Below, one piece after another: positions 1-64,000 of a stretch of DNA of 64,000 nucleotides (position 1 is the first letter of the stretch; every line of letters starts with the position of its first letter). The position numbers and the translations under genes are program-made. The notes beneath the pieces were generated by a model. The model was not told where the DNA came from. It searched no databases and worked only from the letters and a program-made list of their open reading frames with translations. The DNA is taken from assembly GCA_018970725.1 (NCBI GenBank), contig JAGWVU010000010.1:1-64000 (forward strand). Reading direction: 5' to 3'. The DNA comes from Verrucomicrobiota bacterium (GTDB lineage: Bacteria > Verrucomicrobiota > Verrucomicrobiia > Verrucomicrobiales > DEV007).

Positions 1-76
1 TGACACCCCAGGACGAGGTGCCTCCGGGCAAAAAACGCTTGTGGGTGGGGAACGGTCTGTCGGCGGTCTCGATCAT
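1..76 (-). CDS. possible N-terminus of a gene leaving the left edge
   Basis: Reading leftward from an ATG at 76, the frame stays open for 25 codons to the window edge and contains FLPGGTSS, which faintly recalls the N-terminal LPGG stretch of class III aminotransferases of the glutamate-1-semialdehyde type. Upstream codons in the same frame are also open, so a longer start (for example GTG at 88) is possible. The DNA between 89 and 249 is less GC-rich and could hold the promoter. Too little is visible to assign a function; this could also be chance. Confidence 0.3.
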   Translation of the reverse strand, partial: MIETADRPFPTHKRFLPGGTSSWGV

Positions 77-249
77 GATGACGACCACCGTGAAGGGGGT
101 CAAGCGAACAGTCAAGCGGAATAAATGTTCTTTCCAACAAATGCTTTTACGAACAATTAAGCAGGATGACTGTTTTTTGCTTGCCGATCTGGATTGGTTT
201 GGCAAACGCCGCTGCCGCGAGGAGGAGAAGGGCGGCGGGTCTCATAAAA

Positions 250-1113
250 TCAGGGATTGAGGCACTTGGTCACAAATTGGGACAGAACCGGAGTGACCGG
301 ATCGCCTTTGGTGCCGATCCCGGCGTTGATTCTGGTATGGTTCGTTTCCTTCTGGCCGTGCACTGTCACGGTCAGCCCGGCCTCCTTCAGAACCGCGCCG
401 AACCGGCGGGCTTGGGCGGCATTGTCGGGGTGATCGGCGACATGGAGGATGAGGAAAGGTGGAATGCCCTTGTCCTTCGCCACATGGGTGACGGCGGAGA
501 AATCGACATGTTTCGCGGGATCGTTGCCAAACTTCTGCCGATGACCGAAGGAGGCCTGCGGCTCGTGATGGACGCGGCGGCGCGTCTCGGCGACCTCAAT
601 GATCGCGGGGATGTCGTAGGTATCGCCATCGACCGGGACGCATCCGATGAGGACGTCAAAAGAAACGCCCTCCTTCTGCATCCAGCGATCGTCCGTGCAA
701 AGCAGCGCCGCGAGTTGGGCACCGGAGGAATGGCCACCGACGAGCACCCGCGTGGGATCGCCTCCGTATTCGGCGATGTGCTTCTGCACCCATGCGAAGG
801 CCTTCGCGACATCGCCGACGAGCTCCTCCATCACGACCTCGGGGAGGAGGCGGTGATTGATCGAGACGAACACGAAACCCTTTTCCAGGAAAAAGCGGGG
901 CTTTTCCTGCACATTCGCTTTATCGCCCGTCTGCCAGCCTCCGCCGTGGATCCAGAAGACAACAGGCAGGTTCTTGGCGCCAGTGGGGGCGTAAATGTCG
1001 AGGACGTGGCGGGCGTGGCCGTTTTCGACGTAGGGCAGGGTTTTCGGAGACACTTGGGAGAATGCCGGGAGCGCCAGAGAAAGGAACCCGGCGGTGATGA
1101 GGAACGGTTTCAT
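250..1113 (-). CDS. exported alpha/beta-hydrolase, carboxylesterase type
   Basis: A 287-residue secreted esterase. A Sec signal peptide covers about residues 1-19 (ending AFS before Q20). HGGGW at 56-60 is the oxyanion-hole motif of the hormone-sensitive-lipase/BD-FAE type of carboxylesterase, and GHSSG places the nucleophile at Ser129; a late His in NHTR (near residue 268) probably completes the triad. The ATG at 1113 is chosen because it begins the signal peptide; the frame is open much further upstream but only antisense to the neighbour. It lies 20 bp after the sialidase-like gene and is probably co-transcribed with it and with the AraC gene. Likely role is removing acyl groups from a carbohydrate in the periplasm; the substrate is not visible. 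Confidence 0.85.
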
Positions 1114-1133
1114 GGATCGGGGATGGATTGCGG

Positions 1134-2747
1134 TTATTTCACAACTTCCACATCGATGAACAGCCCGTTCATCTTCGGCGCATCGTGGATATAGAGAAGC
1201 CGGCCCGGCGAGATCTCGCGGATCGCGGTGTAGTTGAAGCCGACCTCCCCGGAGATCACGTGGTGCGAGGTCCAGGTCTTGCCAAGGTCGGTGCTGAACA
1301 TGAGGCTGCTTGCAGGACGACCGTAGCTGCAAGCGAGGAGGCCGTTGCTCATGAGAACGAGATCGGGCAGGACTTTTCCGACCTCCAGTTCGACAGGCTT
1401 CGACCAGGTCCTGCCGCCGTCGTGGGAAAACATCTGCTTCAGACGCGAATTGCGGTCGCCGCGGATCACAGCGGTCTGCTCGGACTCCGACAAACGCACC
1501 ACGGCCGGTTCGCCGCCCGGACCGATCGTCGAAAAATAGTTCCACGTTTTCCCCTCATCAGTGGTCCGGACAAGATGGGACATGCGCTCCCTGTTCATGC
1601 GGCCGTCGGGCAGGGTCACCGCCTTGCGGCTCCAGACCACCATGGTCACGCCGCCGTCGGGATCGTTCCAGACATGCCGCTCGCAGATGATCTGGTCGCC
1701 CTCGGATTCGTTGGTGAATTCCTTGGGCAGGCTGATGCGGTTGTCGACCCGGGTGAAGGTTTTGGCCTCTTTGTCGAGATAGGTCGTCTTTCCGACAACG
1801 CTCCCATCCGGGAGGGTGCGCGTCCAGCGCGACATCGCGAGGATGCTTCCATCAGGACGCCGCACGACTGGCAGGGGGGTAGTGTCGATCTGATCGAGCC
1901 CGGGGATGTGTGTCCAGGTTTTGCCCTGATCGGTCGAGCGGAGGAGACCGTAGGGTTCGTAAAAGGCATCCGGTCCCTGGGCGACACTCATGAGGAGGAG
2001 GCCCTCGCCGGGATCGTAGAGGTAGGGGCGCGTCTGGCGCACCTCGTCGCGGGGGATTTCCCATTGGTCAGCGATGGTGATTTTAACCGGATCGGGTGCT
2101 GGTGGTTCCCTCATCTTCCTCACCCCGAGTCTCACGGATTGCCACACGGCCTCACCCGTGGCGGTTTTGGCGGTCGAGCCGAAGCGGATGAAAGGCTCGG
2201 GCGATTCCGCCTCTTTCCAAAAGGCGCCCTGGCCGGTGACCTTGCGTTCGCCATCAACCCAAAATTCCATGTCGCGGCCCCGGATGACAAGCCGGTAGGT
2301 ATGGAAGCGGTTCGTCGTATCCATCGGAACAAAGCGGTCGGTGTGGCTCGTCGCCTGCTTGGCGAAGAGGACGAGCCCTTCCTGATGAATCCCGTCGCTG
2401 ACAAGGACGGATACCGGAGCGCCGTCGCGCCACGGCCAGAGGGAGAGCGAGCTCTTGTTTTTCTGCGAGCCGGTCGTGGCGGAGACCTTCACGATGGCCT
2501 CGACGACGACCTCGGTGCCGGGCTCGGTGGTCCACGGGGCTTGGAAATGGGCGAATTCCGCCGAGTCGTCGGTCAGGCGCAGCCCCTCGGACCCGACCGC
2601 CCATTTCGGATTTCCTGTCGTGGTCCAAGGCGTGGCTGGCAGGCTTTTGCCGTCGTAAACAAGCAGCCACCGGATCTCACCGGCAGAAAGATCCGGGGAA
2701 ACTCCGGCGAAAAGGGCCGCGAGAGCGAAGAGGAGACGGGGGATCAT
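1134..2747 (-). CDS. exported BNR-repeat (sialidase-like) glycoside hydrolase
   Basis: A 537-residue protein with a Sec signal (about residues 1-22). The first half (to about residue 210) looks like a LamG/concanavalin-type beta-sandwich; the second half carries four Asp-box motifs of the form S/T-x-D-x-G-K/R-T-W ([32 protein letters not shown]), the mark of sialidase-type beta-propellers. Such proteins cleave terminal sialic acids or related sugars, but Asp boxes also occur in non-enzymatic propellers and I cannot place the catalytic Arg triad with certainty. ATG at 2747 is preferred over a TTG four codons earlier because it directly begins the signal peptide. Only 4 bp separate it from the AraC stop, so the three leftward genes form one operon. 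Confidence 0.8.
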
Positions 2748-2751
2748 CCCC

Positions 2752-3723
2752 TCACGCAATCAGATTTTGCGCCTCGCGACAAGGCCGTGGGAAAGAATCA
2801 TCATCCCGCTTGACCGTTGGCAGCCACGCCTCCGCAGCGCTTGAGTTGGAAGCGAGTTCCGGGCCGTTTTGCCGTTTGCGGTGCTCCGAGGGGGAACGGC
2901 CGAAGCGTTTGCGGAAGAGCCGGCTGAAATAGAACGGGCAGGCGAAGCCGCACTCCGCGGCGATCCCGCCCACCGACCGGGCGGTCTGGCCGAGCAACCG
3001 GTGCGCGAGCTGGAGGCGGCGCTCATTGAGCCACTGCATCGGGGCCTGGCCGGTCTCCGCCTTGAAGAGCCGGCCGAAGTAGACCGGCTGGAGGCCGGCG
3101 CTGGCGGCCCAGTCCCTGAGCATGATGACCTCACCCAATCGCTCGTTGGCCCAGCGCTGCGCGTGCAACACGTGGTCCAACGCACTGCGCCCGCGCATCG
3201 CCTCCCCGCCGCTCAACAACGGAGCCTCAAGCCGGGAGAGCACACCGCCCAGCCACTGCAGCACGGCCCCGCTGGCCCGCAGAGTTCCGCCCGGCCGGCC
3301 ACTCTCCCGGAAGGCGGCCATCACTTTTTCAAACTCCGTCCGATACCCTTCGGGATCACCCCAGCGCACTTTCCGGGGCAGGTGGCGCTGCAGCAAAACG
3401 TTGGGCTCACTGCCCTGACCGAGCGACAGGCAGGCACTGAGACTGGTGAGCGGATGATGCCGGTCATGGCGGAATTCAAATTCATCGCCCCCGCGCAGGA
3501 TGAGGAGGTCCCCTTCCGCGATTTGCAGGCTGGCACCGTTCACCTCGCAGCGGCAGCCCGACTTCTCCGCGAAGAAAAAGGTCACCATGTGAGGGGTCAG
3601 CCGGACCCGGTCGATGCGCCATTTCGGATACCCGGCAAAACGTCCGAACCAGTGCACCTGGAGGCTGAACCCATCGTCCAACAGCAGCGGCCAGTCGTGG
3701 TGATGGGGGGGGTTGGCGGCCAT
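2752..3723 (-). CDS. AraC-family transcriptional regulator
   Basis: A 323-residue regulator with an N-terminal cupin-like sensor half (HHHDWPLLLDDG near the start, a beta-rich region to about 130) and a C-terminal AraC/XylS double helix-turn-helix, including a second HTH of the usual form (GGIAAECGFACPFYFSRLF, then RFGRSPSEHR). The frame is open far upstream, but only the ATG at 3723 begins a plausible cupin domain; the rest is antisense to the epimerase gene. It is the first gene of the leftward operon and faces the rightward operon across 88 bp, so it probably controls both from that shared region in response to a sugar. No operator could be identified by eye. Confidence 0.87.
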   Translation of the reverse strand: MAANPPHHHDWPLLLDDGFSLQVHWFGRFAGYPKWRIDRVRLTPHMVTFFFAEKSGCRCEVNGASLQIAEGDLLILRGGDEFEFRHDRHHPLTSLSACLSLGQGSEPNVLLQRHLPRKVRWGDPEGYRTEFEKVMAAFRESGRPGGTLRASGAVLQWLGGVLSRLEAPLLSGGEAMRGRSALDHVLHAQRWANERLGEVIMLRDWAASAGLQPVYFGRLFKAETGQAPMQWLNERRLQLAHRLLGQTARSVGGIAAECGFACPFYFSRLFRKRFGRSPSEHRKRQNGPELASNSSAAEAWLPTVKRDDDSFPRPCREAQNLIA

Positions 3724-3811
3724 GCGGGAGTTTGCAAAAATACAGGTTTTGGCTGCATCCTGTCCATGGGTTTTTCGCGGGTCAGTCCGTAGGATGAGGG
3801 TCAGCATCGCC

Positions 3812-4840
3812 ATGATCCTGCCCCAGACCGTCGAGCAACTCGAAGAAGCCCTCAGCCGTCCGTCTCCGGCTGTCCTCGACACTCTGCGATGCATCGGGGG
3901 CGACCTCGTGATCCTCGGCGCGGGCGGCAAGATGGGGCCCACCCTCGCCCGCATGGCACGACGCGCCCTCGATGCCCTCGGGCAGCCACAGCGGCGGGTC
4001 ATTGCGGTGTCGCGTTTTTCCTCGGAGGAAGCCTCACGCTCCCTGCGCGGGCACGGGGTCGAGACCCTCTCCTGTGATCTGCTGAATCGCGATGCCGTAA
4101 CCACGCTGCCGGAGGTGCCGAATGTGATCTTCATGGCGGGACAGAAGTTCGGTACCAGCGAGGCACCGGAACTGACCTGGGCCATGAATACGCTCGTCCC
4201 GGCCCTCGTGGCGGAGCGTTTCAAGGATTCCCGGATGGTCGTGTTCTCCACGGGTTGCGTCTATCCGCTGATGCCGGTGAGCGGCCCCGGCGCCTGCGAG
4301 GAATCTCCGCTGACGCCGCCCGGTGAATATGCGAACTCCTGCGTCGGCCGCGAGCGCGTCTTTGGACACTTCGCGCGACACCACGGCACCCGGTTACTGA
4401 TGTTCCGCCTCTGCTATGCCATCGATCTGCGCTACGGCGTGCTCATGGATGTCGCCCGGAAAGTTGCGACCGGCGAACCGGTCGATGTCACGATGGGTTA
4501 TGCCCATGTAATCTGGCAAGGCGACGCCAGTGCCCGGGCGATCCAATGTCTCGCCCACGCCGCCTCGCCACCCATGGCGCTCAACGTCACCGGTCTGGAG
4601 CGGGTCTCGATCCGCGAACTCGCGGGAAGATTCGGTCAGAAACTCGGCCGCGAACCCATGATCACAGGCCGTGAAGCCCCCACCGCCTGGATTTGGGACG
4701 CGAGTCGTTCGCATGCCCTCTTCGGTCCGCCGGCGGTGTCTCTGGAAGAAATGATCGACGCGACCGTGCACTGGCTGGGCCATGGCGGGCCGACGTTGGA
4801 CAAACCGACTCATTTTGAAGTTCACGATGGACGTTTTTGA
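3812..4840 (+). CDS. NAD-dependent epimerase/dehydratase-like protein
   Basis: A 342-residue extended short-chain dehydrogenase-like protein. GAGGKMGP near residue 35 is a GxxGxxG dinucleotide-binding loop; STGCVYP holds the catalytic-type Ser. The usual YxxxK pair is altered: Tyr173 is present (YANSC) but the position of the Lys is Cys177. The protein may therefore act as a different oxidoreductase, a binding protein or a poor catalyst. ATG at 3812 was chosen over ATG at 3794 because it is closer to the start of the domain and has a GAGGG stretch upstream; both are in frame. First gene of the rightward operon; its stop overlaps the next gene by 14 bp. Confidence 0.75.
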   Translation: MILPQTVEQLEEALSRPSPAVLDTLRCIGGDLVILGAGGKMGPTLARMARRALDALGQPQRRVIAVSRFSSEEASRSLRGHGVETLSCDLLNRDAVTTLPEVPNVIFMAGQKFGTSEAPELTWAMNTLVPALVAERFKDSRMVVFSTGCVYPLMPVSGPGACEESPLTPPGEYANSCVGRERVFGHFARHHGTRLLMFRLCYAIDLRYGVLMDVARKVATGEPVDVTMGYAHVIWQGDASARAIQCLAHAASPPMALNVTGLERVSIRELAGRFGQKLGREPMITGREAPTAWIWDASRSHALFGPPAVSLEEMIDATVHWLGHGGPTLDKPTHFEVHDGRF

Positions 4841-5846
4841 TCCTCGCGCCGCCTTGCGGCAGGGCCTTGCGATTCCGGCGCACCCGCTAGCCCTGACCTC
4901 CCACCGCCGGCTCGACGAACGGCGTCAGCGCGCCCTGAGCCGCTACTACATTGCGGCCGGGGCCGGGGGGCTCGCGGTGGGGGTCCACACGACCCAGTTC
5001 GCGATTCGTGATCCGAAGATCGGCTTGTTCCAGCCGGTTCTCACCCTAGCCAAGGAAGAGATGGATCGCGCGCCCCACCCTTTGGTCCGCATCGGCGGCG
5101 TCTGTGGGCCGACCCGGCAGGCCCTGGCCGAAGCCTCCCTCCTCCGCGAACTCGGTTACCATGCCGGACTGCTCAGCCTCGGAGCCATGGGTCAGGCCAC
5201 GGAAGAGGAACTCATCGCCCACTGCCGTGCCGTGGCGGAGGTGATTCCGATGGTCGGCTTTTATTTGCAGCCCGGCGTCGGCGGCCGCGCCCTCCCCCAT
5301 TCGTTCTGGCGGCGCTTCGCGGAGATTGAAAACGTCGTCGCCATCAAAATCGCACCGTTCAATCGCTACCAGACACTCGATGTGATTCGCGCCGTGATCG
5401 AGGCGGGCCGTGACGACATCGCACTCTACACCGGCAACGATGACAACCTCGTCGCCGACCTCCTCACCCCCTACCGGATCCACGGGCGGGAACGACGCAT
5501 CACCGGCGGCTTGCTCGGCCACTGGTCCGTGTGGACCGAGCGCGCCGTCGAACTCCACGAACGCTGCCGTCAGGCCGACGCCACGCCGGAATGGCTGCGC
5601 CTCGGCATCGAAGTCACCGACAGCAACGCCGCCTTCTTCGATGCAGCGAACGGCTTCCGCGGCTGCATCGCCGGCCTTCATGAAATCCTCCGCCGCCAGG
5701 GCCTGCTCGAAGGCATCTGGTGCCTGGACGAACACGAAACCCTCAGCCCCGGCCAACTCGCGGAGATCGACCGGGTCCATGCCGCCTATCCCCACCTCAA
5801 CGATGACACCTTCGTCGCCACTCATCGGGACAAGTGGTTGCGTTAA
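4827..5846 (+). CDS. DapA/NanA-family aldolase or lyase
   Basis: A 339-residue member of the dihydrodipicolinate synthase / N-acetylneuraminate lyase superfamily of Schiff-base TIM barrels. Lys174 in AIKIAPF is the expected Schiff-base lysine and Tyr146 in GFYLQPG the expected proton relay; their 28-residue spacing matches the family. Members split or form 2-keto acids such as sialic acid, 2-keto-3-deoxy sugar acids or dihydrodipicolinate. Next to a sialidase-like protein and an enolase-superfamily enzyme, a catabolic sugar-acid aldolase fits best, but the length (family norm about 300) and the C-terminal extension leave the substrate open. ATG at 4827 lies inside the end of the previous gene, suggesting translational coupling. 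Confidence 0.82.
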   Translation: MDVFDPRAALRQGLAIPAHPLALTSHRRLDERRQRALSRYYIAAGAGGLAVGVHTTQFAIRDPKIGLFQPVLTLAKEEMDRAPHPLVRIGGVCGPTRQALAEASLLRELGYHAGLLSLGAMGQATEEELIAHCRAVAEVIPMVGFYLQPGVGGRALPHSFWRRFAEIENVVAIKIAPFNRYQTLDVIRAVIEAGRDDIALYTGNDDNLVADLLTPYRIHGRERRITGGLLGHWSVWTERAVELHERCRQADATPEWLRLGIEVTDSNAAFFDAANGFRGCIAGLHEILRRQGLLEGIWCLDEHETLSPGQLAEIDRVHAAYPHLNDDTFVATHRDKWLR

Positions 5847-5862
5847 GCCTGACCTCACCCTC

Positions 5863-8049
5863 ATGAAAGCCATCCTCACCCTCCTGGCCCTCCTCCTGCC
5901 TCCCAGCGCCATCGCGCAGTCCCTGCCGGGCACCCAACCGCTCCCGCCCCAACCCGACTTCTCCGCCGCGATGGTGGAGGGGATCGACACGATGGCGTTG
6001 CGGCTCATCGAGCAGTCGAAATCCTCCCGCCATCCGACCCGCGAAAAACTCAAGGCCGCCCTCGGCATGGTGGACGAACGCCCGCCGGTGAAGGCCCTGG
6101 AGTGCGTCGGCGACATCAAGTCTCCCGCCTTGCTGCACGAAACCGGGCAGTGCCGTGTTTTCCGGGTGCGTTGGCCGGTCTTCGACGGTGTGCATGGCGA
6201 GGGCATCTTCATCCAGCCGAAAAGCCAACCACACGCGCGGATCATCGTGCTGCCGGATGCGGACGAGGCACCGGAAAGTCTCGTGGACTCCCGCTGGCTC
6301 GCCACGGGCTGCGAGGTGGTCATCCCCGCCCTCGTCACCCGGGGCACGCGGTTCAGCACCACCGACGGTCTCCGCCTCCGCACCAATGTGCCGCATCGTG
6401 AGTGGATCTACCGCCAGAGTTACCTGCTCGGCCGCCACCTCATCGGTTACGAGGTCCAGAAGGCGCTAGCGGTGGTGGATTGGTTCGCGGCGCAACCGGA
6501 CCGCGTGCCGGTTATCGTGGCCGGATTCGGCGAGGGCGCGATGCTCGCGTTGCACGCCGGGGCGATCGATGACCGCATCGACGGCGTGTTTTCCGCGGGC
6601 CACTTCGCGCCGCGCGAGGGCGTGTGGCAGGAGCCGCTCGACCGCAACGTCTTCGGCCTGTTGCGGGATTTTGGCGATGCGGAAATCGTCAGCCTCATCG
6701 CGCCGCGCCCGCTCGTCTTGCAGCATGACCGGTATCCCGGGCACACTGTTTCCATGACCGGCGGGCCAGGGGAACGGGCGATCGCCGCTCCCGGCCGTCT
6801 CGCCGCGCCGGAGCGTTCCGCCTTCGATGCCGAGGTGGCCCGCGCCAAGGCCCTGGCGCCCGGGGGACGGGTGCTCGCCCTCGGCGCGGACGGGTCGGAA
6901 GAAAGCATCGTGCGGCATCTGCTGCCCGCGCCTGCGGCGGATGGCGTGATCGCCTCGCTACGCGCAAAACCCTCCGCCCCGGCCCTGTCCGTGGACGAGA
7001 CCCGCGAGGAACGCACGGTGCGGGAACTGGGACGTTTCACGCAACGGCTCATCGTGAGCTGCGAGGCGGAACGCCAGGCCCGGTTTTGGGACAAGGTGCC
7101 GCTGCAGCCGCTCGCCGCCTTCGAGGCGCACACCGCCAAGGAGCGCGAGCGCTTCTGGAACGAGGTCATCGGCCGTCTGCCTGACCCTGACCGGCCGGTG
7201 AACCCGAAGAGCCGGCTCGTGCGCGAGACGGACAAGGTGGCGATCCACGAGGTCACGCTCGATGTCTGGAAGGATGTCTTCGCCTGGGGCTGGCTCTGCC
7301 TGCCGAAGGATCTCAAGCCGGGCGAACGCCGGCCCGTCGTCGTCTGCCAGCACGGGCTCGAGGGCCTGCCGGAGGACACCATCACCGACGACCAAACCAG
7401 CCGCGCCTGGGGTTATTACAAATCCTTCGCCCTCCGCCTCGCCGAAGAAGGCTTCATCACCTTTGCCCCGCACAATCCGTATCGTGGCCAGGACAAGTTC
7501 CGCACCTTGCAACGGAAGCTCAATCCGCTCGGCCTGACCTTATATAGCGTCATCAACGGACAGCACCAGCGCATCCTTGAGTGGCTCAAGACACAGCCCT
7601 TCACCCAACCGGACAAGATCGCCTTCTACGGTCTCAGTTATGGCGGAAAATCGGCCATGCGCATTCCCGCGGTGCTTACCGACTACTGCTTGAGCATCTG
7701 CAGTGGGGACTTCGATGAGTGGGTGCGTTATTGTGTCAGCACGGAACTGCCCATCCCGGGTTACATGCATGCCAATGAATACGAGATCTGGGAATGGAAT
7801 CTGGGAAGAAACTTCAATTACGGGGAGATGACCGCCTTCATCGCCCCGCGCCCCTTCATGGTTGAGCGGGGCCACGACGACGGCTGCGGAACCGATTCGA
7901 TGGTGAACTACGAATACGCCAAGGTCCGCCGCCTTTACGCCAAACTCGGTCTCCCTGACCGCACCATGATCGAGCACTTCGACGGTCCCCACACCATCCA
8001 TGGCGTCGGCACCTTTGCGTTCCTCAAAACCTGGCTCGGCCGGAAGTGA
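5863..8049 (+). CDS. exported two-domain alpha/beta-hydrolase (acetyl xylan esterase / dienelactone hydrolase type)
   Basis: A 728-residue exported protein with a Sec signal (ending near AIAQ19) and two alpha/beta-hydrolase halves. In the C-terminal half GLSYGG gives nucleophile Ser592, and DGPHTIHG (707-714) supplies the likely catalytic His; this half resembles acetyl xylan esterases and dienelactone hydrolases. In the N-terminal half the elbow reads GFGEG (221-225), with Gly223 where the Ser should be, so that half is probably non-catalytic. ATG at 5863 starts the signal peptide, 16 bp after the aldolase gene. It probably deacylates the same glycan as the leftward esterase. Confidence 0.82.
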   Translation: MKAILTLLALLLPPSAIAQSLPGTQPLPPQPDFSAAMVEGIDTMALRLIEQSKSSRHPTREKLKAALGMVDERPPVKALECVGDIKSPALLHETGQCRVFRVRWPVFDGVHGEGIFIQPKSQPHARIIVLPDADEAPESLVDSRWLATGCEVVIPALVTRGTRFSTTDGLRLRTNVPHREWIYRQSYLLGRHLIGYEVQKALAVVDWFAAQPDRVPVIVAGFGEGAMLALHAGAIDDRIDGVFSAGHFAPREGVWQEPLDRNVFGLLRDFGDAEIVSLIAPRPLVLQHDRYPGHTVSMTGGPGERAIAAPGRLAAPERSAFDAEVARAKALAPGGRVLALGADGSEESIVRHLLPAPAADGVIASLRAKPSAPALSVDETREERTVRELGRFTQRLIVSCEAERQARFWDKVPLQPLAAFEAHTAKERERFWNEVIGRLPDPDRPVNPKSRLVRETDKVAIHEVTLDVWKDVFAWGWLCLPKDLKPGERRPVVVCQHGLEGLPEDTITDDQTSRAWGYYKSFALRLAEEGFITFAPHNPYRGQDKFRTLQRKLNPLGLTLYSVINGQHQRILEWLKTQPFTQPDKIAFYGLSYGGKSAMRIPAVLTDYCLSICSGDFDEWVRYCVSTELPIPGYMHANEYEIWEWNLGRNFNYGEMTAFIAPRPFMVERGHDDGCGTDSMVNYEYAKVRRLYAKLGLPDRTMIEHFDGPHTIHGVGTFAFLKTWLGRK

Positions 8050-8070
8050 AGCCGCCCGCGGGACCACCTC

Positions 8071-9192
8071 ATGGACTCTCCGAACCCCACCGCCCGCATC
8101 ACCGGAATCGAGACCTTCGCCGTCCCCTACCCTGTCGCTGGTTCCTTCAAATTCTTCACCCGCCCGGCCCGTGACACCGTGATGGTCAGGATCACCAGCG
8201 AGTCCGGCGAAACCGGTTGGGGCCAGAGCGTTCCCTCCCCGTCCTGGAGCTACGAAACCTGCGAGTCCGTCCGCACCACGATCGACGCCTACCTTGCTCC
8301 CGCTCTGATTGGGATGGACGCCTTCGACACGGAAGCGATCTGGCGCGTCATGAACCGCGTCATCGCCCCGTCCTTCTCCATCGGCCAGCCGATCGCCAAG
8401 GCGGGCATCGATCTGGCAATCTTTGATCTCACGGGGCGGATTCTCGGGCAGAGCGCCGCGCAACGCTGGCAGGTGCCGGAAGGCGGTTCCCTGACGTTGA
8501 GCTGGACCATCAGCGCATCCACCCTCGACGAGTTGCACGAAAGCGTCGCCGGGGCCCGCGCCCGGGGTTACCACCATTTCAACGTCAAGGTGGGCGCGAA
8601 CGCGAAGTTCGATCTCGAGCTGTGCCGCGAACTCCGGCAGCTCGCGCCCGCATCCTTCGTCTGGGTGGACGCCAACGGAGGTTACGATCTCGCAACGGCA
8701 CTGGAAGTGGCCCCGAAATTCGCCGATCTCGGGATCGCCGCGCTGGAGCAACCATTGCCAGCCAATCACCTCGTCCCGCTCCGCGCCCTGCGCCGTCAGC
8801 GCGCCCTCCCGATCCTTCTCGACGAGCCGATCGTCTCGCTCGACGACCTGCGGACCTTCCACGAACTCGACCTGCTCGACGGCGTGGCGATGAAAGTCTC
8901 GCGCTGCGGCGGCTTGACCGGAGCGCGCCGCATCCTCGAATACCTGCAGGCGCACGGCCTGCTCTTTTTCGCGAGCGGACTCACGGACCCGGATCTCTCG
9001 CTCGCGGCCAGCCTCCTGCTGTTCAAGGCTTGCGGCTTGCAACATCCGGCCGCCTTGAACGGTGCCCAATATCTGAGCGGCTCCATCCTCCGGACTCCGT
9101 TGGTCATCACCGGGGATCAGGCGGAGGTGCCGCAAGGCCCCGGCCTCGGTATCGAGGTCGATCCAGACCTGCCCCCCCCGAAAACCCCATGA
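8071..9192 (+). CDS. enolase-superfamily enzyme, muconate-lactonising subgroup
   Basis: A 373-residue mandelate racemase/muconate lactonising-type enzyme. Metal ligands fall in the right places and spacing: Asp200 (VDANGG), Glu226 (LEQPL) and Asp251 (LDEP). The catalytic Lys of the second-strand motif is Lys173 (NVKVG; the first Lys of the usual KxK is Asn171) and the opposing Lys275 lies in MKVSRCGG, which places it in the muconate-lactonising/dipeptide-epimerase/OSBS subgroup rather than the sugar-acid dehydratase subgroup that uses a His-Asp dyad. No signal peptide, so it is cytoplasmic. It lies 21 bp after the esterase and overlaps the next gene by 4 bp (ATGA). Candidate reactions: cycloisomerisation, racemisation or epimerisation next to a carboxylate. 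Confidence 0.85.
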   Translation: MDSPNPTARITGIETFAVPYPVAGSFKFFTRPARDTVMVRITSESGETGWGQSVPSPSWSYETCESVRTTIDAYLAPALIGMDAFDTEAIWRVMNRVIAPSFSIGQPIAKAGIDLAIFDLTGRILGQSAAQRWQVPEGGSLTLSWTISASTLDELHESVAGARARGYHHFNVKVGANAKFDLELCRELRQLAPASFVWVDANGGYDLATALEVAPKFADLGIAALEQPLPANHLVPLRALRRQRALPILLDEPIVSLDDLRTFHELDLLDGVAMKVSRCGGLTGARRILEYLQAHGLLFFASGLTDPDLSLAASLLLFKACGLQHPAALNGAQYLSGSILRTPLVITGDQAEVPQGPGLGIEVDPDLPPPKTP

Positions 9193-10583
9193 AACCCGCC
9201 CTGCCCCTGCTGACCGCGCTTCTCCTCGTCCCCTGCGCCACACGCGCGGAGAAGCCAACCACGCCCCTCGATCTCGGCTCGCGCCGCGAACTCTTCGTCG
9301 ATTCGTTTCTCATCGACACCCTGACCGGGGTCTCCCTGAAACTGCACGAGCCACAGCCCGCCCCACCGATGACCGAACCGGCGGACAATTTGGAATACGG
9401 CACGGTCATCCGGGACGGCGAGGTCTACCGTCTCTACACCCGCGAGGCCCGCGGGGCGAAATTCGATGGCGACAGCCGCGAGGTGACCCGCTACTGCGAG
9501 AGCCGGGACGGCATCCACTGGACCCGGCCCAAGCTCGGCCTCCACGAGATCGACGGCAGCAAGGAGAACAACGTGATCCTGCAGGAGAAAAGCGTCTGCC
9601 ACAATTTCTCACCCTTTCTCGACACCCGTCCCGGCGTGCCTGCCGAGGAACGCTTCAAGGCCCTCGCCGGCACCATCTTACGCAATCCCGGCGGCGGACT
9701 TATCGCTTTCGCCTCCGGCGACGGCATCCACTGGCGCAAGCTGAGCGACAAACCGGTGATGAGCGAAGGAGCGTTCGACTCGCAGAACGTCTCCTTCTGG
9801 TCGGAAACGGAGCAGAAGTATGTGGCCTACGTGCGCACCTTCACCGCCGGGGTCAGCACTGCCACGGAATGGCGGCTGGACGGGCTGCGCAGCGTCTCCC
9901 GCGCCACCTCGGAGGATTTCCTCCACTGGACCAAGCCGGTGCCGCTGAACCCCAACTTCACCGGCGAGCACCTCTACACCACCCTGACCCATCCCTATTT
10001 CCGCGCGCCGCAGATCTACATCGCCCTGCCCACCCGCTTCCATCCGGAGCGCGGCAGCAGCACGGACATCCTCTTCATGACCGCCCGCGGGGACCGGCCC
10101 TACGACCGCACCTTCCGCGAGGCTTTCATCCGCCCCGGACTCGATCCGGCGCGCTGGGGGAACCGCTCGAACTACGCCGCCCTCAACGTCGTGCAGACCG
10201 GACCCGCGGAGATGTCGATCTACACCACGCCCTTCCGCCGCTTCACCCTGCGCCTCGATGGGTTCGCCTCGGCCCACGGCGGCGCGGATGCGGGGGAACT
10301 GGTGACCAAGCCCTTCACCTTCGCGGGCGGGGAATTGTCCTTGAACTACGCGACCAGCGCGGGCGGCAGCGTGCGGCTGGAAATCCGCGACGCCCAGGGC
10401 CAGGCGATCCCCGGCTTCGCGCTGCAAGACCACGACACACTCGTGGGCGATACCCTCGACCAGGTTGTCTCATGGAAGAAGAACCGGAACCTCACGCCGC
10501 TCGCCGGCAAGGTCGTCCGGCTCCGCTTCGTCCTTCAGGAGGCGGATGTCTTCAGCCTCCAGTTCCGCGAGACCCGCTCTTGA
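9189..10583 (+). CDS. exported five-bladed-propeller glycosidase-like protein
   Basis: A 464-residue protein with a Sec signal (MKPALPLLTALLL to about ATRA20). The body shows repeated blade-like segments of the GH32/GH43 type (RLYTREARG, CESRDGIHWTRP, FASGDGIHWRKL, SEDFLHWTKP), typical of a planctomycete/verrucomicrobial family usually annotated as glycosyl hydrolase-like; the last 110 residues look like a small beta-sandwich. Enzymatic activity is inferred from the fold, not from identified catalytic acids. Its ATG overlaps the stop of the enolase-superfamily gene (ATGA), indicating coupled translation. Confidence 0.7.
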   Translation: MKPALPLLTALLLVPCATRAEKPTTPLDLGSRRELFVDSFLIDTLTGVSLKLHEPQPAPPMTEPADNLEYGTVIRDGEVYRLYTREARGAKFDGDSREVTRYCESRDGIHWTRPKLGLHEIDGSKENNVILQEKSVCHNFSPFLDTRPGVPAEERFKALAGTILRNPGGGLIAFASGDGIHWRKLSDKPVMSEGAFDSQNVSFWSETEQKYVAYVRTFTAGVSTATEWRLDGLRSVSRATSEDFLHWTKPVPLNPNFTGEHLYTTLTHPYFRAPQIYIALPTRFHPERGSSTDILFMTARGDRPYDRTFREAFIRPGLDPARWGNRSNYAALNVVQTGPAEMSIYTTPFRRFTLRLDGFASAHGGADAGELVTKPFTFAGGELSLNYATSAGGSVRLEIRDAQGQAIPGFALQDHDTLVGDTLDQVVSWKKNRNLTPLAGKVVRLRFVLQEADVFSLQFRETRS

Positions 10584-10601
10584 AACGTCTTGCCCCAGCC
10601 C

Positions 10602-11639
10602 ATGAATCGCTTCTGCGTTCTCACCAGAGTCCTCGCCCTCATCCTCTCCGGATCGCTCCGGGCGGGCGAAGCCAAACCCTCCGCCCTTTCAGAGGGGACG
10701 GACCCGCTGACTCCGGACTGGCGGCTTGAGGGCACCGCGGCCTGGCCGGCACGGGACTCGCAAGCGGAATGGGTTTTCCAAGAGAAACTCTGGATCGGCG
10801 GCGGATGGTTTCAATCCTACGAAGCCCCACCGCGTGATGTCTGGGCATCGGGCGACGGCAAGGACTGGCGGCTCATGGTGGAACGCGCGCCCTGGAAGCA
10901 CAGCGACCTGCCAATGAACCTCGTCTTCGAGGACCGCATGTGGATCATGGGAGGGTGGTTCAACGGCAGGCTTCCGGGGCATTCGGCCGGCCGGCAGGTC
11001 TGGTCCTCCGCCGATGGCGTGGAGTGGCGGGAGGTCACGGATTCCGCCGCATGGTCCGCCCGGCTTGCCGCGGCGGCGGTGGTCCACCGGGGAAAGATGT
11101 GGTTGCTCGGCGGCACCATGAATTACTACTTCGGGGATGCCACCGATCTGAAAAACGATGTCTGGTCTTCGGCCGACGGACGGAACTGGAAAGAGGAAAC
11201 CGCCTCGGCCGCCTGGACGCCGCGCGCCTATCATCAGGCCGTGACGTTGCACGGCAGGATCCTTCTCTTTGGTGGCGGCAACTATCTCCCCGTGGCCGAG
11301 GCACGGAACGACGTTTGGTCCTCCGCCGATGGCATCGGCTGGACCTGCGAAACCCAGTCCGCGCCCTGGCCTCCGCGCCTCTGGTTCAGTGCGGCGGTCT
11401 ACCGGGGCCGGGTCTGGGTGCTGGGCGGTTGGTCCAAGGAAACCGACAATCTCGACGATGTCTGGCACAGTGCGGACGGCCGTGAATGGCAGCGCTTGCA
11501 AACACCAACCCGGTGGAAAGCCCGTCACGAGCACTCCGTCTTCGTATTCCAAGACAAGCTCTGGGTGGCCGGAGGTCACGCCAGACCGCTCTCCGGGGAA
11601 GTCTGGTCCCTCTCCCTACCGCCGGATTGGAAACCATGA
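10602..11639 (+). CDS. exported kelch-like beta-propeller protein
   Basis: A 345-residue protein with a Sec signal (to about RAGEA). It is built of about five or six similar repeats, each with a blade of the form LWIxGGW or WLLGG followed by DVWSSADGxxW, the pattern of kelch/galactose-oxidase propellers. No catalytic residues are recognisable, so binding of a carbohydrate or a structural role is as likely as an enzyme. ATG at 10602 begins the signal; an in-frame start four codons earlier is possible. Last gene of the rightward operon; 18 bp after its stop lies the oppositely oriented tRNA gene. Confidence 0.72.
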   Translation: MNRFCVLTRVLALILSGSLRAGEAKPSALSEGTDPLTPDWRLEGTAAWPARDSQAEWVFQEKLWIGGGWFQSYEAPPRDVWASGDGKDWRLMVERAPWKHSDLPMNLVFEDRMWIMGGWFNGRLPGHSAGRQVWSSADGVEWREVTDSAAWSARLAAAAVVHRGKMWLLGGTMNYYFGDATDLKNDVWSSADGRNWKEETASAAWTPRAYHQAVTLHGRILLFGGGNYLPVAEARNDVWSSADGIGWTCETQSAPWPPRLWFSAAVYRGRVWVLGGWSKETDNLDDVWHSADGREWQRLQTPTRWKARHEHSVFVFQDKLWVAGGHARPLSGEVWSLSLPPDWKP

Positions 11640-11657
11640 AGCCCGCTTTCTGGCGAA

Positions 11658-11729
11658 TGCACGAGGAGGGATTCGAACCCCCGACCAACTGGGTGTAAAC
11701 CAGCCGCTCTACCACTGAGCTACCCGTGC
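11658..11729 (-). tRNA. tRNA-Val (anticodon UAC)
   Basis: Read on the minus strand, the 72 bases fold into a complete cloverleaf: a 7-bp acceptor stem (GCACGGG with CTCGTGC, one G-U pair), D arm GCTCAGTGGTAGAGC, anticodon stem GCTGG/CCAGT with loop TTTACAC giving anticodon TAC, and T arm GGGGG-TTCGAAT-CCCTC. Anticodon UAC reads valine GUA/GUG codons. The discriminator base is A73 and CCA is not encoded. Confidence 0.97.
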
Positions 11730-11889
11730 GGAAAAAGCTCGTCCAGAAAGGTTACGCAGGGTTTCGGTCGCGATCAACCCGCTTTTCTCAGGGGCCCCGG
11801 GGCCGACCGGCAGACTCGAATTCCAAGGCAGCCGACCCGTTCCCCGTGGGCGCGCGAACTGGATCCGAACCGTCGTTGCTCCGCACGTC

Positions 11890-12351
11890 GTGCTGGCCCA
11901 TCCACCCCGCGCCGCTGCTGCGCCTGCCCCGGCAAGCGCCGTCGCGGGCGACAAGCTCGCCGCCTACATGGAGACGCACTACTCGGTCCGTGCGCCCGAG
12001 CCGATCACGATGCGCATCGGCGTCGCCAACGTTCCGCTGTCGGCCGCGATGCAGCGTCACCTCGCCGCCACGGGCGCATTCATCACGGCATTCAACCCGC
12101 GTGGTGATGCGATCTCCGCCGCAGGGTACGACGCGCGTCACGCTGCGTTGCTCCTTGACCTCAAGCAGCTTGGTTTCCCGTTCCATGAAGGAGCGGGCGG
12201 CCATCCCGACAACGGTTGGCCGGAGGAGCAGAGCTGCCTCTGTTTCGGCCTCTCATTCGAAGACGCGTGCGCGCTCGGAGCAAAGTGGGAGCAGGACGCG
12301 ATCGTGTGGTGCGAAGGCGACGCCGTGCCCCGGTTGGTGCTCCTGCGCTGA
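11890..12351 (+). CDS. DUF3293-like protein next to the tRNA gene
   Basis: A 153-residue protein that matches the DUF3293 pattern as I know it: a Tyr-rich start (AAYMETHY), then GAFITAFNPRG, a Leu-rich helix, GWPEEQSCLCFGLS and a C-terminal WEQDAIVWCEGD. Function of the family is unknown. The GTG at 11890 is the first possible start; the only nearby ATG (11968) would cut into the domain. The upstream frame is open without another start, so the gene could be a 5'-truncated copy. It stands alone between tRNA-Val and unassigned DNA and may have been acquired there. Confidence 0.6.
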   Translation: MLAHPPRAAAAPAPASAVAGDKLAAYMETHYSVRAPEPITMRIGVANVPLSAAMQRHLAATGAFITAFNPRGDAISAAGYDARHAALLLDLKQLGFPFHEGAGGHPDNGWPEEQSCLCFGLSFEDACALGAKWEQDAIVWCEGDAVPRLVLLR

Positions 12352-12469
12352 CACAAAACTCTCAAGCGGGATGATGGTTCCCGCGTTGGAGGGACCAAAA
12401 CGGAGGAAGGGCGTGATGAGTTGAATGCTCCCCGGCCCTGGCGTCGCGACCCCGCCTTCAGTTGGCCCC

Positions 12470-12496
12470 CGGTGGATCCGGTTGACAAATCCACCG
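12470..12496. repeat. 8-bp inverted repeat
   Basis: Arms CGGTGGAT (12470-12477) and ATCCACCG (12489-12496) pair perfectly around an 11-nt loop. There is no T-run, so a terminator is unlikely. Confidence 0.5.
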
Positions 12497-12776
12497 ATCT
12501 CTGGAAGTCTTGAGGCAGTAAGTCGTCGCAACCCTTTTGATCTTTGATAGAGCCGCCCGGGCTCACACCAATTTTCCTGCTGTGTTCGACCACCAGATGG
12601 CAGTTGAAGGACCCGAACCGATAAGACAAACGACGGGAGGTTTAGCCGAATGACTGATGTCAGGCCTTGATTGGAAGGCAGATGCAGGTCTGGCGGCCAC
12701 CCACCTTGTGAAAAGGGAACGTGGTTTCCTTGGGCCATAGGACGGCACGAGCGGGAAAACTTCTTCGTGCCCTTCA

Positions 12777-12813
12777 TGCCGCGGTGTCCATCTCTACTCC
12801 GGACACCGCGGCA
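12777..12813. repeat. perfect 13-bp hairpin
   Basis: Arms 12777-12789 and 12801-12813 are perfectly complementary (TGCCGCGGTGTCC and its reverse complement) around an 11-nt loop. It is GC-rich and very stable but is not followed by a T-run on either side. It could be a factor-dependent terminator, a structured RNA element or the end of a mobile element. Confidence 0.7.
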
Positions 12814-12968
12814 AATCGGTCCGATTCCCCTTATATTTAATTTTACTTAAGTAGTTTTTTCGCTACTTTGCTCCGGCCCGCCTCGACGCGCTCGCCGGAA
12901 CCCGGGAAACGCCGCCAGAGAGGCCCCTCCCCTTCCCGGATCGCTTCCAGACGGAGCCACGCGCTCCC

Positions 12969-13832
12969 ATGAAAGCCACCAAAGCCGTCGTCACCGCGGC
13001 CAGCCCCGCGCACCGCACGCTGCCCTTGCAGACCTTGGTTGATCGCGATGGTCAGCCGAGATCCGTATTGGAAATCCTGCTCCGGGAAATCCAATCGGCC
13101 GGCATTGAGGATGTTTGCCTCATCATTCACCCCGGGGATGAGGAAGCCTACCGAGACGCCGCGCGCGGTCTGGGCATCAACCTTTCCTTTGTGGAGCAGC
13201 GGGAGCGCCTTGGCTACGGGCACGCGCTTTCCCTGGCTCATGACTTCCTCAAGGGTGAAGCCTTTTTCCACACGGTGTGCGACCACCTCTTCATCAGCCG
13301 GGACCCGGACCGGTCCTGCGCCCGGCAGTTGGTGGAGCACGCCTCCCGGGCCGGCACCGCGATGTCCGCAGTGCAGTCCACCCGGGAGACGGAAATCCAC
13401 CTTTACGGAGCGGTCTCCGGCGTCCTGACCCGATCCACGGGAGCGGAACCGGTCTACCAAATCCGCGATGTGATTGAAAAGCCGACCCCGACCGAGGCGG
13501 AACAGAAGCTCATCGTCCCGGGGTTGCGGGCAGGGCAATACCTGACCTTTTTCGGGATGCACGTGTTGACCCCTCTGGTCATGGAACTGCTCCGGGAATC
13601 CGTACAAACGGCGCGCTCCCAAGGGGGACAACCCAACGTCCAGCTCTCCCCGGTCCTCTCCGAGCTGGCACGGCGGGAACAATACGGCGCGGTGGTCGTG
13701 CAAGGCTCCCGCCACCATATCAGCCTGAAATACGGGTTGTTCTACACCCAATTGGCCCTGGCCCTGCACGGCTCGGACAAGCCGGATGTCCTCACCGAAT
13801 TGGTGCAGTTGCTGGCACGCTCCCATCAATAA
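12969..13832 (+). CDS. GalU/RfbA-like nucleotidyltransferase with degenerate signature
   Basis: A 287-residue protein with the fold pattern of sugar-1-phosphate nucleotidyltransferases of the GalU type: KAVVTAAS at the N-terminus, EQRERLGYGHALSLA (compare the QxxxxGxGHA of GalU), CDHLF at the metal-Asp site, VIEKPTP, and YLTFFGMHVLTP. The nucleotide-binding loop, normally GxGTRxLP, reads SPAHRTLP, so the glycines are missing and catalysis is doubtful. It ends 15 bp before the large kinase-nucleotidyltransferase gene and probably works with it, perhaps as a regulatory or partner subunit, or on a different donor. Confidence 0.78.
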   Translation: MKATKAVVTAASPAHRTLPLQTLVDRDGQPRSVLEILLREIQSAGIEDVCLIIHPGDEEAYRDAARGLGINLSFVEQRERLGYGHALSLAHDFLKGEAFFHTVCDHLFISRDPDRSCARQLVEHASRAGTAMSAVQSTRETEIHLYGAVSGVLTRSTGAEPVYQIRDVIEKPTPTEAEQKLIVPGLRAGQYLTFFGMHVLTPLVMELLRESVQTARSQGGQPNVQLSPVLSELARREQYGAVVVQGSRHHISLKYGLFYTQLALALHGSDKPDVLTELVQLLARSHQ

Positions 13833-13847
13833 CCGTTCCCGACTTCC

Positions 13848-16800
13848 ATGGAGAGCGCGCTGCTTCCCCTCATCACCTCCCCGGACGAAGCCGTCCGCAA
13901 CCGGTCGCTCGATCGCATTTGCCGCGAAGCCAACCGGGAAAAACTGCTCGATGAATGCCGGTTGCTCGATCGCTTCCGGCAGCATTCCACCAACCTCTAC
14001 GAGACGGTCCGCGCCCTCTTTTTCCTCCACTCCATCTTTCGCTTCCACCTGCCGGAAAAACCGGGCCTGCGCCCGGACGGCCTGATCCCTTTCGGGGGCT
14101 ACGTCCACCTTCTGGAGCGCCGTTTTCCCGAAGCCATCGAAACTTTCTGGCAAAGCGCGGCCGAACACGGCTGGAGCGGCACCCTCTGCAGCGCGCTTGC
14201 CAAGGCCTACCACCAGCTCGCCTTCCAGACCCTCGCGGACCAGGTCCGCACCAGCGTCCGCTCCGTACCCGGCAACCAATGGATGTTCCGCCTCGGACAC
14301 CCCAAGGATCAACCGCTCGAAATCCGGCCCGAGTTGCTGACCGCTTCCGGCAACCTCTTTCCGGTCCTCACGGAACGCACCCCCGTCCGCATGGACCTGA
14401 CCCACAGTGCTTGGAGCGATATCTTCTTCCTCGGCATGGATTTCCCTGAAGGCGCCAGGGTCATCAACGTCTCCGTCAACCTCGGCATCCGCGGTCGCGA
14501 CGCCACCCCGGAACCTCCCATCGAATCCTTCTTCCGCGTCATCGACGAGCCCGTCGTCCGCCTCGTCAGCGTCGATCTGGAATCGCATCGCGACATCCGG
14601 GATCTCGACGAAATTTTCGACTACGCGGCGGACTATCTGGGCCTGCTCAAAGCCGCTCTGGTGGCCTCCGGTCTTGTCCCGCCGGGGCTGGAGGGTTCCG
14701 GACAAAAACTCACGGACCTGCTCTCGCGCCTCGTCGGGCCGCGCCGGGGAATCGAGTTGGTGAGCCACGTGCGCGGGATCCCCAAGGGTTCCCGACTGGC
14801 GGTTTCCACCAACCTTCTGGCCTCGCTCATCTCCCTTTGCATGCGGGCCACGGGACAGACCCGAAATCTTGAGGGGCCGCTTGAGGAAAGCGCCCGGCGC
14901 CTCGTGGCGGCCCGGGCCATTCTTGGAGAGTGGTTAGGAGGATCCGGCGGCGGGTGGCAGGACTCCGGGGGGATCTGGCCCGGCATCAAACTGATCCGCG
15001 GCCGCGCCTCCGCGGAGGGCGACGCCGAGTTCGGCATCAGCCGCGGGCGCCTCATGCCGGATCACGAGATCCTCTGCCCACCGAGGCTCGACGCCGCGAT
15101 CGCGGAAAAACTGCAGCAAAGTCTGGTCGTGGTCCACGGCGGCATGGCCCAGAATGTCGGCCCCATTCTCGAGATGGTGACGGAGAAATACCTGGTCCGT
15201 TCGGAACGGGAATGGACCGCCCGCCGCGAGGCGGTGACCCTGCTGGATGAAGTTCTGGAAGGGCTGCGTTCCGGGGACATCCGCCGGTTGGGACAAACCA
15301 CCACGCGCAACTTCTTCGGCCCGCTGCAAACCATCATCCCCTGGTGCAGCAACCGGTTCACGGAGCGCCTCATCGCCCGGAGTCGCGAAGTGTTCGGCGA
15401 GGATTTCTGGGGCTTCTGGATGCTCGGCGGCATGGCCGGCGGCGGGATGGGTTTCATCTTCGCCCCCGAAGTAAAGCCACGGGCTCAGGAATGGCTGCAA
15501 GGGGAAATGAAAGCGGTGAAAACGGAGTTGGAGCAGGCCCTGCCCTTCGCGATCGATCCGGTGGTCTACGATTTCACCATCAACCAAAACGGCACTTTCG
15601 CCTCTCTGCGCACCGGGTCCGACGCCATTCTCAACCGCAATTATTACCAGTTCATGCTCCCCTACCTCGTGCGGCAGGATCCCAAATCCCTCTCACGCTG
15701 CCGCCACTCGGAACTCCAGCTCATCGGCGAAGTCTGCCGGGCGGACGAAGCTTACCGCGCCCTTGTCCCCGAAATCTTCCGCCGCCTCTTCCCGGAGACC
15801 GGTGAGGTCAAGGCCCAATCCAGCCTCTTCGCCCTGCTCGAAGGCAACGGGTTCGACCCCGTCCAACACGAACAAGTCCGCGCCGACCTCCGCGCCGGAC
15901 GCATCGGCCTTGCGCAAAACCGCTTGCCCGGCCGGACCCGGATCGAGGATGTGGCCCCTACGGAAATCGATGACTTCACCCGCAACACCCGCCGCACCAA
16001 GATCGACCGCGAGTGCGGTGAGGCGGCCTTGGCCCGGGGCGAGATCGCCGTGGTCACCCTTGCGGCCGGGGCCGGAAGCCGCTGGACCCAAGGCGCCGGC
16101 GTGGTCAAGGCCCTCCATCCCTTCTGCAAGTTCGCCGGGATCCACCGGAGCTTCCTCGAAACCCACCTCGCCAAAAGCCGGCGCACCGGACAAACCCACG
16201 GCTCCTTTCCCCCTCACATCTTCACCACCAGTTACCTCACCGATTCCGCCCTCCGCGCCTTTCTCGCCTCCCACCGGCACTTCGATTACCCCGGCCAGGT
16301 GATTCTCTCCCCGGGCCGTTCCATCGGCCTCCGCCTCGTCCCGATGGAACGCGACCTGCGCTACGCTTGGGAAGAACTGCCCCAACAGACGCTCGACGAG
16401 CAGGCGCAAAAAGTCCGCGAAAGCGCTCACTCAGCCCTCATCAACTGGGCCCGAACCGCCGGCGAGGGAAGCGACTACACCGATAATCTCCCTTCCCAAT
16501 GCCTTCACCCGGTCGGCCACTGGTATGAGGTGCCCAATCTGCTCCTCAACGGCACCCTCGCCCAGCTGCTCGCCCACCAGCCTTCGGTGAAGCACCTGCT
16601 CTTGCACAACATCGATACCGTCGGCGCCGGACTCGACCCTGCGCTCTTCGGCCGCCACATCGCCTCCGGCTCCACGCTCAGCTTCGAGGTCATCTCCCGG
16701 CAAATCGACGACCGCGGCGGCGGCCTCGCCAAAGTTGACGGGCACCTCGAACTGGTGGAGGGCCTCGCCATGCCCCGGGAAGAGGCGGAATTCGCCCTCT

Positions 16801-17165
16801 CCTACTACAACACCATGACCACCTGGATCTCCATCGATGGGTTGCTCGGGACCTTCGGCCTCGACCGGGCAGACCTCGCCAATCCGGTGCGCACCCAGGA
16901 GGCGGTCCGCTCCCTTGCCCGCCGCATGCCCACTTACGTGACCCTCAAAGACGTCAAAAAACGTTGGGGCAGCGGTCAGGAAGACGTCTTCCCGGTTACC
17001 CAATTCGAAAAACTCTGGAGCGATATGACCAAGCTCCGGGAGCTCTCCTGCCGTTTCTTCCTCGTTCCCCGTCCCCGCGGCCAACAGCTCAAGGAGCAAG
17101 CACAGCTCGACGGCTGGCTCAGGGATGGTTCCGCCGCCCGGGTGGAGTCGCTCTGCGCCTGGTGA
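13848..17165 (+). CDS. GHMP sugar kinase fused to a UDPGP-type nucleotidyltransferase
   Basis: An 1105-residue cytoplasmic fusion. Residues 1-170 are helical and unassigned. About 180-620 is a GHMP kinase of the fucokinase/heptose-7-phosphate-kinase kind: RMDLTHSAWSD and GARVINVSVNL (motif 1 region), PKGSRLAVST at 312-321 (motif 2, degenerate from GSGLGTSS), GGSGGGWQD at 364-372 (a fucokinase-type signature) and GGMAGGGMGF at 527-536 (motif 3). About 725-1105 is a UDPGP-type nucleotidyltransferase: AAGAGSRW at 739-746, VKALHPF with the substrate Lys, HNIDTVGAGLDP and the DGHLELVE stretch typical of UDP-sugar pyrophosphorylases. Inference: it phosphorylates a free sugar at C1 and activates it to an NDP-sugar. 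Bacteroides FKP joins two such activities, but in the reverse order and with a different transferase family. Confidence 0.8.
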   Translation: MESALLPLITSPDEAVRNRSLDRICREANREKLLDECRLLDRFRQHSTNLYETVRALFFLHSIFRFHLPEKPGLRPDGLIPFGGYVHLLERRFPEAIETFWQSAAEHGWSGTLCSALAKAYHQLAFQTLADQVRTSVRSVPGNQWMFRLGHPKDQPLEIRPELLTASGNLFPVLTERTPVRMDLTHSAWSDIFFLGMDFPEGARVINVSVNLGIRGRDATPEPPIESFFRVIDEPVVRLVSVDLESHRDIRDLDEIFDYAADYLGLLKAALVASGLVPPGLEGSGQKLTDLLSRLVGPRRGIELVSHVRGIPKGSRLAVSTNLLASLISLCMRATGQTRNLEGPLEESARRLVAARAILGEWLGGSGGGWQDSGGIWPGIKLIRGRASAEGDAEFGISRGRLMPDHEILCPPRLDAAIAEKLQQSLVVVHGGMAQNVGPILEMVTEKYLVRSEREWTARREAVTLLDEVLEGLRSGDIRRLGQTTTRNFFGPLQTIIPWCSNRFTERLIARSREVFGEDFWGFWMLGGMAGGGMGFIFAPEVKPRAQEWLQGEMKAVKTELEQALPFAIDPVVYDFTINQNGTFASLRTGSDAILNRNYYQFMLPYLVRQDPKSLSRCRHSELQLIGEVCRADEAYRALVPEIFRRLFPETGEVKAQSSLFALLEGNGFDPVQHEQVRADLRAGRIGLAQNRLPGRTRIEDVAPTEIDDFTRNTRRTKIDRECGEAALARGEIAVVTLAAGAGSRWTQGAGVVKALHPFCKFAGIHRSFLETHLAKSRRTGQTHGSFPPHIFTTSYLTDSALRAFLASHRHFDYPGQVILSPGRSIGLRLVPMERDLRYAWEELPQQTLDEQAQKVRESAHSALINWARTAGEGSDYTDNLPSQCLHPVGHWYEVPNLLLNGTLAQLLAHQPSVKHLLLHNIDTVGAGLDPALFGRHIASGSTLSFEVISRQIDDRGGGLAKVDGHLELVEGLAMPREEAEFALSYYNTMTTWISIDGLLGTFGLDRADLANPVRTQEAVRSLARRMPTYVTLKDVKKRWGSGQEDVFPVTQFEKLWSDMTKLRELSCRFFLVPRPRGQQLKEQAQLDGWLRDGSAARVESLCAW

Positions 17166-17266
17166 TCGTCCCAAACGGTTCGCCCGGACGCCCGCGGGAT
17201 CCCGGTCTCTCGCGCTCTCTTTTTTGCCTCCGGGCCCCGAGCGGAAAAAATTTTGAAAAATAAACT

Positions 17267-17281
17267 TGAGATTGATTCTCA
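17267..17281. promoter_or_regulatory. Fur box upstream of the TonB receptor gene
   Basis: TGAGATTGATTCTCA is a 7-1-7 inverted repeat (13 of 14 paired positions symmetrical apart from one mismatch pair) of the form TGAxAATnATTxTCA recognised by ferric-uptake regulators. It ends 45 bp before the receptor's ATG in an AT-rich stretch. It suggests repression by iron. Confidence 0.6.
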
Positions 17282-17326
17282 GTCTCACTTACTTGGCGGC
17301 GTCTTGCAGCTTTTGCCTCCACGCCC

Positions 17327-19645
17327 ATGAAGTCGCTCCGCCAGCTCCGTCGGTTCCCACACCCGCCCCAAACACTCCCCGCCGTTCTCGCCTTCCTCTG
17401 CGCCCTTCCGCTCCACGCACAGGATTCCCCGGCCATTCCCTACGACACCCCTCCATCCCCGCTCGGAGACCTTCCGGCTTTCGTCGTCGTCGGGAGCAAG
17501 GAAAACGTCAAAAGCCAGGTCGGAGCCTCCGCTTTCCTCGATACCACGGACATCCGGACCCAGAACTACACCAACGTCAACCGGATCCTCCAGCGCGTCC
17601 CCGGCGTCTACGTTCGCGACGAGGATGGTTTCGGAAACTTCGCCAATATTTCGATCCGCGGAGGTGACGGCACCCGCTCGGAGCGCGTCACGATCATGGA
17701 GGACGGCGTCCTCACCGCCCCGGCACCTTATTCCGCTCCGGGCGCCTATTACACCCCCCGCGCCGCGCGCATGAGCGGTATCGAAGTGATCAAGGGCTCC
17801 AGCCAGGTCCGTTACGGCCCGCACACCACCGGCGGCGTGGTGAACTTCCTCTCCACCCCGGTGCCCGAGGCCCAGAGCGGCTATGTGCGCTACACCTTCG
17901 GCTCCAATGCCACCCAACTCCTGCTCGCCCAGTATGGCGATGTGGTCACGACCGATGCCGGCACCTTCGGCTACCTGTTGGAAATGCATGGCCAGATGTC
18001 CGACGGTTTCCGCACCATCCGCGGCAATGAAGGACGCGGGACCGGTTTCCAGCTTTACGAGCCGATGTTCAAGGCCTTTTGGGAACCCGCCACCGCAATC
18101 GACCAACGCATCGAATTCAAGTTTGGTTACACGGATTTCGATGCCGACGAAAGCTACCTCGGTCTCAGTGAGGCGGACGCCCGCAACACCCCGCTCGACC
18201 GCTATCCGTCCACCGTCTTCGACAACATCGACACGGATCACATCCGCACTTTCCTGCGCTGGCAAGCCGAGCCCATGGACAACCTCTCGGTGGAGTCGAC
18301 CGCCTATTTCAACCGGTTCAACCGGAACTGGTATAAGGTCGACAGCGTGGGCGGCTTCAACCCGGCCATCGACGACGCCGGACAAATCGTGGGTCGGACC
18401 GGTCTGGCCACGGCCCTGCTTCAGGGAAATCCGCGCCTGGGCGTTCTTCAGGGAACCACCCCGGGTTCCATCGGCGTGAAGTCCAACAACCGCACCTATG
18501 AATCTTACGGATGGCAGAACACCGCCTCCCTCAGGTTCGATACCGGAGACATCGGCCACACCCTGACCGGGGGCTTCCGCCTTCATGCTGACTACGAGGA
18601 CCGCCTGCAGCTGGTGGATGTCTACAACGGGGACGGAAATTCCGGGTTCACTCCTTTCCGCCGCGGCGTGCCCGGTGAAGAAGCCGACCAACGCCAGGAA
18701 GTCTTCGCCACCGCTTTCTTCGTGGAAGACGCCGTCAAACTCGGACCGGTCACCATCAAGCCCGGCGTCCGCTATGAAAAACTGCAGATGGATCTCAACG
18801 ACCGCGGACTGCGGCTCGGAGGAGACCTGGATACCTATGCCGCCGGGGCCGGGATCAATTATGAACTCAGCGATGCCAACACGCTCTTCGGCGGCGTCTT
18901 CCGCGGCATCTCCACCCCGGGCCCCAACGCCTATCTCAAGAACGGAATCCAAGTGGAACAAAGCATAGGTTACGAGGCCGGCATCCGCCACCGCCGCGAG
19001 GCTTTCGCCACTGAATTCGCCGGTTTCGTGAGCGATTACTCCAACCTTCTCGGCACGGACACCGGGCTCGGTCTTGGCGGGGTCTCCAACCTCAACGCCG
19101 GAGCCGCCACCGTCTGGGGCTTTGAAAGCATGGTCAGCTATGACCTCATGGCCGCCCAAGGCAGCCCCTTCCAAATGCCGGCCTATCTCACCGCGACCTG
19201 GACCAGCGCCGAACTGGCGAACGCCCTTGAATCCGGAGGCAGCAACAACATCTATGCCGGAGGAACTCCTGGGGCCTCCCTCCCCTACGTGCCCCAGTGG
19301 AAGCTCGCCGGCGGGGTCGGCCTCCGCTACGACGCTTTCGGTGTCAACCTCGATGGCACCTGGGTGGACGAATCCTTCGGCACCGCGGACAACTTCATCA
19401 GTCCGGTCACTTCCGTCCGTCAGGGCATCATCGATTCCGCCTTGGTGTTCGACCTCTCCGCTTCCTACCAGATCGGTGAACACACCAAGCTCCTCGGAGG
19501 CGTGCAGAACCTGCTCGATGAAACCTACATTTCCAGCCGCCTGCCCGAAGGCCCGCGCAACGCCGCGCCGCGCACCGTGTTCATCGGCATCGAAATGAAC
19601 TGGGAAGCCCTTGGAAAAATCGGCGACGTCCTCCAAGGAAAATAA
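17327..19645 (+). CDS. TonB-dependent outer-membrane receptor (FecA-like)
   Basis: A 772-residue outer-membrane receptor with a Sec signal (ending near HAQDS). A TonB-box-like stretch LPAFVVVG lies near residue 49. The plug domain follows (VNRILQRVPGVYVRDEDGFGNFANISIRG split over residues 80-110, MEDGVLTAPAPY, and IEVIKGSSQVRYGPHTTGGVVNF, all standard TonB-receptor motifs), then a 22-strand barrel ending in an aromatic-rich C-terminus. This resembles FecA-type siderophore/ferric citrate receptors. A Fur box 45 bp upstream points to iron import. No ABC importer or FecIR-like sigma system is adjacent. Confidence 0.92.
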   Translation: MKSLRQLRRFPHPPQTLPAVLAFLCALPLHAQDSPAIPYDTPPSPLGDLPAFVVVGSKENVKSQVGASAFLDTTDIRTQNYTNVNRILQRVPGVYVRDEDGFGNFANISIRGGDGTRSERVTIMEDGVLTAPAPYSAPGAYYTPRAARMSGIEVIKGSSQVRYGPHTTGGVVNFLSTPVPEAQSGYVRYTFGSNATQLLLAQYGDVVTTDAGTFGYLLEMHGQMSDGFRTIRGNEGRGTGFQLYEPMFKAFWEPATAIDQRIEFKFGYTDFDADESYLGLSEADARNTPLDRYPSTVFDNIDTDHIRTFLRWQAEPMDNLSVESTAYFNRFNRNWYKVDSVGGFNPAIDDAGQIVGRTGLATALLQGNPRLGVLQGTTPGSIGVKSNNRTYESYGWQNTASLRFDTGDIGHTLTGGFRLHADYEDRLQLVDVYNGDGNSGFTPFRRGVPGEEADQRQEVFATAFFVEDAVKLGPVTIKPGVRYEKLQMDLNDRGLRLGGDLDTYAAGAGINYELSDANTLFGGVFRGISTPGPNAYLKNGIQVEQSIGYEAGIRHRREAFATEFAGFVSDYSNLLGTDTGLGLGGVSNLNAGAATVWGFESMVSYDLMAAQGSPFQMPAYLTATWTSAELANALESGGSNNIYAGGTPGASLPYVPQWKLAGGVGLRYDAFGVNLDGTWVDESFGTADNFISPVTSVRQGIIDSALVFDLSASYQIGEHTKLLGGVQNLLDETYISSRLPEGPRNAAPRTVFIGIEMNWEALGKIGDVLQGK

Positions 19646-19663
19646 GCGGGCCGTCCGCCGGGA

Positions 19664-21109
19664 TCAGCCCAAGGGAATGGGTGGCGGCACGGGAGGATTC
19701 GAAGAAAACGGTTCCCGGTAACCGAAGAACTTCCGCGCCTTGATCATCTGGGCCACCTGGGGCGGCACGGAAGCTTCCCAACCGGGCGTGCCCGACTGGA
19801 TTTGCGCCAGAATCTCCCGGGAGAAGATCGGCAGATAGTCCGGGTTGAACCCGCGGATCGGTTCAATGAAGCGGTTCTGCAAGAGGTGGGCGTAGAGGTG
19901 GGATAGATGGGGAGCCACCTTGAGATTCTCCGCCGTGATCAAGGATCCGCTGGCGCGGTCCCGGAGCGGGTAGACGAACAACTTCAGGTCGTTCTTGAAC
20001 ATGCGTCCGAAGGACTCGAGGATTCCCCCTTCAAGATTGGCGTAATATTTCTCCTCAAAAATCTCCGCAAGGCTCGGCACGCCCATCACAAAACCCACCA
20101 TCTGCTTGGTATAACGGAATAAATAGGCCGCCAAACGGTAGTATTCCCCGAAGTTCGAGATCAAGACCGTCTTGCCCAGCGCGCAGAGCGTGTCCACCCG
20201 CGCCAGATAATCCGCATGGTCGATCCCCGTGCCGGTGGCCAGATTCCGCATGGTCATTTCCGAGAGCACCAGAAACGGCTGCCCCTGCACTTTCGGCTCT
20301 TGCACGAACTGGGCGCGGGCGCAGCTCAACATGTCGATCGTCACGTTGGTGATCGGCCGGAAACTCCCGCGCTCCACCAAAACGGGCTTCCGGTGGATCA
20401 GGTCCGACGCCTGGACCACGTGCCCGTCCGAAGTGAACATGGCCGCATCCGTCAGCCCGGCCTGCACCAATTCCAAACTCATGATCCGGTTGTCCAACGC
20501 CGCGAACGCCGGACCGGAGAATTCGATCATGTCCACCTCGATCCGCTGGGTGGTGAGGTTATCGACCAGCGAGCGGAGCAACTTCTCCGGCTGGCGATGC
20601 AAAAACATCGCGCCATACACGAGATTCACCCCGAAAATGCCCAGCGCCTCCTGCTGCTGCACGTTCTCCTTGTCCCAGAGGCAGAGGTGCAGGATGATCC
20701 GCGAAGGATCGGCGCCCGGCTCGGTCTGGAACTGCATGCCCATCCATCCGTGCCCGTCCGTCTGGCGCGAATAGCTTTTGGCCGCCACCGTCGCCGCGAA
20801 GACGAAAAAACGGGTCTTGGTTCCCCGCGTCTCCGCCAGCCGCTCGAGCAACAGCTCGTATTCATGATCCAGCATCGACTCGACCCGGACCTTGGAGACA
20901 TACCGTTCACAGGGCCCGTAGATGGCGTCGCTGAACTTCATGTCGTAGGCGGACATCGCCTTGGCAACGGTCCCGCTGGCTCCGCCGACCCTGAAGAACC
21001 ATCGGGCCACCTCCTGGCCGGCACCGATCTCGGCGAAGGTCCCGTACTTGCTTTCGTCGAGATTGATCTCGAGGGCCTTCTGGTTGGTGGAGAGGACGGG
21101 AGATTCCAT
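19664..21109 (-). CDS. conserved protein of unknown function
   Basis: A 481-residue soluble protein with no signal peptide or membrane segment. It is well ordered and has distinctive conserved-looking segments: TFAEIGAGQEVARWFF near the N-terminus, GPCERYVSK, HGWMGMQFQ, ENVQQQEALGIFGVNL, RIEVDMIEFSGP and LVERGSFRP. I associate relatives with database labels such as nicotinate-nucleotide adenylyltransferase, but the HxGH motif of nucleotidyltransferases is absent, so I do not adopt that name. ATG at 21109 was chosen because the similarity begins there; earlier starts add a non-conserved stretch. It converges with the TonB-receptor gene, 18 bp away. Confidence 0.75.
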   Translation of the reverse strand: MESPVLSTNQKALEINLDESKYGTFAEIGAGQEVARWFFRVGGASGTVAKAMSAYDMKFSDAIYGPCERYVSKVRVESMLDHEYELLLERLAETRGTKTRFFVFAATVAAKSYSRQTDGHGWMGMQFQTEPGADPSRIILHLCLWDKENVQQQEALGIFGVNLVYGAMFLHRQPEKLLRSLVDNLTTQRIEVDMIEFSGPAFAALDNRIMSLELVQAGLTDAAMFTSDGHVVQASDLIHRKPVLVERGSFRPITNVTIDMLSCARAQFVQEPKVQGQPFLVLSEMTMRNLATGTGIDHADYLARVDTLCALGKTVLISNFGEYYRLAAYLFRYTKQMVGFVMGVPSLAEIFEEKYYANLEGGILESFGRMFKNDLKLFVYPLRDRASGSLITAENLKVAPHLSHLYAHLLQNRFIEPIRGFNPDYLPIFSREILAQIQSGTPGWEASVPPQVAQMIKARKFFGYREPFSSNPPVPPPIPLG

Positions 21110-21189
21110 AGTGACCCTACCATGTGCCACAATCGGCAAAACGCCAGTGACCATTCGGTCACGCGACCCGCTCCCGCCTCAAGGCCGCC

Positions 21190-22197
21190 TCAGTTCACAG
21201 GCGCCGAGGCCCGGCCGTAACCGTCCGGATGGCTCCGGTGCCAGTTCCACGCGGTCTCGACGATCGAACGAATCCCGGTATGGACCGGCACCCACCCCAA
21301 CTCACGGCGGGCCTTGACGCTGTCTGCGTAAAGCGCCGGGGGATCGCCCTCCCGCCGTTCCCCAGGCTCCCAGGGCACTTTCAAACCCGTCACCGCCTCG
21401 ACCGCGCCAATCACCTCCAACACCGAAGTGGGCGTCCCGGTCCCCAGGTTGTAATCGACGAAGCGCCCGGGCGTCTCCAACAACGGCAAGGCCGCGATGT
21501 GGGCCCGCGCGAGATCATCGACGTGGACATAGTCCCGCAGGCACGTGCCGTCCGGTGTTGGGTAGTCCAGCCCGAAGACCCGCAATGCGGGCCGTTTTCC
21601 CTGGGCGGCCCCGATGGCCAACGGAATGAGATGGGATTCCGGGTCGTGATCCTCCCCGATGCTGCCGTCCTCGGCCGCACCGGCCGCGTTGAAATAACGG
21701 AACGCGGCCGCGGAAAATCCTTCGGCGGCACACAGGGCCCGGAGGGCAATCTCCACGTCGAGCTTGGTCTGACCGTAAGGATTGATCGGCTTTTGCGGCA
21801 GCGTTTCGATGATGGGCAGGCTCTCGACCACACCGAACGTGGCACAGGTGCTGGAAAAGACGAAACGCCTCACCCCCGCCCGCTGCATAGCATCGAGAAG
21901 GTGGAGCGTGGCCGCCACATTGTTGAGATAATATTTCAGCGGACGATGCACCGACTCGCCCACATAGGCAAAGGCCGCGAAGTGCATCACCGCCTCCACC
22001 TGCTCACGCCGGAGAAGATCGGTCATCGCCCCGACATCCCCGAGATCCGCCTCGTAAAAGGGGACTGCAGCATCGACCGCCCGGCGGTGCCCGAACACCA
22101 GATTGTCCACCACCACAGGCTCATGCCCGGCGAGGCGCAGCAGACGCACACAATGACTTCCTATGTAACCGGCGCCACCCGCAATCAGAATTTTCAT
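21190..22197 (-). CDS. galE: UDP-glucose 4-epimerase
   Basis: A 335-residue extended short-chain dehydrogenase that interconverts UDP-glucose and UDP-galactose. GGAGYIG (7-13) binds NAD, VVDNL follows the second strand, SSTCATFG holds the catalytic Ser/Thr and YGQTK the Tyr-Lys pair; the AFRYFNAAGA and EDHDPESHLIP stretches are diagnostic of GalE. Usual length is 330-340. ATG at 22197 begins the NAD-binding strand. It probably supplies UDP-galactose to the surface-polysaccharide genes nearby. It is divergent from the GT2 gene, with 158 bp of AT-rich DNA between them. Confidence 0.95.
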   Translation of the reverse strand: MKILIAGGAGYIGSHCVRLLRLAGHEPVVVDNLVFGHRRAVDAAVPFYEADLGDVGAMTDLLRREQVEAVMHFAAFAYVGESVHRPLKYYLNNVAATLHLLDAMQRAGVRRFVFSSTCATFGVVESLPIIETLPQKPINPYGQTKLDVEIALRALCAAEGFSAAAFRYFNAAGAAEDGSIGEDHDPESHLIPLAIGAAQGKRPALRVFGLDYPTPDGTCLRDYVHVDDLARAHIAALPLLETPGRFVDYNLGTGTPTSVLEVIGAVEAVTGLKVPWEPGERREGDPPALYADSVKARRELGWVPVHTGIRSIVETAWNWHRSHPDGYGRASAPVN

Positions 22198-22355
22198 CAA
22201 GCACAATCTAAACCCCGGAACCGCCGATTTGCAAAAAAGAAAGTCCGGCACAGGCCGCAACACAGGAAAAATCTGTTTCCAATTTTCACAAAACACCATA
22301 TCTTCCATCCTAAAGCGATCGGTTATCCGAACCACTTCAACCGAGGGTTTCCACC

Positions 22356-23363
22356 ATGCCAAGAGTCTCCATCGTCATCCCCTCTTACAATTCGGTAAAA
22401 TATCTTCCTGAGACGCTCGAAAGCGTTCTCCACCAAGACCATCAGGATTTTGAAGTCATCGTCGTCAATGACGGCAGCACGGACGAAACCGAAGCCTGGT
22501 TTTCCGCCCATGTCACCGATCCCCGCTTCCGCCTGATCACCCAAGCCAACCAGGGTCCTTCGACGGCACGGAACACGGGGATCGCAGCCTCACAGGGTGA
22601 ATACATTGCGTTTCTTGATTCAGATGATTTGTGGCATCCCTCCAAATTAACCAAACAGATTGAGATCCTCGATGCCGACCCGCGCGCGGCCATGGTTTAT
22701 TGCTGGCTGGCGAACATTGATCATCTCGGAACGCCGACCGGAAAGATCCGCCGCTATTTCAACGAGGGCATGGTCTGGTCCGACCTGATCAAGCACAACT
22801 TCATCGGTTGTGGCAGCAATGCCATGGTGCGGCGGAGCTGTTTCGATGAACTCGGGCTCTTCGATCCCGCCACCACGGGGATCGAGGACTGGGACATGTG
22901 GCTGCGCATTGCGGATCATCATCCCTTCCGCGTCATTCGCGAGCCACTGGTATATTATCGCCAACACCCCGCCAGCCTTTCCAACAACTGGTTTGTTCTC
23001 GAGAAATCGTTCCAAAGGGTTCTGGAAAAGGCGTTCACCTCCACCGAGACCGCCAAGACCCAGCTCAAGTCCATGAGCTATGCCCTGGCTTATCTCTGCC
23101 TCAGCTGGAAACCGGTCCAGAGCCGGCACCGCAATCATATCGATTCCTCACGTCTCCTCCGTCAGGCAGTCAGTTATGACCCGAAGCTGCGTCTCACGCC
23201 GGGCTACCTGCGCCTCACCGTGACCATTCTTCTGGTCCGTTGCTGCGGAGCCGCCGGATACGAGGCCCTGATCGAGAGAGCCGGGCGCGCCCGGCGGATT
23301 CTCTCCGCACTCCTGGCTCCTCACGAGCCGGTCGAAACGTTGCGGGGCGTCGCGAAGAGCTGA
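22356..23363 (+). CDS. family 2 glycosyltransferase
   Basis: A 335-residue cytoplasmic glycosyltransferase. The GT-A fold is evident from VSIVIPSYNS at the N-terminus, VVNDGSTDET, GPSTARNTGI and the DSDD metal site near residue 90, with EDWDMWLR as the likely catalytic-base region. A GAGGG stretch lies about 10 bp before the ATG at 22356. It probably adds a sugar to the polysaccharide built by the adjacent leftward operon, with which it converges (19-bp gap). Confidence 0.9.
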   Translation: MPRVSIVIPSYNSVKYLPETLESVLHQDHQDFEVIVVNDGSTDETEAWFSAHVTDPRFRLITQANQGPSTARNTGIAASQGEYIAFLDSDDLWHPSKLTKQIEILDADPRAAMVYCWLANIDHLGTPTGKIRRYFNEGMVWSDLIKHNFIGCGSNAMVRRSCFDELGLFDPATTGIEDWDMWLRIADHHPFRVIREPLVYYRQHPASLSNNWFVLEKSFQRVLEKAFTSTETAKTQLKSMSYALAYLCLSWKPVQSRHRNHIDSSRLLRQAVSYDPKLRLTPGYLRLTVTILLVRCCGAAGYEALIERAGRARRILSALLAPHEPVETLRGVAKS

Positions 23364-23382
23364 GTGACCGGTTTCCGCGTTC

Positions 23383-24849
23383 TCAGGCTCCCAATCCGGC
23401 CCTGACTCCCTCACCCGGCTCTTCCTCCGCCTTGGCGCTTCCCCGTTTCCGCCGGGCGAAGAGGTTGAGTTCGAGAAGATAGGCCCGGATGGTGGCGTCA
23501 CAGGTGAAGAGGGCGGCGTAGCTAAGAACAAAGATGGCCATGGCCGGCAGGGGCGGAACGAAGATACTTGCGATCAGGGGCGGCACGGCCGCGAGGCTGA
23601 CCCGGAACGCGTGCTGGTAGCGGGGCGCCCCGTAAGACTTGCGGAAGAGGTGATGCAGCAGGAAATACCCCGGGAGCGCGAGCAATTCGGAGATTCCGTA
23701 ACCCCACAGTCCCGCCACCGGGAGCAGGATGACCCCGCCCAGCCAGAGCAAGCTCACGTGGAGCAGATTGCCCTTGGCCACCTCGGCGTTCTTTCCAGCC
23801 GCATGGAGGACCGCCGCGTGAAGATCAAAGAGGGAACTGCCGAGCGTGGCGAGGGCGATGAGGGGGAAAATCCGCGCGCTCAGGACCCACTCCGGACCGA
23901 AGAAAAAGGGAATCACCCAGACGGCGACACAAGAAAAACCGGCGCACACGGGCCCGACCAGCAACGCCTGGTAAACCATCCCGCGGCTCACGGCACCACG
24001 CGCCGCGTCCGGTTCCTCCACGAGTTTGGACATCACGCTGATCGACATGCGCCGGACCACGAGACGCAACATGGACATCTGGTCGGCAAATCGGTTGGCC
24101 ATGCCGACGATCCCCGCAGCTTCGATTCCCGCGATCCCACTGACGAGAATACTGATGCGCAGACTCTTGCAATTCGCGATCCAGTCCGCTCCCGAGTAGG
24201 CGAGTCCAAATCGCAGGGCGGGTTTGAGAAACTGCCAATCCCAGCCCCAGCGCCAGCTCACCGGATACAGGCGGCAGGCAAGGATGGTTTGGAGGACGTA
24301 TTGGAACACCGTGCCGATCACCGGCCCCCAATAACCCGCACCGGAACAGACGAGAGCGATCGAGAGGACACAGTTTCCCAACTGGGAGACGGACTCGATC
24401 AGGCCCACCTGGCCAAAGCGAAGATGGCGCTCGAGCATCGAAATGGCGACCATCCCGACGAGATCCAGCCAGACCACCGGGATCAGGGCGCGGAGCGCGA
24501 GGGTCACCTCGGGCTGACCGGTGAATTTCCCGGCGACCGGGGCGGCGAGCCAAAGGGCCGAACAAAGGACCAGACCGAGCGCGTTGTAGAACGAGAGCAC
24601 CCATCTGGGCCCGTCCTCGGGCAAGTCCCTGGCGCGCACCAGATGGGTGTGCAACCCGAGACGGCAGGTCCAGGTGAGGAAATAGATGATGCCGATGGAT
24701 ACCGTGGCAATCCCGTAATCCCTGAGACCGAGGAGACGCGCGATGACAATCACGCTGACGAGGGAAATGACCGCCGCCACGAGACTTCTCAACGTGAGGA
24801 GAATTCCGCCGTTGAGAACCTTGGATTTGAGACCTTCCACCTTGGACAT
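23383..24849 (-). CDS. Wzx-type oligosaccharide flippase
   Basis: A 488-residue integral membrane protein with about 12-14 hydrophobic helices and the typical start of the polysaccharide-transport (MOP/MATE) superfamily: NGGILLTLRSLVAAVISL then IARLLGLRDYGI. Such proteins move undecaprenyl-linked repeat units to the periplasmic face. The C-terminal tail is charged and cytoplasmic. Last gene of the five-gene leftward polysaccharide operon, 16 bp after the preceding glycosyltransferase. Confidence 0.88.
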   Translation of the reverse strand: MSKVEGLKSKVLNGGILLTLRSLVAAVISLVSVIVIARLLGLRDYGIATVSIGIIYFLTWTCRLGLHTHLVRARDLPEDGPRWVLSFYNALGLVLCSALWLAAPVAGKFTGQPEVTLALRALIPVVWLDLVGMVAISMLERHLRFGQVGLIESVSQLGNCVLSIALVCSGAGYWGPVIGTVFQYVLQTILACRLYPVSWRWGWDWQFLKPALRFGLAYSGADWIANCKSLRISILVSGIAGIEAAGIVGMANRFADQMSMLRLVVRRMSISVMSKLVEEPDAARGAVSRGMVYQALLVGPVCAGFSCVAVWVIPFFFGPEWVLSARIFPLIALATLGSSLFDLHAAVLHAAGKNAEVAKGNLLHVSLLWLGGVILLPVAGLWGYGISELLALPGYFLLHHLFRKSYGAPRYQHAFRVSLAAVPPLIASIFVPPLPAMAIFVLSYAALFTCDATIRAYLLELNLFARRKRGSAKAEEEPGEGVRAGLGA

Positions 24850-24865
24850 GGTTGCGGGAGGAGGG

Positions 24866-26032
24866 TCAGGCGGCCGCCACGGAGAGGACCCGCAAGCGAT
24901 CCTCCACCGCGTTTGACATCTCCCCGAGCATCACGTCCCCGATGCCCAACCAATTCAGCCCCGCCTTCACCTTGGCGCGTCCGGCTTCGGAATAACGTTG
25001 GAGCCGCTCCGGGTCCCGGAGCAGGTCGATGATCGCATCGGCAAGGCAGTCGGCGGATAATTCGGGGAGAACGACTCCCTGCACATCGGGCTCGATGATC
25101 TCCTTCATGCCGCCCCGGTCGGAAACGATGCAAGGAAGACCGAAGTTGGCGGCTTCCACGAGCAGTTGTCCATACGGCTCACACCGCGCTGGAGCGAGGA
25201 GGATATCACAATCCAGAAACAGGCGCTCCATCGCTCCCTGACCGGCCACGAAGCCGAGGTGCCGGATCCCGGGGCCGGGTTGCGAATCCTCTTCGCCACC
25301 GACCACGAGCAGTTCCGCCTCCGGAACCGCGGCGCGGACCTTGCTGAAGGCATCGATCACCAGATCCCCGCCCTTGCGTTCATAGTTGGTGGCGTTGAAC
25401 AACAAGCGCTTCCCGCCGAATACCCTCGGGCCCTCATAGGGTTTGGTGAACTGGCCCGCCGCGCCGGTGACGAAGACCTTGGCGGGATCCACCCCGTAAT
25501 CATCGGTCAGGGAACGTTTCACCAGAGCGCTGAAGGTGAAGATCCGGGACGCGTTGGCATAAGCCACGCGCTCGCAGTCCAACCAGGCTTGGAGATCCGC
25601 CTCGCTGGAGAAGGGCGCCCACGGTTCCCAGGTGCGATGCGCGAGGGCCATGGTGTAGTCGAGATACATGGAGAAAGGGATATCGAACCCGTCCCAGAAC
25701 GGACAATACATCCCGAAGAGGTGAAAGACAAAATCCGGCCGTTGCTTCAGGCCACGGATTTTCCGTTCGCAGGCCCGGGATTGTTTCACATAAGAGGCCG
25801 CGTTCTTGCGCATGCCGCTGGCCCGCCCGGTCGTTTGGATCGGGATGGGCAGGCGCTTGCAGATTTCCTTGGCCGTCTGTTTGAGCCACTTCGCGTCGAA
25901 GAGATTGTCCACCGGCACGCGCTCGAGGGATTGCGCCCGGCTTTCAAACGTATCGAACAGCATGGACATGCGCTTCTGAACCAGAAAGTTGCGGTCTCCG
26001 GTGACGGCGATGCGGATGGGTGCGGGATTCAT
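24866..26032 (-). CDS. family 4 glycosyltransferase
   Basis: A 388-residue GT-B-fold glycosyltransferase. The C-terminal donor-binding domain shows LLFNATNYERKGG, LLVVGGEED and the E-x7-E motif in CEPYGQLLVEAANFG, followed by GLPCIVSDRGGMKEII. The N-terminal acceptor half is unlike its neighbours (FHLFGMYCPFWDGFDIP). Part of the Wzx/Wzy operon; 32 bp downstream of the polymerase gene. Confidence 0.88.
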   Translation of the reverse strand: MNPAPIRIAVTGDRNFLVQKRMSMLFDTFESRAQSLERVPVDNLFDAKWLKQTAKEICKRLPIPIQTTGRASGMRKNAASYVKQSRACERKIRGLKQRPDFVFHLFGMYCPFWDGFDIPFSMYLDYTMALAHRTWEPWAPFSSEADLQAWLDCERVAYANASRIFTFSALVKRSLTDDYGVDPAKVFVTGAAGQFTKPYEGPRVFGGKRLLFNATNYERKGGDLVIDAFSKVRAAVPEAELLVVGGEEDSQPGPGIRHLGFVAGQGAMERLFLDCDILLAPARCEPYGQLLVEAANFGLPCIVSDRGGMKEIIEPDVQGVVLPELSADCLADAIIDLLRDPERLQRYSEAGRAKVKAGLNWLGIGDVMLGEMSNAVEDRLRVLSVAAA

Positions 26033-26064
26033 GGCAGGGATGAGTGGGGAGATGAGGGAAAAAA

Positions 26065-27243
26065 TCAGGAATACAGCGGTTGGTTCACCGGGCTCAAGGC
26101 ACCGGCGGTTTGCCTCCGGATTCCGGCCCCCGCGCGCGCCCGCGCCGGGAGATCATGAAGTTTCGCAAAAAGATACAGGGTCACGAGATGCGGGTAATAG
26201 ACAAAGGTGTTGTCCGTGGAGAAAACCGTCATTTGATAGAGGGCCAGACAGAAGCCCAGTTTGCTCATCGAGCCCAACCGTATCAGGACGGCCAGCCAGA
26301 ACACGGAGCCGACGATCCCGTAATCGAGGAAGATCCGGATATAGTCATTGTGAATGTGTTTGAGTTCCGCGCTGAGCAGTTCCACGGCCAGTTTGGAGGC
26401 AAAGCCCGGACCGTTCCCGAAGAGGACATTCACCCAGCCGGCCTCCGCGTAGGCGGTTTCCCGGACGGTCTTCACCAAGGGACCACGGCCGGAGAAGAGA
26501 TCCCGGAAATCCTTGATCTCCGGGACCGTGTTCTGGAGGAACTCGATGATGAGGTCCAGATAATGGGAACCGAGGAAGAGGACGAGGCCGAGGATGAGGC
26601 AGATCAGGGCGCGCGGCTTGGCCGAAGGCGCGAGAAACGAGGCGGCGATGGAAATCACCATGGCGATGATGGCGACACGTTTCATGGCGAGGATCGTGAG
26701 GCATCCGGAAAACGCCATGAGAGGCAGATCCTTGGCGAGGAAAGCATAGAAAAAACACATCGGCAGGACGAACCCCAGGGTGTGGTGTTCCCAGGGCGAA
26801 TCCCCTTCGATGACGTTGAGATCCGCCGGGCTTCCGGCCCGCACCAGACTCAGGACGACGAAGCTGATGCAGTGGATCCAGCTGAACAGGTGGTAATGGC
26901 GCGGCTCCCAGCGGAAAGGAGCCGCGAGGGCGAAGTAGGTCACGCCCACGATCATGGTGTCCCGCAGCCCCCCCGGGGGGAGATCCAGACCGCTGGCGAA
27001 GAGGCTAAAGCAGGTGGTGAGCGCGAAGCCGAGGAAAAGGACCGACATCATCGGGCTCTGGCCCAGGAGACGCTCGGGATGCTTGGCGAATTTGGCGGCG
27101 GCCTGACAGGCCAGACCGTAAATGGCGAGGAGGACGATCGGCCCGTATTGGCAGACATTGCTCAAGGCACGGCTCTTCTCCTCGATGATCCCCTGGAGAG
27201 CGATCCCGATCGGGACACCGGCGATGATGAGGAACCGAATCAT
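26065..27243 (-). CDS. O-antigen-polymerase-like (Wzy-type) membrane protein
   Basis: A 392-residue membrane protein with about 10 predicted helices and a central loop (about residues 225-290, FLQNTVPEIKDFRDLFSGRG, then GNGPGFASK and HIHNDYIRIFLDYGIVG) that fits the O-antigen ligase/polymerase family, where His and Arg in a large periplasmic loop act in glycan transfer. Wzy proteins diverge strongly, so this rests on topology, the HNDYI motif and its place between flippase and glycosyltransferases. Its ATG overlaps the stop of the gene before it by 4 bp. Confidence 0.8.
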   Translation of the reverse strand: MIRFLIIAGVPIGIALQGIIEEKSRALSNVCQYGPIVLLAIYGLACQAAAKFAKHPERLLGQSPMMSVLFLGFALTTCFSLFASGLDLPPGGLRDTMIVGVTYFALAAPFRWEPRHYHLFSWIHCISFVVLSLVRAGSPADLNVIEGDSPWEHHTLGFVLPMCFFYAFLAKDLPLMAFSGCLTILAMKRVAIIAMVISIAASFLAPSAKPRALICLILGLVLFLGSHYLDLIIEFLQNTVPEIKDFRDLFSGRGPLVKTVRETAYAEAGWVNVLFGNGPGFASKLAVELLSAELKHIHNDYIRIFLDYGIVGSVFWLAVLIRLGSMSKLGFCLALYQMTVFSTDNTFVYYPHLVTLYLFAKLHDLPARARAGAGIRRQTAGALSPVNQPLYS

Positions 27244-28394
27244 TTCCCGGCGAGGAGCGCCTTGAGATCATCCCTAAGAATGATCGCGGAACTCTCCCAG
27301 TTGTGATTCTTCTTCAGCTTTTCCATATTTTCCATAATATGGTTCGCATCGTGCGGCCTGTCGATCATTTCCTTCATGGCCGCGACGATTTGTCCGGGCT
27401 GGGCCGGGTCGACCCGTTTGGCGGCAAAATTCTCCTCGAAGACCTGGTGCTCCGGGATGTTGCTGAGGAGGAGGCGGGAGCCACCCGCGATGGCCTCGAG
27501 AGCCACCATGGGCATGCCTTCGATGGACGAGAGCAAGGTGAGCACGGCATCCGGCCGGTAGTATTCCTTGACCTTGGCGGGGGGCATCGCGCCCATGAAA
27601 TCGATGCGCGGATTGAGGGCGGCCTCCTCGCGGCAGGTCTCGTAGTAGGCTTCCTCGCCGTGGGCGGCGGGTCCGATGATGCGGAGCCGGGGCGTGATCT
27701 GGCGTTGTTGGCAGAGGAGGTTGAAAGCGCGGATCAGCTCGAGCACGTTCTTCTCCGGGGTGACACGACCGACGAAGAGGAAGTTCGTCATCTCGATGGC
27801 CTGGGCCACCTCCTCGCGGAGGGTGTTCTCGCAATCGATTCCATTCGGAACGATGCGGACCTTGCCCTTCCTGACGAGGGGCAGATTGGCCATGTGGACC
27901 GGGTTGAGAAGATAGACGCGGTGGGCGAAGAGGGAGCCGAAGTGCATGGAACTGCGGAGGAACATGCGGGCGGCCAAGCCCCATTTGTCGCGCAAATGGT
28001 CATTCCCGTGGTGATACAGACAAACGCGGAGGCCGAGGAGCCGGGCGATCGGGGCCCAGATCCAGGCGCCGATGGCGTGCAGGTGGATGACGTCGGCCTT
28101 GTCCCTGAACGCGGACCAGAGGGAATACCCGGAGTGGAGGAGCGACTCGAACCCCTTGAGGTCCGGAGACGAGAGATAGCGCAGTTGCAGGGATCCGAAG
28201 GAGTCGATCCTCTTGGGAAAATACTGGCTGCGATTGGCGATGGTGATCGCCACGTTCATCTCCTGCTCCTCGCAGAGTTCCTTGAGTTGCGGGTAGAGCC
28301 TTTCCACCACCTGTTCGACGCCTCCCGAAAGACTGGGAATGCCGCGCAATCCCGCGACCCAAATTTTCCTGACTCCCTGACGCTTTTGTTTCAT
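27240..28394 (-). CDS. family 4 glycosyltransferase
   Basis: A 384-residue GT-B glycosyltransferase. N-terminal GLRGIPSLSGGVEQVVERL is the acceptor-side glycine loop; VPNGID, FLFVGRVTPEKN and the E-x7-E motif in SSIEGMPMVALEAIAGG are donor-side hallmarks. It ends in the 4-bp overlap with the polymerase gene, so the two are translationally coupled. Confidence 0.92.
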   Translation of the reverse strand: MKQKRQGVRKIWVAGLRGIPSLSGGVEQVVERLYPQLKELCEEQEMNVAITIANRSQYFPKRIDSFGSLQLRYLSSPDLKGFESLLHSGYSLWSAFRDKADVIHLHAIGAWIWAPIARLLGLRVCLYHHGNDHLRDKWGLAARMFLRSSMHFGSLFAHRVYLLNPVHMANLPLVRKGKVRIVPNGIDCENTLREEVAQAIEMTNFLFVGRVTPEKNVLELIRAFNLLCQQRQITPRLRIIGPAAHGEEAYYETCREEAALNPRIDFMGAMPPAKVKEYYRPDAVLTLLSSIEGMPMVALEAIAGGSRLLLSNIPEHQVFEENFAAKRVDPAQPGQIVAAMKEMIDRPHDANHIMENMEKLKKNHNWESSAIILRDDLKALLAGK

Positions 28395-28437
28395 GTTGGT
28401 CCGATGTTGTGTGAAGGTTTCAAAAGGGGCTGCGGCC

Positions 28438-29664
28438 TCAGGCCGGGCATGAGGACCAGCCGATGTTCTGGCAGTAGGAGCGGCAGAGCTGGAGATTCAC
28501 CGACTTGCCGGAGTCCTCGGCGCGCTCCCCGAGGGCTTGGCATCGGTCCTCGAGGGGTTGCCAGGCGGGGAGCGAGGCGACCGACTCGTTCAACTTGGCC
28601 GCCAGATCCCCGGACGACTCGAGATCAAAGAGGGCGACGTCGTTCCGGCAGTCGCGGAGCACCTCCTCGAAACTGGGGATCCGGGAGGCGACGATGGAGC
28701 ACCCGGCCTGGATCGCTTCGAGCATGGCGAGCGACCGCCCCTCATACAGGGAGGGCATGACGAAAAGATCGCAGACCCCGAAGAGGGCGACGATTTTCTC
28801 CCGGGGGATCTCCCCGGCCAGGATCACAGAGTCTCCGAGACCGGCCTCCTGGATCTGACTCTCCAATTCTCCGCGCAACTCCCCTTCCCCGGCGATGACC
28901 AGCTTGCAGCCTTGCACCCGCCGCATGGCCTCCACGAGCACAGCGTGATTCTTCTGACGGCTCAGGCGGCCCACCGCGAAGAGCAGCCGCTCGCCCGCTT
29001 TGAGATCGACCAGACGGGCCACCTCCGGGTCCGCGCTCCGCCAGTCGATCGAGATGAGATTTTTGACGACCGACGAGCGGTGCCGGAAGCAGGCGTATTT
29101 CCGGAGGTAGCTCTCGTGAGAGGCCTCGGAAACAAAGACGGTGTGGGTGCTCAGCCGGAGCAGATGGAAGGCCGCGTAGAGCCACTGGAAGAGGACGTTG
29201 ACATCGTCCGTCTCATTGTGCTGCACCGTGATGCGGTGCGGGACTCCGAGGAGGGCGGCGAGCGGCAACACGAAGAGGTTGGTGTAGACGGAATGCGAGA
29301 GGACGACATCCGGCCGTTGGCGCTGGAGAAGCTGGAAGATCCTGACGAACAAACGGGGAAGGCCGCTCAAACCCGGCTTTCCCGCCGCGAGGATGCTGGG
29401 TTTGGGCCCGGGCAGCGCGAAGCTCCGTTTCTCGTAGAGGAAGGAGAGCACCGACGATTCGACCCCCAGCTCGAGAAACCCGGAACAGAGTTGCGCTGCC
29501 ACCATTTGGGCCCCGCCCCCCTCGAGCTGGGTGGCAAAGTTCATCACGCTCCGGAGGGACCGTTGTTCCCGGTCGAGCAGCGCGGGCTTTCCGTTCACCG
29601 GGTGCGGGACCGGCCGGCCGAGGGTGGTTCGGGGAGTTCCGGGCTGGAAGGGAAAGCGTTGCAT
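28438..29664 (-). CDS. family 4 glycosyltransferase, first gene of the polysaccharide operon
   Basis: A 408-residue GT-B glycosyltransferase. LEGGGAQMVAAQL near residue 50 is the acceptor-side loop, LLFAVGRLSRQKNH opens the donor domain and SLYEGRSLAMLEAIQAG contains the E-x7-E motif. Start is uncertain: ATG at 29664 gives the full length; an internal ATG at 29544 lies directly at the start of the fold. Neither has a clear ribosome-binding site. It lies 43 bp before the next gene and downstream of an AT-rich leader. Confidence 0.9.
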   Translation of the reverse strand: MQRFPFQPGTPRTTLGRPVPHPVNGKPALLDREQRSLRSVMNFATQLEGGGAQMVAAQLCSGFLELGVESSVLSFLYEKRSFALPGPKPSILAAGKPGLSGLPRLFVRIFQLLQRQRPDVVLSHSVYTNLFVLPLAALLGVPHRITVQHNETDDVNVLFQWLYAAFHLLRLSTHTVFVSEASHESYLRKYACFRHRSSVVKNLISIDWRSADPEVARLVDLKAGERLLFAVGRLSRQKNHAVLVEAMRRVQGCKLVIAGEGELRGELESQIQEAGLGDSVILAGEIPREKIVALFGVCDLFVMPSLYEGRSLAMLEAIQAGCSIVASRIPSFEEVLRDCRNDVALFDLESSGDLAAKLNESVASLPAWQPLEDRCQALGERAEDSGKSVNLQLCRSYCQNIGWSSCPA

Positions 29665-29808
29665 GGACGAGAAATTTTGCGGTTCTTGGGTCTTGATTGT
29701 GCAAAACAATAAATACCATAATCCAGTATTCGCAATGGAAACTTTTATTTCTGTAATTTGTTTTAATTTTGAGAAACCCGCCGCGGCAAGGCGGCCCGTC
29801 TTTTCCGA
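29665..29808 (-). promoter_or_regulatory. AT-rich leader, likely promoter region of the polysaccharide operon
   Basis: This stretch is much richer in A and T than its surroundings and lies directly before the first gene of the five-gene leftward operon. No single -35/-10 pair stands out, so the promoter itself is not placed. Confidence 0.4.
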
Positions 29809-29837
29809 TTGACCCCACTTTTCCCGCGGCCTAGGCT
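29809..29837 (+). promoter_or_regulatory. putative promoter of the I42-inhibitor gene
   Basis: TTGACC (29809-29814), a 17-bp spacer and TAGGCT (29832-29837), 13 bp before the ATG at 29851. The -35 is good and the -10 weak. The same geometry recurs before the next gene. Confidence 0.35.
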
Positions 29838-29850
29838 CAGAATAGCCCCG

Positions 29851-30309
29851 ATGAACCGCCTGTTTGCCCTTCCCGCACGGATCCCGATGCTTGGCGCGCT
29901 GGCCCTCGCCGCGGCTGGATGTGTTTCCCCGCGGCAGCCTCCCCGACCGGTTGTGCTCCATCAGCAGGAGGCCGGATTGACCTTGACGGAGGCGGATGCG
30001 AACCGGGAGATCGCGATGCAAGCCGGGCAGACCGTCACGATCCGTCTGGAGGAAAACGGCGCTTCCACCGGCTACCGGTGGGAGGAGCGGAGTGGTTCCG
30101 GCCTTGGCGGGGTGCTGTCCAGAGTGGGGAATCCGACGATCAGCCGGGGTGAAACGGCCCCGGGGATGACCGGGGTGCCGGGCACGCTGACGCAGACCTA
30201 TTTTGCCCGTCAACCGGGCCGTCACCAGATCCGTTGGGCGCGCATTCCACCGGGAGCGGGTCGCGAACCCGAGGCGGACACGGTGACCTTCGAGGTGATC
30301 GTGCATTGA
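29851..30309 (+). CDS. lipoprotein with chagasin-like (I42) inhibitor domain
   Basis: A 152-residue lipoprotein. The signal ends in the lipobox LAAAGC (Cys about residue 24). The mature part has VTIRLEENGASTGYRWEE, the counterpart of the LxENPTTGY loop of chagasin-family cysteine-protease inhibitors (MEROPS I42), and a C-terminal strand RHQIRWARIP, then VTFEVIVH. The family inhibits papain-like proteases in parasites and bacteria; the classical NPTTG loop is altered to NGASTG here, so potency is uncertain. ATG at 29851 is chosen because it starts the lipoprotein signal. Confidence 0.72.
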   Translation: MNRLFALPARIPMLGALALAAAGCVSPRQPPRPVVLHQQEAGLTLTEADANREIAMQAGQTVTIRLEENGASTGYRWEERSGSGLGGVLSRVGNPTISRGETAPGMTGVPGTLTQTYFARQPGRHQIRWARIPPGAGREPEADTVTFEVIVH

Positions 30310-30348
30310 GCGGAAGCGGCCGCCCCGCCCCCCCCCGAATTCCTGTGC

Positions 30349-30377
30349 TTGTCATGCGCGGCGGATTCCGCTACATT
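30349..30377 (+). promoter_or_regulatory. putative promoter of the TraB-like gene
   Basis: TTGTCA (30349-30354), a 17-bp spacer and TACATT (30372-30377), close to the sigma-70 consensus, 13 bp before the ATG at 30391. Transcription would start only about 6 bases before the start codon. Confidence 0.42.
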
Positions 30378-30390
30378 GCGGGTGGTCCAG

Positions 30391-31596
30391 ATGTCCGAAC
30401 CGTCCTCCAATCCCGAGATCGCTCCGCCCGGCCTGAACTGGAACCGGTGCTTTGCGGGGATTCTGACCGGTCTTTCGCTTTGGGTGCTGAGCGCGGATCT
30501 CCTGCACGAGGCGCACATTCTCCTGCAAACCTCTTCGAGCGGCCTGTTCCTGGCCCTATTCATTTGGCTCTGGATCTCCGTGGCGGTGTTTTACGACGGT
30601 TTTCCGAAGCGCTATGTCCTGGGAGCCACGGTGCTCGCGACGCTCCGCATGAGTTTCGGGTGGCCGTTGATCTACGGAATGGACCTCAGGACCTCCTGTC
30701 TCCTTCTGGACGTGATGTTGGTGGCCCTGGCCCTGACCTACCTGATCCCGGCCCTGCGCCATCCGGAGCCGCGTCCACCGGCCGGATTCAGCCTGCGTCA
30801 TTTCGTCATCATGAGTTCGGCGGGCGCGGTCCTCATGCTGGGGTCCCTGCCGGTAAATTATTTCGGCTTGGTCGAGATCATTGCCGACCTTTCCGGCGGT
30901 TACGTGGCCCTCTCGACCCGGGGGATCGACCTGCAGGAACGGGTCTTTGCCAAGGACGGCCGTCAAGTCCATCTGGTTGGCATGGCGCATATCGGGGATC
31001 AGGGTTTTTACCAGACCTTGAACCGTCATCTGGCGGCGCCGGGGGAAGGAAAGCGGCTCGTGTTGGTGGAAGGCGTCACGGATTCGGAACAGCTTTTGCC
31101 GGAATCGTTCGCCACCGGGGAAATCTACGCCTCCCTCGCCGCGAGACTCGGATTGGTTGACCAGGCCGTCGGGTTCTCGGCAAAACCGCGCACGGCGGGC
31201 AACCGCCAAGCCGTGGACAGCTGGGTGGTGGATGGCGTTGATTTCCACCGGGCGGACATCGACATCCGCGAGCTGTCTCCGGAGCATCGGAAACGGCTGA
31301 TCGCCCTGCTGACCTCACTGGAAACGTTGAATTTGGCGAATCTGTTCAAGCTGCCGGACGACATGACGGCGCGGGAATTCGAAGACCTCCTGGTGAAGGG
31401 GCTTTTGCAGCAACGCAACGACCGCTTGATGGAGGTCTTCGCCGTCACGGAGCCGGAATACACGGAGATCTACATTCCGTGGGGGGCGGCGCATCTTCCG
31501 GACCTGGAGCGGAGATTCAAGGCGCTTGGTTACCGGCCGGTCTCTGGGAGCCACCGCCGGGTGTTGGACTTCGGGAACCTCTTCCGAAGGTCGTAG
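30391..31596 (+). CDS. membrane protein with C-terminal TraB/GumN-like domain
   Basis: A 401-residue protein. About residues 20-170 hold four or five hydrophobic helices; the remainder is soluble and resembles the TraB/TIKI superfamily of metal-dependent hydrolases: GMAHIGDQGFY with the first GxxH, LVLVEGV with the conserved Glu, and IPWGAAHLPDLERRFKALGY with the second GxxH. TIKI proteins are proteases; bacterial members are uncharacterised. The signature is present but short, so I call the family with moderate confidence. The upstream promoter-like sequence supports the ATG at 30391. Confidence 0.68.
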   Translation: MSEPSSNPEIAPPGLNWNRCFAGILTGLSLWVLSADLLHEAHILLQTSSSGLFLALFIWLWISVAVFYDGFPKRYVLGATVLATLRMSFGWPLIYGMDLRTSCLLLDVMLVALALTYLIPALRHPEPRPPAGFSLRHFVIMSSAGAVLMLGSLPVNYFGLVEIIADLSGGYVALSTRGIDLQERVFAKDGRQVHLVGMAHIGDQGFYQTLNRHLAAPGEGKRLVLVEGVTDSEQLLPESFATGEIYASLAARLGLVDQAVGFSAKPRTAGNRQAVDSWVVDGVDFHRADIDIRELSPEHRKRLIALLTSLETLNLANLFKLPDDMTAREFEDLLVKGLLQQRNDRLMEVFAVTEPEYTEIYIPWGAAHLPDLERRFKALGYRPVSGSHRRVLDFGNLFRRS

Positions 31597-31677
31597 CGGG
31601 CGCCGGAAGTGCGGTGACCGGCGTTGCGCGGGAACTCTTCCTTGCGTGAAGAGGCAGATACGCCCAAACTCAACGTC

Positions 31678-32802
31678 ATGAATCCCCAAGCCCGTTACAT
31701 CATGATCGGCGGTTTCCTCGGTGCGGGCAAGACCACCGCGGTGGCCGCCCTGGCCCGGCATCTTTCGGACAAGGGTCGGCGGGTCGGCCTGATCACGAAC
31801 GATCAGGGACGGGAACTCGTGGACACTCGGATGCTGCAATCCCGCGGCTTCGCGACGGAGGAGATTCCCGGAGGCTGTTTCTGCTGCAAGTTCAACTCCC
31901 TGGTGGATGCCGCCAAGCGCCTCACCGAGGCGGCCCGCCCGGACGTTTTCGTGGCGGAACCGGTGGGTTCCTGCACGGATCTGGTGGCCACCGTGACCTA
32001 CCCCTTGCGGCGGATGTATGGCGGGAATTTCTCCATCGCTCCCCTCTCCGTGCTCGTCGATCCGCACCGGGCGCGCCGCATCCTCGGTTTGGAGGAGGGC
32101 CCGGGGTTCTCCGAAAAAGTGGTCTACATCTACCGCAAGCAACTCGAGGAGGCGGACCTGATCGTCGTCTCGAAACGGGACTTGCTGGAAGACAAGGCGT
32201 TGGAGGCCCTGATCTCCGCGCTGCAAAGCGAATTCCCCGGCAAACGGGTGCTGGCGATCTCGGTCCGCGAGGGAACGGGTTTGGCGGAGTGGTTCGACAT
32301 CCTAGGCGCCGAGGAACAAATCCCCCGGCCCGCGTTGGAAATCGACTACGACACCTATGCGGACGGGGAGGCGTTGCTGGGTTGGTTGAACGCCACGTTC
32401 ACCTTGGAAGCGGACGAGGAAGTGGAGGCCGGCCCGGTCTTGGAGCACCTCGCCGACCGCATTCAAGGGCAACTGCGTTCCGACGGATCGGAGATCGCCC
32501 ATCTGAAAATGACCTTGAGCCCCGACAACGGCCTGCACGGGGAAGTCGCGGTGATCAATCTGGTGCGCAATGATTTCCGGCCGGAATTCGGCCAGGAGCT
32601 GGAAGAACCGGTGACAGGCGCGCAAATCATCCTCAATCTCCGGGCCGAAGCGGATCCGGAACGGCTGGCCGAGGTCGTGCAAAACGCCGTCGCTGCCCCC
32701 ACGCCGGGCGGCTGCCGTTTGACGCTGGACCATCTGGAGCGCTTCCGTCCCGGGCGACCGGTTCCCACCCACCGGGACATCACGGCAACGGAACCGGCCT
32801 AA
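31678..32802 (+). CDS. CobW/COG0523-family GTPase (metallochaperone-like)
   Basis: A 374-residue GTPase. GFLGAGKTT near residue 10 is the Walker A motif, GGCFCC (near residue 64) is the CxCC metal-binding signature of the COG0523 family, and VSKRD is the guanine-specificity stretch. Members deliver zinc or cobalt, or act with nitrile hydratase; the partner metal cannot be told from sequence. The C-terminal half is unusual in lacking the His-rich tail of zinc chaperones. ATG at 31678 was chosen because it precedes the P-loop by only ten residues. The stop overlaps that of rdgB on the other strand by 4 bp. Confidence 0.88.
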
Positions 32803-33389
32803 GCGGAGCGGTCAAGCCAGCTCACGAGGGCGCGCAAGGCATGGCCGCGGTGGCTCAAGGCGTTTTTCGTCTCCGGCGACAACACGCCGAACGAATCCGC
32901 ATGCCCCCGGGGCCGGAAAAGCGCGTCGTATCCGAAACCGCCGCAGCCCTGCTCGGTCCGGAGGATCTCGCCCTCCACGGCCCCGACGGCGATGTGCGCC
33001 ACCGCGCCGTCCCGCGCCAGGGCCAGCACGCAACGGAAACGAGCGTCCCGGCGCGATTCGTCCCCCAGAGCGGCGAGGAGTTTCCTGCGGTTCGCGGCAT
33101 CGGTGGCTCCCGGGCCGGCGTAACGGGCGGAAAAAACTCCCGGGGCGCCGCCAAGGGCATCGACCTCGAGTCCGGAATCGTCCGCGAGGACCATGTCCTC
33201 CGGGAGCAGCCGGGCGGCATGGAGCGCCTTGATCCTGGCATTCTCCTCGAACGTCTTCCCGTCCTCCACGGCGGGTTCGATCTCCGGGAAGGAGGTGAGG
33301 TCGAGGTAGCTGGAAAAGCGATCACCGAGAATGGCTTGGATTTCGGCGGTTTTGTGGGGATTGTGGGTGGCAACGACAAGACGGGGCAT
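32799..33389 (-). CDS. rdgB: XTP/dITP pyrophosphatase (RdgB/HAM1)
   Basis: A 196-residue house-cleaning enzyme that hydrolyses non-canonical purine triphosphates such as dITP and XTP to monophosphates. [17 protein letters not shown] at the N-terminus, [36 protein letters not shown] in two parts, GGFGYDALF and [10 protein letters not shown] are all diagnostic. Length is typical. Divergent from leuS across 75 bp. Confidence 0.95.
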
Positions 33390-33464
33390 CGGGAACACGA
33401 TGGCGGGAAAAATCGCGTGGACAAGCTCCGGATTCCGCTGCCTTTTGAGCGCCCGCACTCTATC

Positions 33465-36041
33465 ATGGCCCGACATCGTTACCCCTTCGAAAGCATCGAG
33501 CCCAAGTGGCAAGCCCGCTGGGACGAGGAAAAGACCTTCGCGACGCCGAATCCGGACGAAGCCGGGTTCGATCCCTCGAAGCCGAAGTATTACTGCCTCG
33601 ACATGTTTCCCTATCCCTCCGGGGCGGGACTTCACGTGGGACATCCCGAAGGATACACCGCGACCGACATCATCTGCCGTTACAAGCGGATGCGCGGGTT
33701 CAACGTGCTGCACCCCATGGGATGGGACGCCTTCGGTCTCCCGGCGGAGCAGTATGCCATCAAGACGGGGCAGCATCCACGGGTCACCACGGAAGAAAAC
33801 GTGAACAATTTCCGGGCGCAATTGAAGCGGCTTGGTTTTTCCTATGATTGGGGACGGGAGGTCAACACGACCGACCCGGATTACGTGCGCTGGACGCAGT
33901 GGATTTTCCTGCAGCTCTATCACGCCTACTTCGACGAGGCGACGCAGCGGGCGCGCCCGGTCGCGGATCTGGCGGCGCGGGGGTGGTCCCGGGCGGAGAT
34001 CGACGCGGTGCGCCTCGCTTTTGTGGCGGAGGTCCCGGTGAATTGGTCGCCGGATCTGGGGACCGTGCTGGCGAATGAGGAGGTGGACGAGTGGAAAGCG
34101 AAGGGCCACCGGGTGGAGCGGCGGCCCCTGAGACAGTGGAACCTGCGGATCACCGCCTACGCCCAGCGGCTCATCGATGAACTCGAGGATCTCGACTGGC
34201 CGGAATCGATCAAACTGTTGCAACGCAACTGGATCGGGCGCTCCGAAGGGGCCGAGGTCACCTTTTCGGTCAAGCGGCAGGGCGGGCGCAGGGAACATGA
34301 GGTCACCGTGTTCACGACCCGGCCCGATACCCTGTTCGGGGCCACCTATCTCGTGCTGGCCCCGGAGCATCCCCTGGTCGATGAAGTGACCACCCAGGCC
34401 CAAAAGGAGGCGGTGGCGGCTTATCGACGGGAAACCGCGTCCAAAAGCGACATGGACCGGACCGAGGCGACGCCGCAAAAGACTGGCGTGGCCACGGGAG
34501 GTTACGCGATCAATCCGGTCAACGGAACGCGCCTCCCGGTTTGGGTGGCGGATTATGTGCTGATGTCCTATGGATCCGGAGCGATCATGGCGGTGCCGGC
34601 CCACGACGAGCGGGATTTCGCCTTCGCCCGGCAATTCGATCTGCCGGTGATCGAGGTGGTCGAGGCGCCCGGAGACTTCGCGGGGCGATGCTACGCCGGG
34701 ACCGGGATTGCGAAAGCGTCCGGATTTCTCGACGGGTTGCCCACCGGGAAAGCGAAGGAACTGATGATCTCCTGGCTGGAGGCGCACGGGAAAGGCCGCC
34801 GCAAGATCAATTACAAGCTGCGCGATTGGTTGTTCAGCCGCCAGCGGTATTGGGGGGAGCCGTTCCCGATCCTCTGGAAAGACGGGATTCACGAGGCCCT
34901 GCCGGAATCGGAGCTTCCGCTTTTGGCACCGGATTTGGATGACTTCAAACCGACCGGTTCACCCGAGGGCCCGCTTTCCAAGGCGACCGGTTGGATCCGT
35001 CACGGCAAGAACGCGCGGCGGGAGACGAACACCATGCCGCAGTGGGCGGGGAGTTGCTGGTATTACCTGCGCTACATCGATGCGCGGAATCCGCAACGGT
35101 TCGCCAGCCAGAGCGCCGAGGCGTATTGGATGGGCGCGGGCAGTGGCCGGGCGGGCGGGGTAGACCTTTACGTGGGCGGCACGGAGCACGCGGTATTGCA
35201 CCTGCTCTATGCCCGGTTCTGGCACAAGGTGCTGCACGATCTCGGTCACGTTTCGACCCGGGAACCGTTCCAAAAGCTGGTCAACCAGGGACTGATTCTC
35301 GGCGAGGACGGCCAGAAGATGTCGAAGAGCCGGGGCAACGTGGTGAACCCGGACGACGTGGTGGCCGAGTTCGGGGCGGATTCACTGCGCCTTTTCGAAA
35401 TGTTCATGGGGCCGTTGGAGCAGGTCAAGCCGTGGTCCACAAAAGGAGTGGAAGGCGTCAACCGCTTTCTCGCCAAGGTCTGGCGCCTCGTGATGGAAGA
35501 AGATCAGGAAGGCCGGTGGATGCCTTCCCCGGCCATCGCGGACGTGCCTCCGACCAAGGCGCAACTCAAGATCCTGCACCAGACCATCAAGAAGGTGACG
35601 GCCGACATTGAATCGATGGGCTTCAACACCGCCATCTCCCAAATGATGGTCTGCACCAATGAACTGGCCAAGGACGATCCTCGACCGGCCTCGGTGGTGG
35701 CCACGCTGGTGCAGCTGCTCAATCCCTTTGCCCCCCATCTGGCGGACGAGATCAACGGCATTCTCCACGAGCGTTTCGGGGAGTCGGTCGCCCCGGCCGC
35801 CCTGGCCTATCACCCGTGGCCGGTCCACGACGAGGCCTGTCTGGTGGAGGACGAAATCGAAATGGTCGTCCAGGTGAACGGCAAACTCCGCGACCGCATC
35901 CATGTGGCCCCGGACTGCCCGCAAAAGACCTGCGAGGAACTGGCGCTCGCCTCCGAAGGCATCAGGAAACACCTCGAAGGATTGACCCTCCGCAAGGTCA
36001 TCGTGGTTCCCAACAAGCTCGTCAACATCGTCGCCAACTGA
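33465..36041 (+). CDS. leuS: leucyl-tRNA synthetase
   Basis: An 858-residue class I aminoacyl-tRNA synthetase that charges tRNA-Leu. The HIGH motif is HVGH (about residues 57-60) after [10 protein letters not shown], the CP1 editing domain ([20 protein letters not shown]) lies between about 225 and 420, and the catalytic loop KMSKS follows at about 615. Length matches the bacterial norm of 820-870. The long open frame upstream of the ATG at 33465 is antisense to rdgB. rfbD starts 4 bp after its stop. Confidence 0.97.
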
Positions 36042-36045
36042 ACGC

Positions 36046-36957
36046 ATGAAGGTCATCGTCGCCGGTGCCCATGGCAATGTCGGAAGCCTTTGCGTCCAAC
36101 GCCTCCGGCAACGTCACGGCTGCGAGGTCATCGCTTTGGGCCGGCGGGAAATGGACTTGGCCCATGACGAGGCCATCCGGTCCGCCCTCGCCGCGGCCGG
36201 GGACTTCGATCTCCTGATCAATTGCGCGGCTTGGACGGAGGTGGACGCCTGCGAGGCGGACCCGGAAAAGGCGGCCCGGATCAACGGTCACGCGGTCGGG
36301 CTCATGGGCTCCGTGGCGGCGGACCGCCGGGCGCGCATGATCCACCTCAGCACGGATTACGTCTTCGACGGGTCGCAAACGGTCCCCTACCGCGAAGAGG
36401 ACCCCACGGGACCGATCAGCGTCTACGGAGCCTCCAAACGGCTCGGGGAGGAACGTCTGCTGGCCGCGTCACCGGATCACCTGGTGCTGCGCGTTTCCTG
36501 GCTCTTCGGCTCCGGAACGGGAGGCTTCCCGGGCTGGGTCATCCGGCAGGCGCTCCGGTCGGATACCCTCCGGGTGGTGACCGACAAGTGGGGCAGCCCG
36601 ACGAGCGTGGGCGACCTCGTGGAGGCTCTCGAATTTCTTGCCTTCGAGGCCCGGGAAGTACGCGGTCCGCTGCATTTTTGCAATTCCGGCCTGACCTCCT
36701 GGCAGGATTGGGGGCAACATGCTCTGGACGAAGCGGCGGCGGCCGGTTTGCCGCTCCGCACCACCCGTTTGGGCGGGGTCACCATGTCCGGGCTGGCGGC
36801 GGAAGCCGGATGGCGGGCCCGACGCCCCGTCCACTCCGCGCTTTGCAACGAACGTTATGCCGCACTGCGCGGGCAAACGCCGCGGACCTGGGAAAAGGCT
36901 GTGACCGATTTCGTCCGAAAGGCACTGGATTCTTTCGCGGAAACGCACGAATTTTGA
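36046..36957 (+). CDS. rfbD: dTDP-4-dehydrorhamnose reductase
   Basis: A 303-residue NAD(P)H-dependent reductase that makes dTDP-L-rhamnose from dTDP-4-dehydrorhamnose. IVAGAHGNVGS is the nucleotide-binding loop, INCAAWTEVDACE and LSTDYVFDG are RfbD hallmarks, and YGASK is the catalytic Tyr-Lys pair. It starts 4 bp after leuS and precedes rfbB; rfbA and rfbC are not in this window. Confidence 0.9.
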   Translation: MKVIVAGAHGNVGSLCVQRLRQRHGCEVIALGRREMDLAHDEAIRSALAAAGDFDLLINCAAWTEVDACEADPEKAARINGHAVGLMGSVAADRRARMIHLSTDYVFDGSQTVPYREEDPTGPISVYGASKRLGEERLLAASPDHLVLRVSWLFGSGTGGFPGWVIRQALRSDTLRVVTDKWGSPTSVGDLVEALEFLAFEAREVRGPLHFCNSGLTSWQDWGQHALDEAAAAGLPLRTTRLGGVTMSGLAAEAGWRARRPVHSALCNERYAALRGQTPRTWEKAVTDFVRKALDSFAETHEF

Positions 36958-36995
36958 TTTTCCGGGGCCCGCCCCGGTCGTAGCCTGAACTTCCC

Positions 36996-38063
36996 ATGCG
37001 CATCCTCGTCACCGGCGGGGCCGGATTCATCGGCTCCAACCTCGTTCATTATCTCCTGACCCGTGCCGAATCGGAACTGGGGGTGGAAGTGAGCCGGGTG
37101 GTGAACTACGACAAGCTGACGTATGCCGGCAACCCGCAGAATCTGGGCGGGGTGAACACGGACCCGCGCTACACCTTCATCAAGGGGGATGTGTGTGATC
37201 GCGCCGCCTTTCTGGAAGCCCTGACGAGGCACCAGATCGATCACGTGATGCACCTGGCGGCGGAATCCCACGTGGATCGGTCCATCGACGGTCCGGAGGC
37301 CTTCGTGATGACCAATTTCGTGGGCACCTTCCAAGCCCTCCAGGCCTTCCGCGACCACGCCCGGGCCGCCGCGCCAGCCACGATGCGCTTTCTCCACGTC
37401 AGCACGGACGAGGTCTACGGCTCGCTCGGGGCCGGGGATCCCGCCTTCTGCGAGACCACGCCCTACGCGCCCAACAGTCCTTACTCCGCCTCCAAGGCCG
37501 GGAGCGATCACCTCGCCCGGGCCTATCATCATACCTATGGTCTGGATGTGGTCACCACGAACTGCTCCAACAATTACGGCCCCTACCAGTTCCCCGAGAA
37601 ACTCATTCCCCTCATGATCCGGAAGGTGCTGCACGGCGAAAAACTTCCGGTCTATGGCGACGGCAGCAATGTGCGGGACTGGTTGTATGTCGAGGACCAT
37701 TGCCGCGGGCTCGTCCTGGCGTTGACCCGCGGGCGGAGCGGGGAAACCTACAACATCGGCGGGAAGAACGAATTGACGAACCTCGACGTGGTCCGCCAGA
37801 TCATCTCGCTGATCCACGAGGTGAACCCCGACTTGCGCGACCGCTCTCCGGAGGGCCTCATTGAGTTCGTCAAGGATCGACCGGGACATGACCGCCGTTA
37901 TGCGATCGATTGCCGCAAGATCGAGACCGAATTGGGTTGGAGCCCGAGGGAGAGCTTCGAGACCGGGCTCCGCAAAACGGTCCAGTGGTATCTCGACAAC
38001 GAGGACTGGATCATGGCCATTGAAAACGGCACCTACTCCGGCCAACGGCTCGGCACCGCGTGA
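36996..38063 (+). CDS. rfbB: dTDP-glucose 4,6-dehydratase
   Basis: A 355-residue NAD-dependent dehydratase of the dTDP-rhamnose pathway. [10 protein letters not shown] binds [13 protein letters not shown] is the family-specific second strand, [12 protein letters not shown] and [10 protein letters not shown] carry catalytic residues (Thr-Asp-Glu), YSASKAGSD the Tyr-Lys pair, and [14 protein letters not shown] the substrate loop. Length is typical. With rfbD it supplies rhamnose for cell-surface glycans, plausibly the product of the Wzx/Wzy operon. Confidence 0.96.
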
Positions 38064-38072
38064 GCCGTCTCC

Positions 38073-40766
38073 TCACTCCGCTCCGGCCAACCTCCGCGCG
38101 GTGGCCAGGGTATCGATCTCCCCGACACCCTTGTCCCGGCGGATCGCCTTGATGCGGGGAAACCGCAGGGCCAGCCCGCTGTCGTGCCGCCGGCTGGGCC
38201 GGATCGAATCAAACGCGATTTCCAGCACCACCCCGGGGACGACTTCACGGACCCGCCGCTGTTTGGACAGGGTCGTTTCCAAAAACCGCGCGGTGAGTTC
38301 TTCGATTTCGGCATCGCTCAGACCGGAATACGCCTTTCCCAGAATCACAAGCCGGCCGGAGAGTTCATCGCGCACGGCGAAGGTATAATCGGAGAGCAGG
38401 TGGCTGCGTTTGCCATGGCCCTCCTCGGCGCGGACGACCACGCAATCGAGGGTGGTCATGGCTTTTTTGAGCTTGAGCCAAGCCATGCCACGGCGGCCCG
38501 GAGCGTAGGAGGACCCGGCATCTTTGGCGATGAGTCCCTCGTTTCCCCGGCGGCGGGATTGGGAGAACGCCTCCTCGATCTCCTGATCGGAACGGGCCCG
38601 GACCACGGAGAGGGGCTCGAACGGTGCCGCCAGCGTCAAGGCCTCCAAGCGGGCCCTGCGTGCCGCCAAGGGATGGTGCAGGAGGGTTTCCCCGTTCATC
38701 CAGAGCAGATCGAAGACCACAAAGCGGACCGGCACCTCGGGACCGAAGAAGAGATCCCCGTCCCGCTTGCGGCCCAGCCGCTTCTGCAAATCGTGGAAGG
38801 TCAGGCGCCGGCCTTCGCCATAGGCCACGATTTCGCCGTCCAGCACCACGTCCGCCTTCATCAGGCGCCGGGCCGGTTCCAGCAGGTCCGGAAATTCGGG
38901 ATGCAGGGCACGCAGGTCCCGGGAGAAGATTTCCACCCGGTCGCCAACCTTGTGCAGTTGGGCGCGGATGCCATCGAATTTGTCCTCGAGCCAGACCTCG
39001 CCTCCCCCGCCGAGGCGAGTCCAGATTTCCCCGGCGGTTTCGGCCGGAGTGGCCAGCATGCAGGTCACCGGAACAAAAGGGGTGGCCCCGGCCTCCCGCA
39101 ACGCGGTTCCACCCGCCCGGGCGAGCCGTGCGGTGGCCGCCAAATCCCCCAGCAGCATGCGGGCCTGCCGGATTTCCCCGGCCGGCACCTCCACGGCCCG
39201 GGCCAAGGCCTCCTCTAACATCCCCTCCTGAACTCCGATGCGCAACTCCCCGCCCAGAATCCCGGCCACAAGGGCCGCCTCCGCAGGGTGCATCCGGCGC
39301 AGGGCTTCGGCCAAAACCTTCGTCTTCCCGATGGGCCCGACCGCCGCCGCGAGGTTTTCAAAGAGCGTCCGGATCCCGCCCAAGCTCCACGCCCGGGGCT
39401 GGACCCGCCCTTCCAGACAGAGGCGCACCGTCCGCGGGCCGTCGTTCTGGCCGGCTCCGATGGCCCGGATCTCCGCCTCGGTCCATCCCGAGGCCTGACT
39501 CACGGCCCGCCGCAGGATGACCCAACCGGTCTGCGGGGTGCGCACTCCCTCCGTCCGCCCGAAAGGACGGCCCGAGAGAAAGGTCAAGGCCAGCCCCAAA
39601 GACTCGTCATCCAGCCCGCGCAGGTAACCGGCCAGCAGGGCCGCCTTGCCCGTCTTCCCGGGGACGCCCCGGATGCCCTCCACCACGGCGGCGAGGGCGG
39701 CGAATTCCCCGCCGATGGAGCCCGACTCCCCGGGCTCCCCCGCTTCACCGGTCCCCACCTCCACGCGCCCGAAAAGCTCCAACTGGTTCTGCCCCGTCAG
39801 CGACCAAGCTTCCCTCCCGCGCGAGCGCAAATCCCGGGCAAACTCCGTGGCAAAACCGTGCAACGTCAGGACCACCGCCGGATCGACCAAGCCGACGTAA
39901 CGCAGCAAATCATCATAACCCGCATGGTCGGAAAGCGGAAAGACCTCGTCCACCTGATACCGGAAACGCGCGGCGGGATCGATCCCCCAGCCGCTGACCA
40001 TCGCCGTGACCCGGGGCTTGACCCGGCGCAACTGCTGGGAACGGATGGCGGACGGCGGGGCGACCACCACTTTCCCGGCAAACTCGGTCGACGCACGGAG
40101 CACTTCCCAAGGCGGCATCGGGTAGCCCAGTTCCTCGTAGACGGCGGTCATGCGGGCGGCGGACTCATGGAGGATGAACTTGCCCTCCGGCAGGCCGCGA
40201 CCAAGGGCCAACAGCAGCTCCTGGGCCTTGCCGAGCGAGTATGCCGCGAACATCGGCACCGTGCCCTCCGCCAGATTTTCCGTTGCAAACGCGGTCATTC
40301 GCTCCAGCACGGACTCCGCCGGGGGAAACAGGTAACGGGGCAATCCGTAGGTCGTCTCCATCACGAGCGTGTCCGCCGCCACCGGCCGGGCCGCCTCGCT
40401 GCTCAAGCCGGCCCGCAATTTGAAATCGCCGGTGTAGAGCAGGGTCGCCCCGTCACGGATCCGCTCGAGATGCAACTGGGCCGAACCGAGGATGTGCCCG
40501 GCCGGGTGGAGACGGAAACGGAATCCGTCCCGTTCCAGCACCTCGCCAAACTCCAACGGAAGGATCGTGCCGCCCGGTCGGAAGCGCCGGGTCAAAAACC
40601 GCGCGGTGATGGACGAACAGAGGATCTCCCGGTGGGGAGCCACGTGATCCGCATGAGCATGGGAAATGAAGGCCCGGTCCCGGCCATCCCAGGGATCCAG
40701 CCAAAAATCCGCTTCCGGCAGGTAGACCCCCCGCCGGAAGGCCACCTCGATCGGAGCGCGTTCCAT
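38073..40766 (-). CDS. metallo-beta-lactamase exonuclease fused to ATP-dependent DNA ligase
   Basis: An 897-residue DNA repair protein. Residues 1-340 are a metallo-beta-lactamase/beta-CASP-like nuclease: HAHADH at 36-41 is the metal motif, PAGHILGSAQ and YTGDFK follow, matching the stand-alone ligase-associated DNA exonuclease. About 380-897 is an ATP-dependent DNA ligase: an N-terminal DNA-binding domain, EDKFDGIRAQ with nucleophile Lys596 (motif KFDG 596-599), LDGEIVAY, GNEGLIAKD and WLKLKK (motif V). In other bacteria the two are separate neighbours along with an Lhr-type helicase; that helicase is not in the window. ATG at 40766 is chosen over TTG at 40775. Confidence 0.9.
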   Translation of the reverse strand: MERAPIEVAFRRGVYLPEADFWLDPWDGRDRAFISHAHADHVAPHREILCSSITARFLTRRFRPGGTILPLEFGEVLERDGFRFRLHPAGHILGSAQLHLERIRDGATLLYTGDFKLRAGLSSEAARPVAADTLVMETTYGLPRYLFPPAESVLERMTAFATENLAEGTVPMFAAYSLGKAQELLLALGRGLPEGKFILHESAARMTAVYEELGYPMPPWEVLRASTEFAGKVVVAPPSAIRSQQLRRVKPRVTAMVSGWGIDPAARFRYQVDEVFPLSDHAGYDDLLRYVGLVDPAVVLTLHGFATEFARDLRSRGREAWSLTGQNQLELFGRVEVGTGEAGEPGESGSIGGEFAALAAVVEGIRGVPGKTGKAALLAGYLRGLDDESLGLALTFLSGRPFGRTEGVRTPQTGWVILRRAVSQASGWTEAEIRAIGAGQNDGPRTVRLCLEGRVQPRAWSLGGIRTLFENLAAAVGPIGKTKVLAEALRRMHPAEAALVAGILGGELRIGVQEGMLEEALARAVEVPAGEIRQARMLLGDLAATARLARAGGTALREAGATPFVPVTCMLATPAETAGEIWTRLGGGGEVWLEDKFDGIRAQLHKVGDRVEIFSRDLRALHPEFPDLLEPARRLMKADVVLDGEIVAYGEGRRLTFHDLQKRLGRKRDGDLFFGPEVPVRFVVFDLLWMNGETLLHHPLAARRARLEALTLAAPFEPLSVVRARSDQEIEEAFSQSRRRGNEGLIAKDAGSSYAPGRRGMAWLKLKKAMTTLDCVVVRAEEGHGKRSHLLSDYTFAVRDELSGRLVILGKAYSGLSDAEIEELTARFLETTLSKQRRVREVVPGVVLEIAFDSIRPSRRHDSGLALRFPRIKAIRRDKGVGEIDTLATARRLAGAE

Positions 40767-40803
40767 CCTCCCCAAGAAACGTCCGGGGAGCCCTTCTGGA
40801 AAC

Positions 40804-41262
40804 TCAGAGACAGGATCGGAGGGCGTCTTGGGCCGACACGAACATCGGGGCGAAAGCGTCCGCCGCAGCCCCGCCGCCGGAACAAATCTCCGTCATCCGC
40901 AGTTCGATGGATTGCAAGGAGGTCCGGATGGGCTCGGCACAGGCGGCGCGCTCCTCCGGCTTCATCCCGCGCAGGGTGGTGGCCACGGATTCGATGCGTT
41001 CCACGTGCCCCTTGACGATCAGGGATAATTGATCGTCCTCAAGGACCCGGCGGCTCAGGGCCTCCCAGTCACCTTCCAAGGGTTCAACCACCGCGAGGAT
41101 CCGCTCCAGGTCCTTTCCGAAGGCACCCAACTCCTTTTGCACCTCCGCAGGAGTCCAGACTTCGGGAGTTGTCCCCCCGGAGGAGGGCTTGTCGGGCGTG
41201 CAGGCCGCCAGCAGACACATCGCGCCCAGCGCGGCCGGGATGGTGAATCGTTCTCTTCTCAT
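40804..41262 (-). CDS. small lipoprotein of unknown function
   Basis: A 152-residue protein with a lipoprotein signal (LLAAC, Cys about residue 21) followed by a Ser/Gly/Thr linker and a mostly helical domain with two Cys (about residues 109 and 127) that might form a disulphide. No family recognised. Its ATG overlaps the stop of the pilin-VWA gene by 4 bp, so the two are probably translated together. Confidence 0.75.
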   Translation of the reverse strand: MRRERFTIPAALGAMCLLAACTPDKPSSGGTTPEVWTPAEVQKELGAFGKDLERILAVVEPLEGDWEALSRRVLEDDQLSLIVKGHVERIESVATTLRGMKPEERAACAEPIRTSLQSIELRMTEICSGGGAAADAFAPMFVSAQDALRSCL

Positions 41263-43208
41263 GGCTTCTTCGGTTTTGCGACTCCGCGGGTGTTCATGTC
41301 CGCAATCAGTTTCTTCTCCGCCGCCGCGGTCATTTCATAGCCGATGGCACTCAGGGTGATCCCCTTTGCCGCGATCTGGTCCACTTGGCTCAGAATCGTC
41401 GCGTGTGCGGATGTCCCCCCATCAGGGGCGCCGTCGGAGAGAAAAACCACCTGTTCCACATCGGGGTTTGCGGTGACTATGCTCAGAGCTGTCGATAGTG
41501 CGCCGGTGTAATTCGTCGAACCGCTTGCCACCAGAGAATTGATGGCGGCTTGAGCCGAGGTCACTTTCGCGGGGGTGGTCTCCTGATAGGCAAACCGGGT
41601 CACCACGGTGGTGGAGAAACTTACGACCGCGGCTTTCCCGGTCGCCGGCATGGCGGAGAGCAGCTTTTTCGCCTCCTCCTTCACCTTGACGAGCCGCCTG
41701 TTCAATGACATCGAACCCGAGGTGTCGAGAACCAAAACAACGCGCTCCGCGACCTTGGTCCCGAAGAAGCTGCGCCCTTGCACGTTGCTGGCATCGCTGT
41801 CGAGATAGCGGACGGCGGTGGCCGACGCGTAGGTGATCACCTCGAAACCCTTCACATAATTGTCCCCATTGAGTTTGAACGGAACCGTGTAGCTCTGCCA
41901 TGCCGTCAGGCTCCCGTTATTCAGATCCTTGATCTGATATTTCATGCTTGCCTTGTTCGGAGGGTTCGGATCGGAAATCGTGATGGTGAAAATTGATTCC
42001 GCCTGGTTCTTGTCGATGAGCGGAGCCTTCAGCTTGATGGGCATCCACTGGGTCACGGGTTGGCTGGCCCGGAAACCAACCCCGGACCGGACCACCCGGG
42101 CTGCGATCTCAAATCCATTGGGATAACTGGAAGGAGAGATCGCCAGCGGCTCGGTATACGCGGTGTAGGCTCCGCCGAGGATCGAGTATTCAATCGTGCT
42201 CCCATAGGCCGATGGATTCGGGTTCTGCAGCGCAATGGTCAGCGTGTTGTTGACGCCGAGATCGAGGTAGGCCGCGCCGGGCTGAATCGTCGGCTGCTGG
42301 AGATCGATGGTCTCCACTTCGTAGGTTCCTCCCACCGAAACGCTGTCGGAATGCTCGGCGGTGGTGGACTGCACATAGGCCAGAAGGTTGCCATTCGGCG
42401 ACATCGCCACCGGGCTTTGGTATAGTTCCCACTGGACTCCCGCGACCGTCCACTGTCGCGCCACCATGATCCGACCGGTTCCATTCGGATTGGTCAAGGT
42501 GATCGTGGAGGGAAAGGTGTTATATTGATACCTGCCCCCGGCCGCACTCAAGACCGGAGCGGCCAACCTCCCGGGAGGTGCCACCGCCACGGGGGACGGC
42601 GGAGCCGTGTTCGTCAAGGGCACAGGCCTCGGTTGGGTCAGCACCGGGGCCGCGACGTCCTGATAACTCCAAATCCAGCCGTTCCCCCGGTTCAGGTCCA
42701 CGGCACCCGCGGCCCGCGTTTCCTCCCCATGATTGACCTTCCCCGCCGCCGCGCTCAGGTCGAACCGGGCGATCCCGCCGGAACCGCGCCGGGCCACCTC
42801 GAAGCGCCGCGCCGTGGCATTCCACACCGCGCGCGGAGCGTTCGAATTCGCCTCCGCGGTGGTTTGTGGCACGGCGGTCACCCGGCCATCGATCATGTCG
42901 GAGCGCAGCCCGGCATACGCCGCAGCATCCGACGCCCCGCGACGAGTCTTCAGTTTGTCAAGGACGGCGGCGGGGTCCGTGACTCCGGCCAGGCTGCCCC
43001 CGTTCGCCAGATAGACCTTGATTGACTGATTGATGGCGGCGACATCCGAGTCGAGCTTGGTGGAAGTGGCTCCCTCGCGAAAACGATGGGAGGATTGAAA
43101 GGCCACGGCACCGAGGATCCCGAGCAAGGCGACGGTGACGAGCACCTCGAGAAGAGAGAAAGCGCGCCGTTTGAGCAGGGGACGCCTTGAGTTCCAAATT
43201 TTACTCAT
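41259..43208 (-). CDS. pseudopilin with C-terminal von Willebrand A domain
   Basis: A 649-residue protein. Its 16-residue leader ends in KRRA, followed by FSLLEVLVTVALLGILGAVAF, the N-methylation motif of type IV pilins and type II secretion pseudopilins (cleavage before Phe17, Glu at +5). A beta-rich middle contains chitobiase-type repeats (YEVETIDLQQPTIQPG, EYSILGGAYTAYTEPL, MKYQIKDLNNGSLTAW). The last 170 residues are a VWA domain with an intact MIDAS: DTSGS at 495-499, Thr in SGSTNYTG and Asp in SDGAPDGG. Such minor pilins are candidates for a tip adhesin. The start is uncertain (an upstream in-frame start exists at 43259), but the leader length supports ATG 43208. Co-transcribed with the lipoprotein. 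Confidence 0.85.
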   Translation of the reverse strand: MSKIWNSRRPLLKRRAFSLLEVLVTVALLGILGAVAFQSSHRFREGATSTKLDSDVAAINQSIKVYLANGGSLAGVTDPAAVLDKLKTRRGASDAAAYAGLRSDMIDGRVTAVPQTTAEANSNAPRAVWNATARRFEVARRGSGGIARFDLSAAAGKVNHGEETRAAGAVDLNRGNGWIWSYQDVAAPVLTQPRPVPLTNTAPPSPVAVAPPGRLAAPVLSAAGGRYQYNTFPSTITLTNPNGTGRIMVARQWTVAGVQWELYQSPVAMSPNGNLLAYVQSTTAEHSDSVSVGGTYEVETIDLQQPTIQPGAAYLDLGVNNTLTIALQNPNPSAYGSTIEYSILGGAYTAYTEPLAISPSSYPNGFEIAARVVRSGVGFRASQPVTQWMPIKLKAPLIDKNQAESIFTITISDPNPPNKASMKYQIKDLNNGSLTAWQSYTVPFKLNGDNYVKGFEVITYASATAVRYLDSDASNVQGRSFFGTKVAERVVLVLDTSGSMSLNRRLVKVKEEAKKLLSAMPATGKAAVVSFSTTVVTRFAYQETTPAKVTSAQAAINSLVASGSTNYTGALSTALSIVTANPDVEQVVFLSDGAPDGGTSAHATILSQVDQIAAKGITLSAIGYEMTAAAEKKLIADMNTRGVAKPKKP

Positions 43209-43343
43209 TATGTTTAATATGATTCTTATAATTGAATCGTCAAGATTCCTTTTTCCCAACGATCATTTTTTTGCGCTAAAAATCACCCGGCCGGTAACCT
43301 CATCTCCCAGAGCCCGTCTCTACCGGTGACAAGCATCACCCAT

Positions 43344-43997
43344 ATGAAATCGAAAACCATGATCGTCCCGGCCTTGGCGCTGGGCCTCGGCCTCTCCGGA
43401 CTTCGGGCAGAGGAAGCCCCCCGCTGGAAACAAATGGACAAAGACGGGGACGGCAAGATCTCGCAGTCGGAGGCACCGCCCGCCGCTTGGGAGAGGCTCT
43501 CGAAACTGGACAAGGACGGAGACGGATCCATCAGCCCTCAGGAGATGGCGGCCATGCGACCGGGAGGGCCGGACGCGTTTTTCAAAATGATGGACAAGGA
43601 TACCGACGGCAAAATCACCTCCTCGGAGGCCGGTGAGCGTTGGGAACGGCTGGGCAAAGCCGACAAGGACGGAGACGGCGGCGTGAGCCGGGAAGAGTTG
43701 GCCGCGGTGATGAAGGCGGCCGCGGGGGCGGGAGCCGGCCCGGGCGGTCCCGGAGGGCGTCCGAACCCGCAGGAGTTCTTTGCGAAAATGGACAAGGATG
43801 GAAACGGAGGCATCACGGAGGACGAGGCGCCGGCCGAGGTTTGGTCGCGGATGTCCAAGGCGGACGCCAATTCCGACGGGAAGGTGACTCCCGAAGAGAT
43901 GCGGACCGCTAAAGGCGGTGGCGGAGCAGGGCCGGGTCAGGGTCCGAAAAACGGCGGCGCGGGGCAAACCCCGAAACGGCCGCCGGTCGAGTCTTGA
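43344..43997 (+). CDS. exported six-EF-hand calcium-binding protein
   Basis: A 217-residue exported protein with a Sec signal (to about LRAEE). It contains six EF-hand loops of the DxDxDG form (DKDGDGKISQSE, DKDGDGSISPQE, DKDTDGKITSSE, DKDGDGGVSREE, DKDGNGGITEDE and DANSDGKVTPEE), spaced about 25-35 residues apart, with Gly/Pro-rich linkers and a Gly/Pro-rich tail. Calcium binding is likely; the partner is unknown. A strong terminator follows. Confidence 0.88.
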   Translation: MKSKTMIVPALALGLGLSGLRAEEAPRWKQMDKDGDGKISQSEAPPAAWERLSKLDKDGDGSISPQEMAAMRPGGPDAFFKMMDKDTDGKITSSEAGERWERLGKADKDGDGGVSREELAAVMKAAAGAGAGPGGPGGRPNPQEFFAKMDKDGNGGITEDEAPAEVWSRMSKADANSDGKVTPEEMRTAKGGGGAGPGQGPKNGGAGQTPKRPPVES

Positions 43998-44035
43998 GTT
44001 TCACCCGCGCCTGACCTCCCGTCCGAGGGAGCAGC

Positions 44036-44069
44036 GAGGCCGTCCGGGCACCGGACGGCCTCTTTTTTT
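44036..44069 (+). terminator. rho-independent terminator of the EF-hand gene
   Basis: A 12-bp GC-rich stem (44036-44047 with 44051-44062, perfect pairing) around the loop GCA, followed by seven T. It lies between the convergent EF-hand and MarR genes and serves the plus strand; there is no A-run on the other side to make it bidirectional. Confidence 0.92.
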
Positions 44070-44075
44070 CCACGT

Positions 44076-44591
44076 TCAGCGGGAGAACATCGAGGCGACC
44101 ATTTGGCGCCCTTGTTGGGTCAACTCCACCTGGACCTTGCGGCGATCATACGGATCCCGAAGGCGGGCGATCAGCCCCTTGGCCTCCAAGGTATCGAGGA
44201 TGCCGCTCATGGCCGCGGCGGAGACCTGAAGCCTCCGTCCCAGACAGGCCGGCTGGCTGGCGGACGTCCTCAAGTGATGGAGCACCAGAACGGCACTGAC
44301 CGAAAACCGGCTGGGCACCTTGGTCAGATCCACCAGAATGGCCTCCCCGGCCCCGGATGGCTCCGCGTCCGTTTCCTCAGGCGCGGACGGAGCGTTCCCG
44401 GGGACCTTGGTCATCACGTCCGCCACGAGCTCGGACAAGATGGAGAAAATCTCTTCCTGGGACGTCCTCTCCGCGCCCAGCTGGCCGAAAATTTCGGCAA
44501 AGCGCGTCTGCACGTCCACAAAGCCACGATGGTTCACGTCCGGTCCGGGCACGATGGCGCCGACCGAACCCCGATTGTTTTTTGGGTTCAT
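44076..44591 (-). CDS. MarR-family transcriptional regulator
   Basis: A 171-residue regulator. The last 100 residues form the winged-helix MarR domain (SVSAVLVLHHLRTSASQPACLGRRLQVSA read in pieces, then GILDTLEAKGLIARLRDPYDRRKVQVELTQQG, split around its wing). The first 60 residues are a variable tail. ATG at 44591 was chosen as the start of the frame's similarity; frames upstream are open but not homologous. It faces the unknown gene at 44937 across 345 bp containing TGTACA palindromes, so it could bind there, but MarR dimers usually bind 16-20-bp sites. Confidence 0.85.
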   Translation of the reverse strand: MNPKNNRGSVGAIVPGPDVNHRGFVDVQTRFAEIFGQLGAERTSQEEIFSILSELVADVMTKVPGNAPSAPEETDAEPSGAGEAILVDLTKVPSRFSVSAVLVLHHLRTSASQPACLGRRLQVSAAAMSGILDTLEAKGLIARLRDPYDRRKVQVELTQQGRQMVASMFSR

Positions 44592-44936
44592 TCTGAATGC
44601 GATTCGGTTGTGCGAGGCAACTCCGCCTGAATTTGGCGAACCCGAGCGTTGTCCACCCCGCGTTTCGCGAATACTGCCGTACGATCTGACAACAAGCAAT
44701 TCCTTATTGAATGAAACTCTAAATGTTCAGGATCTGCTAAAGAAAATGGGCCGGCCCCTTTCGAGACCGGCCCAATCTGTCCGAATCGCACCAGGCTAAT
44801 CGGGTTCGCCGCTTTCATTGTACAATTCCTTGTCAAGTGCGCAACACTTTTTCTTTTGAATGTACATTTTTATCTCGATTCCCCCATTCCCTCCTTGAAT
44901 CTTCCATGTTCTTGTACAAAGTGGCCAGTTCGCATC
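44592..44936. promoter_or_regulatory. 345-bp divergent intergenic region with three TGTACA-core palindromes
   Basis: No gene is visible. Two perfect 10-bp palindromes, ATTGTACAAT (44817-44826) and AATGTACATT (44859-44868), and an 8-bp palindrome TTGTACAA (44912-44919) share the core TGTACA. Their centres are 42 and 52 bp apart, close to four and five turns of B-DNA. A 7-bp hairpin GGGCCGG/CCGGCCC (44748-44754 with 44767-44773) lies upstream. This looks like an operator array in front of the gene at 44937. Confidence 0.6.
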
Positions 44937-45413
44937 ATGGCCGCCGACCTCGATGAACTGGCCGGAATCATTGCCGCTCTTCCCCGAAAGCAGCAGCTGG
45001 ATCTGGTTGTCGCCATCCTCGGTCGCATCGCGCTCTCCATCGACTCCCTCCCCCAGCCGGCCAGAGGGCCGCAGGCGTTCACCGCTTCTTTTTCACTGCC
45101 TCCAAGGGATCGGCTGCTCGAGGGATTGGATTCCCTGACCGGACCCGACGCCGCACTGGTGGCGGCCCTCGCCCTCGTCTTGGAAACCTCCGAGCCGGAT
45201 GTACAATTCGATACCACCACCCTCAACAATTTCATCGGGAACGCGCGCTCCACCCCCTTGAACATCCAATCGCTCAACCCGCTGTGTGTGGATCATTACC
45301 TCCACGCCGTGCCGAGCACTCGGGCCACGAAAAGTTTCCGCTTCACCCCGCTGGGGTTGGAGAAGGCCAAACTCGTGGCCCGCGGTCTCTGGGAGGATGC
45401 CGCTCAACTGTAA
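44937..45413 (+). CDS. unknown protein, possibly DNA-binding
   Basis: A 158-residue acidic-to-neutral soluble protein with no recognised family. The first 70 residues form amphipathic helices rich in Leu/Ala; the last 40 ([19 protein letters not shown] in its final part) have the pattern of the third helix and wing of a winged-helix domain, seen in MarR/PadR-like proteins. ATG at 44937 is used; a TTG at 44856 lies inside the palindrome array. Expression is probably controlled by the TGTACA sites just upstream. It overlaps gcvP's end by 10 bp on the other strand. Confidence 0.6.
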
Positions 45414-48196
45414 CCGGCCACGTCCGGGCAACTGCAGACGAGGTGTCTGTCTCCGTGGACATTATCGATGCGCGAGACCGGCGGCCAGTATTTGTGGATC
45501 TTTGTCCAAGGGGCGGGGAAGGCCGCGGCTTCCCGGGAATACGGTCGGTCCCAACTCTCCGACAACAGGATGGCGGCCGGGTGGGGCGCCTGTTTGAGCG
45601 GGTTGTTTTCACGATCCGCCTGGCCGTTGGCGATCGCCATGATCTCGCCATGAATGGCGATCATGGCGTCGCAGAATCGATCCAACTCCTCACGGGACTC
45701 GCTCTCCGTCGGTTCGACCATGAGCGTTCCGGGCACCGGCCAGGACATGGTGGGAGCGTGGAAACCATAATCGATGAGACGCTTGGCGACGTCCTCCACC
45801 TCCACTCCGGCGCACTCTTTGAAGGGCCGGAGATCGAGGATGCATTCGTGGGCCACAAGTCCGCCCGGTCCGCGGTAGAGCACGGGATAAAAGCGCTCGA
45901 GGCGGCGGGCGATGTAATTGGCGTTGAGGATGGCCCATTGGGTCGCCCGGGTCAGGCCCCCCGCCCCCATCATGGCAATGTACATCCAGGAAATCGTGAG
46001 GATGCTGGCGCTGCCGAAGGGGGCGGCGCTGACCGGTCCGGACCCGGAGGACAAATGAAACGGATGTCCCGGCAGATACGGAGCGAGATGGGCGGCCACG
46101 CCGATCGGTCCCACGCCCGGCCCCCCACCCCCGTGCGGGATGCAAAAGGTCTTGTGCAAGTTGAGATGGCAAACGTCGGCCCCGAGTTCCGCCGGGGAAC
46201 AGATCCCGACTTGGGCGTTGAGGTTGGCACCGTCCATGTAGACTTGGCCTCCGTGGTGGTGGACCAACCGGCTGATCTCCCGGATGCCTTCTTCAAACAC
46301 GCCGTGCGTGGAGGGATACGTCACCATCACCGCCGCGAGACGGTCGCCGTGGGCCGCGGCCTTGGCCTCCAGATCCACTAGGTCCACGTTCCCGTGGGCA
46401 TCGCACCGGACCGGGACCACTTTCATCCCGGCCATGACCGCGCTGGCGGGATTGGTTCCATGGGCCGACATCGGGATCAGGCAGATGTCGCGTCCGCTCC
46501 CGCCGTGGGCGCGATGCCACCCGCGGATCGCGAGGAGACCCGCGTATTCCCCTTGGGACCCGGCGTTGGGCTGGAGGGATACGGCATCGAATCCGGTGGC
46601 CGCGGCCAGCCATCCCTCCAGATCGGCAATGAGTGCGGCATAGCCGTGCCATTGATCCGCCGGGGCGAACGGATGCAATCGGTTGACCTCCGGCCAGCTC
46701 AAGGGAGCCATCTCCGCCGCCGCATTCAGCTTCATGGTGCAGGATCCGAGCGGAATCATGCTGGTGGTGAGGGAGAGATCCTTGCTTTCCAAGCGGTGCA
46801 GATACCGCATCATCCCGGTCTCGGTATGGTGCCGGTGAAAGACATCCTGCGGCAGGAGCGGCGCTTGCCGGGGCCGCTCCAAGGGAGGAGCCTCCGCGGT
46901 GAAATCGATCCCCGCACCGAAGAGGGCCGCCAGCGCGCTCACCTCCGCCGGCGTCGAACGCTCGTCCAAGGTGATGCCGACCGCCCCGTCCGGGAACGCG
47001 CGCAAGTTATAGCCCGATTCCGTGGCCGCGGAGAGGATGGCGCGTTGCCGCTCCGGATCCATTGTCACCTTGACGGTATCGAACCCCGCCTCGCCCCCGA
47101 GGGCCCGGGCCAGCCTCCAGGCCAGGTCCCTCACCCGGTTGGCGATCCCGCGCAAGCCCTCCGGCCCGTGATAAACGGCATACATGGAAGCCGCCACTGC
47201 AAGGAGGACCTGGGCGGTGCAGATGTTGCTGGTGGCCTTCTCCCGGCGGATATGCTGTTCCCGGGTTTGCAGCGCCAACCTATAGGCCGGGAGCCCCGTG
47301 GCATCGCGCGATACCCCGACCAGCCGTCCCGGCAGCCGCCGTTTCAGGTCTTCCCGAACCGCCATGAAGGCGGCATGGGGCCCGCCGAATCCGAGCGGCA
47401 CGCCGAAGCGCTGACTGTTCCCGATCGCGATATCCGCGCCCCATTCCCCCGGAGTCTCGTGAAGGCAGAGGTAAAGCGGATCCGTGGCAGCGACGACCAG
47501 GGCCCCGGCCTCGTGCACCTTCCGGGCGAAGTCACGCGGATCGCACAGGGCCCCGTCCGTATCCGGCACTTGGACGAGAGCCCCGAAAAACGTTTCATCC
47601 GGCTCGAAGAGAGTCGGGTCTCCGATGACCAGTTGGATTCCGAGCGGCTCGGCGCGGGTCCGGACCACGGCGAGGGTCTGCGGGTGACAACGCGCGGAGA
47701 GGAAAAAGGCGGAGCGCTCCGGTTTGGAGGCGGCACAGAGGCTCATGGCCTCCGCGGCGGCGGTTCCCTCGTCGAGAAGGGAGGCGTTGGCGACATCGAG
47801 CCCGGTCAAATTGGCGACCATGGTCTGGAAGTTCAGAAGAGCCTCGAGGCGCCCTTGGGAGATTTCCGCCTGATACGGGGTGTAGGCGGTATACCACCCC
47901 GGATTCTCGAGGAGATTGCGTTGGATCACTGGCGGCGTGAAACAATCCGCATACCCCATCCCAATGAGACTGCGCTTCACCGCATTCCGGGACATAAGCC
48001 CCCGGAGACGGTCCAGTGCCTCCATCTCCCCTTCAGGCTCCGGCAAGACGAAGGGACGGCGGCGGCGGATGGCCTCGGGCACCGCGGCGTCAACCAAGGC
48101 TTCCACCGAGGGAAACCCGACTTCCCGCGCCATGCCGGCAGCCACTTCCTCGCTGGAGCCGAGATGCCGCTTGGGAAAACTGGGGAAGGAGCTCAC
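45404..48196 (-). CDS. gcvP: glycine dehydrogenase (decarboxylating), P-protein
   Basis: A 930-residue PLP enzyme, the P-protein of the glycine cleavage system: it decarboxylates glycine and passes the aminomethyl group to lipoylated GcvH. Both halves of the homodimer-like fold are present; [10 protein letters not shown] belongs to the first and [18 protein letters not shown], with PLP Lys682, to the second. The N-terminus [14 protein letters not shown] is the usual RHIGPS-type start; the only start codon before it is GTG at 48196, 17 bp after gcvH. Length is slightly short of the usual 950. gcvT is not in the window. Confidence 0.95.
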
Positions 48197-48213
48197 GGGA
48201 GAGGAATCCGGTT

Positions 48214-48591
48214 TCAGGAAATGACCGCGCGATACTGCTCCGGGGTGAGCAGATGATCCAGCCCGGTGCCGGACGCGATGCGGATCCGGAAGAGCCAGCC
48301 CGCGCCATAAGGGTCCGAATTGACCCCGCCCGGATCTTCCGCCAAAGGTTCGTTGATCTCCACGATTTCTCCCGGGACCGGGGCGTAGATTTCGCTGGCG
48401 GATTTGACCGATTCGATGACCGCGACGTTTTCCCCCGCCGTCACCTGGCGCCCGAGCTTGGGCAATTCGAGAAACACAACGTCGGTCAACTCCGCCTGGG
48501 CGTGGTCGGAGAGACCGACGGTGACGATCTCCCCCTCCAGCCGGGCCCATTCGTGACTGGGAGCGTATTTCAAGTCCGCCGGAACGTTCAT
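48214..48591 (-). CDS. gcvH: glycine cleavage system H protein
   Basis: A 125-residue lipoyl carrier that shuttles the aminomethyl group between P and T proteins. Lys63 in ESVKSAS is the lipoylation site; [12 protein letters not shown] and [16 protein letters not shown] are typical. Co-transcribed with gcvP 17 bp downstream. Upstream lies the tandem repeat; no glycine riboswitch was recognised. Confidence 0.96.
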
Positions 48592-48637
48592 TCGACCGTT
48601 TACTTACCCCTGCGGCCGGGGAGAGTCAATGCCGGGT

Positions 48638-48848
48638 GCCACCTCCCTTCAGGCGCAGCCCACATCCACCTTCAATCTTTTACCCCCAATCTTTTACCAG
48701 GGCCACCTCCCTTCAGGCGCAGCCCACATCCACCTTCAATCTTTTACCCCCAATCTTTTACCAGAGGCACCTCCCTTCAGGCGCAGCCCACATCCACCAC
48801 CAATCTTTTACCAGGGCCACCTCCCTTCAGGCGCGGGCCACATCCACC
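48638..48848. repeat. 64-bp direct tandem repeat reaching into the transglutaminase gene
   Basis: Two full 64-bp units begin at 48638 and 48702, a third at 48766 is shortened to 50 bp by loss of 14 bp, and a fourth partial unit begins at 48816 and runs into the 3' end of the adjacent gene. Each unit contains TTCAGGCGCAGCCCACATCC and one or two copies of CAATCTTTTACC. The last unit encodes, on the minus strand, the gene's final residues and stop. Confidence 0.9.
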
Positions 48849-49717
48849 CGGACACCGAGGGACTGAGTGCCGCTGCCGAGGAAAATGCCGCGCAAGGGCT
48901 GGACGTCGAAGTAGTCCCGGCCGATCGCCGCCACGATATGCCGCGGGCCGGGACAGAGATTGTTCGTGGGGTCGAAGGGCACCCACTCCAAGCCGGGGAC
49001 AAGCACCTCGACCCAAGCGTGCGAGGCATCGGCCCCCTGCAGCCGGGGTTTGCCGGGAGGGGGGGAGGTTTCGAGGTAGCCGCTGACATAGCGCGCCGCC
49101 AACCCGAGGCTCCGGAGACCGGAAAGGAGGAGATGGGCAAAGTCCTGACAGACACCTTGCCGCCCCGTGAAAACCTGCTGCACGCCGGTATGCACCTCGG
49201 TGCTGCCCGGGGCATAGCGGAAATCCCGGTGGATCCGCTTCATCAAATCCCGGCAACCCGCGAAGAGACCGATCCCGTCCGGGAAGGAGGTCAGGGTGTA
49301 GGCGCGCAGTTCCGCAAGGGGCGGCGTGGCCGGGGAAGCGAGACGGAAAGCCCCGATCCCCCGCGCCGCGTCCCCCCGCAAATCCCGGAGCCCCTCGACC
49401 ACCCCCTTCCAAGCCGGGTCCTCGAACCCGGTCTCCCAAGGCCGGGCGGCGGCGGAAATCCGCACCTCGCTGGTGGAGCGAACGAGCAACTTCTCATGGG
49501 AATGCTGCACGGAGAAAACATGGCGATGGTTCCCGAAGAAATCGACATGATCCCCGATCACCTCAGGCCGCGGCTCGATTGCCATGAAATGACCGGTGCG
49601 GGACTGGTAAGGCGTGTCCCGGGGACAGAGGCAGCACAAGCTGTGGCAGAGGTCGATGCGGCCGCTGTAGAGGTACGATGTCTCGTGGATGACGCGATAA
49701 CGGAATTCCTCGGGCAT
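48827..49717 (-). CDS. transglutaminase-like protein of an amide-bond gene set
   Basis: A 296-residue transglutaminase-superfamily protein with the typical N-terminal beta domain (YRVIHETSYLYSG) and a core with catalytic triad Cys190 (GVCQDFAH), His233 (SHAWVEV) and Asp249 (FDPTNN). No signal peptide. In bacteria such proteins are encoded with circularly permuted ATP-grasp/Alpha-E and DUF2126 proteins and are predicted to cleave or form peptide-like amide bonds. Its last seven codons lie inside the tandem repeat. 14 bp separate it from the preceding gene. Confidence 0.9.
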   Translation of the reverse strand: MPEEFRYRVIHETSYLYSGRIDLCHSLCCLCPRDTPYQSRTGHFMAIEPRPEVIGDHVDFFGNHRHVFSVQHSHEKLLVRSTSEVRISAAARPWETGFEDPAWKGVVEGLRDLRGDAARGIGAFRLASPATPPLAELRAYTLTSFPDGIGLFAGCRDLMKRIHRDFRYAPGSTEVHTGVQQVFTGRQGVCQDFAHLLLSGLRSLGLAARYVSGYLETSPPPGKPRLQGADASHAWVEVLVPGLEWVPFDPTNNLCPGPRHIVAAIGRDYFDVQPLRGIFLGSGTQSLGVRVDVARA

Positions 49718-49731
49718 GGCAAATCGGGGCT

Positions 49732-52308
49732 TCAGCGGTGCAGGGAGTGACTGAAGTAGGCCATCGTGAGTTCGTCGGAGAGCCTCAACAAACGCTTGCG
49801 CTGCCGCTTCAGCAAATCCCGCAGCTCCGGACGCGAACCATCCGCCGGATCTTGGGCCGCGAGTTGTTCCGGAGTGAAGCGCTGCAGATCCTTGCGCGAT
49901 TCCCGGACCAGATGCAGGGGGTTCCCCGCCTTGCCCGTGCCGTCCCGGGGCAGGAGCGCGAGGAATTGTTCCAAGCGATCGAACTGATAAGACAAGGACC
50001 GCGGATTGTTGTCCACGGAGATGAGCAAATCGATCACCCGGTGCGGCCGCAACTCGCGCCGGTAACGCCGCCGGAAGGTGACCAGGCTGTCCGCGATAAC
50101 CAGGACCGACTCACAGACGAGCGAGGCGACATCCGCTTCCAAGGGACTGGCGAGGCCGTGCTGCAGGAGTTCGATCAGCAGCAGGGCCCGTTCGATCCGT
50201 CGCCCGGCGTCCAACAGGCACCATCCCGCGTCCCGCGTCATGCTCTCCAGGGAAAGCCCGACAAACGCCGTCAGGTCGAGGAGGAGGCGATCCAGCGGCG
50301 CGTAATAATCGAAGACCGACTTGGCCGTCCGGCGCGCGTCCGTCCAGCCGTCCACGCAAGCCTCGATGGCCTGGAGGCTGGTGGCGGACCAGACGTCCCG
50401 GATCTCATGGGAAGCCCGTCGGAAGGAATCCAGAGCCACCGGAAGGCTTCCCGGAAGGGCATCCTCCTCCAGCAGCGAGGCCAGATCCGCCAGCCGATCC
50501 CGTCCCGCGGCAGGGGCGGGCGAAGCCAGCAACATCACTTCGTGAAAAGCTTGGAACAGGAAATCCTCGTGCCGGCCCTCGAGTTCCGAGTCCTGCTCGA
50601 ATCCCTCCACCCGGTTGCGCAAAATGCGGCGCAGATACCGCGCCGTGACGTCCACCCGTTCCGCGTAACGTCCGGTCCAAAACAGATTCTCACCGGTCCG
50701 GCTCGGGATATGCCCCGGGTTGGTCTCTTGCGCAGGCACACCCTCCGGCTTCCACAGGGTGACGTGCCTCGGCGGCGGCGTCTCCGAGCGGACCCAGACA
50801 TCCTTGGAAATCCCACCCGCCAGCGTGGAGACGACGTAACTCTGCAAGGCCGTGGCACGGGCCAATCCGCCCGGCAACACCCGCACCTCCCCGGAACGGG
50901 TCTGCAAACCGTAGGCCCGCAGAATGGCCGACCGCGGTTCCAAGGCCAATCCCTGCAAACAGGGCAACGTGGAGAAATGCACCTCCTCCTGCCCCACGTA
51001 GAGCCCGGGGTCGCCAAGAATCCGGTCCCGCAACGCGCCCAATTGCGCCTCGGAAAGGTTGCTCCCGTAAAGCGTCTGAAAGCCGGACCTGATGTCGATC
51101 CCCTTGATCACCATGGTCCGCAGGTTTGCCAGCACGTGTTGCAACTCCCGGGCTTGGCCACACCACCAGGTGGCCACCGTCGGCAGGATCAGTTCCTCCC
51201 CGAGCAAGGCCTTGGCAATGGCCGGCAAAAAGGGATGCAGGCCCGGAGTTTCCACCACCCCGGCCCCCGGATGATTCATCACCGTCACGTTGCCCGCCCG
51301 CATCGCTTGGAAGAGTCCCGGCACGCCGAACACGCTGCCCGCTTCCGCTTCCAGGGGATCAAGCATCCGCCCCGGCATGGCACGCCAGATCACGTCCACC
51401 GGTTGCAGCCCCCCCAGCGTCTTCAGCCAAACTTTCTGGTCCCGCACCGTCAAATCACCCGGCACCACCCGGACATACCCCAGATAGTTGGCGAGATAGG
51501 CCGTCTCGAATTCCTGCGCCTGCCCCTCGGGGGCCAGGATCACCACCCGCACCTCCCGCCCCTGGGACGGCGCGCTCTCCAACTCCATCCGCCATGCCCG
51601 GAAAAAATTCGCCAACCGGTGCACCTGGCATTGCTGGAACGTGGCGGGCAGGACACGGCTCAGGATGCTCCGGTTCTCCAGGGCAAAGCCAAGCCCGAAC
51701 GGACAATCCGCCCGCTGGTTCACCACCCACATGCGCCCCTCCGGCCCCCGGGCCAGATCCACCGCGGCCAAACTCAAACCCGGCACCGGAGCCGATTTTT
51801 TTCCGAAATTGACCAGCCCCGGAATTCCCCCGGCGCGTCCGCCCTTGCGATTCCGATCCCCTTCCAGAACAAACGGGCGGAGGAATCCACGGTCGCGATA
51901 GACGATCTCGAGCGGCAGGATTCCTTCCCGGATCAGCTTCTGCTCCCCGTAAAGATCCGCCAGAAGGGCCGAGCAGAGACGCACCCTTTGGGCGATCCCG
52001 GCCTCGATCCCGGCCCACTCGGCCGCCCCGAAAATCCAAGGCACCGGATCGAAACTCCACGGACCGCGCTTCCCGGCCACCCGTTGGACCGAATAGGAAA
52101 CGCCGATCTCCCTCACGAAACGGTTCGTCGCCTTGCTCCACGCCCGGTAAACCTTCTCACCCCCGTCCCGGCAAAGCGTGAGCCACTCGCGCCAGGGTTC
52201 CCGGACGGCTCCATGCCCGTCCAGCACCTCGTCATACGAGGACGGGCCCGGCCGGTAGATCTCCCCGGGCCTGCGCTTTGCCTCCGCCGTTTCGATGGCT
52301 CCCTCCAT
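49732..52308 (-). CDS. circularly permuted ATP-grasp ligase fused to Alpha-E domain
   Basis: An 858-residue fusion. The N-terminal part (about 70-520) is a circularly permuted ATP-grasp ligase of the DUF404/DUF407 type (EIVYRDRGFLRPFVLEGD, VVNQRADCPFGLGFALENR, NHPGAGVVETPG, IKGIDIRSGFQTLYG). From about 545 to the end is the all-helical Alpha-E (DUF403) domain, opening with SRTGENLFWTGRYAERVD. In many bacteria these are two genes; here they are one. The family is predicted from comparative genomics to form amide bonds on a peptide or small molecule using ATP; no substrate is established. Confidence 0.9.
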   Translation of the reverse strand: MEGAIETAEAKRRPGEIYRPGPSSYDEVLDGHGAVREPWREWLTLCRDGGEKVYRAWSKATNRFVREIGVSYSVQRVAGKRGPWSFDPVPWIFGAAEWAGIEAGIAQRVRLCSALLADLYGEQKLIREGILPLEIVYRDRGFLRPFVLEGDRNRKGGRAGGIPGLVNFGKKSAPVPGLSLAAVDLARGPEGRMWVVNQRADCPFGLGFALENRSILSRVLPATFQQCQVHRLANFFRAWRMELESAPSQGREVRVVILAPEGQAQEFETAYLANYLGYVRVVPGDLTVRDQKVWLKTLGGLQPVDVIWRAMPGRMLDPLEAEAGSVFGVPGLFQAMRAGNVTVMNHPGAGVVETPGLHPFLPAIAKALLGEELILPTVATWWCGQARELQHVLANLRTMVIKGIDIRSGFQTLYGSNLSEAQLGALRDRILGDPGLYVGQEEVHFSTLPCLQGLALEPRSAILRAYGLQTRSGEVRVLPGGLARATALQSYVVSTLAGGISKDVWVRSETPPPRHVTLWKPEGVPAQETNPGHIPSRTGENLFWTGRYAERVDVTARYLRRILRNRVEGFEQDSELEGRHEDFLFQAFHEVMLLASPAPAAGRDRLADLASLLEEDALPGSLPVALDSFRRASHEIRDVWSATSLQAIEACVDGWTDARRTAKSVFDYYAPLDRLLLDLTAFVGLSLESMTRDAGWCLLDAGRRIERALLLIELLQHGLASPLEADVASLVCESVLVIADSLVTFRRRYRRELRPHRVIDLLISVDNNPRSLSYQFDRLEQFLALLPRDGTGKAGNPLHLVRESRKDLQRFTPEQLAAQDPADGSRPELRDLLKRQRKRLLRLSDELTMAYFSHSLHR

Positions 52309-52379
52309 GCGCCTGATTCCGCTCCACCCTTAGCCCGCGCCGCCTCCGAACGCAAGGTCTGGGAAATCGCGAGGCCGGG

Positions 52380-55300
52380 TCAACGCACCGGATACCGTCC
52401 CCCGGCACTGGCGTTCTCCGGGGAAAACCGGAGGTCCAGGGTGGCGGGAAATTCCGGGAGCGGCTCCTCCGGCGGGATGAAGGCGATCCCCTTCGGACCG
52501 ACCCGCTCCACGTGGCGACCGTTGATCCGGGCCTGGGCCAGGCTGGTGGCGCGCGACTCCATTTCCGCAGGCGTATGCCCCCACTCCCAGAACCGGCTGA
52601 TGCGTCGCGATTCCGCCTCCAACGCGTTGACCGGAAACGAGGCGTAGGCCCTCCCGCCCGGATGACTGACGTGATAGACGCAGCCGCCGAGGGACTTGCG
52701 GTTCCGTTCATCGACGATGTCGAAGCAGAGCGGGGTCTGCTCGCCAATCGCGGGATGCAGCGCCGAATACGGGGCCCACGCCTTGTAGCGGACCCCGGCC
52801 ACGTATTCCTGATTCGTTCCGGTGGGAAAGAGCGGGAGCCGCCGCCCGTTGCAGGTGATGAGGTGTTTCCCCTCCACCGCTCCGCGCACCTTGACCTGGA
52901 GACGCTCCAACGAGGAATCGACGTAACGGGCGGTGCCCGAGGCGGTGCGTTCTTCCCCCAGCACGTGCCACGGCTCCAGGGCGAACCGGATCTCCAGTTC
53001 CACGCCTCCGTGCTGCACCCGCCCGTAAAGCGGGAACCGGAACTCGTGGAATGGCTTCAACCAGTCGAGCTCGAAGGGAAGTCCGGCCTCGCGCAGCTCC
53101 AAACAGACCTCCGCGATGTCCTGCCAGGCGAACTCTGGCAGGAGGAAACGGTCGTGCAGCGCGGTCCCCCAACGGACCAGCTTGTGATGATAGGGCCGTT
53201 CCCAGAACCGGGCGATCAGGGCCCGCACGAGAAGCGCTTGGACCAGGCTCATCCGCGGGTGGGGCGGCATCTCGAAAGCCCGCAATTCCAAGAGCCCCAA
53301 ACGCCCGGAAGCCGAGTCCGGGGAATAGAGTTTGTCGATGCAAAACTCCGTCCGGTGGGTGTTCCCGGTGAGATCGGTGAGCAGGTTGCGCAACGCCCGG
53401 TCCACGATCCAGGGGGACCCGGTGGTCTCCGGCAACTGCTGGAAGGCGATGTCGAGTTCAAAAAGCCGGTCCTCCATCACCTGATCCACCCGTGGCGCCT
53501 GGCTCGTCGGGCCAATGAACATCCCCGAAAAGAGGAAGGAGAGGCCGGGGTGATGTTGCCAATACGTGATCAGGCTCCGCAACAGCCCGGGCCGCCGCAG
53601 AAAGGGACTTGAGGCCGGGTGCTCCGCCCCGATCACCACGTGATTGCCGCCCCCCGTCCCGGTATGCCGGCCGTCGAGCATGAATTTCTCCGCGCCCAGG
53701 CGGGACAACCGCGCCTCCCGGTAGAGGGTTTCCGTGTGGAGAACCAGTTCCTCCCAGTTGCGCGAGGGATGGACGTTCACCTCGATGACGCCCGGGTCCG
53801 GCGTGACCTTGAGCTGTTCCAGGCGCGGATCACGCGGCGGTTCATAACCCTCGAGCACCACGGGCAGGCCGAATCGCGCCGCCACCCGTTCCACCACCGC
53901 CAGCAGGGTGAGGTAACGCTCCAACAACCCGCAGGGCGGGAAAAAGACGTGCAGCCGCTGCTCCCGCACTTCAAAGCAAAGGGCGGTCCGCGGCATCCAT
54001 TGCCGCACCCCCTCCGGAGTCAGGACATAACCATCCGCATCCTGCCAGCCTCCACCCGCTCCACCGTCCATCCACCGGGCATCTTCCCCTGCTCCGCCGC
54101 CCAACCCACTCCACGTGGCCGGATCCAACTCCGGATGGGTGGCCGGGTCCGGAGCCCGGCGCGGAATGGCGTCCGCCGGGAATTGCAGCAGCGGAGGCAG
54201 GCTCTCCAGCGGAGAGTGCTCCGGGAGAAAGTCGAGCGGGCGCTCACGGTTCAATGAATCCAAGGGCAGCCGGAATCCCAGCGGGGACGAGCCCGGGATC
54301 AGGAAAAGCTGCCCGCGCCGGAATTCCCAGCGCCCTCCCCGCCAACCTCCGTAAAGCTCATCGAAGTAGACCGGGATAACGAACCCAGAGGGCACCTCCA
54401 ACCCGCGCCGGATCAAGGCCGCCAGCGTCCGCCGTTCCAAGGAATCCGATTCCCCCGTCACCGTGATGACCTCGTCCGTGGGCAAGGCGGACGCTTTCCA
54501 CCGGTAGTATTCGGCATCCTCCAACGCCGGGTGGACACACCCGGGCGCGATGTGCAATTGGTCCGCCACGGCACGGGCGAAGGCTTCGCACTGCCCGATG
54601 TCCGAACTTCCCGGGGCCTGAAGATCCGCGAGCAGGTCCTGGCGCCCCCACAAAGCGTGCCCGTCTTTCCGCCAGAACAAACCATAAGCCCACCGCGGCA
54701 CCGGTTCCCCGGGATACCATTTCCCCTCGCCATACCAACGGATCCCGCTGGGCGCGAAGACTGTTTGCAAACGCTGGAGCAACTCACTCGCCCGCTCCCT
54801 TTTGAACGGACTGTCCGCCGTCGTGTTCCACTCCGGCCCATCCATGTCATCGATGGACACAAAGGTCGGCTCCCCACCCATCGTGAGCCGGACGTCCCCG
54901 TCCTCCAACCTCCGGTCCACCACCCGTCCGAGCGCTTGCACGGCTGCCCATTCATCCCCGGTGTAAGGCCGGGTCACCCGCGGATCCTCCCAAACCCGCC
55001 GCACGCTGTTCTCGTAACTGAACTCCGTCTCGCACTCGTCCACCGCCCCGGTGATCGGCGCCGCGCTCGAGGGCTCCGGCGTGCAGGCCAACGGGATATG
55101 CCCCTCAGACGCAAACAGGCCGGAGGTCGGGTCCAGGCCGACCCATCCCGCGCCCGGCAGAAAAACCTCGGCCCACGCGTGGAGATCCGTGAAATCCTTC
55201 TCAGGCCCGGCCGGACCTTCAAGCGGCTTCTCGTCAGGCACCAGTTGCACCAGATAACCGGAGACGAACCGCGCGGCCAAGCCCATGTGACGCAGCAGTT

Positions 55301-55868
55301 GCACCAACAAATAGGCGGAGTCCCGGCACGATCCAATGCCGCGCCCGAGCGTTTCCTCGCAACTCTGCACCCCGGGTTCCAACCGGATGGCATAGGAGAC
55401 CAGCTTCTGCACGTGCTGATTCAAATGCACCAGCAGGTCGTTCGTCCGCACCGCTTCCCGCGGCCACTCGCTGACAAAAAGATTCTTCAGCAAACGCCCG
55501 CCTTCCGATGGCTCGAGATACGGTTTTAACTCCCGCAGAAGCTCCGCTGGGTAATTGAAAGGAAAGGTCTCCGCATAGCCTTCCAGAAAGAAATCGAACG
55601 GATTGATCGCTATCATCTCCGCCGTCAGGTCCACCACCACCTCGAACTTGCGCGCCGGCTCCTTGAAGACGACCCGCGCCTCATAGTTCGAAAACGGATC
55701 CTGATTCAGGTTGAAGAAGTGTTCCTCCGGCTCGATCCGGATCGAATAGGATAGAATCCGCGTCCGGCAATGCGGCGCCGGCCGGAGCCGGATCACATGA
55801 GGGCTTAGCGTGACCAGACGGTCATACGTGTAGGTCGTGCGGTGACAAAGGGCAATGCGCGTGGCCAT
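52380..55868 (-). CDS. transglutaminase fused to DUF2126
   Basis: An 1162-residue protein. Residues 1-290 are a transglutaminase-like protease domain with Cys181 (GSCRDSA), His230 (LHAWAEV) and Asp246 (LDPTSG). The remainder (about 330-1162) is DUF2126 (COG4196), beginning GEPTFVSIDDMDGPEWN and including GRHTGTGGGNHVVIG and HRTEFCIDKLYSP; this domain resembles a carboxylate-amine ligase/glutamine-synthetase-like fold in published predictions. First gene of the three-gene leftward set; 71 bp before the ATP-grasp gene. Cytoplasmic: no signal peptide. Confidence 0.93.
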   Translation of the reverse strand: MATRIALCHRTTYTYDRLVTLSPHVIRLRPAPHCRTRILSYSIRIEPEEHFFNLNQDPFSNYEARVVFKEPARKFEVVVDLTAEMIAINPFDFFLEGYAETFPFNYPAELLRELKPYLEPSEGGRLLKNLFVSEWPREAVRTNDLLVHLNQHVQKLVSYAIRLEPGVQSCEETLGRGIGSCRDSAYLLVQLLRHMGLAARFVSGYLVQLVPDEKPLEGPAGPEKDFTDLHAWAEVFLPGAGWVGLDPTSGLFASEGHIPLACTPEPSSAAPITGAVDECETEFSYENSVRRVWEDPRVTRPYTGDEWAAVQALGRVVDRRLEDGDVRLTMGGEPTFVSIDDMDGPEWNTTADSPFKRERASELLQRLQTVFAPSGIRWYGEGKWYPGEPVPRWAYGLFWRKDGHALWGRQDLLADLQAPGSSDIGQCEAFARAVADQLHIAPGCVHPALEDAEYYRWKASALPTDEVITVTGESDSLERRTLAALIRRGLEVPSGFVIPVYFDELYGGWRGGRWEFRRGQLFLIPGSSPLGFRLPLDSLNRERPLDFLPEHSPLESLPPLLQFPADAIPRRAPDPATHPELDPATWSGLGGGAGEDARWMDGGAGGGWQDADGYVLTPEGVRQWMPRTALCFEVREQRLHVFFPPCGLLERYLTLLAVVERVAARFGLPVVLEGYEPPRDPRLEQLKVTPDPGVIEVNVHPSRNWEELVLHTETLYREARLSRLGAEKFMLDGRHTGTGGGNHVVIGAEHPASSPFLRRPGLLRSLITYWQHHPGLSFLFSGMFIGPTSQAPRVDQVMEDRLFELDIAFQQLPETTGSPWIVDRALRNLLTDLTGNTHRTEFCIDKLYSPDSASGRLGLLELRAFEMPPHPRMSLVQALLVRALIARFWERPYHHKLVRWGTALHDRFLLPEFAWQDIAEVCLELREAGLPFELDWLKPFHEFRFPLYGRVQHGGVELEIRFALEPWHVLGEERTASGTARYVDSSLERLQVKVRGAVEGKHLITCNGRRLPLFPTGTNQEYVAGVRYKAWAPYSALHPAIGEQTPLCFDIVDERNRKSLGGCVYHVSHPGGRAYASFPVNALEAESRRISRFWEWGHTPAEMESRATSLAQARINGRHVERVGPKGIAFIPPEEPLPEFPATLDLRFSPENASAGGRYPVR

Positions 55869-56020
55869 TGGCGGTGGGCTGGGATGTAACGATGATAAAT
55901 ATAACGGTTTTTTTCAGCCCGTCTTAAATTCAACCCTATGAAATTCCGAGCTTTTATTGAGCACCCGATCTCCTCCCGGCCGGATTTGTGGCACGGACAT
56001 TGCTCAGGGAAGGTGGTCTA

Positions 56021-56719
56021 GTGTCTGGATCCTCACGAATCTTCCTCTCCAAATTGGAACCTCTCCTTCCCTTGCCTGAGTTCCCCGGTGATGGCGTGGC
56101 CATCCATGTCTCCGATCCTTCCGCTTACGCCCCGGTATGCAAACTCCTGCAACTCTCCGGCGTCCGGACCACCCTCCAAGGCCTGATCGATCGCCCCCGC
56201 CCTTTTCCCTGCTGGCAGCAAGTCAGCTGCGTGGTGGCCGAGCTCGAGTCCCGCCACCTCACCGCGCTCTCCACCCTCCGTTCCATCCGCCAAGCCAATG
56301 CCTGCCTCCCGGTGATTTTCGTCGCGGAGAAACCCCCGGTTTCCACCGTGGTGGAGTCGATGAAATCCGGAGCCTTCGACTTCTTCGAGCGTCCATGGGA
56401 CGCGACGCGTTTTTCCGCCCGGATCGAGGAGGCCATCGCCTCCTACCGCCGGAACTTTCCCGTCGTCACCGAGATCACCCGGGTGGACCGTTTGCTTCGT
56501 GCCCTGACCAAAAGGGAGCGGCAGCTCTTCGACCTGATCCTCGGAGGCAAATCAACCAAGGAAATGGCTTTTGAACTCGGGATCCGGGACGTGACGGTGG
56601 ATTTTCACCGTCGCAACCTGTTCCGGAAGATGGAGGTGGACAACTCCGTGAACCTGGCCCTCATGATCGAGAACTACAGGCACGAACGGGTCCGGCTGTC
56701 CGCCATCCGGACCTCGTGA
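56021..56719 (+). CDS. FixJ/LuxR-type regulator with degenerate receiver domain
   Basis: A 232-residue regulator. Residues 1-140 form a receiver-like domain (SCVVAELESRH, LPVIFVAEKPP, VVESMKSGAFDFFERPWD, aligned to FixJ), but the phosphoacceptor Asp is Glu74 and the conserved Lys is Arg124, so it is unlikely to be phosphorylated. The C-terminus is a LuxR HTH (LTKRERQLFDLILGGKSTKEM, then GIRDVTVDFHRRNLF). GTG at 56021 is chosen because AGGGAAGGTGG lies 4-14 bp upstream; GTG at 55988 is possible. Divergent from the amide-bond operon, 152 bp away, which it may control. Confidence 0.82.
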   Translation: MSGSSRIFLSKLEPLLPLPEFPGDGVAIHVSDPSAYAPVCKLLQLSGVRTTLQGLIDRPRPFPCWQQVSCVVAELESRHLTALSTLRSIRQANACLPVIFVAEKPPVSTVVESMKSGAFDFFERPWDATRFSARIEEAIASYRRNFPVVTEITRVDRLLRALTKRERQLFDLILGGKSTKEMAFELGIRDVTVDFHRRNLFRKMEVDNSVNLALMIENYRHERVRLSAIRTS

Positions 56720-56744
56720 CGCAGGGGACGGAGAGGCGGTCGCC

Positions 56745-57236
56745 TCAAAGCGTGGCCAGCTTGGCCTTGATGGCCGCGAAGTCGGGAAGTTTGCCCGGAT
56801 CATCATGGCTCTCGGCGTATTGTACCACGCCGTTCTTGTCGATCACGAACGCCGAACGCTTGGGCACGCCTCCCATGGTGAGGTTCTTGGCGGGCAGGAA
56901 CTGATCATAAGCCACACCGTAGGCCTTGGCCACCGCATGCTCGTAGTCGCTCAGCAGCGGGATCGTGATGCCCTCTTTCTCCGCCCAAGCAGCTTGGGCA
57001 AAGGGATTGTCACCGGAGATGCCGACCACCGTGGCGTTGAGCCCGGTGTATTCCGAAAGACCTTGGGAGATCTCGCAAAGTTCCTTGGTGCAGACCCCGG
57101 TGAACGCCATCGGCACGAAGAGCAGCACGAGATTGGACGAGCCGACGTGCTCCCGGAGATTCCAGAGCGCCGGTCCCTCGGGCGTTTTCGTCGTCAAGGT
57201 AAAGTCTGGTGCGGTGGTTCCGACGGAGATGGCCAT
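56745..57236 (-). CDS. peroxiredoxin (AhpC/TSA, PrxQ/AhpE-like)
   Basis: A 163-residue thiol peroxidase. Cys49 in FTGVCTKELC is the peroxidatic Cys, with Cys54 five residues on, a placement typical of PrxQ/BCP proteins whose resolving Cys is close by, although the FTGVCTKEL context also resembles AhpE. It reduces hydrogen peroxide and organic hydroperoxides in the cytoplasm. ATG at 57236 begins the domain; the frame is open upstream but not conserved. Separated from the ABC exporter by 101 bp. Confidence 0.92.
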   Translation of the reverse strand: MAISVGTTAPDFTLTTKTPEGPALWNLREHVGSSNLVLLFVPMAFTGVCTKELCEISQGLSEYTGLNATVVGISGDNPFAQAAWAEKEGITIPLLSDYEHAVAKAYGVAYDQFLPAKNLTMGGVPKRSAFVIDKNGVVQYAESHDDPGKLPDFAAIKAKLATL

Positions 57237-57337
57237 GTTCGATGCGGTTCGCGGGTTTTTGATTGGGTGAAGTGTCTTCCGGAAAGGCCCTGTCAGGGCG
57301 GCCAAACCATAGAAGCCGGAATGGCAAAGTAAAGTGT

Positions 57338-59062
57338 CTATTCCCCGGAAAGTGCCGTCCGGCAGAGGCGCGCATAGAGACCATCCCTGGCCAACAATTC
57401 CGCGTGCGTGCCCGCTTCTACGATCCGGCCGCGGTCCAGAACGTGGATCCGGTGCGCCCGGCATACCGTGGAGAGGCGGTGCGCGATGACAAAACTGGTC
57501 CGGTCCACCATGAGTTTCTCCAACGCCTCCTGAATGAGACGTTCCGTGGCGGTGTCGACGCTGGCGGTGGCCTCGTCCAAGAGCAGGATCGGCGGATTCT
57601 TGAGCAAGGCCCGCGCGATCGAGATCCGCTGCTTTTCCCCGACGCTGAGCTTGACCCCGCGTTCCCCGACGTGGGTATCCAGCCCATCCGGAAGCCGCTC
57701 CACGAATTCCCGGGCGTTGGACGCCTCCAAAGCCGCCCACAGTTCGTCTTCACCAGCGGTGCGTTTGGCGATGAGCAGATTGTCCCGGACCGTGCCATTG
57801 AAGAGAAAGCTCTCCTGCGTCACATACCCGATCCGTGAACGCAAATCCCGCTTGCCCAAGGTCCTGATATCGTCTCCGTCCACCAGAATCCGACCTTCAT
57901 CCGGCTCGTAAAACCGGGCCAGAAGGTTGATGATAGTCGATTTCCCGGCACCGGTCGGCCCCACCAGCGCGATGGTCTGCCCGGGCAACGCTTCCAGACT
58001 GACATCGCTCAAAGTGGCCACCCGGTCGGTATAAGCGAAGCCGACACCTTCGTAGACCACATGACCGCGGATTTCGGGCAGGCGCATCGCCTCCGCGATT
58101 CCGGTCTCCGGAGCGGTGTCCAAGATCCCGAACACCCGCTCCCCTGCGGCCAGCCCGGCCAGCACGAGCTGGTTGAGTTGATGCAACCGCGTCACCGGCT
58201 CGTAAAAATAAAGGGTCACGAGATAGAGGAAAGCAGTGAGATCCCCCACTTTCAGCTCACCCCGGAACGTGAGCCAGGCCCCGAACCCGATGACGATGAC
58301 CCGGCCCAGCGAATTCAAAAACGCCATGCCCGGTTTGTAAATCGACCAGACCCGCATCACCCCGAGCGTGGCCTCGCGGACCCGCCGGCTCGCCTCGTTG
58401 AAATGACCGTGCTCGCTCTCTTCCAAGGCGTAGGACTTGATCTGCCGGATCCCGGCCAGATTGTCGTGCAACAGCGAATTCATCTCCCCGGTGGCCCTTC
58501 TCACCTTGGCATGACGGCCGCGCGCCCCCTTGGTATAAAAAATCGCTCCGGCCACCAGAAACGGCACCGGGAACAAGGCGGCGGCCGCAAGCTGCGCATG
58601 GGTCAACACCATCATCACCCCCACCACGAGAATTTGCAGAATCGCCACCAAACCCTGCTCCACCCCGTCAATCAAGACCCGCTCCATGCTTTGCACGTCG
58701 TCGGACACGCAAGTCATGACGTCACCCGTCGGATGGTTGTCGAACCAAGCCAGCGGCAAGGTCTGCAAATGTTGATACAGATCGCTGCGCAAATCGAAAA
58801 TCACCTTCTGCTCGAACGTGTTGTTCAAACGAATCCGCAGGCAATCGAGCAACTCCTGCAACAGGAACGCCCCCAAGGCCGCCCCGATCAACGGAGGCAA
58901 CCGCTCCATCCGCTGGTTCGGGATCACGTCGTCGATCACCACCTGGAGAATCTTCGGGAACACGATCACCATCGCGGTCCCCGCCGCCGCGCACCCCAGC
59001 TGGGCCAACGCCAGAAAGGGGTAGCGACGCAAATACGCAAGGAGGCGGGCGATGGTTCTCAT
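57338..59062 (-). CDS. ABC exporter, MsbA/lipid-flippase type
   Basis: A 574-residue half-transporter with an N-terminal six-helix transmembrane domain (to about 320) and a C-terminal ATPase. Walker A is GPTGAGKST, the Q-loop TQESFLFNG, the signature LSVGEKQRISIARAL and Walker B ILLLDEATAS. It resembles MsbA-like exporters of lipids or hydrophobic compounds; substrate unknown. ATG at 59062 or 59086 is possible; neither has a ribosome-binding site. Confidence 0.95.
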   Translation of the reverse strand: MRTIARLLAYLRRYPFLALAQLGCAAAGTAMVIVFPKILQVVIDDVIPNQRMERLPPLIGAALGAFLLQELLDCLRIRLNNTFEQKVIFDLRSDLYQHLQTLPLAWFDNHPTGDVMTCVSDDVQSMERVLIDGVEQGLVAILQILVVGVMMVLTHAQLAAAALFPVPFLVAGAIFYTKGARGRHAKVRRATGEMNSLLHDNLAGIRQIKSYALEESEHGHFNEASRRVREATLGVMRVWSIYKPGMAFLNSLGRVIVIGFGAWLTFRGELKVGDLTAFLYLVTLYFYEPVTRLHQLNQLVLAGLAAGERVFGILDTAPETGIAEAMRLPEIRGHVVYEGVGFAYTDRVATLSDVSLEALPGQTIALVGPTGAGKSTIINLLARFYEPDEGRILVDGDDIRTLGKRDLRSRIGYVTQESFLFNGTVRDNLLIAKRTAGEDELWAALEASNAREFVERLPDGLDTHVGERGVKLSVGEKQRISIARALLKNPPILLLDEATASVDTATERLIQEALEKLMVDRTSFVIAHRLSTVCRAHRIHVLDRGRIVEAGTHAELLARDGLYARLCRTALSGE

Positions 59063-59166
59063 GCGGGACCGGACAGGAATGCGCATGACACCGTATCGAT
59101 TCCATGCAAGTGATCTTTGTGCCGGACAGGCCGCGTCACCCGCACGGCGGTCGTCCAACACCGAGC

Positions 59167-59853
59167 ATGAAGGCAACGCAACGGAATCACCCGTGGCTTC
59201 GATGGCTGCTGGCAGCGCTCATCGTTCCGCCCCTCGTGGCGGCCTTCTTCACGGCCGCGTGCAACGGCTGGGTCCTCTGGGAAACCCGTGACCTCGTCTA
59301 TTCTTCGGTCGATGACCTGCCGCCCACCGCCGTCGGCGTGGTCCTCGGCACCTCGAAGAACATCGCGCCCAATCGCCCCAATCTTCACTTCCAAACCCGG
59401 ATGGAGGCCACCGCACGCCTCTACAAGGCCGGCCGCATCCGCCATGTCATCGTCAGCGGAGCCCAAAATTCCCGCTACTACGATGAACCGACCGACATGA
59501 TGACCGCCCTCATCCAACTCGGCGTGCCCCCTTCCTCCATCACCCCGGATCGCTCCGGGTTCCGCACCCTGGACTCCGTGGTCCGCGTTGCCGAAGTCTT
59601 CGGGGAAACCCGCTACACCCTCGTCACCGACGATTTCCACATCAGTCGCGCCGTCTTCCTCGCCCGCCATCACGGGCACGACGCCATCGGATTCGCCGCC
59701 CCGGGCGTCGATCTCTCCCTCTCCTTCAAGAGCCGGTTCCGGGAAATCTTCGCCCGGGTCAAAGCCGTTCTGGACGTGTATCTCTTTGGCACCCAACCAC
59801 GCGAACGGAGCCGCCCCAGCCATCTCACCGCTCATCCGCCCCATGGAAAGTAA
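59167..59853 (+). CDS. SanA/YdcF-like DUF218 membrane protein
   Basis: A 228-residue protein with one N-terminal membrane helix (about 14-36) and a DUF218 domain: GVVLGTSKN at the start, then IVSGAQNS, a TP-type strand and DFHISRAVFLARHHG, matching E. coli SanA (vancomycin resistance at high temperature) and YdcF. The domain faces the periplasm and its role in envelope barrier function is known only genetically. ATG at 59167 is chosen because it precedes the helix. It overlaps the next gene by 11 bp. Confidence 0.82.
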   Translation: MKATQRNHPWLRWLLAALIVPPLVAAFFTAACNGWVLWETRDLVYSSVDDLPPTAVGVVLGTSKNIAPNRPNLHFQTRMEATARLYKAGRIRHVIVSGAQNSRYYDEPTDMMTALIQLGVPPSSITPDRSGFRTLDSVVRVAEVFGETRYTLVTDDFHISRAVFLARHHGHDAIGFAAPGVDLSLSFKSRFREIFARVKAVLDVYLFGTQPRERSRPSHLTAHPPHGK

Positions 59854-60445
59854 ACCCAACGGCCAACAACTCATCGAGCGATTGCTCCTCGACCCGGAGA
59901 ACTGGGAACTCCGGCTCTCCGCCGCGGCCACCCTGGCCGCCGAGGGCCGCACCGGAGAATCCATCACCATTCTCGACTCCGCCCCCAACCCGCCCGATTC
60001 GGAGCCCGAGCTGCTGCAATGTGCGGAAATCTTCGCGCAGACCCAACCCGCCAAAGCCATCCAACTGCTGCACGACTGGCTGCGGGATCAGCCCACCTCC
60101 GCCATCGTCCATCTGGCCATGGCGGACACCGCCTTCCGACTCGGGGACATGGCCTCCGCCCAAGCCTACTACCGCCGCGGCATCGAACTCCAGCCCGTCT
60201 ACCGCGATCCCGATCTGGAGGTCCGCTACGGTCTCCCGCCGGTCCGGACACAACCCTCACTTCCCGTTGCCACCGCCGAACCCGTCCCGCCCCCTGGAAC
60301 GCAGACCAGCCCCGGCCCCGCGGAAAACCCCGGTTCGCCCAGCCCGGCCCTGGGTCTCTGGATCACCGCCGCCACCGCACTCGGCGTCTTCCTGCTGGGA
60401 TGGCTGTTCACCATCCTCGCCCTGCGCTCCATGATCGGAGGCTGA
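59843..60445 (+). CDS. tetratricopeptide-like protein with C-terminal membrane helix
   Basis: A 200-residue protein. Residues 1-110 have helical TPR-like repeats (LLLDPENWELRLSAAATLAAEG and VHLAMADTAFRLGDMASAQAYYRRG seen in their core parts); 110-165 is Pro-rich; the last 30 residues are a hydrophobic helix ending in a short polar tail, a tail-anchor arrangement. Function unknown. Overlaps sanA-like by 11 bp, suggesting a linked envelope role. Confidence 0.72.
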   Translation: MESKPNGQQLIERLLLDPENWELRLSAAATLAAEGRTGESITILDSAPNPPDSEPELLQCAEIFAQTQPAKAIQLLHDWLRDQPTSAIVHLAMADTAFRLGDMASAQAYYRRGIELQPVYRDPDLEVRYGLPPVRTQPSLPVATAEPVPPPGTQTSPGPAENPGSPSPALGLWITAATALGVFLLGWLFTILALRSMIGG

Positions 60446-60464
60446 ATGTCCGGCCCGGTGCCCT

Positions 60465-61721
60465 TTACGGAACCCGGAACTGGATCGTCTTGTTCCCGTC
60501 CCTCGGGTCCGGAATCTCGACCGGCGTGCCCGGGGCAATGCCGCGCACGTCGATCTCCCCGCTGTAGGTCGACAGGGTCACGAAACCGATCTTGCCCGGA
60601 ACCGGACTGGCAAAGGGGAGACCGGCAAACTCGTCGGGCTTGGCCGGGGTCGAAGGCGGGGTCTCCCGTTTCGGAGGAGGAAGGGTCCCCGCCAAACCGG
60701 TCGAGGAAGGAACCCCGGGCGGCGCGGTCTTCGCCGGATCCGCAGCGGGACCACTCTGGGCCGGAGCCGGAGCCTCGACCGGCGGCATCGTCGCCTGTCC
60801 TCCCCGGAAAATTGGCGCGTTCGACACCATGGCTGCCGAGCCGGGAGCTGGTGCGGGAATCAGAACGGGTTCCGATCCGGGGGCGGGCGGGACCGCAGGC
60901 GCCATCGGCTCCGGACCGGGTTCACGACGGAAAATCGGGGCCTCTCCGGACGTGGGGTAAGGCTCCGCCTGGGCGACCGCACCGGGGACCATCACTGGTT
61001 CCTGCGCAGGTGGAGAGTCCGGGAGCGGCGGCAACGTGGTGGTGGCCAAGCCGGGACCGGGGTAAACCGGAGGCACCGCCGGCTGGGTGGTGTAGACGGG
61101 ATACCGGCTGTCCAAGGGAGGCCTCGGCTGCATCCCCGGGTCGGGCGCGGCCACGGATCCCGGCGTCACGGGGCGTCCGTAGGGATCGGAAGGAACTCCC
61201 GCCACGCCCGGAACCTGATTCGGATCGTAGCCGGGCCGGGGCTGCATCTGCCCCTGCGGTGCTATCTGACCCTGCGGATAGGCCGTTGCAGGGTCCGGGT
61301 AGACTCTGGCGGGTTCCGAGTCCATCGGACGACGCACCGTGCTTTGGCTTTCCCCCCGATCCTTGTCCTTCCGCTTGCCGAAAAGACCGAACTTCCCTTT
61401 CTTCTCCGGCACCGGGACCGCCCGGGGCGGTCGGGTTGGCAGCGTTTCCGGGGTGTAGACCGGCGGATACACCATCTGGGGATAGGCCGGATTGGCCGGC
61501 TGCGGAGCTACCCCGCTAGGCGCGGGAACCACCCCGCCGGGTCCGGGAATCACGGGCACGGCCTGATAAATCGGAGAACCGTCGGTCTGAAACCCGCTCT
61601 GCTGCGCCTGCACGGCGTCAGGACCCGCCCAAATGGCCAGACCAAGGCAGGCCGCCACCAAAAGGCGGATCGACCGGGAGAAAAAAAACATTCGCACGGA
61701 GTTTAGGACCCTTCCAATCAT
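60465..61721 (-). CDS. exported proline-rich protein with small C-terminal domain
   Basis: A 418-residue protein with a Sec signal (about residues 1-40; mature start near AQQSGFQ) and a long Pro/Gly/Ala-rich disordered middle that includes a basic KKGKFGLFGKRKDKDRG stretch. The last 45 residues (GKIGFVTLSTYSGEIDVRG, then PGTPVEIPDPRDGNKTIQF) form a conserved-looking beta-rich module. No family recognised. ATG at 61721 begins the signal; a GTG at 61742 is also in frame. Confidence 0.72.
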   Translation of the reverse strand: MIGRVLNSVRMFFFSRSIRLLVAACLGLAIWAGPDAVQAQQSGFQTDGSPIYQAVPVIPGPGGVVPAPSGVAPQPANPAYPQMVYPPVYTPETLPTRPPRAVPVPEKKGKFGLFGKRKDKDRGESQSTVRRPMDSEPARVYPDPATAYPQGQIAPQGQMQPRPGYDPNQVPGVAGVPSDPYGRPVTPGSVAAPDPGMQPRPPLDSRYPVYTTQPAVPPVYPGPGLATTTLPPLPDSPPAQEPVMVPGAVAQAEPYPTSGEAPIFRREPGPEPMAPAVPPAPGSEPVLIPAPAPGSAAMVSNAPIFRGGQATMPPVEAPAPAQSGPAADPAKTAPPGVPSSTGLAGTLPPPKRETPPSTPAKPDEFAGLPFASPVPGKIGFVTLSTYSGEIDVRGIAPGTPVEIPDPRDGNKTIQFRVP

Positions 61722-61883
61722 GGGTTTGTTCAGCTGTGTCACGATACTATCGCCGCTACCAGATGTTTGAGCAAGAGCCCACTTGCGCTCTTCTTTGACG
61801 GTTGACGGTTGATTCTTGCCCCGGGAAGGCCGAAATACCGCTCCCCGAACGCAATCCCCCTTCTTTTACCCATTCCCCCTTTC

Positions 61884-64000
61884 ATGACTGCCAACGAACT
61901 GCGTCAATCCTTCCTCGATTTCTTCCAAGCCAGGGGCCACACCATCGTCCCCTCCGCCTCCCTGATGCCGACCAGCCCGAACCTGCTGTTCACCAACGCC
62001 GGGATGAACCAGTTCGTTCCCTATTTCCTCGGCACCGAAAAAGCCCCCTTCCAGCCACCACGCGCCGCCGATACCCAGAAATGCATCCGCGCCGGCGGCA
62101 AACACAACGACCTCGAGGATGTCGGTTACGACACCTACCACCACACCCTCTTCGAGATGCTCGGGAACTGGTCGTTCGGGGATTACTTCAAAGCCGAGGC
62201 CATCCAATGGGCCTGGGAACTGGTGGTCGACACCTGGGGCTTTCCTCCCAAACGCCTCTACACCACCGTCTACCAACCCGGCCCCGGCGACCCCTCCGAA
62301 TTCGATCAGGAGGCCTACGACCACTGGGCCCGCCTCTTCACCAAGGCCGGTCTCGATCCCAAGGTCCACATCGTCAATGGCAACGTGAAGGACAATTTCT
62401 GGGCCATGGGCGACACCGGCCCCTGCGGCCCCTGTTCCGAACTCCACGTCGATCTCACCCCGAAAGGCGATACCAAGGGCAAGCTGGTCAACGCCGGCGA
62501 TCCCCGTTGCATCGAAATCTGGAACCTCGTCTTCATCCAGTTCAATCGCGACGAGGACGGCACCTACCGGCCCCTCCCGTCCCAGCACGTCGACACCGGC
62601 ATGGGCTTCGAACGCGCCTGCTCCATCATGCAGTGCACCAAGGGCTTCAAGGATTTCCGCAAACTCGCCTCCAATTACGATACCGACGTCTTCGCCCCCA
62701 TCTTTGCCAAATTGACGGACCTCACCGGCCGCAAATACACCGCTACTGTTCCCGCCTCGCGCACCGGCCTCGATGATCAGGAACAGACCGATGTCGCTTT
62801 CCGGGTCATCGGCGACCACATCCGCACCCTCTCCTTCTCCATTGCCGACGGCATTCTCCCCGGAAACAAAGGCCGCAACTACGTCCTCCGTGGCATCCTC
62901 CGCCGCGCCGTCCGCTTTGGCCGCCAGCTCGGACTGGGCGAGGGGGAACCGTTCCTGCCCAAACTCGTCCCCGTCCTCGTGGAGCACTTCGGCCAGGCCT
63001 TCCCCGAATTGCGCACCCAGCAGAGCGCCATCGGGGAAACCCTCGCCGCCGAGGAAAACCTCTTCAACCGCACCCTCGACCGCGGCCTGAAATTCTTTGA
63101 CGACGCCGCCACCAAGGCCCGGGCCGCCCAAACCGCTTTCCCCCCGGACATGGTGGTCAAGCTCTGGGAAACCTACGGCTTTCCGCTTGATCTCACCGGA
63201 CTCATGCTTACCGAGCGGGGCCTCGCCACCGATCAAGCCCAGGTCGAAGCCCTCATCGAAAAACACCGGCACACCGGCTCCGAAGGGCAAACCTCACAGG
63301 TCGTTTCCGCCGTCAAGATCGAGTCCAGCGTCGTGTCCACCTTCGTCGGCTATGACAAGGATGAAGTCTTCGCCAACCTGGTGGAACTGATCGAGGACGG
63401 CGGCGAAATCATCGCGATCGTCGACCAAAGCCCGTTCTACATCGAGAAAGGCGGCCAGACGGGCGATACCGGCGTCCTCATTTTCAACCGCCAGCGCATC
63501 CCCGTGCTCGCCGCCTCCCTGGCCGGGGAAGCGGTCTGCCTCCATCTCGGACGCCGCCCCAAATCCCTCGTCACCGGCGCCCGGGTCCGCCTCCGGGTCG
63601 ATCAGATGCGGCGGCGCGAGATCGAGGCCCACCACACCGCTACCCACCTCCTCCACTGGGCCCTCCACGAAAAGGTCGACCGCGACGCCGTCCAACAGGG
63701 TTCCCTCGTGGCCCCGGAACGACTCCGGTTCGACTTCAACAGCAAGGCCCTGACCTCCGGGCAACTCGCCGCCGTCGAACAAGCGGTGAACGAACGCATC
63801 GCCGCCGCCGAGCCGGTCTTCTGGGCCGAGGTTCCGCACAAGCAGATCCAAGGCCGCGCCGATATCATGCAGTTCTTCGGCGACAAATACGGAGACATCG
63901 TCCGCGTGGTCCAGATCGGCGGCGGGAAAGCACAACTCAACGGTTATTCAATGGAGCTCTGTGGCGGCACCCACGTCCGCAACACCCAGATCATCGGCCT
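61884..64000 (+). CDS. alaS: alanyl-tRNA synthetase, truncated by the window edge
   Basis: The first 705 codons of a class II aminoacyl-tRNA synthetase (usual length about 870-900), open at the right end. MTANELRQSFLDFFQARGH is the standard start; FTNAGMNQFVP and TYHHTLFEMLGNWSFGDYF are class II motifs 1 and 2 regions; the editing domain has HHTATHLLH and, near the edge, CGGTH. It charges tRNA-Ala and edits Ser/Gly mischarging. The 162 bp upstream contain a run of TTGACGG-like direct repeats (61794-61811) that may include the promoter. Confidence 0.97.
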   Translation, partial: MTANELRQSFLDFFQARGHTIVPSASLMPTSPNLLFTNAGMNQFVPYFLGTEKAPFQPPRAADTQKCIRAGGKHNDLEDVGYDTYHHTLFEMLGNWSFGDYFKAEAIQWAWELVVDTWGFPPKRLYTTVYQPGPGDPSEFDQEAYDHWARLFTKAGLDPKVHIVNGNVKDNFWAMGDTGPCGPCSELHVDLTPKGDTKGKLVNAGDPRCIEIWNLVFIQFNRDEDGTYRPLPSQHVDTGMGFERACSIMQCTKGFKDFRKLASNYDTDVFAPIFAKLTDLTGRKYTATVPASRTGLDDQEQTDVAFRVIGDHIRTLSFSIADGILPGNKGRNYVLRGILRRAVRFGRQLGLGEGEPFLPKLVPVLVEHFGQAFPELRTQQSAIGETLAAEENLFNRTLDRGLKFFDDAATKARAAQTAFPPDMVVKLWETYGFPLDLTGLMLTERGLATDQAQVEALIEKHRHTGSEGQTSQVVSAVKIESSVVSTFVGYDKDEVFANLVELIEDGGEIIAIVDQSPFYIEKGGQTGDTGVLIFNRQRIPVLAASLAGEAVCLHLGRRPKSLVTGARVRLRVDQMRRREIEAHHTATHLLHWALHEKVDRDAVQQGSLVAPERLRFDFNSKALTSGQLAAVEQAVNERIAAAEPVFWAEVPHKQIQGRADIMQFFGDKYGDIVRVVQIGGGKAQLNGYSMELCGGTHVRNTQIIG

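Follow-up and report, generated by a model that had tools for sequence, protein, structure and literature searches.

In the usual divergent autoregulation of MarR-family proteins, the regulator gene is divergent from another gene and palindromes are found between the two. Another arrangement, which serves here as a lead only, is that of gcvA-gcvB of enterobacteria, in which a regulator gene is divergent from a small RNA. At the level of the DNA word itself, TGTACA is the operator core of the YefM-YoeB and Axe-Txe systems, where it lies over or next to the -10 element of the autoregulated promoter (PMC7730913, PMC4803016), and the long and short palindromes of YefM-YoeB are 12 bp apart from centre to centre (PMC7730913).

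The locus described here belongs to a 64-kb stretch of DNA (64,000 nucleotides, hereafter the window) from a Verrucomicrobiota bacterium whose genome, 96.5% complete, comprises 4.9 Mb in 108 contigs. As in Phd/YefM operators, TGTACA-core palindromes are located at a candidate promoter. Nevertheless, the Phd/YefM arrangement consists of two palindromes at 12 bp, whereas three are present here at distances of 42 and 52-54 bp, along with intragenic copies; moreover, no antitoxin or toxin gene lies directly downstream and the gene found there has no Pfam match. Membership among the YefM-type operators was therefore rejected, since neither spacing nor gene content fits, and by analogy the locus would rather work like such an autoregulated operator without being one of them. 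The usual MarR arrangement differs as well, in that the palindromes are here at the neighbour's end and that a terminator and an RNA-like unit stand in between. In the same way, the locus resembles gcvA-gcvB in that a small-RNA-like unit adjoins a divergently oriented regulator gene, here next to glycine-cleavage genes as well, but the regulator is of another type, the RNA unit has no Rfam match at a meaningful score and only its position links the locus to glycine metabolism. A literature search on TTGTACAA as an operator returned titles that mostly concerned primers and vectors. The features of the locus are as follows.

44076 to 44591, minus strand: MarR-family regulator gene (marR), 171 aa
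44598 to 44607, minus strand: B', CCGAATCGCA, the complement of B, shortly before the marR start codon and covering the ribosome-binding region
44635 to 44645, minus strand: A', TCGGGTTCGCC, the complement of A, located in the leader of marR, with an invariant core
44739 to 44810, minus strand: predicted RNA, about 70 nt long with a start near 44810, either a free small RNA or the attenuated leader of marR
44747 to 44774, minus strand: intrinsic terminator whose 12-bp stem precedes TTTTCTTT; in the congeners both sides of one pair have changed
44781 to 44790, minus strand: RNA element B, TGCGATTCGG
44800 to 44810, minus strand: RNA element A, GGCGAACCCGA
44817 to 44826, no strand: box 1, ATTGTACAAT, core invariant in three species, overlapping the candidate leftward -10 (TACAAT, 44822-44817)
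44839 to 44844, minus strand: candidate leftward -35, read by eye from the alignment, with TTGCGC here and TTGCCC and TTGCAC in the two congeners; the -10 follows at 16 nt
44859 to 44868, no strand: box 2, AATGTACATT, with a distance of exactly 42 bp to box 1 in each of the three species, coinciding with or close to a candidate -10 of the rightward promoter (TACATT)
44912 to 44919, no strand: box 3, TTGTACAA, 52-54 bp from box 2 and 18 nt before the orphan start codon
44937 to 45413, plus strand: orphan gene, 158 aa, genus-restricted, product predicted to be winged-helix-like
45200 to 45205, no strand: fourth, intragenic TGTACA inside the orphan gene, with the same site in the congeneric genome G074

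The initial annotation had reported three TGTACA-core palindromes with centres 42 and 52 bp apart and a fourth copy of the word inside the gene, and all of them were found as described, the box centres being at 44821.5, 44863.5 and 44915.5. Its interpretation was retained only in part, which does not include cooperative binding on one face of the helix. The distances of 42, 52 and 54 bp correspond to 4.0, 4.95 and 5.14 helical turns, and the 42 bp is invariant; on the other hand, the 52 bp drifts to 54 and the 42 bp would equally be imposed by back-to-back promoters that share their -35 region. About 6% of random distance pairs both fall within 1 bp of whole turns, and helical phase is the weakest part of the observation. 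One-face cooperativity is thus possible and not needed: with boxes 1 and 2 placed, as proposed, on the -10 regions of a promoter pair that has the intervening region in common, promoter geometry explains the fixed 42 bp at least as well as helical phasing.

The three boxes are present at the same places in both congeners, with spacings of 42 and 52 bp (as in the window's genome) and of 42 and 54 bp, and they end 17-18 nt before the orphan start codon in these two genomes. Comparison of the three species showed conserved cores within flanks that are not, since 18 of 18 core columns are invariant against 31 of the 103 columns (30%) around the boxes, figures that come from three genomes of one genus and are inflated by their relatedness. 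In all three species the locus is laid out in the same order, from an EF-hand gene through marR, the boxes and the orphan gene to gcvP. Among 72 other genomes of the family, the TGTACA triple, the orphan gene and this MarR were all absent, and the boxes, the orphan gene and the neighbouring marR co-occur in every genome having either. The word is also found in the orphan coding sequence of all three species, against 0.001-0.008 copies expected per gene. These intragenic copies occupy two positions 63 bp apart, with the first used in the window, the second in G073 and both in G074 (relatives' sites L003:1637-1642 and L004:1631-1636 and 1694-1699), and they arise through the adjacent codons GTA CAA.

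In the window alone, the number of TGTACA words is mildly unusual, with 5 copies for 1.77 expected and 5 of 100 shuffles reaching 5. A genome-wide count, which had been suggested as a check for enrichment and which rests on pattern counts, was more informative. Only 15 copies were found in 4,915,303 bases, against 268 for the reversed word, and five of these 15 lie within 1.2 kb at this locus (the three boxes, one copy in the orphan gene and one in gcvP). Of the remaining 10, nine fall within long open frames and the tenth within a stretch read as 16S rRNA; the three boxes are the only intergenic copies of the genome. In addition, TTGTACAA has two copies genome-wide, both at this locus, and a TGTACA pair with a gap of 24-54 bases occurs only at this locus in each of the three congeneric genomes. 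Given the background scarcity of the word, three copies in 100 bp are very improbable: the expected number of triples within 100 bp is 4e-7 at the genome's own TGTACA rate and 5e-4 at the dinucleotide-shuffle rate. The clustering is thus extreme, and the observation is real and far beyond chance. A genome-wide regulon was rejected for want of any further intergenic TGTACA, and the counts point to a private operator of one locus. This privacy, together with the invariant cores, strengthened the earlier proposal that the boxes are protein-binding sites, which is very probably the case.

The scarcity of the word follows from a general depletion of GTAC, which is strong in the window (14 copies for 81 expected). 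Other genera of the family, without the locus, also have few TGTACA copies, although to a variable extent, and the depletion is therefore a background property; GTAC depletion as an effect of this locus was rejected, as it is seen in many family genomes without it. Across 74 family genomes and G000, the TGTACA counts vary widely, the extremes being 0 copies in the 3.6 Mb of G017 and an absence of depletion in G020 and G027, a variability that may point to restriction-modification systems coming and going.

The two genes that flank the array differ in what can be said of them. The marR product matched the MarR profile PF01047 (E 4.9e-10, 39.6 bits for a curated cut-off of 24.6), and its gene is divergent from the orphan gene across a 345-bp gap of which the boxes occupy the orphan end. 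The orphan gene codes for a protein, as judged from dN/dS values of 0.20, 0.23 and 0.32 that are indicative of purifying selection. Its orthologues, 73% and 65% identical to it, were found only in the two congeneric genomes, and a scan of 84,980 genomes returned the same two congeners only. No relatives were found in viral contigs and plasmids, 388 genomes of the phylum gave nothing beyond chance-level partial matches, and the matches in PHROGs were at chance level (E 0.14-0.17). Searches of Pfam, NCBIfam, PADLOC and PDB gave no sequence match and no described winged-helix family was matched: the orphan protein belongs to no described family. Its origin as a paralogue of the neighbouring MarR was rejected because the two have no profile similarity.

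The winged-helix look that the initial annotation had seen in this product was nonetheless recovered in a low-confidence structure model, built with a distant relative (pLDDT 50.6), whose best fold matches were nearly all winged-helix regulators of the MarR, PadR, RosR and SarA types, with Z up to 7.6 and E no better than 0.05; no winged-helix match had an E-value below 0.001. An earlier model from three sequences was no better. A winged-helix fold is therefore plausible, as far as a weak model can suggest it. The distant relative, L058, comes from another genus of the family, has 155 aa, 28% identity and the same layout, and its E-value of 4e-5 derives from a profile comparison made after selection. 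It is divergent from an FRG-domain gene, and upstream of it (L058:1193-1291) TTTCTCTCAAA is present twice, 31 bp apart, together with an inverted copy, a sequence unlike the TGTACA boxes.

The best explanation for the whole, to which we give a probability of about 45%, is that a single, self-contained locus has the three palindromes as its operator. The boxes would be bound by a dimeric DNA-binding protein, for which the orphan winged-helix product is the likeliest candidate, and two back-to-back promoters would thereby be repressed. The rightward promoter would read into the orphan gene, with box 2 at or near its -10 and box 3 in the leader, while the leftward one would read into the RNA of about 70 nt, with box 1 over its -10. 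This RNA, ending at the conserved terminator, could base-pair with both the leader and the ribosome-binding region of marR and would thereby lower MarR synthesis. The promoters were read by eye: a leftward TTGCNC-16-TACA(A/C)T is present in the alignment of the three species, and a consensus scan for a standard sigma-70 promoter found none. That the boxes control the leftward as well as the rightward promoter is somewhat favoured. The assignment of the orphan protein as the binder is more tentative and falls a little short of even odds. It is preferred because its gene, rather than marR, is the one that the boxes adjoin, because further TGTACA copies lie inside its gene in all three species, and because the L058 relative also has upstream repeats, although of another sequence.

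The RNA-like unit between the boxes and marR had escaped the initial annotation. It displays features of a base-pairing small RNA, namely an intrinsic terminator and a conserved complementarity to a target. B and B' can form 12, 13 and 15 contiguous pairs in the three species, and at most 0.03% of shuffles are as good. Their sequences differ between species and yet stay complementary, with two pairs changed on both sides; the predicted duplexes reach -20.9 to -25.9 kcal/mol within species, against -11.4 to -13.2 kcal/mol between the window's species and the other two. That B engages the marR start region in RNA-RNA pairing is slightly more probable than not. A and A' are invariant and consequently give no covariation, and A and B come in the same order in RNA and target, so that both duplexes cannot form one simple antiparallel helix. 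A role of TCGGGTTCGCC as a regulon site was rejected: the other copies examined, 28 in two genomes, are without exception within open frames of at least 127 codons on one strand, and the A/A' complementarity is therefore private to the locus. A single nested fold for the whole stretch was rejected as well, since, apart from the terminator and an outer stem that is invariant, every predicted stem is disrupted in one or more of the species. A search of the literature for a precedent of a small RNA acting on a MarR gene found nothing close.

Other proteins may nevertheless occupy the boxes. The initial annotation had named the MarR regulator and the orphan product as candidates, and the pair was left standing, since both have the same distribution (3 of 3 congeners and 0 of 72 other family genomes) and the binder is unassignable from distribution alone. 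MarR binding to the three boxes, with repression of the orphan gene and of the leftward RNA, would correspond to the usual layout of a MarR gene divergent from its target. The protein is a bona fide MarR winged helix, the array lies between the divergent genes and shares its distribution, and short near-perfect palindromes suit a dimer; yet the marR promoter region itself carries no box, while the boxes cluster at the orphan end of the gap and recur inside the orphan gene, which leaves MarR a somewhat unlikely binder, though a serious one and the orphan protein's chief competitor. Quite improbable is a regulator encoded elsewhere, for example a Phd/YefM-type antitoxin. The identical core in the YefM-YoeB and Axe-Txe operators (PMC7730913, PMC4803016) and the presence of PhdYefM genes in all three genomes speak for it, but the known paired palindromes are 12 bp apart instead of 42 and 52, the locus has no antitoxin gene, the two PhdYefM genes of this genome (on other contigs) have no TGTACA within 4 kb, and a distant regulator with a single intergenic target would be unusual. 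Finally, the boxes could be promoter -10 elements only (TACAAT/TACATT), without a separate binding protein, in keeping with TACAAT-like hexamers on both strands and with boxes 1 and 2 being where divergent -10s would be. Such a role is highly improbable, because a -10 would not require the whole TGTACA palindrome that all nine boxes keep, no suitable -35 goes with box 3 and further copies lie inside the gene.

The leftward unit may also be read in another way, as an attenuated 5' leader of marR that starts from box 1 and contains the terminator and a start-sequestering pseudoknot, in which A/A' and B/B' cross, instead of a free RNA. It is on the same strand as marR, and A, B, the terminator, A' and B' follow each other in this order and are all conserved. 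However, the terminator is strong and has a U-run, and it is followed by a conserved, promoter-like TTGC(T/G)TGTT..TCAG block that could be marR's own promoter; these suggest a separate marR start and give the leader a minor, although appreciable, probability.

In its most complete form, the preferred reading, that of an operator over back-to-back promoters with the orphan protein as binder and an RNA acting on marR, would amount to a genus-specific three-part circuit. A new winged-helix repressor family would autoregulate through TGTACA and control a divergent small RNA that shuts off marR translation by pairing with its start region. All parts together are unlikely to hold in this precise form. 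If they do, a six-letter operator would be unique in its genome because the word is otherwise nearly absent, which suggests that a very short operator can be locus-specific when its word is depleted elsewhere in the genome. The individual ingredients are ordinary. For uncultured Verrucomicrobiales, the circuit would define a compact regulator-RNA-regulator module that includes a winged-helix-like family not described before.

On its other side, the orphan gene meets gcvP tail to tail, and the 3' ends of the two genes share 10 bp. For leftward transcription, the sole terminator seen is reached only after the orphan gene and the boxes, and gcvP transcripts may therefore run antisense through both.
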